Positions 1 through 43,636 of a DNA stretch of 43,636 nt are shown here, piece by piece. The notes beneath the pieces are model-generated. The model had not been told where the DNA came from. It saw only the letters and a list, made by a program, of their open reading frames with translations, and did not search any database. The first letter of the stretch is position 1. Each line of letters starts with the position of its first letter. A program made the position numbers and the translations under genes. Source of the DNA: Chthoniobacterales bacterium (GTDB taxonomy: Bacteria; Verrucomicrobiota; Verrucomicrobiia; Chthoniobacterales; JAATET01); the NCBI GenBank assembly GCA_036569045.1, contig DATCRI010000046.1, positions 1 to 43,636 of the forward strand. The letters are read 5' to 3'.

Positions 1-140
1 GCCCTACAAATCCCCTTCACTGGCGCCCCCGCCGCACCTCCGCCCACATCGTCACCCCCGCCATCGGCAAAGCGCCCATGGACCAGATTTCCACGGCCAG
101 CGTTCTGAAGGAACTGGCCGAACTTCCCCGCGGAGGATGA
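1..140 (+). CDS. 3' end of an unidentified gene (cut by window start)
   Basis: An open frame enters from the left edge (first full codon at base 3) and ends at TGA 138-140, giving about 45 residues. Almost every codon ends in G or C, as in the real genes of this window, which supports coding on this strand. The visible C-terminus ends in ISTASVLKELAELPRGG. No family is recognisable from so short a tail. It lies 34 bases upstream of the next gene on the same strand. Confidence 0.45.
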   Translation, partial: PTNPLHWRPRRTSAHIVTPAIGKAPMDQISTASVLKELAELPRGG

Positions 141-174
141 GCTTACTGCTTGGCAAAAAAGGTCTGCATGTCCT

Positions 175-1017
175 ATGCGTCAATCCCGTTTGGTTCTCAT
201 GGCGGCAGACAAATTCCTTTTCCAGCAATTTCCCCTCGGCCCGGCAATTTTGATCAGCGCCATCGTTTTGATCCTGCCGGGCTGCTCGCGGCCATCAAAA
301 ACTCCCGAACAGGAATCCACCGCGCCTGCTCCCGTAAAATCTGCCGCAACCCCGGCGCCGACCACCAGCAATCCGCCAAAGGGACCGGAAAGCGAGGTCT
401 ACTACGTCGTGAAATCCTTTTCCGTGACCACCGATTCCGGAGTTCATGGCTTCCGACCCGGGATGGCGGTGCGACTCGTGCGAAAGGACGGAAACATGCT
501 GGTCGTCGCCGATGGACGCCTGAGAGTTCGCGCGGCGGCCACCTATTTCTCGCGCAATCCCGATGATCGGGGCCCTCGAGCTCCAATCAGTCAGACTCCC
601 GCTCAGCCGACAGCGATCCCGGCGAAGGCCGCCGACCCCTCGAACGCCGCGTCGTCATCCTCGGCAGTCTCCTCGAAATCGGCCTCGCCAACGCCGAATT
701 TCCAGACCCTTCTCGAACGAAAGGCCGCTCGCGCTGCCGCCGAAGCCAAGGCCGCTCGTGAAAAACTTGTCAAAGCGTTGAAGGCGGAGGTTGGGAATCT
801 GGATAAGCGAATCAAAGCCGCAGAAATGGAAATTTCTGCCCGTGGCTCCAAGCAGGCCGCAAATCCGAGACATTACACCTATGACGCGTGGGGAAATGCG
901 GTCCTCTATCAAGGCACCTACGTCGTCACCTATTCCGCAGACGCGACCGGCATCGAGCAACTCCGCTCCGACCGCGACCGCCTCAAACAGCGCCTGGCCG
1001 ATCTCACCGCGGAATAG
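175..1017 (+). CDS. Putative outer-membrane lipoprotein with coiled-coil segment
   Basis: The 280-residue product begins with a hydrophobic signal segment ending in a lipobox (LPGC, Cys 37), so it should be lipid-anchored. Residues 45-75 are a Pro/Ala/Thr-rich linker. Residues 75-125 form a short beta-rich module around VYYVVKSFSV and GFRPGMAVRLV that resembles a small SH3-like fold. An Ala/Ser linker follows, then a charged Ala/Lys/Glu coiled coil around residues 180-220 and a second charged helix at the C-terminus. Start 175 was chosen because AAAAAAGG lies 12 bases upstream and the n-region gains two Arg; ATG 199 in the same frame also leaves a usable signal peptide. No known family is recognised. 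It ends 20 bases from the convergent amidase gene. Confidence 0.7.
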   Translation: MRQSRLVLMAADKFLFQQFPLGPAILISAIVLILPGCSRPSKTPEQESTAPAPVKSAATPAPTTSNPPKGPESEVYYVVKSFSVTTDSGVHGFRPGMAVRLVRKDGNMLVVADGRLRVRAAATYFSRNPDDRGPRAPISQTPAQPTAIPAKAADPSNAASSSSAVSSKSASPTPNFQTLLERKAARAAAEAKAAREKLVKALKAEVGNLDKRIKAAEMEISARGSKQAANPRHYTYDAWGNAVLYQGTYVVTYSADATGIEQLRSDRDRLKQRLADLTAE

Positions 1018-1037
1018 CGCCGGCTCCCTCAGGCGAA

Positions 1038-2027
1038 CTACCAGTCCTTCTTCTCGCGAGGCTTCGTTCCTTTTTCCGCGAGGTTCCTGAACTCCACGAT
1101 GCCGGCGGCGATCGCCGCCGCGTAGCTCTCTCGCCAGATCGGACTCGCGATTTTTGCCGCGTCGCCGGGATTCGTGAGGAAGCCTCCCTCGATGAGGATC
1201 GCCGGCGTGGCGGCGTCCTTCAGCACGACGAATCGCGCCCGTTTGACGCCGCGATCCTCGACGCCAAGTTTCCCGACAAGCGCATGCTGCACCGCATTCG
1301 CGAGCGTGAAATTCACCGGCTCGAGGGCGTGGCCGCGTTCCGGCATCCGGTCCCGCGCCATGACATTATCCTGCCCACTGGGCGGAGCGCCGAGCGGCGA
1401 GATCGCGTAGGTCTCGATGCCGTTCGCCGAGGGTTTCCAATCGGCCGAGTTGTAATGAATGCTCACGAAGATCGCGCCCGAGAGCCGGTTGGCCACGCGG
1501 GGTCGCGCCTCGAGATCGATGAACGTGTCGCTATTCCGCGTCTGCACGACCTTCAGGCCGGCCGCCTCCAGCTTCTTCCTCAGCCGTCGCACGGTATCGA
1601 GGGTGAATTCCTTCTCGGAACCGAAGGGTGATCGCGCGCCGTTATCGTGTCCGCCGTGGCCCGCGTCGAGCACCACCGTGCGGAAGGGCTTCATCCCACC
1701 GACTTTCTCCGGTCGCAGCGCGGGATCGATCGTGCGACTCACGTCGAATTTCGAGACGCAGGCCCCGCCTTCTCCGGGCAGCGCGGGAAACGAGAGCCAG
1801 TGCCGCACGCCATCGATCATCGCCTCGCGGCTCCCCACCTCGACCTGCAGCGACCTGCCATTCCCGTTCGCCGCAAATTTCTTCCCGGAGCTGGTCGGCG
1901 CACCGAGGCCGTAGAACTCCGCCGCGCTCGCGAGCGTGACGTAGTCCCGCCCGCCGATCGGCACAATCTTCCAGTCCGCCCGCGCGACCTGCACAAACAG
2001 GCACGCCAGAAATATCACCCACCGCAT
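1038..2027 (-). CDS. N-acetylmuramoyl-L-alanine amidase (Amidase_3), secreted
   Basis: This 329-residue zinc amidase cleaves the bond between N-acetylmuramic acid and the stem peptide in peptidoglycan. The C-terminal catalytic domain (about 115-325) has the Amidase_3 pattern: DAGHGG with zinc ligand His124, the second ligand Glu138 in GSEKEF, the third His191 in SIHYNS, and the catalytic Glu in LIEGGFLTN near the end. Residues 1-17 form a signal peptide with likely cleavage after VARA. Residues 20-105 are a separate N-terminal module that starts KIVPIGGRDYVTL, of the kind found before amidase domains in periplasmic enzymes. ATG 2027 was preferred to the upstream in-frame ATG at 2069 because it places the signal peptide at the N-terminus. 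It is expected in cell separation or wall turnover. Confidence 0.9.
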   Translation of the reverse strand: MRWVIFLACLFVQVARADWKIVPIGGRDYVTLASAAEFYGLGAPTSSGKKFAANGNGRSLQVEVGSREAMIDGVRHWLSFPALPGEGGACVSKFDVSRTIDPALRPEKVGGMKPFRTVVLDAGHGGHDNGARSPFGSEKEFTLDTVRRLRKKLEAAGLKVVQTRNSDTFIDLEARPRVANRLSGAIFVSIHYNSADWKPSANGIETYAISPLGAPPSGQDNVMARDRMPERGHALEPVNFTLANAVQHALVGKLGVEDRGVKRARFVVLKDAATPAILIEGGFLTNPGDAAKIASPIWRESYAAAIAAGIVEFRNLAEKGTKPREKKDW

Positions 2028-2102
2028 GTCCGGAGTTTTCACCACCTGAACACCTGGGCACCAAGACAATTCCTTGGCGCCGCGATGTCGCGGGGCGAAA
2101 TC

Positions 2103-3527
2103 TCAAAACGTCACGCCGCACTGCGCGCCGAGCACGAGGGCGTTCGGCACGGTGTGCGTGCCGCCGGGATTGATGACGTATTGAAGATTCGGCTGCACGA
2201 AGAGCCACTTGTTGAACTGCACGCGATGGCCGAATTCGAAGACGAGCTCGTAATCGGGATAGCCGCCGCCGGCGGATTGCGTGGCGCGCGCGTAGTCCTT
2301 GCTGAACTCACCGTAAACGACGCCGAGCATGGTCTGATCCTCGTCGCGCGTGGGAATGAGCCCCTTGTAGGCGGCGCCGCCGTTCACCTGGAACGGAAGC
2401 TTCGCGATGTTCTGCTGCGGCGACCACACGAACGCGCTCCAGAGCGTGAGCCCCTGATCCGATCCCGGCGCTTCCTGGAAAACCATCTGGTCCATGTGCC
2501 AGTAGAAACCGTAGGAATTCGTCGCCTTGTCCAGCGTGCCGAACTGCGGGAACTGCCACGGAGAGAGATACGCGCCGAACCAGTAATGACCGGGCAGCCC
2601 CTTCATTGTCGTGACGACGGGCTGCTTGAAACTCTTCGCCGCGGTCTTGCCATCCGCCCCCTTGCCACCGGCGAGCGTCTTGCCGTCGGCCTCCGCGGGC
2701 TGCTCGACCGGCCGCTTGAAGAACTCCGGAGTCCATCCGAACTGGCTGATGAACAGCACGCCATCATCGGGGCGAATGCTCCAGTCCAGACCGTGATAGG
2801 CGCGATCGAAGACGCGGGAGGAGACCTGATAGGCGCCGAACATGGCATTGAACTCCGGCGTCGGGTCGATGCGCAGCCGCGCCGCCCACACAGCCCATGG
2901 ATACGCGGAGAACTGCGTGTTCACCGGCAGCGCCTGGGGGTTCCCGTCGATGCCGTTGTTCATGTAGAGCCAGTAGATCGGCGAGCTGCCGAAGTCGTCG
3001 CCGGTCGCAAAACGACCGAGCTTGATGGCCACCTTGTCGTCGAGAAGCTTCTGCTCGAAGGCCAGCGCGTAAAACATCGCCGTCTGGCCGCCGTAGACCT
3101 GCTGGACGGTGAACTGATTCGCGAGCGCGATCTCCGAAAGGCTCTGGCCCGAGCGATTCAGGCCGCTCACGGTGAGCGAGCCGCCCTTCCAGCCGACGAG
3201 CTTCTCGAGATCGAGCGCGACTCCAAAGCCGACGTTGTCCGTGTAGGTCGCCGTGCGCTGTTTGCCGCCGACGACGTTGCCGGCGATGTTGTTCGTGTAG
3301 GTGAGGGAGAATTCGATGCCGTTCTCCGTCTTGAGCATGTTGCGAATGTTCCACCAATCACCGCTCGCCGCCTCGCCATCCCACCACTCGCGCGAGCCGA
3401 TGTAATTCGATGGCCGGGGATCATAGTAGTCCCAGAATCGGGATGTGCCGCCGACTTCCGCCTGCGCGGCGCCGGGAAGGAACGTGAAAACGACGAATAC
3501 GGCCGCGAGGGAGAGGCGGAGTTTCAT
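2103..3527 (-). CDS. oprB: OprB-type carbohydrate-selective porin
   Basis: A 474-residue outer-membrane beta barrel. The signal peptide (MKLRLSLAAVFVVF to GAAQA) is followed by a WWNIRNMLKTENGIEF segment and long runs of alternating hydrophobic/polar strands rich in Tyr, Trp and Phe. It ends in a C-terminal Phe (GAQCGVTF), as outer-membrane barrels do. Regions such as YHGLDWSIRPDD, GFYWHMDQMV and DYELVFEFGHRVQF match the OprB family, which passes sugars through the outer membrane. A low-complexity Ala/Gly/Lys insertion near residues 285-315 is probably a surface loop. ATG 3527 is chosen from the signal peptide; a GGGAGGA further upstream overlaps an in-frame ATG at 3563 that would add 12 residues. 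It sits 69 bases downstream of leuS. Confidence 0.87.
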   Translation of the reverse strand: MKLRLSLAAVFVVFTFLPGAAQAEVGGTSRFWDYYDPRPSNYIGSREWWDGEAASGDWWNIRNMLKTENGIEFSLTYTNNIAGNVVGGKQRTATYTDNVGFGVALDLEKLVGWKGGSLTVSGLNRSGQSLSEIALANQFTVQQVYGGQTAMFYALAFEQKLLDDKVAIKLGRFATGDDFGSSPIYWLYMNNGIDGNPQALPVNTQFSAYPWAVWAARLRIDPTPEFNAMFGAYQVSSRVFDRAYHGLDWSIRPDDGVLFISQFGWTPEFFKRPVEQPAEADGKTLAGGKGADGKTAAKSFKQPVVTTMKGLPGHYWFGAYLSPWQFPQFGTLDKATNSYGFYWHMDQMVFQEAPGSDQGLTLWSAFVWSPQQNIAKLPFQVNGGAAYKGLIPTRDEDQTMLGVVYGEFSKDYARATQSAGGGYPDYELVFEFGHRVQFNKWLFVQPNLQYVINPGGTHTVPNALVLGAQCGVTF

Positions 3528-3596
3528 AAGGGGGATTGGGAATACAGTGACTAATCCTCCCACTGATTGGCAATTCCGAAGACGGTCCCGCCCCGC

Positions 3597-6128
3597 TTAT
3601 TTCACGACGATGTTCACGAGCTTGCCGGGCACGACGATCACCTTCACGACCGTCCTGCCATCCGTCATCTCGCGCACCTTCGCATTCGCCAGCGCGATCT
3701 CCTCGAGGGTGGCGGATTCCGCGGCCTTCGGCACCGTCACGCGATCGCGCAACTTGCCGTTCACCTGCAAAGCAATCTCCACCTCGTCATCCACGAGATA
3801 TCTCTCGTCGTAGGCCGGCCACGCCTGCTGCGAAGCGCGGCCTTCGAAGCCGAGGCGAGTCCACATTTCCTCCGCAAGATGGGGGGCAAACGGACTGAGC
3901 AGCGGCAGCAACACGCGCAGCGCGCCAAGCGGACGCGGATCCGCGCTCGTGAACTCGTTCACGAAAATCATCATCTGCGAGATCGCGGTATTGAACGCGA
4001 GGGCCTCGATATCCTCGGTGACCTTCTTAATCGTCGCGTGCACGACGCGCGCCTGCCTGCCCGTGAACTCGGTTTCCGCGAGCGCCAGCGAGAGAGCCCA
4101 CTCGCCCTCCTGGTTCTCCTCGAAGCCAAGACGCCACACGCGAGCGAGGAAGCGGAAGACGCCTTCGACGCCCTTCATGCTCCACGGCTTCATCTGCTCG
4201 AGCGGCCCCATGAACATCTCGTAAAGGCGCAGCGAGTCCGCGCCATATTCGGAAATCACCTCATCGGGATTCACGACGTTGCCGCGGCTCTTGGACATCT
4301 TCACGCCATCGCTTCCGAGGATGAGGCCCTGATTCACGAGACGCTGGAAGGGTTCCGGCGTCGAAACCTCGCCGAGATCGAACAGCACCTTGTGCCAGAA
4401 TCGCGCGTAGAGCAGGTGCAGCACAGCGTGCTCCGTGCCGCCGACGTAGAGGTCCACGCCGCCGGGTTTTCCGGTATTCATCCAGTATTTCTCGGCTTCC
4501 TCGCCGACGAAGCGGCCGGCGTTCTCGGAATCGCAGTAGCGCAGGTAATACCAGCACGAGCCCGCCCACTGCGGCATCGTGTTCGTCTCGCGGCGGGCGG
4601 CTTCGGAATAGCGCACCCAGTCCACGGCCTTCGCCAGCGGCGGCTCGCCCGTGCCGGTCGGCTTGAAATCATCCATCTCGGGCTGCACGAGCGGCAGATC
4701 CGCCTCGTCGAGCGCGCGATGGCGACCGTTTTCCCACACGATCGGGAACGGCTCGCCCCAGTAGCGCTGCCGGGAGAACAGCCAGTCGCGCAACTTGTAG
4801 TTCACGCGGCCGGCGCCGACGCCGCGTTCCTCGAGCCACGCGATGATCGCGCGCTTCGCCTCGGGCGTCGCCTTTCCGTCGAGGAATCCGGAATTCACCG
4901 CAACGCCGTCGCCCGTGAAGCCTCGCCAATCCACGCCCTCCGGCGCCTGCACGACCTGGACGACCGGCAGCTCGAACGCCTGCGCAAACTCGAAGTCGCG
5001 CTCATCATGCGCGGGCACGGCCATGATCGCGCCGGTGCCGTAGCCCATCAGCACGTAGTCGGCCACCCACACGGGAATCCGCGCTCCGTTCACGGGATTC
5101 ACCGCAAAAGCGCCGGTGAACACACCGCTCTTTTCCTTCGCGAGGTCGGTGCGCTCGAGGTCGGACTTCGACGACACCTTCTTTTTGTAATCGGCGACGA
5201 CCTCGGCCTGCTCCGCCGTCGTGATGGCCTCGACCAATGGATGCTCGGGCGCGAGCACCATGTAGGTCGCGCCGAAAAGCGTATCCGGCCGCGTCGTGAA
5301 AACCTCGATTCCGAATTCCGAATTCTCGATTCCGAATTCGACCGACGCCCCCTCGCTGCGGCCGATCCAGTTTCGCTGCAGGAGCTTGATCGACTCCGGC
5401 CAGTCCAGCCCGTCGAGCTCGTCGATGAGCCGCTGCGCGTAATCGGTGATGCGCAGCATCCACTGCCGCATCGGCCGCCGCTCGACCGGAAAGCCACCGA
5501 CCTCGCTCTTGCCGTCGACGACTTCCTCGTTCGCCAGCACCGTGCCCAGCTGCGGGCACCAGTTCACCGGCCGGTCCGCGATGTAGGCGAGGCGCACGCT
5601 GTCCGGATCCTCGCCCGCGTAGGTCTCGATCGACTCCGCGCGGTTCGTCGCGGGATTGAACCACGCGCCGTAGAGCTTGAGAAAAATCCACTGCGTCCAC
5701 CGGAAATACGCGGGGTCCGTCGTGCTGATCTCACGCGACCAGTCGTAGCTAAAACCGATGCCCTGCAACTGCTCGCGAAAGCGCGCGACATTGCGCTCCG
5801 TCGTCACACGCGGATGCTGCCCGGTCTTGATCGCGAACTGCTCCGCCGGCAGGCCAAAGGCATCCCAGCCCATTGGGTGCAGCACGTTATGGCCCTGCAT
5901 GCGCTTCGTGCGCGCGAGGATGTCCGTCGCCGTGTAGCCCTCGACGTGGCCGACGTGCAGCCCCTCGCCGCTCGGGTAGGGAAACATGTCGAGCACGTAG
6001 TATTTGGGCCGTGTCGGGTCGAAGCCTGCGTCACCGGGATTCGGCGTGCGGAACGCGCCGGTGGCGAGCCACTCCTGCTGCCAGCGGGACTCGAACTCGG
6101 GAAAGGGAAAGGGCTTGCGTTGCGACAT
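3597..6128 (-). CDS. leuS: Leucyl-tRNA synthetase
   Basis: This 843-residue class Ia synthetase charges tRNA-Leu with leucine. The HIGH-type motif is HVGH (residues 58-61, in [10 protein letters not shown]) and the KMSKS loop lies near residue 610 ([10 protein letters not shown]). The CP1 editing domain lies between, recognisable by [14 protein letters not shown] and [17 protein letters not shown]-terminal anticodon-binding region follows (QLKPW-like [12 protein letters not shown], then PHLAEEMW). Length is normal for bacterial LeuRS. ATG 6128 is used because the conserved part starts [17 protein letters not shown]; an in-frame ATG at 6206 would add 26 unconserved residues. Near residue 270 the editing domain contains an [12 protein letters not shown] stretch encoded by a tandem DNA repeat (see repeat at 5305). 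Confidence 0.97.
5305..5341 (-). repeat. Short GAATTC-rich tandem repeat inside leuS
   Basis: The 14-mer TCGATTCCGAATTC occurs at 5305-5318 and again at 5326-5339, a 21-base period that keeps the reading frame, and CCGAATTC occurs three times in 35 bases. On the coding strand it gives two copies of EFGIE joined by NS, in the loop before the VFTTRPDT motif of the editing domain. The repeat is AT-richer than the flanking gene and internally palindromic (GAATTC), so it looks like a small repetitive insertion tolerated in a surface loop. Confidence 0.75.
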
Positions 6129-6286
6129 CGTCTTGTTTTCGGGAACCGCGAAGTCTGCCCGCTGCCCGCCGAAAAGAAAACCCCGAAGCGCGCTCCCGCC
6201 TCGCACCCGGCAATTGGGTCTTGTCGATCCCCGAAATCCGTCAAATTCTGACGCCCCTTTCCACCTGACCGATTTTCCCCGCGCGC

Positions 6287-6958
6287 ATGGAGCCCGACAT
6301 CTTTATCTACCAGCATCTGCCCAAATGCGGCGGCCGCTCCTTCATCCACCAATGCAAGGAATGGTTCCACACCGCGCACGAGAATCCCGGCTCCTACCCG
6401 AGCAAGGAACAGGTCGCGGCCTTCGCGGAATCGAAGCTCGATTTCGATGCCCTCCCGCGCCCCTGCCTCGTTCACGGGCATTTGATCCAGGCCGGCATCC
6501 GCCCCTGCGAACGCTACGCTGCCGAGATCGCCGCCGGAAAATGCCGCGTCGTCACCATCGTGCGCGACCCGCTCGAACGCCGCATCTCCGCATACTTCCA
6601 CCGCGCCCGGAAAGGCCGCCCCTGGCCCGACTCCCTCGAGCATTGGATGGCCCACACGCGCAACAACCTCGCCTCCTACCTCGGCGTCACCGCCGAGACC
6701 TGGCGCGCGCGCCTCGATGACTTCTTTCTCGTCGGGACGACCGAGGAGCTCCAGTTGACGATCAATCTCATGGCCGCGAAGACCGGCCACCCGCCCGTGC
6801 CGGCCCCGCCGCATCTGAATCCCTCGCCGCGCAGCGAATACGAGATCGCTCCCGCCGCGATCGAAAAATTCCGCGTCGAGAACGCCCTCGACTACGACAT
6901 CCACCGCTACGCCGTCGAACGCCTCCACCGGGAAGCCGCCGCAGCCGGCCTCGCCTGA
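6287..6958 (+). CDS. Sulfotransferase-family protein
   Basis: This 223-residue protein has the two PAPS-binding signatures of the Sulfotransfer_2/Gal-3-O type fold: a 5'-phosphosulfate loop [10 protein letters not shown] (residues 10-19) and a 3'-phosphate motif [15 protein letters not shown] (residues 90-104). These enzymes move a sulfuryl group from PAPS to sugars or other acceptors; the acceptor here cannot be told. No transmembrane segment is seen, so it is probably cytosolic. The start ATG 6287 lies just before [10 protein letters not shown] and has no clear Shine-Dalgarno. It is transcribed divergently from leuS and lies 6 bases before rdgB, so the two may be co-transcribed without an obvious functional link. 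Confidence 0.8.
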
Positions 6959-6964
6959 CGCTCC

Positions 6965-7561
6965 ATGCAACGTCTCATCCTCGCCACCCGCAACGCGCAC
7001 AAGACCTCCGAAATCGCCGCCATGCTTGCAGATACGTTCGAGGTTGCGGATCTGCGCGACGTGCCCGACGCCCCCGAGGTCGAGGAAACCGGCACGACCT
7101 TCTCCGAGAATGCCGCATTGAAGGCGCTCGCCATCTCCCGCTTCACCGGCGGCTGGGCGCTCGCGGATGATTCCGGCCTCGAGGTCGACGCCCTCGACGG
7201 CGCGCCCGGCGTCTATTCCGCCCGCTTCGCCGGCCCCTCCGCGACCGATGCGGACAACAACGCGCTTTTGCTTCAGAAACTCGCCACGCTCGCGGCCGCG
7301 CCCCGCACCGCGCGCTTCCGCTGCGTGCTCGTGCTCGCCCGCGCCGGGGAATTCGTCGCGGAGTTCGCCGGCGCCGTGGAAGGCCGTTTGCTCGACACGC
7401 TCTCGGGCGCCGGCGGTTTCGGCTACGACCCCTTGTTTGTGCCCGACGGCTACGATCGCAGCTTCGGCGAGCTTCCGGCCGCGACCAAGAACGCCATCAG
7501 CCATCGCTCCCGCGCCCTCGCCGGGTTCCGCGAGTGGCTCGCGACGCACCCGATCGATTGA
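6965..7561 (+). CDS. rdgB: XTP/dITP diphosphatase (RdgB/HAM1)
   Basis: This 198-residue enzyme hydrolyses non-canonical purine triphosphates (dITP, XTP) to monophosphates and so keeps deaminated bases out of DNA. The family signatures are all present: LATRNAHKTSEI at residues 6-17, TFSENAALKA, ADDSGLEVDALDGAPGVYSARFAG, and FGYDPLFVPDGYDRSFGEL followed by KNAISHRSRAL. Length is typical. ATG 6965 follows the sulfotransferase stop by 6 bases. A short gap (about 50 bases) separates it from the ExbD gene. Confidence 0.95.
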   Translation: MQRLILATRNAHKTSEIAAMLADTFEVADLRDVPDAPEVEETGTTFSENAALKALAISRFTGGWALADDSGLEVDALDGAPGVYSARFAGPSATDADNNALLLQKLATLAAAPRTARFRCVLVLARAGEFVAEFAGAVEGRLLDTLSGAGGFGYDPLFVPDGYDRSFGELPAATKNAISHRSRALAGFREWLATHPID

Positions 7562-7610
7562 GCCGCGCCTTGTTTTCGCGCCCGTCGTGTGCGAATTCTT
7601 CCCGCATTCC

Positions 7611-8027
7611 ATGAACTTCCGCCGCTCCGTCGTCGCCCCGACGCCGATTCTCTTCAACGTGACGGCGTTCATCGATATTCTCCTCGTCCTTTGCTTTTTC
7701 TTTCTCCTGACGTGGTCGAACCGCACCAAGGAGACTGATCTCAAGATCGCGCTGCCCCAATCCTCGCAAAAGCAGGCGCCGCAGGCCCCGGCCGCGCCGA
7801 TGATCGTGAACATCCGCTCCAATGGCGAACTCAGCGTCAATGCGCGCACCGTCACCTTCGAGGAGTTCCAGACGCTCGTCGGCAAGCTCGCGAAGCTGAA
7901 TCCCGACCAGACCGTCGTCATCCGCGGCGACCGCAAGTCCCAATACGATCTCGTGCTCCGCGTGCTCGACGCCTGCAATGCGGCGGGTGTCACGTCCGTC
8001 GGCTTCGCCGCCAGCATTCCGAAATAG
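7611..8027 (+). CDS. exbD: ExbD/TolR-type biopolymer transport protein
   Basis: A 138-residue inner-membrane protein of the ExbD/TolR family, which uses the proton gradient with an ExbB/TolQ partner to drive outer-membrane work. A single N-terminal membrane helix (about residues 14-36) carries the conserved Asp22 in NVTAFIDILLVL. A periplasmic domain follows, with the ExbD pattern of alternating strands and IRGDRKSQYDLVLRVLDACNAAGV near the C-terminus. ATG 7611 is the only start that places the helix correctly; longer in-frame starts lie inside rdgB. No ExbB/TolQ or TonB/TolA gene is adjacent, which is unusual and implies the partner is encoded elsewhere. Confidence 0.88.
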   Translation: MNFRRSVVAPTPILFNVTAFIDILLVLCFFFLLTWSNRTKETDLKIALPQSSQKQAPQAPAAPMIVNIRSNGELSVNARTVTFEEFQTLVGKLAKLNPDQTVVIRGDRKSQYDLVLRVLDACNAAGVTSVGFAASIPK

Positions 8028-8167
8028 GTCCGGCCTCGGACTTCTCGTTTTCCCCGCGAAGAGGCTTGAGGCCGGGGGTTCGCCGGTGTTAAGCAACTCG
8101 CCGTCCGTCCTCGCTCCCCCGAAGGACTGTCATCCCAAGCTCCCAGCATTTTTTTCACCGCCTCCCC

Positions 8168-10150
8168 ATGATTTCGGCATCCCCTCTCTTCGCCGCCGCC
8201 GCGGTCGACCTCAAATGGATCGATTACACGATCCTCATCGCCTACACCGCATTCGTCGTCGGCATCGGCTTTGCGCTCAAGCGCTACATGAAGACGTCGG
8301 CGGACTTCCTGACATCCGGGCGCAGCATTCCCGCGTGGGTGACCGGTCTCGCCTTCATGTCGGCCAACCTCGGCGCGCTCGAACTCGTCGGCATGGCCGC
8401 CTCCGGCGCGAAATACGGCATCTCGACCGCGCACTTCTACTGGGTCGGCGCGATCCCGGCCATGATCTTCCTCGCGGTGTTCATGATGCCGTTCTACTAC
8501 GGCTCGAAGGCCCGCTCCGTGCCGGAATACCTCAAGATGCGCTTCGACGAGCGCGTCCGCGCGCTGAACTCGCTCACCTTCGCGGTGATGACCGTATTCG
8601 CCTCCGGTATTTCGATGAACGCGCTGGCGAAGCTGCTCAACCAGCTCCTCGGCTGGGACTACCACGCCGCACTGTGGATCTGCTCCGGCATCGTGTTGAT
8701 CTACGTGCTCAAGGGCGGCCTCACCTCCGCGATCTACACCGAGGTGCTCCAGTTCTTCATGATCGTGCTCGGCTTCGCGCCGGTCGTTTACCTTGGCCTC
8801 AAGGATGTCGGCGGTTACGGCGCACTCAAGGACACCCTCCAGAAGGTCGCGGTCGACCCGATGGCGCTCGGCCTCAACGACAAGACCTTCCAGCCTGACG
8901 CCTGGACCTCCGCATGGACGCCGCTCCTCGGCGGTCCCAGCGCGAACCCGATGGGCGTCGACATCTTCGCCATGGTCTTCGGCCTCGGCTTCGTTCTCTC
9001 CTTCGGCTACTGGTGCACGAACTTCCTCGTCGTCCAGCGTGCCATGGCGGCCCGCAACATGACGGCCGCGCGCCAGACGCCGCTCATCGCCGCCGTTCCA
9101 AAGATGCTCATGCCCGTGCTGGTCATCCTTCCCGGCATGCTCGCCATCGGTCTCGCCACCCTGAACAAGGGTTACGAACTCCCGAAGGTCGAAGTCACGC
9201 AGAGCGATGTCTCCGCCGCCGTGAAGGAGTTCCAGACGGCCACCGCCGCGAAGCTCGCCCCCGAGAAAGTCGCGAGCACCGTCGCCGGCAAGCTCGGCGC
9301 GTTTGGCTTCAAGCCGGAATTCGCCGCCGTCATCGCGCAGGCCGAGGCCGCGCCGATGAGCGACGCCGAGGTCACTGCGGCCATCCAGCAGAACTTCGTT
9401 CCGAAGAACGACTACGACGGCGTCATCCTCTCCCTCGTCCAGAAATACTGCCCGCCCGGGCTCCTCGGCCTCGCGCTCACCGCGCTGCTCGCCTCGTTCA
9501 TGTCGGGCATGGCCGGCAACGTGACCGCCTTCAACACGGTCTGGACCTACGACCTCTACCAGGCCTACGTCGCGAAAAACAAAAGCGACGCCCACTACGC
9601 CTGGATGGGCCGCTTCGCAACGATCGCCGGCATCCTGCTCTCCATCGCCTGCGCCTACTTCGCGAAGAACTTCAACAACGCGATGGATGTCGTGCAGCTC
9701 GTTTTCGGCTTCGTGAATGCCCCGCTCTTCGCGACCTTCCTGCTCGGCATGTTCTGGGTCCGCACCACCGGCACCGGCGCCTTCCTCGGCCTGCTCGGCG
9801 GCACCGCCACTTCGGCAATCTTCCACGGCTTCTCGCTTGCCTCCGGCAATGCCGTCGGGGTGAAGGGCGGCTACTTCGCCCAGATGTTCCATGTCACCCC
9901 GGCCAGCTTCCCGAGCGAAATGGCGCAGAACTTCTGGCTCGCGACCTTCGCCTTCGGCGTCTGCCTCATCCTCACCATCGTCATCTCGCTGGCCACCAAA
10001 CAAAACAAGACCGTGGAGGATCTCCGCGGCCTCGTTTACTCCCTCACCCCCCGTATTCAGGAAGAAAACGTCGCCTGGTATGCCCGTCCGGGTGTGCTGG
10101 GGTTGATTCTCCTCGCCTGCTGCATCATCCTCAACATCATCTTCTGGTAA
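8168..10150 (+). CDS. Sodium:solute symporter (SSS family)
   Basis: A 660-residue inner-membrane transporter of the SSS family, which couples Na+ entry to uptake of sugars, inositol or similar solutes. It has about 14 hydrophobic helices, starting with YTILIAYTAFVVGIGFALK, and the family stretches SADFLTSGRSIPAWVTGLAFMS, GGLTSAIYTEVLQ and PPGLLGLALTALLASFMSG. Between the helix ending near residue 333 and the one starting near 418 there is an unusually long, soluble, helix-rich loop of about 80 residues (KVEVTQSDVS through FVPKND). The substrate cannot be assigned. A small membrane protein follows after only 4 bases. Confidence 0.9.
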   Translation: MISASPLFAAAAVDLKWIDYTILIAYTAFVVGIGFALKRYMKTSADFLTSGRSIPAWVTGLAFMSANLGALELVGMAASGAKYGISTAHFYWVGAIPAMIFLAVFMMPFYYGSKARSVPEYLKMRFDERVRALNSLTFAVMTVFASGISMNALAKLLNQLLGWDYHAALWICSGIVLIYVLKGGLTSAIYTEVLQFFMIVLGFAPVVYLGLKDVGGYGALKDTLQKVAVDPMALGLNDKTFQPDAWTSAWTPLLGGPSANPMGVDIFAMVFGLGFVLSFGYWCTNFLVVQRAMAARNMTAARQTPLIAAVPKMLMPVLVILPGMLAIGLATLNKGYELPKVEVTQSDVSAAVKEFQTATAAKLAPEKVASTVAGKLGAFGFKPEFAAVIAQAEAAPMSDAEVTAAIQQNFVPKNDYDGVILSLVQKYCPPGLLGLALTALLASFMSGMAGNVTAFNTVWTYDLYQAYVAKNKSDAHYAWMGRFATIAGILLSIACAYFAKNFNNAMDVVQLVFGFVNAPLFATFLLGMFWVRTTGTGAFLGLLGGTATSAIFHGFSLASGNAVGVKGGYFAQMFHVTPASFPSEMAQNFWLATFAFGVCLILTIVISLATKQNKTVEDLRGLVYSLTPRIQEENVAWYARPGVLGLILLACCIILNIIFW

Positions 10151-10154
10151 TCCC

Positions 10155-10355
10155 ATGGGCCTCGATATCCGCCTCCCCATCGGCCTGATGTTCTCCCTCA
10201 TCGGCCTTCTCATGACGGGCTACGGCCTTGTCACCCCCGCGGCGCTTTACGAGCGATCGCTCGGGATCAACGTGAATCTCTGGTGGGGCATCGTCCTCGT
10301 CCTCTTCGGCGCATGGATGCTCATCTCGAGCCTCCGGCCCGGGAAGAAGAAGTAG
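10155..10355 (+). CDS. Small two-helix membrane protein, possible symporter subunit
   Basis: A 66-residue protein with two membrane helices (about 8-27 and 41-59) and a basic tail (RPGKKK). Its ATG lies 4 bases after the symporter stop, so the two are almost certainly co-translated. Several SSS symporters have a small membrane partner encoded next to them (YjcH-ActP, YhdT-PanF, DUF4212 proteins). This protein has the right size and position but no recognisable family signature, so a partner role is inference from context. Confidence 0.75.
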   Translation: MGLDIRLPIGLMFSLIGLLMTGYGLVTPAALYERSLGINVNLWWGIVLVLFGAWMLISSLRPGKKK

Positions 10356-10364
10356 CCCCGGCGC

Positions 10365-11147
10365 TCAGGCCGGCTTCGTGGCCACAAGGTGGATCATCGG
10401 CCAGTGCCAGGTGATCCGCCCGTCCTCGACCGCAAGGGAATAGTAGTCGCGCACCGGCCGCGACGCGGCGGCGATCAGCTTCCGCACCCGCTCCCGATTC
10501 GCCGGCGCTGTCGCCGCCGTTTCGAAATACCATTCGAGATCGGGCTGTCTGCGCCGGCAGATCTCGATGCGGTCGACCTTCAGCCCCGCACTCTCGCAAA
10601 GTTTCCGCCACACCGAAGGCTTCAAAAACCTCCCGTGGCTCGGGTCGCGCCATTTTTCGAGGTCGTGCAACCACGCCTCCGCTTCCGGCTTGTCGTCGGG
10701 AGCGGTGCCATCGACGACCAGAAGCATTCCGCCGGGCTCGAGCACCCGTGCCGCCTCCCGAACGAATGCCGCCGGATCACTGAAATGGTGCGCCGCCACG
10801 CGACAGGCCACGATCCGAAAGCTCCGGCCGGGATACGGCAATTCCTCCGCCGGATGCTGGCGCGTTTCGGAGAGAAAGCCCTCTTCCTCGAGCAACTCCG
10901 CCGCCCGCCCGAGCATTTGCTGCGAAATATCCGCCAGGGTCACCCGATAGCCACGCCGCGCCAGCCACAGGGCGGTATGCCCGCCACCCGTCGCCACGTC
11001 GAGCGCCGGACCAACCGCGGGCATTTCCAGTCCCGCAACGGCGCTTTCGAGATCGCCCACATCCGCCAGCACATGGGATCGGCCGTAGCGATCGCTCTGC
11101 CGGTCGAACTGCGCCTGCGCGGCCCGCTGCGAGTCGTCGAGATTCAT
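10365..11147 (-). CDS. Class I SAM-dependent methyltransferase (UbiE-like)
   Basis: A 260-residue methyltransferase with the Rossmann motif I ALDVATGGGHTALWLA (about residues 47-62), the acidic ribose-binding turn RVTLADIS, and motif LEPGGMLLVVDG. It is closest in style to UbiE/Methyltransf_11 enzymes acting on small molecules; the substrate is unknown. Its ATG overlaps the stop of the upstream secreted-protein gene (ATGA at 11144-11147), so it is the last gene of the sigma-factor operon. The 3' end converges on the symporter operon with 9 bases between. Confidence 0.87.
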   Translation of the reverse strand: MNLDDSQRAAQAQFDRQSDRYGRSHVLADVGDLESAVAGLEMPAVGPALDVATGGGHTALWLARRGYRVTLADISQQMLGRAAELLEEEGFLSETRQHPAEELPYPGRSFRIVACRVAAHHFSDPAAFVREAARVLEPGGMLLVVDGTAPDDKPEAEAWLHDLEKWRDPSHGRFLKPSVWRKLCESAGLKVDRIEICRRRQPDLEWYFETAATAPANRERVRKLIAAASRPVRDYYSLAVEDGRITWHWPMIHLVATKPA

Positions 11148-11590
11148 CGCACCTCGAGAATGAACACCAGCCGTCCCCGGCCCCATTGCGGGCCGCGAAT
11201 GTAGAGCGGCGCCCCGCGGGCCAGCCTGACCTTGGAAGTCACGACGAGCCGCTTCTTCAGGTAGAGATCCAGTTGCACCGTGTAACTGGCCGCGCCCCGA
11301 TCGAGGCACCGCACCTTGAGGAAGACCACTTTCGTCGGCACGATCCATTCCTCGCTGCCCTTGACGATTTCCCGTTTCTTGGAACCGAGCAGGTAGAGCG
11401 AATTGACTCCGAAAATGGTGCGCAGTCCGGGGGCGTAGGCCGCCAGTTCTTTTGGAACGGGCTTCGGCGGCCGCTCATTCGTGCCGAGCACCAACGCTGC
11501 CCAGATTTTGTCGTCGGCCCGGCCCAACGGAACCAGCGACAGCAACACCAGCGCAACGAGCCACGCAATTCCCCCCCGGCTCCTCATCAT
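11144..11590 (-). CDS. Secreted protein of unknown function in the ECF sigma operon
   Basis: A 148-residue product with an N-terminal signal peptide (hydrophobic core IAWLVALVLLSLVPL, likely cut before DDKIW). The mature part is predicted mostly beta, with basic strands such as KKRLVVTSKVRLARG and a C-terminal RGRLVFILEVR. No family is recognised. Its ATG shares one base with the stop of the anti-sigma gene (TAATG at 11590-11592) and its stop overlaps the methyltransferase start, so translation is coupled on both sides. It may be the envelope-side component whose state the anti-sigma factor reads, but this is inferred only from gene order. Confidence 0.75.
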   Translation of the reverse strand: MMRSRGGIAWLVALVLLSLVPLGRADDKIWAALVLGTNERPPKPVPKELAAYAPGLRTIFGVNSLYLLGSKKREIVKGSEEWIVPTKVVFLKVRCLDRGAASYTVQLDLYLKKRLVVTSKVRLARGAPLYIRGPQWGRGRLVFILEVR

Positions 11591-12096
11591 TATTTGAGAC
11601 GCTCGGTCGCCGGAATGAACCCGGCATCGTCCACCCACAACACGGCGCCATTGCCACCCGGAGCGGCGAAAGCATAGGCCCCGAGCTTCGGATCGCTCGA
11701 ACGGGCATCGATCACCTGCGAGATGAAGCGGGCCTCGTTCGGCACGCCGCCGTCGCGGGGCATCCACATCCAGGAAAGCACCGCCGCCACCGCCGCGAGA
11801 AAGACCCCCGTCCAGGCCAGCCGCCCGATCGGGAACCAGCCCCGCACCGGCCTGGCAGCTTCCGCCACCGGCGTCTCCCGCCGGATCGCCTCGAGCACCT
11901 GACTATTCAGGAAGTCCGAGTGAGGCACGGCCGTCGGCACGACCACCTCCCGCATCAAACCACCGAGGGCGCGCCACTGGGCCGCGTCCGCCAGCGCCGC
12001 TTCGCGATCGGGCAGCTCGGCCTCGAATTTCGCTCGCTCCGGCTCGTCGAGCTGCCCGTCGAGCCATGCGGTGTATCGCTCTTCAAAGTTCTTCAT
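11590..12096 (-). CDS. Putative membrane anti-sigma factor
   Basis: A 168-residue protein with a cytoplasmic N-terminal helical domain (MKNFEERYTAWLDGQLDEPE, residues 1-20, the usual opening of anti-sigma domains), one membrane helix at about 92-111 (RLAWTGVFLAAVAAVLSWMW) and a periplasmic tail of about 55 residues. It lacks the His/Cys cluster of zinc-binding anti-sigma factors, so it would belong to the zinc-free class. It overlaps the ECF sigma gene by 14 bases, the normal arrangement for a sigma factor and its inhibitor. Confidence 0.82.
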   Translation of the reverse strand: MKNFEERYTAWLDGQLDEPERAKFEAELPDREAALADAAQWRALGGLMREVVVPTAVPHSDFLNSQVLEAIRRETPVAEAARPVRGWFPIGRLAWTGVFLAAVAAVLSWMWMPRDGGVPNEARFISQVIDARSSDPKLGAYAFAAPGGNGAVLWVDDAGFIPATERLK

Positions 12097-12670
12097 AAAA
12101 ATCCCTCAACTGTTCCTGTAATTTCTTTCGCGCGTAGAACAACCGGGACATCACCGTGCCGATCGAGCAGCCGACCGCATCCGCGATCTCCTGATACGAA
12201 AAATCCTCGATTTCCTTGAGCACGATCACCGCCCGGTGATCAGCACTCAGCGTTCCCAACGCCTGTTCAAAACGGGACCGCATTTCCGCGCGATCGAGAC
12301 TGTCCCCCGGACGGGCCGGTTGCGCGGGCGTGGTGTGCGACGCGGCATCGATCGTCATGGGCACCGCCTCGAATTCCGTCTGCGGATGCGCCTGGCGACG
12401 GCGCACGACGTCGATCGAAGCATTCGTCGCAATCCGGGACAGCCAGCTCCGCAGGCTCGCCGATCCATCGAAACGCGCGAGGTTCTTCCACGCGCGCAGA
12501 AAGGTCTCCTGCGACACGTCGAGCGCCTCCTCGTGATTTCTCAGGATGTGATAAGCGACCATAAACACTCTCTCGCGGTGGAGCGTGATGAGCTGGTCGA
12601 AAGCCTGCGTGTCGCCCTGCCGGCAACGGCCCAACAGGTCGGCTTCATTCGCCAGTTCGTCACTTTCCAT
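12083..12670 (-). CDS. ECF-type RNA polymerase sigma factor (RpoE-like)
   Basis: A 195-residue sigma-70 family member with only regions 2 and 4. Region 2 is at about 10-80 (GDTQAFDQLITLHRERVF, EALDVSQETFLRAWKNL) and region 4 at about 130-185 (LSADHRAVIVLKEIEDFSYQ, EIADAVGCSIGTVMSRLFYARKKL), joined by a Thr/Ala/Pro-rich linker. It should direct transcription of an envelope or stress regulon and is held by the overlapping anti-sigma factor. Upstream, 39 bases separate it from the acidic-protein gene; no convincing ECF promoter was found there. Confidence 0.93.
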   Translation of the reverse strand: MESDELANEADLLGRCRQGDTQAFDQLITLHRERVFMVAYHILRNHEEALDVSQETFLRAWKNLARFDGSASLRSWLSRIATNASIDVVRRRQAHPQTEFEAVPMTIDAASHTTPAQPARPGDSLDRAEMRSRFEQALGTLSADHRAVIVLKEIEDFSYQEIADAVGCSIGTVMSRLFYARKKLQEQLRDFYEEL

Positions 12671-12709
12671 GTTTGGAGACGCGACGAACGCGGCCTTTAT
12701 TCAAAGAAA

Positions 12710-13372
12710 TTACAGTTCGCCCCGACGGCGGCGCAATTCCTGCCGGAATTCGCCCATCATATCCACGATGCACTCGCGGATGGGGAAAAGGAGCTCGTTG
12801 ACGCTGCCGAGATCCTCGTCGTCGATGAGCCCGGCCTGGCGGAGGCGGCTGGCCGCGCCGAGGGCGTCGTTCGCCGCCTTCACGCTGCGCTTGAGATAGG
12901 CGATCGTCATGCCCACCTCGGAAAGGTCGTCCCCGCAAAGGGCCGCGGCGAGCTTCGCGCCACAGATCGCGACACGCGTCGCGAGTTCCACCGCCACGGG
13001 ATGGTCCTTCAGCGCCTCGCGCTCTTCGACCATGGTGAAGACGCGCCGGTTGAGCTCCATGCTCTGCATGTAGACCTCCGAGTGCTGCAACTCGTCGAGC
13101 TCCGCATCCTCGTCTTCGTCCTCATCCTCTTCGGATTCCTCGTCGCTGTCCTGAAGCGTCTCGAGCCAGTCGGAGGTCTCCTCCTCTTCGTCATCGTCGT
13201 CCGAATGATTCCAGCCCATCTCGCGGGCAATGATCTCATCCCGCTCGGGATGATCCTGATACTTCTCGAACAACTGGAAATACTGCTCGGTCTTGCGGTC
13301 CTGCTGCTGGAGGAAGCGCTCCCACTGATACTCGTCCCAGAGCTCAGGACACCCGGAATTCTCTTCGGCCAT
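12710..13372 (-). CDS. Acidic protein of unknown function
   Basis: A 220-residue soluble protein. Residues 1-55 are charged and aromatic (WDEYQWERFLQQQD). Residues 58-95 are almost wholly Asp/Glu/Ser, and residues 96-220 form several amphipathic helices with an Ala-rich core (LATRVAICGAKLAAALCGDD, VKAANDALGAASRL), suggesting a helical bundle. No catalytic motif or family is recognised. It begins 10 bases after the rlmN stop on the same strand and lies just ahead of the sigma-factor operon. The codon pattern matches its neighbours, so it is a resident gene. Confidence 0.78.
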   Translation of the reverse strand: MAEENSGCPELWDEYQWERFLQQQDRKTEQYFQLFEKYQDHPERDEIIAREMGWNHSDDDDEEEETSDWLETLQDSDEESEEDEDEDEDAELDELQHSEVYMQSMELNRRVFTMVEEREALKDHPVAVELATRVAICGAKLAAALCGDDLSEVGMTIAYLKRSVKAANDALGAASRLRQAGLIDDEDLGSVNELLFPIRECIVDMMGEFRQELRRRRGEL

Positions 13373-13382
13373 TAACTCCTCA

Positions 13383-14462
13383 TTAGTTCACGTCCGGATC
13401 GGCTGCAATGGGTTTTTCGCGCACGGTCTGAAGGCGCAACTGCCCGCATGCCGCCGCGATGTCGTGTCCCTTCTCCCGACGAATCGTCGCCACCGCGCCC
13501 AGACTGCGCAACACGGCCATGAATTCGTCCTGCACGCGCACGGACGGGCGGCTCCACTCCAGCCCTTCGACGTTGTTGTAGGGGATGACGTTCACCTTGG
13601 CGTCGAGCCGCTTCGTCAGGCGGCCGAGCTCCGCCGCCTGCTCGAGACTGTCGTTGACTCCCTCGATGAGAATGAACTCGAACGTGAGCTTCTGCTTCTT
13701 CTTCGACCGGAAATACGCACAGGCCTCGAGCAACTCCGCGAGCGGATATTTCCGGTTCACGGGCATGATGCGATTGCGAACGTCGTCCGTCGCCCCGTGC
13801 AGCGAAATCGCGAGACGAATCTGCAGCGGCTGGTCCGCGAGGTCGCGAATGCGCGGGACGAGGCCGCTCGTGGAGACCGTGATGTGCCGCGCGCCAATCT
13901 CCGTGCCCCAGGGCGCGTTGAGAATGCCGATCGCCCTCAGCAGGTTGTCGTAGTTCGCCAGCGGCTCGCCCATTCCCATGAAGACGATGTTGTTCACGCG
14001 CTCGCCGGATTCCGCCTCGACCCGCAAGAGCTGGTCGACGATTTCTCCCGCGTCGAGATTGCGCTTCCAGCCGTCCAGTCCGCTCGCGCAAAACTTGCAG
14101 CCGTAGGCGCACCCGACCTGCGAGGAAATGCAGATCGTGCGCCGGTCTGAGGCCTCGCCATAGAGCGACGGGGACGCGGGAATGAGCACGGTCTCGACCA
14201 TCTGGCCGTCGCGCAGGCGAAACAGAAACTTCTGCGTCGTGTCGTGGGAACCCGTTTTACGCACGACCTCGAGCGGCCGCTCGTCGAATTCCACGCTCAA
14301 TTTCTCGCGCAACTCCGCGGGGAGATTCGTCATGTCGGCGAACCGCGCGACGCGTTTGCGATACAGCCACTCGATCACCTGCCTGGCGCGGTAGGTGCGT
14401 TCGCCGATGGCCTCGAACCGGCCAGCCAGTTCGTCCAAGGTAAGCGATTTGATCGATTGCAT
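13383..14462 (-). CDS. rlmN: 23S rRNA (adenine-2503-C2)-methyltransferase RlmN
   Basis: A 359-residue radical-SAM enzyme that methylates A2503 of 23S rRNA (and A37 of some tRNAs). The [4Fe-4S] cluster cysteines are in CAYGCKFC (Cys118, 122, 125). The methyl-carrier region MGMGEPLANYDNL and the C-terminal cysteine in the ACGQL motif are present, as expected for RlmN rather than Cfr. The N-terminal HhH-like domain (LDELAGRFEAIGERTYRARQVIEWLY) is intact. ATG 14462 is the natural start. It is the first gene of a minus-strand run with the acidic protein. Confidence 0.96.
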   Translation of the reverse strand: MQSIKSLTLDELAGRFEAIGERTYRARQVIEWLYRKRVARFADMTNLPAELREKLSVEFDERPLEVVRKTGSHDTTQKFLFRLRDGQMVETVLIPASPSLYGEASDRRTICISSQVGCAYGCKFCASGLDGWKRNLDAGEIVDQLLRVEAESGERVNNIVFMGMGEPLANYDNLLRAIGILNAPWGTEIGARHITVSTSGLVPRIRDLADQPLQIRLAISLHGATDDVRNRIMPVNRKYPLAELLEACAYFRSKKKQKLTFEFILIEGVNDSLEQAAELGRLTKRLDAKVNVIPYNNVEGLEWSRPSVRVQDEFMAVLRSLGAVATIRREKGHDIAAACGQLRLQTVREKPIAADPDVN

Positions 14463-14508
14463 CGCCGCAAGTTACCACGGCGGCCCGGCTCCGCGAGGCG
14501 GAAACGCG

Positions 14509-15357
14509 TTACGGGATCGCGTAGTCGGAATCCTTCGTGACTTCCCAGCCGTTCTTGCCCTGACGCATGGTCAGCTCCCGCGTGAACCAGAATCCCTCGC
14601 GTTCGCCGAGAGTCACCATCACCTTCACTTCGCCCTTGTCGACCCTGCCGATATCGTCCACGCGAAAGGCGGGCCCATAGGCGCCCGTGTCGCGATCGCG
14701 AATCGCCTCCCCGGTGACCTCGAGCACTTTATTGAGCGGCCGCAGCGTGATCTTGTCGCGCCTGATGTCGGGGTCGTTCTGCAATGCGGCGATCAGGCTC
14801 GGAGGGGCTTCCGCGAGGTGCGGGCCCAGGCCCAAGAAATACACGTCGCCGACTTTCAGCTTCGCGTTCTCGTCGCGGGCTTCCCTGCCCAGCCCCTGCG
14901 AACGGTAGTCGAAAAAGTGACGGTAGGCCGTCGCAAGAATCGCATCGTCGCTGTCCTTGGTCGCATACTCGCGCTCGGGCAGCCGCGAAGCGGCGTCGCG
15001 ATCATCGAGGGTCGGGCGCTGGCGGGCGGTGCTCGTCAGCTTCCCGCTCCCAAATTCCGCCATGCGCCAGGGCATCGTGGCATCCGCCCAGACCGCGCGG
15101 CGCATCCAGAACGGGTCCGTCTCCGACAACGACTCGAGCTTTCGGAGCCGCACGTCGTCGCCCATCGTCTCCCGCGAAAAATTCCACATGTAGCCGTTGA
15201 ACTCGTCGGCGGAGGAGAATTTGCGGTTCCGCTTCAGGGTAATCAGATCCTTCGGCGACTGGAAGGTCTCCTGCTTCTTGGTCGTCCGCACCGGCCGCGG
15301 CTCTGCCTGCGCGACACCGAATCCCAAAAATCCGACCAGAAAATACGCCAACCTCAT
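14509..15357 (-). CDS. Secreted protein of unknown function
   Basis: A 282-residue protein with a clear signal peptide (MRLAYFLVGFLGFGVAQA, residues 1-18). The mature part contains a segment around FNGYMWNFSRETMGDD and a C-terminal region (SLIAALQNDPDIRRDKI through GEVKVMVTLGEREGFWF) that looks like an alpha/beta domain. No family is recognised. ATG 15357 is chosen for the signal peptide; in-frame starts further upstream overlap kdsA in antisense. It is transcribed divergently from kdsA. Confidence 0.75.
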   Translation of the reverse strand: MRLAYFLVGFLGFGVAQAEPRPVRTTKKQETFQSPKDLITLKRNRKFSSADEFNGYMWNFSRETMGDDVRLRKLESLSETDPFWMRRAVWADATMPWRMAEFGSGKLTSTARQRPTLDDRDAASRLPEREYATKDSDDAILATAYRHFFDYRSQGLGREARDENAKLKVGDVYFLGLGPHLAEAPPSLIAALQNDPDIRRDKITLRPLNKVLEVTGEAIRDRDTGAYGPAFRVDDIGRVDKGEVKVMVTLGEREGFWFTRELTMRQGKNGWEVTKDSDYAIP

Positions 15358-15463
15358 CGGCCGCACACGATAAGTGCCCGGTCGATTCGCGACAAGATCG
15401 CTCTCCGCGTCCCTCCGGCAAAAAAAGTGGCGCTCCCGCAACTTACGTCTATTCTTTCGCCGA

Positions 15464-16282
15464 ATGGGTCGTAAACGCGTGCGTATCGGGAAACTCTCTC
15501 TGGGAGAGCGGGAAATGCCATTCATCCTGGGACCATGCGTCATGGAAACCCCCGCCTTCACTCGCCGCATGGCGAAGAAAATCCATGCGATTTGCACGGA
15601 CCTTGGCGCCAGCTACGTCTTCAAGGCCTCCTTCGACAAGGCCAACCGTAGCTCGGTGAAGTCCTTTCGCGGCCCCGGCATCGAGGATGGCTGTAAGCTT
15701 CTCGCCGAGATCGGCGCCGAATACGACGTGCCGGTCACAACCGACATCCACTCGCCCGAGCAGGCCGAGCAGGCCGCGCCTTACATCGATCTGCTGCAAA
15801 TCCCGGCTTTTCTCTGTCGACAGACCGATCTCATTCTCGCTTCCGGCGCCACCGGCCGCGCCGTGAACGTCAAGAAAGGCCAGTTCCTCGCCCCCTGGGA
15901 CGTCAAAAATATCGCCGTGAAGCTCGCCGCCGCCGGCTGCAAGGATTTCTGCTTCACCGAGCGCGGCACCACCTTTGGCTACAACAACCTCGTCGCCGAC
16001 ATGCGTTCCATCCCCTGGATGCAGGAACTCGGCTGCTCCGTGATCTTCGACGCCACCCACTCGGTGCAACGCCCCGGTGGCGGCGGCGACACGACGAGCG
16101 GCGACGGCGATCTCGCCCCCGTGCTCGCCCGCGCAGCGGTGGCCGCCGGGTGTGATGCCGTCTTCATTGAAACCCACGAAAATCCGTCCCGAGCCCTTTC
16201 CGATGGCCCGAACCAGATCCCTCTTCGCAAACTTCCCGCACTTCTGCGCCAGCTCCGCTCCATCCGTGAAATCGTGGCTTAG
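15464..16282 (+). CDS. kdsA: 3-deoxy-8-phosphooctulonate (KDO-8-P) synthase
   Basis: A 272-residue enzyme that condenses phosphoenolpyruvate with arabinose-5-phosphate to form KDO-8-P, the precursor of the LPS inner core sugar. Conserved stretches include FKASFDKANRSS, DIHSPEQ, QIPAFLCRQTDL, VNVKKGQFLAPWD, CFTERGTTFGYNNLV and FDATHSVQ. The N-terminal PFILGPCVME carries Cys25 where the metal-independent E. coli enzyme has Asn, so this should be the metal-dependent class. ATG 15464 fits the family start. It heads the LPS export genes; the lptC-like gene begins inside its 3' end. Confidence 0.96.
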   Translation: MGRKRVRIGKLSLGEREMPFILGPCVMETPAFTRRMAKKIHAICTDLGASYVFKASFDKANRSSVKSFRGPGIEDGCKLLAEIGAEYDVPVTTDIHSPEQAEQAAPYIDLLQIPAFLCRQTDLILASGATGRAVNVKKGQFLAPWDVKNIAVKLAAAGCKDFCFTERGTTFGYNNLVADMRSIPWMQELGCSVIFDATHSVQRPGGGGDTTSGDGDLAPVLARAAVAAGCDAVFIETHENPSRALSDGPNQIPLRKLPALLRQLRSIREIVA

Positions 16283-16766
16283 TCTTCTCCTCGTCGTCCT
16301 GCTGCCGGTCGCAGCCATCGCGGAATCGGAAAAGTCCGACAAGGACTCGAAGAAGTCCAAGGCCACGCCGACTCCCGCCTCCACGGAGCAAAAGGAGGAC
16401 GCCATGCTGCGTGATCTGCCCCAGGGGCAGACCTACACCGGCCTGCGCATTCCGAATTTCAGCCCCACCGGCAAGCTTCTCATGCTGCTCGATGCCAAGG
16501 AGGCAAAGCGCGTCGGCGATCGCGACGTCGATCTCACGGAACTCAAGCTCGAGATTCACAACGAGGATGGCACGACCTTCCACGTGACGACCGCCCATTC
16601 CGTCTTCAATCTTGACACCCGCATCCTCGCAAGCGACACGCCTACGAAAATCACCCGCGAAGACTTCGTGATCACCGGCGAAAAGGCGGACTTCTATCTC
16701 AAGACCAAGTTCGGCCGCATGAAGGGCTCGACCAAGATGATCATCAATTCAGAGCAAGTTAAATGA
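16266..16766 (+). CDS. lptC: LptC-like LPS export periplasmic protein
   Basis: A 166-residue protein with an N-terminal signal/anchor (MKSWLSLLLVVLLPVAAIA), a charged Lys/Ser/Thr linker to about residue 45, then a beta-jellyroll-like repeat region (VDLTELKLEIHNEDG, ILASDTPTKITREDFVITGEKADFY) of the LptC/LptA/OstA type. GTG 16266 is chosen because it gives a canonical signal sequence. An ATG at 16203 in the same frame adds 21 unconserved residues and lies deeper inside kdsA. Its stop overlaps the lptA start (ATGA at 16763-16766). It should link the inner-membrane LPS transporter to the periplasmic bridge. The family call rests on context and fold pattern. Confidence 0.75.
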   Translation: MKSWLSLLLVVLLPVAAIAESEKSDKDSKKSKATPTPASTEQKEDAMLRDLPQGQTYTGLRIPNFSPTGKLLMLLDAKEAKRVGDRDVDLTELKLEIHNEDGTTFHVTTAHSVFNLDTRILASDTPTKITREDFVITGEKADFYLKTKFGRMKGSTKMIINSEQVK

Positions 16767-17395
16767 CTCCACTATTCTCCAGCCGGGCGCTCGCCCTCCT
16801 TTGCGCCACTGCCGCCCTCGCGACCTCCGGCGGCCTTCGCGCCCAGTCGACTCCCAATTTTTCGCTCGATTCCTCTCCGAGTCCCACGGCGACCTCGTCC
16901 GCGAAAAAAGCGGATAACAACCCGCTGGGCATTTCGAGCAAGGACCGCCCGAAGGGCGCCAAGACCGAAATCACGTCGAAGGACGGAGCGACGTTCGACA
17001 ATGCCACCAGCATCGCCACGTTCGAGGGCAAGGTCGTGGTGAAGGACCCGCAGTTCAACCTCTTCTGCGACAAGCTCACGGTCTATCTCCGCAAGGATCG
17101 CAAAGGCATCGACCACGCCATCGCGGAGGGCAAGGTCGTCATCGTCCAGGACAATACGAACGACAAGGGCGAAGCCGTGAAATCGATCGGTCGCGCCGAC
17201 AAGGCCGTTTTCGAGCCCGCCACCGGCGACGTCACCCTCTCCGTCTGGCCGCAGCTCCAGCAAGGCATCAACAATCAGGTCGCCACCTCGGCCGAAACCG
17301 TCATGATTCTCAACCGCGCCGGCCGCCTCAAGACCATCGGCGGCAGCAAGGCCACGTTCGTCGACGCCGACAAGAGCGCCGGAAGTTCCCAATGA
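16763..17395 (+). CDS. lptA: LptA/OstA-like LPS transport protein
   Basis: A 210-residue periplasmic protein with a signal peptide (to about LRAQ, residue 28), a low-complexity linker (residues 30-65), then an OstA-type beta repeat region with the family's pattern FDNATSIATFEGKVVVKDPQFNLFCDKL, AIAEGKVVIVQ and IGRADKAVFEPATGDVTL. LptA oligomers form the bridge that carries LPS across the periplasm. It overlaps lptC and lptB by ATGA at both ends, so the three are translationally coupled. Confidence 0.85.
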   Translation: MTPLFSSRALALLCATAALATSGGLRAQSTPNFSLDSSPSPTATSSAKKADNNPLGISSKDRPKGAKTEITSKDGATFDNATSIATFEGKVVVKDPQFNLFCDKLTVYLRKDRKGIDHAIAEGKVVIVQDNTNDKGEAVKSIGRADKAVFEPATGDVTLSVWPQLQQGINNQVATSAETVMILNRAGRLKTIGGSKATFVDADKSAGSSQ

Positions 17396-18174
17396 GTGCC
17401 AGCGCAGAACCCATGACCGCTCCCGCCACCGCCACCACCGAGGACACGCGCAAGCCGCTTCTCGAGACCGACAAACTCGTCAAAGTCTATGGCGGTCGTG
17501 CGGTCGTCAATGGCGTGGACATCAACGTCAAGAAGGGCGAGATCGTCGGCCTGCTCGGCCCGAACGGCGCCGGCAAGACGACGTCATTCTACATGATCGT
17601 CGGCCTCGTGAAGCCGAACGGCGGCCGCGTATTCTTCCAGGGCATTGACGTCACCAGCCAGCCCATGTATGTCCGCGCCCGCCATGGCATGGGCTACCTC
17701 CCGCAGGAGGAATCCATCTTCCGCAAGCTCACCGTTGAGCAGAACATCATGGCCATTCTCGAGACCACGAAGGCCTCGAAGGCCGAGCGGAAATCCCGCT
17801 GCGCCGACCTCCTCACGCAATTCGGCATCGAGCACGTCGCCCGCCAGGAGGCGCTCACGCTCTCCGGCGGTGAAAAGCGCCGCCTCACGATCGCCCGCTC
17901 GCTGGTCACAAACCCATCACTGCTCATGCTCGACGAGCCCTTCAGCGGCGTGGATCCCATCGCCGTCTTCGACGTCCAGCAGATCATCACCGATCTCCGC
18001 AAGGACGGCCTCGCCATCATCATCACCGATCACAACGTTCGCGAGACGCTGAACATTGTGGACCGCGCCTACCTCATCTTCGAGGGTCGCGTGGAGAGCC
18101 AGGGCAACAAGGACTTCCTCCTCAACGACCCCATCAGCCGCAAGCTCTACCTCGGCGAGAGCTTCACGATGTAA
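17392..18174 (+). CDS. lptB: LPS export ABC transporter ATP-binding protein LptB
   Basis: A 260-residue ABC ATPase that powers extraction of LPS from the inner membrane with LptFG. Walker A is GPNGAGKTT (residues 56-64), the signature is LSGGEKRR, Walker B is LLMLDEPFSGVDP and the H-loop is ITDHNV. The stretches YGGRAVVNGVD, GYLPQEESIFRKLTVEQNI and AYLIFEGRVESQG are typical of LptB. The first 25 residues are a nonconserved extension, and ATG 17401-region alternatives are possible. Its start overlaps lptA by 4 bases and hprK follows after 20 bases. lptF and lptG are not in this window. Confidence 0.94.
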   Translation: MSASAEPMTAPATATTEDTRKPLLETDKLVKVYGGRAVVNGVDINVKKGEIVGLLGPNGAGKTTSFYMIVGLVKPNGGRVFFQGIDVTSQPMYVRARHGMGYLPQEESIFRKLTVEQNIMAILETTKASKAERKSRCADLLTQFGIEHVARQEALTLSGGEKRRLTIARSLVTNPSLLMLDEPFSGVDPIAVFDVQQIITDLRKDGLAIIITDHNVRETLNIVDRAYLIFEGRVESQGNKDFLLNDPISRKLYLGESFTM

Positions 18175-18194
18175 GGACAGATCCCTTTCGCGCG

Positions 18195-19160
18195 ATGCCA
18201 GAGAAATCCCCGATTCGCGCGACGCCTCTCACGGTCGGCCAGTTTTACGCGAACCACGCCGAGCAGCTCGGCCTGCGTCTCGAGGGCCTGTCCCTCGGGA
18301 TGAACCGCGTCATCCGCGAGCCGACCATTAATCGGCCCGGTCTCGCCCTCGCTGGATTCTATAGTTACTTTGCGAGCCGGCGCGTGCAGGTCATCGGGAA
18401 CTCCGAACTCAGCTACCTGAAATCGCTCAAAGCTCCCGTCCTTCTGGAGCGCTGCCGGGAGCTGTTCTCCCGCAAGATTCCGTGCCTCATCGTCGCCCGC
18501 GACGCGGCCATTCCCTCGGTCCTCCTCCAGCAGGCCGCCGAATTCGAGACGCCCATCTTTCGAACGCCGATCATCACGATGAAGTTCATCAATGCGGCCA
18601 CGATCGCCCTCGAGTTCGAGTTTGCGCCCTCGACGTCGGAATACGGCAGCATGATGGATATTCAGGGCATCGGCACCCTGATCCGCGGCGCCAGCGGCAT
18701 TGGGAAAAGCGAGTGCGTGCTCGGCCTCATCGAACGCGGCTACAGCCTTGTCAGCGACGACATTACGAAGATCAAAGCCATCGAGGGCCGCGAGCTTGTC
18801 GGCATGTCGTCGGAACTCACCCGCTTCCACATGGAAGTCCGTGGCATTGGGATTATCAATGTCGCATCCATCTTCGGCGTCGGCAGCGTCCGTCCCGAGA
18901 AGCGTCTCGACCTCGTCGTGTCACTTATGGATTGGCACGAAGTCGAAGACGTGGATAGGTTGGGCATCGATCGCGACTACTACGAGGTCCTCGGCATCCG
19001 CGTTCCGCACGTCACCCTGCCCGTGCGCACCGGTCGGGATCTGGGGCGTCTCGTGGAAGTGGCCGCGCTCGATCAGAAACTCAAAAGCATGGGACATAAC
19101 ACCGCACTCGAATTCAACCAGCGCCTGCTTTCCATGATGCAGCAAAATCCTGAGCGATAA
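18195..19160 (+). CDS. hprK: HPr kinase/phosphorylase
   Basis: A 321-residue homologue of HprK, which phosphorylates a serine of HPr with ATP (or PPi) and reverses the reaction. The P-loop is GASGIGKS (residues 165-172), the acidic pair Asp188-Asp189 lies in LVSDDI, and the family signature MEVRGIGIINVASIFG is at 213-228. The catalytic His that normally sits in an HG-V-D-I-x-G element about 15 residues before the P-loop is replaced by Tyr150 (EYGSMMDIQG), which may alter the kinase/phosphorylase balance. It sits between lptB and ptsH, a position like that of PTS regulatory genes beside lpt and rpoN in Proteobacteria. Confidence 0.93.
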   Translation: MPEKSPIRATPLTVGQFYANHAEQLGLRLEGLSLGMNRVIREPTINRPGLALAGFYSYFASRRVQVIGNSELSYLKSLKAPVLLERCRELFSRKIPCLIVARDAAIPSVLLQQAAEFETPIFRTPIITMKFINAATIALEFEFAPSTSEYGSMMDIQGIGTLIRGASGIGKSECVLGLIERGYSLVSDDITKIKAIEGRELVGMSSELTRFHMEVRGIGIINVASIFGVGSVRPEKRLDLVVSLMDWHEVEDVDRLGIDRDYYEVLGIRVPHVTLPVRTGRDLGRLVEVAALDQKLKSMGHNTALEFNQRLLSMMQQNPER

Positions 19161-19168
19161 GATTTACC

Positions 19169-19477
19169 ATGGGCCTGCTCTCACGAAAAAAATCCACGAC
19201 CGATGCGGGCCGATGTGCACGCGAGGTGGTCATCCAGAATCGGAATGGCCTCCACGCGCGCCCAGCGGCGATGCTTGTGAAAGTCTCCAGTCGCTTTCGA
19301 GCCGAAATCTGGATCGAAAAGGACGGGGAACGTGTCAACGGCAAGAGTATCATGGGTCTCATGATGCTTGCCGCCGGCAAGGGTTCCAAACTCCAGCTCA
19401 TTGCGGAGGGTGCCGACGCCGACCGCGCCGTCGACGAACTCCAGACACTTATCGAAAGTCGCTTCGGGGAGGAATGA
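19169..19477 (+). CDS. ptsH: HPr phosphocarrier protein
   Basis: A 102-residue phosphocarrier of the PTS. The site phosphorylated by enzyme I is His29 in GLHARP, and the regulatory serine (equivalent to Ser46) is Ser60 in GKSIMGLM, the HprK target, so both inputs are possible. The N-terminus carries about 14 extra residues compared with usual HPr. ATG 19169 lies 8 bases after hprK. Confidence 0.95.
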   Translation: MGLLSRKKSTTDAGRCAREVVIQNRNGLHARPAAMLVKVSSRFRAEIWIEKDGERVNGKSIMGLMMLAAGKGSKLQLIAEGADADRAVDELQTLIESRFGEE

Positions 19478-19586
19478 TTCTCTGGTTTTCCGGCAAGTTT
19501 TCGACACCGCTTCTGTGACGGCGGGCTCATGACCGGAATGACCCTTTGACCCCTTGGGGAAATCCTGTTAGCGATTGCCCGGAATT

Positions 19587-21353
19587 ATGGGCGACGTCGT
19601 TGAGTCCCTCGAAAAGCGTTTTGAAGGTATCGCCGTCGCGCCCGGGATCGCTCGCGCCCCCGCCCTCGTCCACTGGGTGGAAGAGGAGGAAATCCCCTTT
19701 CGCAAGATTCCGAAGGCCGCGATTCCCGAGGAGATTGCGCGCTTCGAGTCGGCGCTCATCGCCACCCGCGCCGAGCTGCTGGAGATGCAGCAGAAGATCG
19801 CCGAGGCCATCGGCACGAGCGATGCCAGCATCTTCGATGCGCACCTCCTCGTCGTCGAAGATCGCACACTGATCGACGAGGTCCTCAAAAGCGTCGAGTC
19901 GGAGCTGCACAACGTCGAGTTTGCCTTCAACCTCGTCGCCGATCGGTATTGCAAGACGCTCAACGAGATCGACGATCCCTATCTTCGTGAACGCGTCGTG
20001 GATATCGAGGACGTCACCCGGCGCGTGCTCCGGCACCTTCTCGGGAAATCGACCAGCGGCATCCACGCGCATGACGAGCCGCACATCATCATCGGGCACA
20101 ACCTCACGCCCTCCGACACCGCACTGCTGAATCGCGCCCTCGTGCTCGGCTTCGCCACCGAGGCTGGCAGCAAGACATCGCACACGGCCATCATGGCCCG
20201 CTCGCTCGACATCCCGGCGATCGTCGGCCTGCACGACATCACCGATCACATCACGAGCGGCGACCCCCTGCTCATCGACGGCTATCGGGGCATTCTCATC
20301 GTCCATCCTTCGCCGCAGACGATTCAGGAATACGACGCCTACGAGCGCGAGAAAGACCTCGTCGAGGAGCGGCTGGAACTCATCCGCGACACGACCAGCA
20401 CGACCGCGGACGGCATCAACATCACGCTTTCGGCGAACATCGAGTCGCCCGCGGAGATGGATGACGTCATCGAGCACGGCGCCGAGGGTGTCGGCCTCTA
20501 TCGCACCGAGTTTCTCTTCCTCAATCGCGAGGAGCCGCCGAGCGAAGACGAGCAATACGAAAACTACCGCATCGTCGCGGAGCGCAGCGCGCCGCATTCC
20601 GTGATCATCCGCACTCTCGACATCGGCGGCGACAAGGAGGCATCCGGCCTCGACCTGCCCGAGGAGGAAAACCCCTTCCTCGGCTGCCGCGCGATCCGCC
20701 TCTGCCTCGAGCGCCCCGAGATCTTCAAACCCCAGCTCCGCGCCATCCTTCGCGCCGCCGTTCATGGCCACGTGAGGCTGATGTATCCCATGATTTCCGG
20801 CCTCGGCGAATTTCGTCAGGCCAACGCCATCCTCGAGGAATGCAAGGCCGAGCTGCGCGCGGAAGGGACGGCCTTTCGGGAAGATGTCGAAGTCGGCCTC
20901 ATGATCGAGGTTCCGAGCGCCGCGCTGTCCGCCGACCTTCTCGCCAGAGAGGCCAAGTTCTTCAGCATCGGCACGAACGATCTCATCCAGTATGCGATCG
21001 CCGTCGATCGCGTGAACGACCGGATCGCCCACCTCTACAAGCCGACGCATCCTGCCATTCTTCGACTCATCCGGATGGTCGTCGAAGCCGCCCGCGCAAA
21101 CAATATCTGGACCGGCGTCTGCGGGGAAATGGCGGGCGACATCGTGCTCACGCCGTTGCTTCTCGGACTCGGCATCGACGAACTCAGCACCAGCGCCACG
21201 CTCGTGCCACGGGTCAAGAAGGCCGTGCAAAGTCTCTCGCTCACGGACTGCCAGGCGCTCGCAGAGCAGGCCCTGCGCTCCAGCACGTCGAGCGACATCC
21301 TCCAGCTCTGCGTCGACCTCGCGCGCTCGCGCTACGACGACCTCGTCTCGTAG
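19587..21353 (+). CDS. ptsI: Phosphoenolpyruvate-protein phosphotransferase (enzyme I)
   Basis: A 588-residue enzyme I that takes phosphate from PEP and passes it to HPr. The active His199 lies in GSKTSHTAIMAR. The N-terminal HPr-binding helical domain, the swivelling phospho-His domain and the C-terminal PEP-binding TIM barrel (GVGLYRTEFLFL, RTLDIGGDKE, FFSIGTNDLIQYAIAVDR, GVCGEMAGD with the catalytic Cys) are all present and of normal length. It has no GAF domain, so it is not the PtsP type. ATG 19587 is used; an in-frame TTG lies at 19575. With hprK and ptsH it forms a PTS without any EIIA/B/C here, so a regulatory role is likely. Confidence 0.95.
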   Translation: MGDVVESLEKRFEGIAVAPGIARAPALVHWVEEEEIPFRKIPKAAIPEEIARFESALIATRAELLEMQQKIAEAIGTSDASIFDAHLLVVEDRTLIDEVLKSVESELHNVEFAFNLVADRYCKTLNEIDDPYLRERVVDIEDVTRRVLRHLLGKSTSGIHAHDEPHIIIGHNLTPSDTALLNRALVLGFATEAGSKTSHTAIMARSLDIPAIVGLHDITDHITSGDPLLIDGYRGILIVHPSPQTIQEYDAYEREKDLVEERLELIRDTTSTTADGINITLSANIESPAEMDDVIEHGAEGVGLYRTEFLFLNREEPPSEDEQYENYRIVAERSAPHSVIIRTLDIGGDKEASGLDLPEEENPFLGCRAIRLCLERPEIFKPQLRAILRAAVHGHVRLMYPMISGLGEFRQANAILEECKAELRAEGTAFREDVEVGLMIEVPSAALSADLLAREAKFFSIGTNDLIQYAIAVDRVNDRIAHLYKPTHPAILRLIRMVVEAARANNIWTGVCGEMAGDIVLTPLLLGLGIDELSTSATLVPRVKKAVQSLSLTDCQALAEQALRSSTSSDILQLCVDLARSRYDDLVS

Positions 21354-21356
21354 CTC

Positions 21357-22286
21357 CTAGCGCCGCGAAGGCGTCGGCTCGGGCTCCGCGCGATCCTTAT
21401 ACCAGAGAATTCCTCGCGTCTTCAGGTTCGCGATGAAAATCTTCAGGTTTTCCGCCATCCGGCGGTCGCCGATGAGGGTGCCGAGCGCGCCCTTGCCGTT
21501 TCGCGCATCCCGCACGAGCAGGCGGACTTCGACCATCGTCTTGTCGAACGACTCCGCCGCGTCCTTCGTTGCGGCCAGCGTGTCAGTGGTTTTGTCGACC
21601 GTCACCGTCACGTGATTCACCGTTTCGGTGACTTGCTTCATCGCCGTCGCAGCCTGCTCGACAATGCCATCGAGCTTCCTGGACGCCGCGCTGAATTCCG
21701 CCGTCGTCGTCCTGAGATTCTGCACCGTCTCGCCCACGGCCTTCACCGTCGGCTTGTCGAGCACCTCGGTGTTCAGGCGCGTGACGACCGTATCGATATT
21801 CTTCACCGCCGCGCGCACGTCCTCGAGCAGCTTGCCGCCCTCGCCCGCCAGCTCGGTGATGCCGCCGGCATCGCGCTTGCCGACGATCGTCGTGCCCGGC
21901 GCAATCGCCTTGTAGTTCTCGATGTCGAGAGTCGCCGGCATCGTGATGTCCACGAAGCTGTCGCCGAGCAGGCCGGAGCTGCCGATCGTGAAGGCCGATC
22001 CTTCCGGAATCTGCACGCCATCATAGATCTTCAGCATCACGTAGACGCCCCGCATGTTATCGAGCACATACGGGCCGTCCTTCACGGTGCCGATCTTCGC
22101 GCCAGCCAGCAGCACGTCCGCGCCAGAGAAGAGGCCGCTCGCATTCGGGTATTCCACCCGTAGCTCGTAGAACTTCTTCAGCCCGTCACCAAACCGGCCG
22201 AAATAGACGACCATCGTGCAGATGGCCACCAGCCCCAGTAATATGAAGAACCCCACCCGGGCCTGCGTCACTTTTTCCGAACTCAT
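21357..22286 (-). CDS. mlaD: MlaD-family MCE protein (lipid transport)
   Basis: A 309-residue protein anchored by one N-terminal helix (about 12-32, VGFFILLGLVAICTMVVYFG). One MCE domain follows at about 40-120 (VEYPNASGLFSGADVLLAGAKIG, IGSSGLLGDSFVDI), then a long helical region (150-270) with many Thr/Val/Ala repeats, typical of MCE proteins that form a channel-like tail. It is the solute-binding subunit of an Mla-type ABC transporter moving phospholipids between membranes. It is last in the order mlaE-mlaF-mlaD and ends 3 bases from the convergent ptsI stop. Confidence 0.92.
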   Translation of the reverse strand: MSSEKVTQARVGFFILLGLVAICTMVVYFGRFGDGLKKFYELRVEYPNASGLFSGADVLLAGAKIGTVKDGPYVLDNMRGVYVMLKIYDGVQIPEGSAFTIGSSGLLGDSFVDITMPATLDIENYKAIAPGTTIVGKRDAGGITELAGEGGKLLEDVRAAVKNIDTVVTRLNTEVLDKPTVKAVGETVQNLRTTTAEFSAASRKLDGIVEQAATAMKQVTETVNHVTVTVDKTTDTLAATKDAAESFDKTMVEVRLLVRDARNGKGALGTLIGDRRMAENLKIFIANLKTRGILWYKDRAEPEPTPSRR

Positions 22287-22301
22287 TCGCGTCTCCTTCC
22301 T

Positions 22302-23051
22302 TTATTCGGCTTCGTCCGAGCGTCCATCCACAAAATCGCGAATCACCGGATCCTCGCTCTGCTTCAACTCCTCCACCGTGCCATAAAAATAAACCTTCCC
22401 GGCGTTCAACAGCGCGACGCGGTCCGCGATGTGATAACAGCTCACCATATCGTGGGTCACCACGATGGACGTCACAGCGAGCTTGCGCTGCATGCGCCGG
22501 ATCAGGCGATTGATGCTGTCCGAAACGATCGGATCCAGCCCCGCCGTCGGTTCGTCGTAAAGAATCACTTCCGGCGGCGAGACGATCGCCCGCGCGAGAG
22601 CGACCCGCTTGCGCATGCCGCCGCTCAGGTTCACCGGCATCTTGTGCGAATGGCCGGCCATGTTCACCATTGCGAGAGTCTCGTCGACCTTGGTCGCGAT
22701 CACGGCCTCGTCGCGCTCCCCGCGTTCGCGCAGGGGAAACGCGACATTTTCGAAAACCGTCATCGAGTCGAACAACGCGCCGTCCTGAAACACCATCCCG
22801 ATCTTGCGGCGCACGCCCTCGAGCTGCCGCTCGGTGAAATGCGTGATGTCCTCCCCCTCGACGAGGATCTGCCCCGAGATCGGCTTCATCAGCCCGATGA
22901 GATGGCGCAGGAACACGCTCTTGCCTCCGCCACTGCGGCCCAGCAGCACGAGCGTTTCGCCCTTGATCACCGGGATCGAAAATCCGCGCAGGATCTCCTG
23001 CGTGCCAATGCGCTGCACGAGGTCGCGCACATCGATCATCACGGCACTCAT
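22302..23051 (-). CDS. mlaF: MlaF-type ABC transporter ATP-binding protein
   Basis: A 249-residue ABC ATPase. Walker A is GRSGGGKS (residues 38-45), the signature is NLSGGMRKRVALARA, Walker B is VILYDEPTAGLDP and the H-loop is VVTHDM. The sequence MVFQDGALFDSMTVFENVAFPLRE is diagnostic for MlaF-type ATPases. It energises the MlaE permease and MlaD. Its ATG overlaps the mlaE stop by 4 bases (ATGA at 23048-23051) and mlaD starts 15 bases downstream. Confidence 0.95.
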   Translation of the reverse strand: MSAVMIDVRDLVQRIGTQEILRGFSIPVIKGETLVLLGRSGGGKSVFLRHLIGLMKPISGQILVEGEDITHFTERQLEGVRRKIGMVFQDGALFDSMTVFENVAFPLRERGERDEAVIATKVDETLAMVNMAGHSHKMPVNLSGGMRKRVALARAIVSPPEVILYDEPTAGLDPIVSDSINRLIRRMQRKLAVTSIVVTHDMVSCYHIADRVALLNAGKVYFYGTVEELKQSEDPVIRDFVDGRSDEAE

Positions 23052-23845
23052 CCGCTCACCCCCGCCGGAAAAAAGATGTTCAGGAACATCGTCAGGAAGA
23101 AGTTCGCGATCAGCACCGCGAGCGAGGAAATCACCACCGCCTCGGTCGTCGCCCGGCCCACGCCGACGGCGCCGTCGCGAGCGTGCAGCCCCTCGCGACA
23201 GGCCACGAAAACGATGATCACCGCGAAAACGACGCCCTTGATGACGCCCATGAAAATGTCCTCCGCCTCGGTAAACTTATACATGTTCAGCATGTAGTAG
23301 GCCGAGCCAACCCCGAGCACCTGCGTCGCGACGAGATACGCCGCGAGCATTCCGAAGAAGATGCATTCGCCCACGAGCAGCGGCAGGGAAACCAGCATCG
23401 CCAGCGCTCGGGGCACCACGAGATAGTCCACCGGATGCACCGCCAGCGCGCGCAGCGCATCGATCTGCTGCGTCACCTTCATCGTGCCCAGCTCGGCGCT
23501 CATCGCCGCGCCCACGCGTCCGGCCACCATCAACCCCGTGAGCACCGGCCCCAGCTCGCGACACATCGCGACCGAAACCACCGGCCCGACGGCGGACTCC
23601 ATGTTCAAACGCGCGAATTGAAAATACGTCTGCGCGACAAAGACCGCGCCGGTGAAGGCCCCGGTCACGATCACGACCATCTGCGAACCGAAGCCGATGT
23701 GACTGATCTGCCGCAGCGTCAGGCCCAGCCGCACGCGTCCGGCGAAAACCGAAGCGAACGTCTCACCGGCCAGCACGCCGACCTGGCCGAGATACGTGCA
23801 GAAGGCGGCAAACGCGCCTCCGAAAACTCCGAGGAGGAGATTCAT
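23048..23845 (-). CDS. mlaE: MlaE-type ABC transporter permease
   Basis: A 265-residue inner-membrane permease of the MlaE family with five to six hydrophobic helices. The family regions FGSQMVVIVTGAFTGAVFVAQTY, RELGPVLTGLMVAGRVGAAMSAELGTMKVTQQIDAL and CREGLHARDGAVGVGRATTEAVV are all present. It forms the membrane core of the phospholipid transporter with mlaF and mlaD. No MlaB (STAS) or MlaC gene accompanies it, as is common outside the Gammaproteobacteria. Confidence 0.95.
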   Translation of the reverse strand: MNLLLGVFGGAFAAFCTYLGQVGVLAGETFASVFAGRVRLGLTLRQISHIGFGSQMVVIVTGAFTGAVFVAQTYFQFARLNMESAVGPVVSVAMCRELGPVLTGLMVAGRVGAAMSAELGTMKVTQQIDALRALAVHPVDYLVVPRALAMLVSLPLLVGECIFFGMLAAYLVATQVLGVGSAYYMLNMYKFTEAEDIFMGVIKGVVFAVIIVFVACREGLHARDGAVGVGRATTEAVVISSLAVLIANFFLTMFLNIFFPAGVSG

Positions 23846-23894
23846 TACGAACGGAGGGCGGAAAGAGGAAGGGACGCGGAAATCTTTCCGCCAA

Positions 23895-24161
23895 TCACAC
23901 GCTCAACCTCTGCGTCTTCTTCTTGTCGGAATTCACTTCCGGAGGAAGCGCGCCGACGAACCTGGCCTGCAAACCGGACTTGTTGAAGATCGACTTTAGG
24001 GCGGAAAGCGCCGGCGCGTGATCGCCGAATTCCATGTAAACGATGTCGTGGTTCGTATCGACCTTGTAGCGGATGCCCGGCAGCGAATCGAGCTCGAGCG
24101 CAAGGGCCATCATTTTATCGGGGCTCCGCACCCCGGCGGCATAAATTTCGACCTCCACCAT
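23895..24161 (-). CDS. Small conserved-looking protein with ferredoxin-like fold pattern
   Basis: An 88-residue soluble protein starting MVEVEIYAAG. The order strand-helix-strand-strand-helix-strand (EVEIYAAG, PDKMMALALELDSLP, IRYKVD, DIVYMEF, PALSALKSIFNKSG, QARFVG) fits a small ferredoxin-like (HMA/ACT-type) fold but without the metal-binding CxxC. ATG 24161 is preferred. A GTG at 24239 overlaps the stop of the preceding gene and would add 26 basic residues, so coupled translation from it cannot be excluded. Function unknown. Confidence 0.6.
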   Translation of the reverse strand: MVEVEIYAAGVRSPDKMMALALELDSLPGIRYKVDTNHDIVYMEFGDHAPALSALKSIFNKSGLQARFVGALPPEVNSDKKKTQRLSV

Positions 24162-24235
24162 GCGGGAATCATTCCCCCGCCGCGGAAACGTGGCAAGGGA
24201 CTTTTTCGCCAAAACCCCCAGGCCGAGACCGTTTC

Positions 24236-24478
24236 TCACGATTCAGACTTCGGGGTGATGCGCACGAAAAGCGTGGCGGCAAAAATGACGAATGCTCCCC
24301 CGACGCCGAGGGCAAGGAATTCGACGCCAGGCACGAAGACTGGTCGCGCTTCGCCGATGCCGGCCTCTTTCTTCGGAGCCTGCGTCTGCGTCCATTCGAG
24401 TCGGCCGCCCAGACCGGCCCAAAGGCCGACCGTGCCGACGAGCAGAAGCAACGCAAACGCGCGAAGCACCATCCTCAT
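24236..24478 (-). CDS. Small membrane protein of unknown function
   Basis: An 80-residue protein with an N-terminal hydrophobic helix (AFALLLLVGTVGLWAGL, possibly an uncleaved signal) and a second helix (FLALGVGGAFVIFAATLFV) near the C-terminus, separated by a short polar segment. It starts 6 bases downstream of the smc stop on the same strand, so it is probably in the same transcript. No family is recognised. Confidence 0.6.
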   Translation of the reverse strand: MRMVLRAFALLLLVGTVGLWAGLGGRLEWTQTQAPKKEAGIGEARPVFVPGVEFLALGVGGAFVIFAATLFVRITPKSES

Positions 24479-24484
24479 GGCCGG

Positions 24485-27400
24485 CTAGCTCGTGAGCGCG
24501 ACCTCCGCCTGCTCGGACTGGAGATTGCCATGTTTGCCGAAGCTCTCGGCCACGCTCCGTGGGCGAGCCTGCGAATCATCGGTGCCGCCAAACTTCACGC
24601 CGACGATCTTGCTCACGCCATGCTCCTCCATCGTCACGCCGAACACGGTGTCGGCGCGGGCGATGGTGCGCTTGTTGTGCGTGATGACGACGAACTGGCT
24701 CTGCGCCACGAAGCGATCGAGGATCTTGATGAACCGCGAGATGTTCGACTCGTCGAGCGGCGCGTCCATTTCGTCGAGCACGCAGAACGGGCTCGGCTTC
24801 ACCATGTAGATCGAGAAGAGCAGCGCGACGGCGGTCATCGTCTTCTCACCACCGGAGAGCAGCGTGATGCTCTGGAGCTGCTTGCCGGGCGGCTTCGCGA
24901 TGATCTCGATGCCGCTCTCGAGCGGATCGCTCTCGTCGGTGAGCAGCAGGTTCGCCTTACCGCCGCCGAAAAGCTCGGTGAACATTTCCTGAAAATTCAC
25001 GCGGATCTTCTCGAAGGTCTCGGCGAAGAGTTCCTTCGTCGTGCGATTGATCTTCGAAATGACCTCCAGCAACTCGGCCTTCGAGTTCACGAGGTCGGTA
25101 TTCTGCTGTTCGAGGAAGGCGTAACGCTGCTCGAGTTCGTCGTATTCCTGGATGGCGTCGAGATTCACCGGGCCCATGCTGTCGAGCTTCCCAGACAGTT
25201 CCGCGACAAGTTCCTCGACGCGACCCCACGGCACGGAACCGGATTCCTCGTCGGAAACGGGCGCAACCTCGACCGGCGCCTCGGCATTCTCCGCGGCTTC
25301 CTTCGCCTTGCGGTCGCGGAGCGCGACGATCAGAGCGTAGCTGTCGGGCTGAAAATCCGCGAGTGTCAGCTGGTAGCGTTGCGCGACATGCACGCAGACA
25401 TTCTCGATGCGCATCTCGAGCTGGGTGCCGCGCACCTCGAGGCGACCGCGGGAATCCTGCAACTCGCCGAGCTGCCGCCGCGATAGCCGCAGGGCGGTCT
25501 CGAGGGCCTCGACGCTCTCCTGAATCTCGCTGCGCTGCGCGACGAGGCCGGAGATTTCCTGTTCGCCGGTCTCGAGCAACAGCCGCCAGTTCTCGATGCT
25601 CGATTCGAACTCCGCCGACTCCGCGCGGAGGTTCGCAATGCGCGCCTCGTATTCGGAAATGTCGCGCTCGCGCTGGACGAGCAATTCGCTCAACTCCGCC
25701 ACGCGCGCCGCGAGCGGGCCACGCTGCCGGGCCAGCGCCTCCTGCTGCTGGCGCTCGGTCGCCACGCGCACGCGCAGCTCGTTCAATTCATCGGTCGCGC
25801 CGCGTTCGCGGTCCCGCGCCGCGTCGATCCGCGCCGCGGCCTCGCCCTGGCGCTGCCGCGCCTCGGTCAGCGCATCCTCGAGACCGCTCATGCCGCTCTC
25901 GAGTTCCGCCGCGCGCACCGCGGCCTCGCCGACGGATTGCTCCAGCGAACCGGCCTCGCGCGTGAAATTCTCCAGGCGCCGCTCGGCCTCGCTCTGCTGG
26001 CGCTCGAGGATGCTCACCTCGCTCTGCGCCGTGGAATTCGCGACCTGCGCGCCCTGCACGACTTCCCGCGCCGTGCGCAGGCGGTCCTGGGCGGCATCGA
26101 GTTCGCTCACCGCGATTTCGCGCTTCGCCGCCGCTTCCGCGACGACGGCCTGACTCGCGGCCAGCTCCTTCTCGAGGGCGAGAATCTGGTTCTTGCGAGT
26201 GAGCACCGAGTTCGTCGTGTCGCCCGTGCGACCGCCGTGAACGATGCCTTCACGGGTGATGAAATCGCCGTCGAGCGTCACGAAGCCCAGCGCAGGATGC
26301 TGCGCCTTCAACGCGAAAGCCGTCTCGATGCGCTCGACCACCGCCACGTCCGCGAGCAGCCGGCGCGCAAGTTCGCCTGCGGAATCGGTGACCTTGATGG
26401 AATCGCAGGCCCATTGGATCGCGCCCTCCGGAAGGCTGGCGTCGCTGAAGGGATGCTCGGCGCCGAGCCAGTCGCGCGGCACCACCGCTGCGCGGCCAAG
26501 CTTCTTGCCGCCGAGGGTGAGCACGGCCGCCTCCGCCACCGCGGGATCCTTGAAAACGATCGCCTGCAGGTTGCCCCCGAGCGCGGCCTCGATCGCGGGA
26601 ATGAAGCGCGCGTCCACCTCGATGAACGACGCCAGCGCCCCGTGCAGCGCCGATTTGAAAAAGTCGGGATTATCGAGACCACGAAGGACGGCCTGCGTGC
26701 CTTCGCCGAAACCTTCGCCGGCCTCCGCGAGCTGGCGCAGCACTTCGAGCTTCGACTCCTGCTCCGCGAGCGTGCGATTGGCGGCGTTCAATGCCGTCTC
26801 CACGAGCTGGCGGGCACGCTGCGCGTCGTCATGCGCCATCTGTGCCTCGTCGGCCTCGGTCTGGGCCGCGACCAATTCGGCGGCGCTGGCTTCGAGCCGG
26901 CTCTGCGCCTCGAAAGCCCGGCCCTGCGCGGCGGCCAGGGCCTCGTGCGCGCCAGCTTCCTCGCTCTTGAGGATCTGCAACCGCGCTTCCCCCGCTTCGC
27001 GGCGGCCGGCGGCGGCGGAGACATCCCGTCGCAGGTTGCTCAGGCGCGCCTCGATCTGGCCGATCTCGGCATTCAGCGCCTGCGCGGCGCGCTCCTCGCC
27101 GGAGCGATCCTCGCGCGCCAGCCGCACGCGCTCGTTCGCGTCGTGCAGCTGCTGTTCGCCCGAGCGCAGGAGGTCGAGCATCTCAGCGATCATCGCCTCG
27201 GTGCGCGCGATCTGGCTTTCCTGCTCGCGGCGCTTCTCCTCGCAGGCCGCAATCTCGAGGCGATTGCGCTCGATCATGGCCTCGGCCTCGTTGCAGCGCT
27301 CGGCGTTCGACGCGATCTTCGTCTCGGCGGAGTAGATGCGATTGCGCTGCGTCTGGATCCCTTCGCGCGTGGCATTCACCTGCTCCTCGAGCTCGGCGAG

Positions 27401-28225
27401 CTGTCCTCGGAACGTGCCGAGATCCAGCTCCTGCCCCTCGATCTCGCGTTCGAAGTTCGCGCGGGCGTTCTCGAGGCCGGCCAGTTGCGCCTGCGTGCTC
27501 TCGAGCTCGACGCGGAGATTCGTGTAATTGCGGTGCGAAAGGTGCGTATCGAACGTGCGCAGGTCCTCCATCAGCGCCTGGTAGCGGCGGGCCTTGCCGG
27601 CCTGGCGCTGGAGCGAGCCGATCTGGCGTTTGACCTCCTTGATGATGTCCGCGACGCGCACAAGATTCGCCTCGGTATAGTCGAGTTTGCGGAGCGCCTC
27701 TTTCTTCTGCGCCTTGTATTTCGTGATGCCGGCGGCCTCCTCGAAGATGGCGCGGCGGTCTTCCGGGCGACTCGAAAGGATGTCGGCAATCTTGCCCTGT
27801 TCCATGATCGAGTAGGCGCTGCGGCCGATACCCGTATCCATGAAGAGTTCGTGAATGTCGCGCAGGCGGCACGGCGCCTTGTTCAGCAGATACTCGCTCT
27901 TGCCGTCGCGAAAGACGCGGCGCGTGATGCGCACCTCGTTCCACTCGACGCCGAGTTCTTTCTCGCAATCCGAAAACGTCAGCGACACCTCCGCCATGCC
28001 GAGCGCCTGGCGGCTGTCCGTGCCGCTGAAAATCACGTCCGCCATCTCGCCGCCGCGCAGCGCCTTGGCGGACTGCTCTCCGAGCACCCAGCGCAGGGCG
28101 TCGAGCACGTTCGATTTGCCGCAGCCGTTCGGTCCCACGACCGCCGTCACGCCTTGATTGAACTGCAACGTGGTCTTCGGGGCAAAAGACTTGAACCCGA
28201 TCATTTCGAGGGATTGAAGATACAT
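24485..28225 (-). CDS. smc: Chromosome segregation protein SMC
   Basis: A 1246-residue SMC ATPase that loops and organises the chromosome with ScpA/ScpB. The N-terminal head begins MYLQSLEMIGFKSFAPKT and has Walker A GPNGCGKS (residues 31-38). Two long Ala/Glu/Arg/Gln-rich coiled coils flank a hinge at about 520-670 (GALASFIEVDARFIPAIEAALGG). The C-terminal head contains the signature LLSGGEKTMTAVALLF and Walker B FCVLDEMDAPLDESN. Length is normal for bacterial SMC. ATG 28225 is the only sensible start. Upstream is a 114-base gap shared with a divergent peptidase gene. Confidence 0.97.
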   Translation of the reverse strand: MYLQSLEMIGFKSFAPKTTLQFNQGVTAVVGPNGCGKSNVLDALRWVLGEQSAKALRGGEMADVIFSGTDSRQALGMAEVSLTFSDCEKELGVEWNEVRITRRVFRDGKSEYLLNKAPCRLRDIHELFMDTGIGRSAYSIMEQGKIADILSSRPEDRRAIFEEAAGITKYKAQKKEALRKLDYTEANLVRVADIIKEVKRQIGSLQRQAGKARRYQALMEDLRTFDTHLSHRNYTNLRVELESTQAQLAGLENARANFEREIEGQELDLGTFRGQLAELEEQVNATREGIQTQRNRIYSAETKIASNAERCNEAEAMIERNRLEIAACEEKRREQESQIARTEAMIAEMLDLLRSGEQQLHDANERVRLAREDRSGEERAAQALNAEIGQIEARLSNLRRDVSAAAGRREAGEARLQILKSEEAGAHEALAAAQGRAFEAQSRLEASAAELVAAQTEADEAQMAHDDAQRARQLVETALNAANRTLAEQESKLEVLRQLAEAGEGFGEGTQAVLRGLDNPDFFKSALHGALASFIEVDARFIPAIEAALGGNLQAIVFKDPAVAEAAVLTLGGKKLGRAAVVPRDWLGAEHPFSDASLPEGAIQWACDSIKVTDSAGELARRLLADVAVVERIETAFALKAQHPALGFVTLDGDFITREGIVHGGRTGDTTNSVLTRKNQILALEKELAASQAVVAEAAAKREIAVSELDAAQDRLRTAREVVQGAQVANSTAQSEVSILERQQSEAERRLENFTREAGSLEQSVGEAAVRAAELESGMSGLEDALTEARQRQGEAAARIDAARDRERGATDELNELRVRVATERQQQEALARQRGPLAARVAELSELLVQRERDISEYEARIANLRAESAEFESSIENWRLLLETGEQEISGLVAQRSEIQESVEALETALRLSRRQLGELQDSRGRLEVRGTQLEMRIENVCVHVAQRYQLTLADFQPDSYALIVALRDRKAKEAAENAEAPVEVAPVSDEESGSVPWGRVEELVAELSGKLDSMGPVNLDAIQEYDELEQRYAFLEQQNTDLVNSKAELLEVISKINRTTKELFAETFEKIRVNFQEMFTELFGGGKANLLLTDESDPLESGIEIIAKPPGKQLQSITLLSGGEKTMTAVALLFSIYMVKPSPFCVLDEMDAPLDESNISRFIKILDRFVAQSQFVVITHNKRTIARADTVFGVTMEEHGVSKIVGVKFGGTDDSQARPRSVAESFGKHGNLQSEQAEVALTS

Positions 28226-28251
28226 GGCGTTGCTTTAAATTCGGTTCGCAG

Positions 28252-28267
28252 GCTAGCCCCCGCTAGC
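28252..28267. repeat. Short inverted repeat in the smc/peptidase intergenic region
   Basis: GCTAGC occurs twice, at 28252-28257 and 28262-28267, separated by four C. Each copy is itself palindromic, and together they can pair as a short stem. It lies 27 bases upstream of the smc start and could be an operator, but there is no functional evidence. Confidence 0.4.
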
Positions 28268-28320
28268 AGCCGCAATCAATTCAAAAACACAATTGGCAGG
28301 GAAAATTCCACAGGCCAACC

Positions 28321-28337
28321 ACAATATATTGTATATT
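28321..28337. promoter_or_regulatory. AT-rich palindromic block directly before the M20 peptidase start
   Basis: Two overlapping palindromes fill the 19 bases before the ATG at 28340: ACAATATATTGT (28321-28332, perfect) and AATATA-TTG-TATATT (28323-28337). In GC-rich surroundings this is a striking composition break. TATATT at 28325-28330 has a plausible -10 shape and would put the transcript start close to the ATG, leaving no room for a ribosome-binding site. No convincing -35 was found. It may be a promoter for a near-leaderless message, an operator, or both. Confidence 0.5.
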
Positions 28338-28339
28338 CC

Positions 28340-29740
28340 ATGAACGAAGACCCCATCGGCCTCCTGTTGAAATTTCTCCGTTTTCCAACGATTTCGACCC
28401 AAACCGAGCACGCCGAAGACCTTCGCCAATGTGCCGGCTGGCTCGCCAACCTCCTGCAAACCATCGGCCTGCACGCCGAGGTCCTCCCCACCGCCGGCCA
28501 GCCCGTCGTCCTTGCCCACACGACGCCCGATCCCGCCAAGCGCACCGTCCTTTTCTACGGACACTACGACGTCCAGCCGCCCGACCCGCTCGAGCTCTGG
28601 GAGACCCCGCCTTTCGAGCCGAGCCTGCGCAACGAGCGCATCTACGCCCGCGGGTCGACCGACAACAAGGGCCAGATTCTCGCCCACATCCTCGGCGTGA
28701 AGGAAACCCTCGCCGCCACCGGCACCACGCCCGTGAACGTGATCTTCCTCATCGAGGGCGAGGAGGAAATCGGCAGCCCGAGTCTTCAGGCCTTCCTCCA
28801 CGAGCATCGCGACAAGCTCGCCTGCGACGTCATTTGCATTTCGGACAACGGCATGGTCACCGACTTCCATCCGACACTTTCCTACGCCATGCGCGGCATC
28901 GCGGCCATGGAGGTGCGCGTCAAAGGTCCTTCCGTGGACCTCCACTCCGGCGTCTACGGCGGCGCGGTCATGAATCCCGCCACCGCCGCCGCCCGCCTTA
29001 TCGCCAGCCTGCACGACGCCGACGGTCGCGTGGCCATCCCCGGTTTTTACGATTCCGTGGAACCCCTCGCCGATTGGGAACGCGCCGCCGCCGCCACGCA
29101 CCCGAGCTCCGACGCCGACATTCTCGAGCAAACCGGCTCCCCCGCCCTTTTCGGCGAGGCCGGCTACAGCGCGGTCGAGCGGATCGGCGCCCGCCCCACC
29201 GCCGAGGTCAATGGCATCGGCGGCGGCTACCAGGGCGAAGGCACGAAAACCGTGCTGCCGGCCGAAGCCTTCTTCAAACTCACCTTCCGCCTCGTTCCCT
29301 CGATGGAACCGGAAAAGATCCTCGATCTCGCCGAGGCCCACATTCGCGCCAACTGTCCGCCCGGCGTCACCCTGGAGATCGAGCGCGGCCACAGCGGCCT
29401 GCCCTATTTCTCGAATCCCATGTCGCCCGATGGCCAGGCCGTCCAGCGCGCCCTCGAGCGCGTCTTCGGCGCGAAGCCCAGCCTCTATCGGGAAGGCGGC
29501 AGCATTCCGATTCTCACCATCTTCAAGCAACTGCTCGGCGTCGACTCCCTGCTCCCCGCCCTCGCCTCGCCCGACTGCGCCGCGCATTCGCCGAACGAGA
29601 ACTTCCCCGTGCGCAACTTCCACGCCGGCATCGCCCTCAACCAGGAGCTGCTCAAGGAATTCGCGACCGTCCCACGCATCGGGATCCACGGCTACAAGGG
29701 CGACGTGCCGAAGCCATCGACGGCCGCATCGATCGCCTGA
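28340..29740 (+). CDS. M20-family metallopeptidase (dipeptidase)
   Basis: A 466-residue di-zinc peptidase of the M20/ArgE/DapE/CPG2 group. Metal ligands and catalytic residues are recognisable: YGHYDVQPP (His75, Asp77), STDNKGQ (bridging Asp108), EGEEEIGS (general base and ligand, near 140-145). The dimerisation domain has the VDLHSGVYGGAV motif and a late His is in CAAHSPNEN. These match the peptidase M20 subgroup containing carnosinase-like and CNDP2-like dipeptidases. ATG 28340 lies directly after the AT-rich palindromic block with no Shine-Dalgarno. The protein is cytosolic. Confidence 0.93.
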   Translation: MNEDPIGLLLKFLRFPTISTQTEHAEDLRQCAGWLANLLQTIGLHAEVLPTAGQPVVLAHTTPDPAKRTVLFYGHYDVQPPDPLELWETPPFEPSLRNERIYARGSTDNKGQILAHILGVKETLAATGTTPVNVIFLIEGEEEIGSPSLQAFLHEHRDKLACDVICISDNGMVTDFHPTLSYAMRGIAAMEVRVKGPSVDLHSGVYGGAVMNPATAAARLIASLHDADGRVAIPGFYDSVEPLADWERAAAATHPSSDADILEQTGSPALFGEAGYSAVERIGARPTAEVNGIGGGYQGEGTKTVLPAEAFFKLTFRLVPSMEPEKILDLAEAHIRANCPPGVTLEIERGHSGLPYFSNPMSPDGQAVQRALERVFGAKPSLYREGGSIPILTIFKQLLGVDSLLPALASPDCAAHSPNENFPVRNFHAGIALNQELLKEFATVPRIGIHGYKGDVPKPSTAASIA

Positions 29741-29803
29741 GATAGAAAAATCCAACTTTCATCTTGCGCCACGAAATTCAGCAGCTACCTTCTCCCATCC
29801 AAT

Positions 29804-29880
<77 letters not shown>

Positions 29881-29888
29881 CTTTTAAG

Positions 29889-29921
29889 GCCCTTGTAAGT
29901 CAAGCACTTACAAGGGCTTTT
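29889..29921 (+). terminator. Intrinsic terminator after the initiator tRNA
   Basis: A perfect 12-base-pair stem (29889-29900 with 29906-29917) closes a five-base loop and is followed by four T. It starts 8 bases after the tRNA CCA end. It is the clearest rho-independent terminator in the window. Confidence 0.85.
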
Positions 29922-30236
29922 GGCTTCTTGATTTTCTCCGTTTTCGGCGACTGTGCCCGCATCTGTGCCGCAACCAAGGCCGGTGAGGCCCAGCGGACAT
30001 AGCGTCAACTTTTTTGACGAATGGCCGCGTTGCAATTGATACCCGCACAGGCCTTTCAATCTTCGAGTCAGGCGGCGGAACCTTTTCCGAAGGCAACCAC
30101 GTTTCCTGGAAATCCGATGCGCCGACTGGCGCGCAGGAAGTCACCAACCAATCCTCAGGAGAGATCTGCCGCGGTTATTTTCTCAATCACCGAGTTCCAG
30201 CGACGCTTCTTAAAGCTAATCTTTAAGCGGCCACCG
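29922..30236. other. AT-richer region without a supported gene, downstream of the tRNA
   Basis: No reading frame here has the GC-ending codon pattern of real genes, and no product is recognisable on either strand. One sampled 60-base line (30001-30060) is 48% G+C, well under the neighbouring peptidase gene (77% in 28981-29040). It may be the remains of an element integrated next to the tRNA gene. Confidence 0.5.
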
Positions 30237-30404
30237 CTAACTGTTTCCCAGAGGCAAATGATACCGGGTGCCTTTGAGTGCACCAGTTCGAGTAAGAACG
30301 CCCGCCTGCAGGAGAAAGTCAGTTTCCAAGGGATCCAGCTTCTTCTGGTCATAGCGAAACCGTGGCCAATCCTCCTGTTCCCAGTTCCATTTACGATGTG
30401 CCAT
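30237..30404 (-). pseudogene. N-terminal fragment of a Fic-family protein (DUF4172-type)
   Basis: The minus strand from ATG 30404 encodes 55 residues before a TAG at 30237. The opening, MAHRKWNWEQEDWPRF then RYDQKKLDPLETDFL and LQAGVLTR, matches the conserved N-terminus of Fic proteins with a DUF4172 domain (consensus-like W-W-Q-DWP-F-Y). The rest of the protein, including the HPFxxGNGR AMP-transferase motif, is absent in all frames downstream. After about residue 43 the match is lost, so this is a broken gene remnant. A weak purine-rich stretch precedes the ATG. Confidence 0.7.
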
Positions 30405-30875
30405 GAGGGATATTTCTCTTCAGTATAACTCACAATACAGCACTCTCATGAGCTATATTCCCAGCCTTTATCGCTCACCCCGCGTCGGATCGCGATACGA
30501 AAGGATCAAGCCTCGGAGCAGCGGCCTATCCTTCGCTTCATATCTACCTTCCCTCGCTGGCACCTTAAGAAGGTGAACCCCCGGGGGGGTGCGTGCCTGA
30601 TCTCATTTGAGCGCAAGTCAGCCCAAAAGCCGCAATACAAGACAAACTTCGTCTTGAGGTTCATGTCCCATTGAACCGCGAGGGCCCTTGCCGACTTTTC
30701 ATCCGATCGAGACCGTGACGGCCGGACAAAATCCAAGGGGCGTTCGATTGTGCGCTCGAGTAAACGAGACTCCGTGATTCCAGTTCTCGTGTGGCGGGAA
30801 GCTGAATCTTTCCGAGCGAGCAACCCACATGCCGCAAATCCCGCCAGCCCGAGTTTTCCTGATATCCTGGCCCCT
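30405..30875. other. Gene-poor, AT-richer region between the fic remnant and a membrane protein gene
   Basis: No supported gene on either strand. Line 30421-30480 is 45% G+C. A minus-strand open frame (30506-30895) has no GC-ending bias and no recognisable product and is rejected. The region contains a pair of back-to-back palindromes (30561-30587). Together with the fic fragment it is consistent with decayed foreign DNA. Confidence 0.5.
30561..30587. repeat. Back-to-back palindromes in the gene-poor region
   Basis: CACCTT-AAG-AAGGTG (30561-30575) is an inverted repeat with six-base arms, followed after two A by CCCCCGGGGG (30578-30587), a perfect palindrome extended by two more G. Such adjacent hairpin-capable blocks resemble the ends of small repetitive elements, but no second copy was seen in this window. 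Confidence 0.45.
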
Positions 30876-31307
30876 TCAGCCGGAATTTGCCGCATTCTCC
30901 CTCTGGCCCGCGCCAGACTTTTCCAGGGAACTCATCGCCTTTCCAGACGGCGCATCCAGCAACAGAGCCGTCAGCTCGTGGGCTTCCTGGCGGGATGGCG
31001 TGCGAATGATTTCCCTCCGCCCCCGGGCGGTGGCCACGTGCACGACCCACATCGGCGGCGAGAGCAGGCAACCCACGGCCCCGACCAATCCCGAGCTCAG
31101 GAGCAGAAACGGCGGAAACTGCTGCCCCGCGGAAAGGACAAGCCAGCCTGCGCCCGCAACCCCTGCCGAAAAGAAACCCAGGAGCGGGAGCCGGCGGCGG
31201 TCGATCACCGACGCCGAGTAGATCTCGGTGCGAGGAATGAACTCCGTTCCGAGCACGATGCCGTCCTCGGCGACCCTGGGCCGCCGGTTCTCGATGGGGG
31301 AAGCCAT
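30876..31307 (-). CDS. Small membrane protein, DUF6232-like
   Basis: A 143-residue protein with two hydrophobic helices in the middle (LLGFFSAGVAGAGWLVLSAG and FPPFLLLSSGLVGAVGCLL). A basic N-terminal strand region precedes them (IVLGTEFIPRTEIYSASVIDRR), and a C-terminal part (VVHVATARGRREIIRTPSRQ, EAHELTALLLDA) resembles the strand-plus-helix ending of DUF6232 proteins. Codons end mostly in G or C, so coding is supported. ATG 31307 is chosen; longer in-frame starts overlap the receiver gene. Function unknown. Confidence 0.65.
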   Translation of the reverse strand: MASPIENRRPRVAEDGIVLGTEFIPRTEIYSASVIDRRRLPLLGFFSAGVAGAGWLVLSAGQQFPPFLLLSSGLVGAVGCLLSPPMWVVHVATARGRREIIRTPSRQEAHELTALLLDAPSGKAMSSLEKSGAGQRENAANSG

Positions 31308-31393
31308 GATTGCCTGTCTTTGCCCAAACAGGCCGCATTTTCCGTTCCGATCGGCGAATCGAATCACCCCGTCGGTGGAATTTCGGTGGCGAA

Positions 31394-31777
31394 TCAGGCC
31401 CTCTCCTGAAGCTCGGCGATGGCTTCGCCCAGCTGCCGGGCGCCGACTGGCTTCGTGAGATGCCGATTGAAGCCCGCTCGCAGGCACCGCGCGACATCAT
31501 CATCGCCACCGTAGCCCGTGAGCGCGATGGCCGGCGTATCGCAGAAAGGACGGATCCCGTGCATGAGGCTCACGCCGTTCCCGTCCGGCAGTCCCACGTC
31601 GCTGATGATAAGATCGAACCGGTTCCCGATCACAACGCGAACGGCCGCTTCCACGGAATCTGCAGACTGAACGGTGTGGCCCATCATCGCGAGCAAGTTT
31701 CCGATGGCCAGCGCCGTGTCCGGGTGGTCCTCGACGAGCAGAATGGAAAGCGAAGGATTTGGAGCAGGATCGGTCAT
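31394..31777 (-). CDS. Stand-alone response-regulator receiver (CheY-like)
   Basis: A 127-residue single-domain receiver. The acidic pocket is Glu16-Asp17, the phospho-acceptor Asp60 lies in ISDVGLPDGNG, the conserved Thr is in ALTGYGG, and the Lys lies in HLTKP. It has no output domain, so it must act by protein contact or as a phosphate shuttle. It is transcribed divergently from the hybrid kinase at 31929, with 151 bases between, suggesting shared control. Confidence 0.93.
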   Translation of the reverse strand: MTDPAPNPSLSILLVEDHPDTALAIGNLLAMMGHTVQSADSVEAAVRVVIGNRFDLIISDVGLPDGNGVSLMHGIRPFCDTPAIALTGYGGDDDVARCLRAGFNRHLTKPVGARQLGEAIAELQERA

Positions 31778-31792
31778 CGAATCGAAATAAAA

Positions 31793-31810
31793 GGCGGTCG
31801 ATATTCCGCC
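31793..31810. promoter_or_regulatory. Possible operator between receiver and hybrid kinase genes
   Basis: An inverted repeat GGCGG-(8)-CCGCC sits 16 bases upstream of the receiver gene start, within the divergent intergenic region. The arms are only five bases, so this is a weak candidate for a regulator site. Confidence 0.3.
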
Positions 31811-31928
31811 CTGTTCAAACAATACGGATCGCGCCACGAATCGGCCATCAGGGACTTGCCCGATTGCGGCCCGCAGGCGGCGTTTCTAGGGTGTGGCCCC
31901 GCATGGAAAACTCTTTCGTTCTCGCTCG

Positions 31929-35363
<3,435 letters not shown>

Positions 35364-35364
35364 G

Positions 35365-36192
35365 ATGCCCCACAAGACCGAAGACATCGAGATCCGGCTC
35401 CTGCTCGAGGCCATCTTCCAGCGTTATCACTACGACTTTCGTGGGTATTCGCTGGCCTCGATCAAGCGACGCCTGAAGCAGGCCAGGGAACGGTTCGGCT
35501 GCTCGAGCATCTCGATCCTTCAGGACAAGGTCCTGCACGAACCCGCCATCGTCCCGGAACTGCTCTCGTTCCTTACCGTGCAGGTGAGCGAACTCTTCCG
35601 CGATCCGACCTATTTTCAGGCGATCCGCGAAAAGGTCATCCCGCACCTTCGCACCTATCCGTCGCTGAAGGTCTGGATCGCTGGCTGCAGCAGCGGCGAG
35701 GAGCTCTACTCCTTCGCCATTCTCTTCCGCGAGGAAGGCCTCGAGGAAAAGACGATGTTCTACGCCACCGACATCAATCCCGAGGCTCTTCGCAGGGCCC
35801 GGGCCGGCGTTTACAACCTCGATCGCATCCGTCTCTTTACCGAAAACCACCAAAAATCCGGCGGCCGATCCTCGCTCTCCGACTACTACACCGCCGCCTA
35901 CGGCAGCGCGAAATTCGACCGCACCCTGCGCACCCGCACCGTCTTTTCCGACCACAGCCTCGTCAGCGACGCCGTCTTCGGCGAGATCCACCTCATCTCC
36001 TGTCGGAACGTGCTCATCTACTTCGACCGAGAGCTTCAGGACCGCGCCATCGGCCTGTTCAAGGACTCGCTCATCCGCAAGGGCTTCCTGGGCCTTGGCT
36101 CGAAGGAAAGCCTCAGCTTCTCGGCGCACACCGCCGCGTTTGCGGAGTTCTCGCGCGAAGAAAAAATCTACCAGAGGCGCGGCGACCAATGA
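35365..36192 (+). CDS. cheR: CheR-type protein-glutamate methyltransferase
   Basis: A 275-residue SAM-dependent methyltransferase that in chemotaxis methylates receptor glutamates. The N-terminal helical part (LLEAIFQRYHYDFRGYS, IKRRL) and the catalytic domain (VWIAGCSSGEELYSFAI, ATDINPEALRRARAGVY, HLISCRNVLIYFD) are complete. It starts one base after the hybrid kinase stop. No chemoreceptor, CheA or CheW gene is present, so its target here is probably a component of the kinase system. Confidence 0.93.
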   Translation: MPHKTEDIEIRLLLEAIFQRYHYDFRGYSLASIKRRLKQARERFGCSSISILQDKVLHEPAIVPELLSFLTVQVSELFRDPTYFQAIREKVIPHLRTYPSLKVWIAGCSSGEELYSFAILFREEGLEEKTMFYATDINPEALRRARAGVYNLDRIRLFTENHQKSGGRSSLSDYYTAAYGSAKFDRTLRTRTVFSDHSLVSDAVFGEIHLISCRNVLIYFDRELQDRAIGLFKDSLIRKGFLGLGSKESLSFSAHTAAFAEFSREEKIYQRRGDQ

Positions 36193-36773
36193 GTTCCCCG
36201 GGATTCGAGGCCGTTGCCATCGGAGGGTCCGCGGGATCGCTGAAAGCCCTCTCGCAGATCCTTCCCGCGCTGCCATCGAGTTTTCCCCTGGCGATCCTGC
36301 TCGTCGTGCATCTCCCGCCCGACAAGCCCAGCGTGCTGGCCAATGTGCTGCAGGAAAAATGCGCCGTGGCCGTCCGCGAGGCGCGGGACAAGGAACCGAT
36401 CCTGCCCGGCACCGTTTATCTCGCGCCGCCCGACTACCACCTGCTGGTCGAATCGAGTCGCCACCTTTCGCTGTCCTACGACGAGCCGCAGCTCTTCTCG
36501 CGGCCGTCGATCGACGTCCTGTTCGAATCCGCGGCCGATGTTTACGGCCCCGCCCTGCTCGGCATCGTCCTGAGCGGGGCCAACAACGACGGCGCCCTTG
36601 GCCTGAAGACCGTCGTCGCCGAAGGCGGCCTCGGCCTTGTTCAATCCCCCGAGGGGGCCTGCGCCCCCGCCATGCCCCTCGCCGCTCTGGAGGAATGCCG
36701 CGAAGCCCGCAGTCTCCGTCCGGAGGAAATTGCCACATTCCTGAGAAATCTTTGTCGCCATGAGCAGTCCTGA
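36189..36773 (+). CDS. cheB: CheB-type methylesterase domain without receiver
   Basis: A 194-residue protein that consists only of the CheB methylesterase domain. The catalytic triad is readable: Ser14 in GGSAGS, His41 in VVHLPP and Asp134 in LSGANNDGA. The receiver domain of chemotaxis CheB is absent, so activity cannot be switched by its own phosphorylation. It overlaps cheR by 4 bases (ATGA) and the next kinase by 14 bases. It should reverse the CheR reaction within the same system. Confidence 0.93.
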   Translation: MSSPGFEAVAIGGSAGSLKALSQILPALPSSFPLAILLVVHLPPDKPSVLANVLQEKCAVAVREARDKEPILPGTVYLAPPDYHLLVESSRHLSLSYDEPQLFSRPSIDVLFESAADVYGPALLGIVLSGANNDGALGLKTVVAEGGLGLVQSPEGACAPAMPLAALEECREARSLRPEEIATFLRNLCRHEQS

Positions 36774-38304
36774 AACCGATCCGGTCTACTTCCTCCTGGT
36801 CGACGACCTCGAGGGGAACCTCCTTTCGCTGGAGGGCCTCCTGCGACGCGATGGCCTCGTCCTGCTGAAGGCCAGCTCCGGGACAGAAGCTCTCGAGCTC
36901 CTGCTCCGCTACGACGTCGCCCTCGCCATTCTCGATGTCCAGATGCCCGGCATGGATGGCTTCGAGCTTGCCGAACTTATGCGCGGCACCGAGCGCACCC
37001 GCCGCGTGCCCATCATCTTTCTCACCGCCGGCAGCGCCGACCGGCAGCGCCGTTTCCGCGGCTACGAGGCCGGCGCCGTCGACTTCCTCCACAAGCCAAT
37101 CGAGCCCGACATTCTCCGCAGCAAGGCCGATGTCTTCTTCGAGCTCTATCTCCAGCGGCGCCAGCTCGCGCGCCAGCGAGACACCCTCGCGCAGGCCGAC
37201 AAACGCAAGGACGAATTCCTCGCCGTGCTGGCCCACGAGCTTCGCAATCCCCTCACGCCGATCCGCTACGGCCTCGACATGATGCAGCTCGCACCCGGTC
37301 GTCCCGTGCCCGAGGACATCCGGGCCATGATGGATCGCCAGCTCGTTCATCTCGTTCGCCTCATCGACGACCTGCTCGACGTCTCGCGCATCGGTCGCGG
37401 CAAGATCGACCTCCGCCGCACCCACGTCACGCTGCAATCGATGCTGCAGGCCGCGATGGAGGCCAGCCGTCCCCTCGTCGAATCCAAACGCCACGTCCTG
37501 AATCGTGACATTCCCGAGTCCGAACTCTGGCTGAACGCCGACTCCACGCGCATCGCCCAGGTTGTCAGCAATCTCCTCAACAACGCCGCCAAATACACCG
37601 CCGAGGGCGGCACGATCGCGCTCTCAGCCCGTGAAGTCGATGGCCAGGCGGTCGTTTCGGTGACGGACAACGGCGTCGGCATCCCGGCCAGGATGCTGCC
37701 CGAGATTTTCGACCTCTTCACGCAGGTCGAAAACCGCGGCGAGCTTTCCAAGGGGGGACTCGGGATCGGCCTCGCCCTCGCCCGCCAGCTCGTCGAACTG
37801 CACGGCGGCACCATCGAAGGCCACAGCGCCGGCGAGAATCAGGGAAGCACCTTCACCGTTCGGCTGCCCCTCGAGAAGGGCGCGCAATCTCCCGCCCCGA
37901 CCACGTCACCCGCCAAGATCGACCCGGCGGCTCCCCTCCGCGTTCTCGTCGTGGACGACAACGTCTCCTCGGCAGAAACCACCCGACAAATTCTGTCGAT
38001 GGTCGGCCACGAAGTCGCTCTCGCCCACGATGGCCCCACCGCCATCGATCTCGCGCGCGAATTCGACCCCGCCGTGATCCTCCTCGATATCGGAATGCCC
38101 GGAATGAGCGGCTACGACGTCTGTCGCGAGCTGCGACAGGATCCCGCCTTCGCCCGCACGCTGATGATTGCCCAGACCGGCTGGGGTCAGGAACGCGACC
38201 GCCAGCGCACGCGGGATGCGGGTTTCGACCACCACCTCACGAAGCCGGTCAACTTCCAGGAACTCTCCGCCCTGCTCTCGAAGGCGCCCGCCCGGGCTCT
38301 TTGA
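36760..38304 (+). CDS. Hybrid histidine kinase: REC-HisKA-HATPase-REC
   Basis: A 514-residue soluble kinase. The N-terminal receiver has Asp59 in AILDVQMPGMDG and Lys112 in HKPIEPD. HisKA has His159 in AVLAHELRNPLTPIRYG, and the HATPase has N box VSNLLNNAAKYTAEGG, G1 VTDNGVGIP and G2 LGIGLALARQLVELHGG, all intact. A C-terminal receiver ends the protein (LLDIGMPGMSG, HHLTKPVN). The N-terminal receiver makes it a likely acceptor from the upstream kinase, and it is the last gene of this operon. It converges on the minus-strand operon, with 31 bases between. Confidence 0.93.
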   Translation: MSSPETDPVYFLLVDDLEGNLLSLEGLLRRDGLVLLKASSGTEALELLLRYDVALAILDVQMPGMDGFELAELMRGTERTRRVPIIFLTAGSADRQRRFRGYEAGAVDFLHKPIEPDILRSKADVFFELYLQRRQLARQRDTLAQADKRKDEFLAVLAHELRNPLTPIRYGLDMMQLAPGRPVPEDIRAMMDRQLVHLVRLIDDLLDVSRIGRGKIDLRRTHVTLQSMLQAAMEASRPLVESKRHVLNRDIPESELWLNADSTRIAQVVSNLLNNAAKYTAEGGTIALSAREVDGQAVVSVTDNGVGIPARMLPEIFDLFTQVENRGELSKGGLGIGLALARQLVELHGGTIEGHSAGENQGSTFTVRLPLEKGAQSPAPTTSPAKIDPAAPLRVLVVDDNVSSAETTRQILSMVGHEVALAHDGPTAIDLAREFDPAVILLDIGMPGMSGYDVCRELRQDPAFARTLMIAQTGWGQERDRQRTRDAGFDHHLTKPVNFQELSALLSKAPARAL

Positions 38305-38335
38305 GGCCAGCCCGGTCCGCAGCCAGGCCGGCGAA

Positions 38336-39439
38336 TCAGCGGATCACCTGCACGGGAACGTGCATGACCAGCTCGAGTTCCTCGTCCGGATTGAAGTTGC
38401 CCTCGATGGTGGCGTGAGCGTATTCGGCGATCTTGCGGCTCGTCGCCAGCTCGAGGCCCAGACTCATCGCCGTGGAAGCCCCGCCGATCTGCGAAAAATT
38501 GTAAGGCTGGAAGAGTTCATCGATTCCCCGGCCGGCAATGGAATCGCGGCGGATGCCCGTGCCGACAATAGACACGTGAAGATTCGGCCCATCGCGCATT
38601 TCAATGCGGGTCGCAATGCGAATCCGGTTCGAGCGCTGCGAGGCAAGCCGGGCGAGCTTCCGCACGATCATGAAAATCGCGTCGGACGGTCCGACAACGC
38701 GGGCGGCCGAGGAGAGGCGGTCGTCGAGCTCCACCGTCACGTTCCGCTCCGCGAGCGCATCGATCATTGGCTGGAGCAGAACGCTCGGCGCAAAGACCTT
38801 TTCCACACCCGCCGCGGCGAGATGCGAGGCCGCGATGTAGTCGACGATCTCCATGAGGATGTCATGCAGATGCGAACCGGACTCCTTGACGTGCTGCGCC
38901 CACGAGGCCTGTTCCGGATTCTCGACGCCTTTGGCGAGCAACTCGGAGAAACCCATGATCACGTTCAACGGCGTGTTGAACTCGTGGCAGAGCAGGGCAA
39001 AGAAACTGTCGTGCACGCCCATCAGACGCTGCTGAAGGTCCTGTTTGCGCGTATTCTCCTGATCGTAAATCTCGAATCCTCGCGAGATGACCTTTTTCAG
39101 CTGGGTCCGCTCGAACGGCTTCGTGAGATAATTGAACGCCCCCAGATTCAGGGCGGAAATGGCGGACTCCGTGCTTTCGAAGGCCGTCAGGATGATGATG
39201 TTCTGGCTCTCGCGAATCTTCTTCAGCCGCTGAAGGGTCTCGATTCCGGAAAGGCCCTCCATGCAAAGGTCGAGAATGACCACCGGGAAGGCTTCCCGCA
39301 TCGACGCTTCGATCGCCTCGGCGCCACTGCCCACGGCGGTGACGTCGTATTCATCCTGAAGGATGTAGCTGAGAGTCTGCCGCACGAGCGGTTCATCATC
39401 CACCACGAGCAGCTTGCGAGGAGGGGCCGAGGAAATCAT
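38336..39439 (-). CDS. Receiver fused to a degenerate histidine kinase core
   Basis: A 367-residue protein. Residues 8-125 are a receiver with Asp57 in VILDLCMEGLSG and Lys107 in YLTKPFE. Residues 140-210 are a HisKA-like helical pair that keeps His152 (LLCHEFNTPLNVIMGFSELL). The HATPase-like C-terminal domain has lost the ATP contacts: the N-box position reads IFMIVRKLARLASQR with no Asn, and the G1 box reads IVGTGI instead of DxGxG. Some late shape (SLGLELATSRKIAEYAHATIEG) remains. It could act as a phosphotransfer hub or a scaffold instead of an autokinase. It starts 9 bases downstream of the next gene's stop. Confidence 0.88.
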   Translation of the reverse strand: MISSAPPRKLLVVDDEPLVRQTLSYILQDEYDVTAVGSGAEAIEASMREAFPVVILDLCMEGLSGIETLQRLKKIRESQNIIILTAFESTESAISALNLGAFNYLTKPFERTQLKKVISRGFEIYDQENTRKQDLQQRLMGVHDSFFALLCHEFNTPLNVIMGFSELLAKGVENPEQASWAQHVKESGSHLHDILMEIVDYIAASHLAAAGVEKVFAPSVLLQPMIDALAERNVTVELDDRLSSAARVVGPSDAIFMIVRKLARLASQRSNRIRIATRIEMRDGPNLHVSIVGTGIRRDSIAGRGIDELFQPYNFSQIGGASTAMSLGLELATSRKIAEYAHATIEGNFNPDEELELVMHVPVQVIR

Positions 39440-39448
39440 GGCGGCAGG

Positions 39449-40636
39449 TTAAGACGGTGCGGAATTGAAGAGAACTCTTACCAATTCTTCGTTCGCGTCG
39501 CCAGAGGATTGCGGCTGGCTCGGAAGAAAAAATGTGAAAACCAGGCCCATATCCTCCTTAACCCGGGCACTCAGCGTGCCGCCGTGATGTCGGGCGATGA
39601 AATAGCTCGATGCCAGAAAGACCCCGAATTCACGGGGATTCCCACCCCGCAGGTTGAAGGGATGCAGCAGGCTGTCCGGCGTGGTGTTCGAGGAAATCGG
39701 CGCAAAGTCCTCGAATTCGACCGTCACGCCCAGCGGCTCGTCGTCACCACGATGCGGCTGGATGCGAACCTTCACGAGGCTGTCGCTCGGAAGGGACACA
39801 ACTTCCTCGGCGATCATGAACCGGAAGAGCTTTTCCATGTGCATTGGCACGCCGAACACCGTCGGGGCGCCGTCCGCAACCTCGACTTCGAGGCGCAACC
39901 CCTTTTCCTTGCGCAGGATTTCCGAGTTCGCGATCGAGTTCGCGAGAAGCTCCGCCAGATTCAGCGAACAAAAATCCGCGGCATTAGGCGGCATGCTGAT
40001 CTGGGCGAGGTCCTTCAAGGTGTTCGCGATCTCGTGAATGTGCGCATTCACGCTGCGCAGAAACTCATTGGACAGCGGTGCGCGAGTCTCGCGTTCGTCG
40101 AGGAGCTGGTCGATAAGCAGGGTGACCGGGCAGAGAGCGTTGTGAACGTAATGCCCGATCTTCGCCGCGATCAGCGCGACGTCGTAAGTGCGATTTTCGA
40201 GGATCTTGGCCCGCAGGTCGTCGAGCTTTTGCTCGAGGAGACGGTGATCACTGATCTGGCTCTCGTAGTGATCGAGCGCGCGAACGAGCGTCTCCTCGAG
40301 GTCGTTCAGCTGCCAGGGCTTCGAGACGAACGAGTAAATCGCGCCTGTGTTGATCGCCTCGATGAGGAGATCGAGCTCGGAATAGGCCGTCGTCAGAATG
40401 CGAACGGTATGCGGATATTGCTTCCGGACGAGCTTCAACAGGTCGACACCCGTGGATTCCGGCATGCGCTGGTCGGTAACGATCACCCCGATTTCCTCGT
40501 GATGACGTTCCAGTAACCGCAGCGCTTCCTCCGTGGAAGCCGCGGAAAACACGGTGAATCGTGGAGCAAAGGCCCTGGAAAAATACTTCAAAGCCATGGC
40601 CTCGTCGTCCACCAGAAGCACACCTTTTCGTCCCAT
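39449..40636 (-). CDS. Receiver with a pseudo-kinase C-terminal half
   Basis: A 395-residue protein starting MGRKGVLLVDDE. The receiver (1-122) is of the RpfG-like sort, with Asp55 in VTDQRMPESTG and Lys106 in FVSKPWQ. A helical linker leads to a DHp-like segment KIGHYVHNALCPVTLL, where His162 keeps the phospho-His position but the next Glu is Tyr. The C-terminal part ends with a HATPase-like FGVFLASSYFIARHHGGTLSA but has no N box or DxGxG box, so it cannot be expected to bind ATP. Its receiver is strikingly similar to that of the next gene, pointing to tandem duplication. Confidence 0.87.
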   Translation of the reverse strand: MGRKGVLLVDDEAMALKYFSRAFAPRFTVFSAASTEEALRLLERHHEEIGVIVTDQRMPESTGVDLLKLVRKQYPHTVRILTTAYSELDLLIEAINTGAIYSFVSKPWQLNDLEETLVRALDHYESQISDHRLLEQKLDDLRAKILENRTYDVALIAAKIGHYVHNALCPVTLLIDQLLDERETRAPLSNEFLRSVNAHIHEIANTLKDLAQISMPPNAADFCSLNLAELLANSIANSEILRKEKGLRLEVEVADGAPTVFGVPMHMEKLFRFMIAEEVVSLPSDSLVKVRIQPHRGDDEPLGVTVEFEDFAPISSNTTPDSLLHPFNLRGGNPREFGVFLASSYFIARHHGGTLSARVKEDMGLVFTFFLPSQPQSSGDANEELVRVLFNSAPS

Positions 40637-40667
40637 ATCGCCCTTATCTCGCACGATCTCGCAGCGC

Positions 40668-41747
40668 TTACAACCGCGAGATGTCCGCAGCGGAAAATTT
40701 TTCCGCCAATACGTGGAGGGCATCCTCCGGACCGTCCGCCGCACCGGCGGGGAAGAAGCCGACGGAAAAATCGCCACCCGTGGAAGCGAGGGTTATCTCC
40801 AGGGAACCGCCGCCGCGAGCGAGGGCGAGAAGAGCCTGGAAGACATGGAGCGACACGGCCGGAGTTTCCCGCTCGATGAACAGGCCAAACAGCTGCCGCG
40901 AGAAAGCCCCCGCGTCGGCGGCTTTCCCGGTTGCGTCCATGCGGATCCTTATCGCGCCATCGGCGCCGGTTTCCGTCGTCACGCTTTCCGACGAGAGGCC
41001 CAACGTCCCGGCGAGAGCGGCGACCAGCGATTCCACCACCGTGGATGCCTCTTCGGCGCCGGCGCGGAAACCTTCCAGCGCATCGAGCGACGCGGCGGCG
41101 TTGCGGTATTCATCTTCGAGCAGTCCGATCACCTCGAACTGGCGCGGGCTGAAGGTGAGGTTGCCGCCGAGCAGCGGATTCAGCTCGAGGGGTATGGCCT
41201 TGACGAAACTGACCAGCGCCCGGCGAAAGGTCGGCTGCTCCTCGACGGGAAGCTGGCGTCCCCAAAGGAGGAGCCACTTCAGGCGGTCGCTGCACACGAT
41301 GCGCTGGAGCGTGGTCATCTTCACCGCCAGCAATTCGTTGCGCTCGGTGAGGACGCGGAAATAATCGGACGCTCGCTGGAGGACCATGCCGAGGTCGGCG
41401 ATCTCCCAGGGCTTCACGACGTATTGATAAATGTAACCGGTGTTCACCGCCTCGATGGCCTCGGCCAGGTCGGTGTAGGCCGTCGTGAGAATGCGCACGA
41501 TCCGCGGGTATCGGTCCCGCACCATGCCGAGAAATTGCGAGCCGTGCATGTTCGGCATGCGCTGGTCGGAAAGCACGATGCCGATATTGGCGGATTCTCG
41601 CCGCAGCACTTCGAGGCCTTCCTCGGCGGAGCTGGCGGTGAAGATCTGGTATTTGGGAGAAAACGCCAACCGGAAATACTTCAGCGCCTTTTCTTCGTCG
41701 TCGACATAGAGAACGCCGCAGGTGGGTGTCGGATCGGGGTTTAGCAT
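40668..41747 (-). CDS. Receiver with an uncharacterised or strongly degenerate output domain
   Basis: A 359-residue protein. The receiver (about 8-125) has Asp61 in VLSDQRMPNMHG, the VRILTTAYTDL strand and Lys112 in VVKPWE, clearly paralogous to the receiver of the gene at 39449. The C-terminal 230 residues are mostly helical. The position matching the phospho-His segment reads IVCSDRLKWLLLWG with no His, and the end (FQALLALARGGGSLEITLASTGG, then FSVGFFP) keeps the outline of a HATPase tail without catalytic boxes. It overlaps the upstream kinase stop by 7 bases (41741-41747). Alternative: the C-terminal half is a genuine novel output domain. Confidence 0.85.
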   Translation of the reverse strand: MLNPDPTPTCGVLYVDDEEKALKYFRLAFSPKYQIFTASSAEEGLEVLRRESANIGIVLSDQRMPNMHGSQFLGMVRDRYPRIVRILTTAYTDLAEAIEAVNTGYIYQYVVKPWEIADLGMVLQRASDYFRVLTERNELLAVKMTTLQRIVCSDRLKWLLLWGRQLPVEEQPTFRRALVSFVKAIPLELNPLLGGNLTFSPRQFEVIGLLEDEYRNAAASLDALEGFRAGAEEASTVVESLVAALAGTLGLSSESVTTETGADGAIRIRMDATGKAADAGAFSRQLFGLFIERETPAVSLHVFQALLALARGGGSLEITLASTGGDFSVGFFPAGAADGPEDALHVLAEKFSAADISRL

Positions 41748-43636
41748 AGTTTTGGAATGCGTTCGGTGATGGGCAGGGTGATGGTAAAGACGGCGCCGCC
41801 GGAGCTGCGATTGCTCACGCCAATCGAGCCTCCGTGGGATTCCACGATGGTATGGCAAATGCTGAGGCCCATGCCCATGCCGGCGCCCACGTCGCGGGTG
41901 GTGAAGAACGCCTCGAACACGCGGCCAATGATGTCCGGCGGAATTCCCGGGCCGTTGTCGGCCACCTCGATCGTCGCGATTTCCTCCTCGACCGTCACCT
42001 TCACCGAAATGATCTTCACCGCGTTTGCGGGCATTTCCCCGAGCGCCTTGGCGGCGTTCACCAGCAGGTTGATGAACAGGTGAGTGAGCTGCGTCCGCTG
42101 GCCCTTCACCATGATGTCCTCCGGGATCTCGCTCTCGATCCGGACGCTTTCCAGCTCGCGAGCCGTCAATTTGCAGGCGTCGCGGAAGATGCCGTCGATC
42201 GAGAAGGTCGTAAGCTGCCCCTGCTTTTCCGGGTAGGCGAAGCTCTTGAGGTTCGTGATGACGTCGCGAATGCGGCCCATGCCCTCCTCGATGTCGGCGA
42301 CGAGCTCCTGCATGTCGGGGCTGAGCGCGGCGCGGTTCTGCTGCGCAATGGAAACGGCGGTGAGCGTGTAGTTGAGCGGGTTGTTGATCTCGTGCAACAG
42401 GCCGGCAGAGAGCGAGCCGATGGCGTTCATCTTCTCGCTCTGGATGAGCATGAGCTCGGTGCGTTGCAGCTTCTCGACCGTGGCGCTCAGCTCCTCGTTG
42501 CGGTCTCGCAGGTCCCGCTGCAGACGCGCCGCGCGCAGCAGATTCGCCACCCGCGTCTTCACCTCCACGCTGCTGAACGGCTTCGTGAGGAAGTCGTCCG
42601 CGCCGGAGCCGAGCGCCTCGAGCTTCGATTTCTCGTCGATGCGCGCGGTGAGCAGCATGATCTTGAGGTCGCGATTGGCCGGGTTCTCCCGCAGCTCTCG
42701 GCAGACGGCAAGACCATCCTTCACCGGCATCATCCAATCGAGCAGCACCACCGCGGGCTCGTGCTCGGCGACGAGCGCCGCGACATTCCCGCCATGGCGC
42801 GTCTGAACCACGCGGTATTCCTCGGAGAGCAGCGCGACGACGAATTGCCGCATGTCGGTCTCGTCATCCGCGACAAGCACCACCTCGCGACCGTGTCCGC
42901 GTTCGGGCAGAGCGGTGTCCGGCTCGTCCGCATAGGCGCGGAGCGTGCGATCCGCCGAGCGAAAGGCCTTCTCGAATGGCTCCACGAACTCCGCCTCGCC
43001 CCCCGCGGAGGGAGCCGGTGGCGCCACGGGCTCCGTGGCGGCGGGCAGGGTGATCCGGAAGGTGGAGCCGTGGCCAACAATGCTCTCGACCTCGATGCGG
43101 CCGCCGTGCTGCTCGACGAGTTCGCGAACGAGCGCGAGACCGATTCCGACGCCCTGCACCTGGTTCGACGCGTTGCTGCGGACCTGGTGGAAGCGGTCGA
43201 AGACCTTGTCGAGATCCTCGGGAGGGATGCCGACGCCGGTGTCTTCGACCTCGAGGATCGTCGCCGCATCGCCAGCCCGCCAGCGCGCCGTGATGGAGCC
43301 GCCGGGTGGCGTGTATTTGATGGCGTTCGTCAGCAGGTTCACGAGGACCTTCTCGAGACGGGTGGGATCGGCCGTCACCGGCAGCGTGAGATCACCCTCC
43401 TCGGTTTTGATGCGGAGTTGCTTCGACAAACCAAGGTGACGCACGGACTCGACGATGCCCTTCACGTGCGGACCAAGGGCAAACGTTTCCTTGCGCAGAA
43501 GATCGGCGCCCTGGTCGATGCGGGTGAGATCGAGAAGATCGTTGATGAGCTTGAGCAACCGCAGGCTGTTCCGGTGAATCAGGATGAGCGCCTCGTGGGT
43601 GCGAGCGTCGAGGCGGTCGTCCTTTGCGAGCAACGA
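41741..43636 (-). CDS. Histidine kinase with two catalytic cores around a receiver (5' end outside window)
   Basis: At least 631 residues are visible and the N-terminus lies beyond the right edge. From the edge: the end of a HisKA (NSLRLLKLINDLLDLTRID), a complete HATPase (LVNLLTNAIKYTPPGG, EDTGVGI, GVGIGLALVRELVEQHGG), a linker, and a receiver (VLLDWMMPVKDG, FLTKPFS). A coiled coil follows, then a second HisKA (SAGLLHEINNPLNYTL) and a second HATPase (FINLLVNAAKALGE, ADNGPGIP, GMGMGLSICHTIVESHGG). Both ATPase cores look active. The second core is of the HPK4-like HEINNP type. It leads the minus-strand operon of receiver proteins and is likely their phosphate source. Confidence 0.92.
   Translation of the reverse strand, partial: SLLAKDDRLDARTHEALILIHRNSLRLLKLINDLLDLTRIDQGADLLRKETFALGPHVKGIVESVRHLGLSKQLRIKTEEGDLTLPVTADPTRLEKVLVNLLTNAIKYTPPGGSITARWRAGDAATILEVEDTGVGIPPEDLDKVFDRFHQVRSNASNQVQGVGIGLALVRELVEQHGGRIEVESIVGHGSTFRITLPAATEPVAPPAPSAGGEAEFVEPFEKAFRSADRTLRAYADEPDTALPERGHGREVVLVADDETDMRQFVVALLSEEYRVVQTRHGGNVAALVAEHEPAVVLLDWMMPVKDGLAVCRELRENPANRDLKIMLLTARIDEKSKLEALGSGADDFLTKPFSSVEVKTRVANLLRAARLQRDLRDRNEELSATVEKLQRTELMLIQSEKMNAIGSLSAGLLHEINNPLNYTLTAVSIAQQNRAALSPDMQELVADIEEGMGRIRDVITNLKSFAYPEKQGQLTTFSIDGIFRDACKLTARELESVRIESEIPEDIMVKGQRTQLTHLFINLLVNAAKALGEMPANAVKIISVKVTVEEEIATIEVADNGPGIPPDIIGRVFEAFFTTRDVGAGMGMGLSICHTIVESHGGSIGVSNRSSGGAVFTITLPITERIPKLC

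Follow-up and report, generated by a model that had tools for sequence, protein, structure and literature searches.

A probable Phc-type quorum-sensing operon with pseudo-kinase outputs in a Chthoniobacterales bacterium

The Phc quorum-sensing system of Ralstonia has a 3-hydroxy fatty acid methyl ester as its signal and the LysR-type regulator PhcA as its target. It has been studied in Ralstonia and its kin, where the published operon runs in the order phcB, phcS, phcR and phcQ (PMC8578825). PhcR was described as the prototypical Rec-HK of Ralstonia in a study that also presents LvrC of Leptospira, a Rec-Bergerat protein, as an anti-sigma factor (PMC13269768). Binding of PhcQ to PhcA, with stabilisation of the latter, has been reported (PMC13320629), and the substitution R154C in Ralstonia PhcQ behaves like a phcQ deletion, while the C-terminal part of the protein was described as uncharacterised (PMC6989110). 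Phc quorum sensing and Rec-kinases are thus already known; new, so far as the open-access literature tells, are a polyketide synthase (PKS)-linked form of the system, its spread to Verrucomicrobiota and a pseudo-kinase reading of PhcQ. A search of that literature for PhcB together with Verrucomicrobia, Planctomycetes or PKS gave nothing relevant except ralsolamycin in Ralstonia.

The window analysed here, a stretch of 43,636 nucleotides from a Chthoniobacterales bacterium, is a complete contig (G000:C46) that cuts the operon at position 43636. Four genes, A to D, form a minus-strand run in which A and B overlap by 7 bases, B and C are separated by 31 bases and C and D by 9 bases (Table 1), confirming the coordinates of an initial annotation of this DNA. 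Gene A is truncated by the contig end, and its core-1 His box, SHELRTPLA, is encoded on contig C90 (C90:1-703), the first 700 bases of which hold A's start as far as this box. Comparison with a relative (G002) suggests that only about 20-25 bases are absent between C90 and C46. The operon extends further upstream: 5′ of A lie a gene for a phcB-like methyltransferase and one for a reducing type I PKS of one module, and the uncut order in relatives is PKS-phcB-A-B-C-D. Since the contig end removed these genes from the window, the Phc operon is recognisable only from the upstream genes. Scans for promoters and terminators yielded no more than scans of shuffled sequences. On the plus strand, a convergent cluster at 31893-38304 contains a CHASE3-GAF hybrid kinase with three receivers as well as CheR-like and CheB-like genes (assigned by eye), and its receiver-kinase-receiver gene ends 31 bases from D.

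Table 1. Features of the operon in the window and on contig C90
Feature	Coordinates	Strand	Description
Gene A	41741-43636	-	PhcS-like hybrid histidine kinase; 631 of ~870 aa in window, 5′ end on contig C90
A receiver	42548-42880	-	Between the two kinase cores; Pfam Response_reg, residues 253-363
A core-2 DHp	42233-42415	-	Contains HEINNP His box; Pfam HisKA, residues 408-468
Gene B	40668-41747	-	PhcQ-group; receiver and predicted pseudo-kinase half, no His, shortened ATPase-like part; 359 aa
B R155	41283-41285	-	Same column as PhcQ R154; Arg in 37/41 aligned rows
Gene C	39449-40636	-	PhcQ-group paralogue, 395 aa; receiver and complete kinase fold that retains the DHp His but has lost the ATP boxes
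C conserved His	40151-40153	-	At DHp position (HYVHN); 6/6 orthologues
Gene D	38336-39439	-	Receiver, HisKA and degenerate ATPase half; lineage apart from B/C; 367 aa
D invariant His	38984-38986	-	Phospho-acceptor type (HEFNTPL); 6/6 orthologues
phcB-like methyltransferase gene	C90:700-2094	-	Directly before A; 75% to its G002 counterpart
One-module reducing type I PKS gene	C90:2120-8524	-	5′ of the phcB-like gene

The part of A in the window comprises the ATPase of core 1, a receiver and a complete core 2, with Pfam HATPase_c found in two stretches (best at residues 90-200) besides the Response_reg and HisKA matches of Table 1. Of the two intact kinase cores initially attributed to this protein, the second was thus found complete, with a His box present in 31 of 32 homologues, and the first is incomplete in the window, its His box lying on C90. 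With the C90 part included, A consists of a sensor resembling MASE8 (match with E 1e-5 for the orthologue in G002), core 1, the receiver and core 2, with both His boxes; full-length orthologues have 869-873 aa and are 62-72% identical. The sensor matches the sensor of PhcS with E 8.9e-61, and of A's two cores the second is the closer to the PhcS core (E 3.6e-105, 43%, vs. 1.8e-39 for core 1), suggesting that A is built like PhcS but has a further kinase core and a receiver placed between the sensor and the PhcS-type core. Judged from sequence, A is a membrane PhcS-like hybrid kinase.

A methyltransferase gene (~465 aa) and a type I PKS gene likewise stand immediately 5′ of A in four relatives (G001, G002, G041 and G047). 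The methyltransferase family shows 42% identity over 457 residues to a plasmid gene of Paraburkholderia graminis, after which come a kinase gene and two genes for receivers; PhcB-like genes sited before kinase and receiver genes in Paraburkholderia, Cupriavidus and Ralstonia are 42-44% identical to it, and the G002 gene is 42% identical to one PhcB-like gene (L028). The Cupriavidus and Ralstonia loci encode a methyltransferase, a kinase of ~440 aa, a receiver-kinase of ~370 aa and a receiver protein of ~335 aa, matching phcB, phcS, phcR and phcQ in order and domain content (PMC8578825), and they are named phcBSRQ here by this published order and these domains rather than via named Ralstonia solanacearum sequences. 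NCBIfam contains no model matching PhcB and none specific to PhcQ. These results indicate that the four genes are probably the signal-sensing and output part of a Phc-type quorum-sensing operon with pseudo-kinase outputs, and the layout, at first taken for a relay unlike any described, would be a variant of the Phc operon.

The PKS contains the domains KS-AT-DH-ER-KR-ACP, once each. Among the best 80 of at least 565 loci with phcB relatives, a PKS precedes phcB in 11, and it does so in the genome of the window as well; all are from Verrucomicrobiota. The PKS-linked PhcB proteins form a single clade within this phylum (12/12, support 100/99), outside which 36 others fall. Whether a methylated PKS product serves as the signal is evenly balanced, and a signal of this kind would most likely be a methyl-esterified acyl or polyketide chain; the PKS product could also be co-regulated yet unrelated to the signal. 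The adjacency of PKS, methyltransferase and kinase on one strand would also fit a two-component system that controls a PKS product tailored by the PhcB-like enzyme, with no population-density signal involved. However, sets of phcB, kinase and PhcQ persist without a PKS in groups of the Planctomycetota and of the Delta-, Alpha-, Gamma- and Betaproteobacteria, which makes phcB and the kinase the core of these sets, in line with the established quorum-sensing system, and such control of a product is considered improbable. Under the quorum-sensing reading, the constant pairing of PKS and phcB would point to a new signal, for which a relative such as Spartobacteria bacterium LR76 could be examined. 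In Pedosphaera (L067 13711-21039), a large PKS-like gene is convergent to phcB-A rather than in front of it. In a further locus (L053 4095-9962 and 11401-16832), the PKS, A and receiver genes appear split into several frames, possibly by sequencing indels in this metagenome assembly.

All four receivers possess the acidic pair, the phospho-Asp, the Thr/Ser and the Lys, in agreement with the intact receivers initially noted at the start of B, C and D. In a receiver tree of 122 columns only, with weak inner branches, the receivers of B and C group with the PhcR and PhcQ receivers in a single clade (support 99/98), and those of A and D lie outside it. In the second halves of B and C, Pfam HATPase_c is absent (B) or far below threshold (C, E 0.13), and loose patterns for the N, G1 and G2 boxes of ATP binding were matched in 0, 0 and 1 of 6 orthologues of B and in 0, 0 and 0 of 6 orthologues of C. 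The G1 box is found in 36/36 PhcR rows, vs. 0/12 in B and C and 0/61 in the other rows of the PhcQ group, the latter being 14 planctomycete/other, 5 Opitutaceae and 42 PhcQ candidates gathered by a loose rule.

The relationship of these halves to kinases was investigated by profile comparison and structure models. The C-terminal half of C matches core 2 of A with E 3e-17, and the model of C folds as REC-DHp-CA, with the Rec-HK LvrB (8vc9) as best Foldseek match (E 9.4e-19) and a Z of 19.0 to ZraS (rmsd 3.8 over 204 residues). For the C-terminal half of B, hhalign gave E 6.3e-10 to a planctomycete/delta PhcQ-like set and 3e-7 to PhcQ. Direct hhalign comparison of the same half with the kinase core revealed no similarity (E 0.04-0.5), and the planctomycete/delta set itself matches core 2 of A with E 5.4e-16; thus, B is linked to the kinase fold through intermediate sets. 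In addition, the B/PhcQ family profile reaches the solved kinase ZraS across the C-terminal half (E 1.1e-7). In the B model (pLDDT 87.5), the DHp-like helices are long and the ATPase-like part is shortened, with missing strands that, from the secondary structure, may correspond to a lost lid region; when the whole model was submitted to Foldseek and VIA-align, the matches were taken up by the receiver domain. Taken together, the comparisons identify the C-terminal half of B and C as a predicted kinase-like pseudo-core without ATP boxes. More widely, the C-terminal half of PhcQ may be a pseudo-kinase as well, which is put forward as part of a joint reading that falls a little short of an even call (see below). 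Residue 154 of Ralstonia pickettii PhcQ is the arginine aligned to R155 of B, and its identification with the mutated R154 presumes equal numbering in R. solanacearum; a pseudo-kinase half would offer a testable reason for the inactivation by R154C.

The motifs quoted in the initial annotation for A (HEINNP), C (HYVHNA) and D (HEFNTP) are all present. CSDRLK, proposed there as the His-box position of B with its His lost, was ruled out by the family alignment, which places it at a conserved D-R pair some 11 residues ahead of the box; at the true position, B has no His. With CSDRLK misplaced, and with B and C inside the Phc receiver clade and D outside it, the proposed step-by-step change of the His box does not hold.

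D differs from B and C in its descent. It matches Pfam HisKA (E 1.7e-9), with HATPase_c far below threshold (E 0.16), and loose patterns for its N, G1 and G2 boxes were matched in 1, 1 and 0 of 6 orthologues. The nearest kinase sets by hhalign are the active REC-HK-REC proteins of Opitutaceae loci, encoded downstream of A (E 4.9e-16), followed by PhcR (4.6e-10). Its receiver, however, lies outside the Phc clade, suggesting either a separate recruit or a strongly diverged protein. The repeated duplication of one gene, proposed as the origin of the whole set, does not hold for D, whose receiver belongs to another lineage in the receiver tree. The loss of ATP boxes from the kinase-like halves of B, C and D was confirmed, and the relatedness of these halves to kinases also stood, with the kinase fold of the C model, the HMM-HMM intermediates of B and the HisKA domain of D. 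The more general proposal of phosphate-accepting receivers with ATP-dead halves beside an active hybrid kinase is likewise supported at the level of sequence. Near the PKS in LR76, a NarL-type regulator gene (L043 2235-2945) encodes a protein whose closest match in the genome of the window is the D receiver (42%), with no full-length match in that genome; this regulator is possibly an output partner or the source of D's receiver.

The A-B-C-D set was found in the genome of the window and in G001 (= L044), G002, G041, G047 (= L043), L042, which may be of the same lineage as G041, L045 and L046. The gene order initially proposed for a survey of relatives is therefore conserved, and intact sets span Chthoniobacterales to Puniceicoccaceae. 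Relatives of phcB are far more widespread than Ralstonia and its kin: at least 565 were found in a scan of 84,980 species genomes (one genome per species), the best 80 belonging to Verrucomicrobiota, Planctomycetota, Deltaproteobacteria/Myxococcota and Alpha-, Beta- and Gammaproteobacteria. Of 388 evenly drawn Verrucomicrobiota genomes, 22 encode PhcB. One planctomycete locus (L075 7709-8872 and 13986-15077) has two PhcQ-like genes flanking phcB-A, one per side.

A decayed copy of the set occurs in G003, a genome of the same genus in which PhcB is absent and C and D are fused out of frame; C runs out of frame into the tail of D, with most of D and most of the second half of C deleted (L034 10686-11550). 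This copy looks like a natural decay of the system, and the combined loss of PhcB and breakage of C and D would be expected if the receivers serve the signal, although it is one case. The broken copy, together with the lost ATP boxes, might also suggest that B, C and D are decaying genes without function throughout, but the intact sets from Chthoniobacterales to Puniceicoccaceae and the invariant His in C and D largely refute this explanation, which is hardly credible.

A mechanism can be proposed in which the PKS and the PhcB-like methyltransferase would produce the signal, and A would sense it and phosphorylate the receivers of the three other proteins. B and C would then act as PhcQ-type outputs, in which receiver phosphorylation would alter the dimer of the ATP-dead, kinase-shaped half, and this half would serve as a protein-binding module, as PhcQ does with PhcA in Ralstonia. 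C and D could pass phosphate onward via the DHp His in the manner of ChpT or Spo0B, or could take part in dephosphorylation. The direction of phosphate flow and the output partner in this scheme are presumptive, and the details of the phosphate flow are possible rather than probable. An alternative is that B, C and D serve as scaffolds or gates, binding to A and modulating its kinase, instead of acting as Phc-type outputs. In its favour, ATP-dead kinase-like halves stand beside an active kinase, and less signal is made by a PhcQ mutant of Ralstonia, showing that proteins of the PhcQ type are able to feed back on the system (PMC6989110). However, the receivers are complete and conserved, and the homologue PhcQ is reported to bind and stabilise PhcA (PMC13320629), making the alternative unlikely. 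The Phc reading in its full form, i.e., a Verrucomicrobiota Phc system with a dedicated type I PKS, a PhcB-methylated signal of an undescribed class, three receivers with ATP-dead, kinase-shaped output halves as readout and a pseudo-kinase C-terminal half in PhcQ, is tentative, with a chance of being right slightly below even.

In comparison with known systems, the loss of ATP-binding boxes indicates that B, C and D are not kinases of the usual kind. The histidine phosphotransferases ChpT and Spo0B have a DHp His beside an ATPase-like domain without ATP boxes and, to our knowledge, no receiver of their own. C and D resemble them in keeping the DHp His (6/6 orthologues each) next to a CA domain without ATP boxes, whereas B has no His; unlike ChpT and Spo0B, C and D carry their own receiver, and their phosphotransfer role is a predicted one. 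B, C and D resemble LvrC in joining a receiver to a kinase-like ATPase fold acting downstream, but have DHp-like helices, and no anti-sigma link was seen at this locus. The REC-DHp-CA fold of C is shared with Rec-controlled histidine kinases, e.g., LvrB of Leptospira and PhcR (PMC13269768), from which B, C and D differ in lacking the ATP-binding boxes. As in Ralstonia phcBSRQ (PMC8578825, PMC6989110), a methyltransferase gene is followed by genes for a membrane sensor kinase and receiver proteins, the PhcS sensor and core being homologous to A and PhcQ to B and C, with a common Arg column. An active PhcR (REC and kinase with ATP boxes) is absent after A, where D is nearest but has lost the boxes, and the set is thus not a canonical phcBSRQ set. 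Unlike Ralstonia Phc, it has a type I PKS ahead of phcB, an extra kinase core and receiver in A, and two PhcQ-group proteins plus D.
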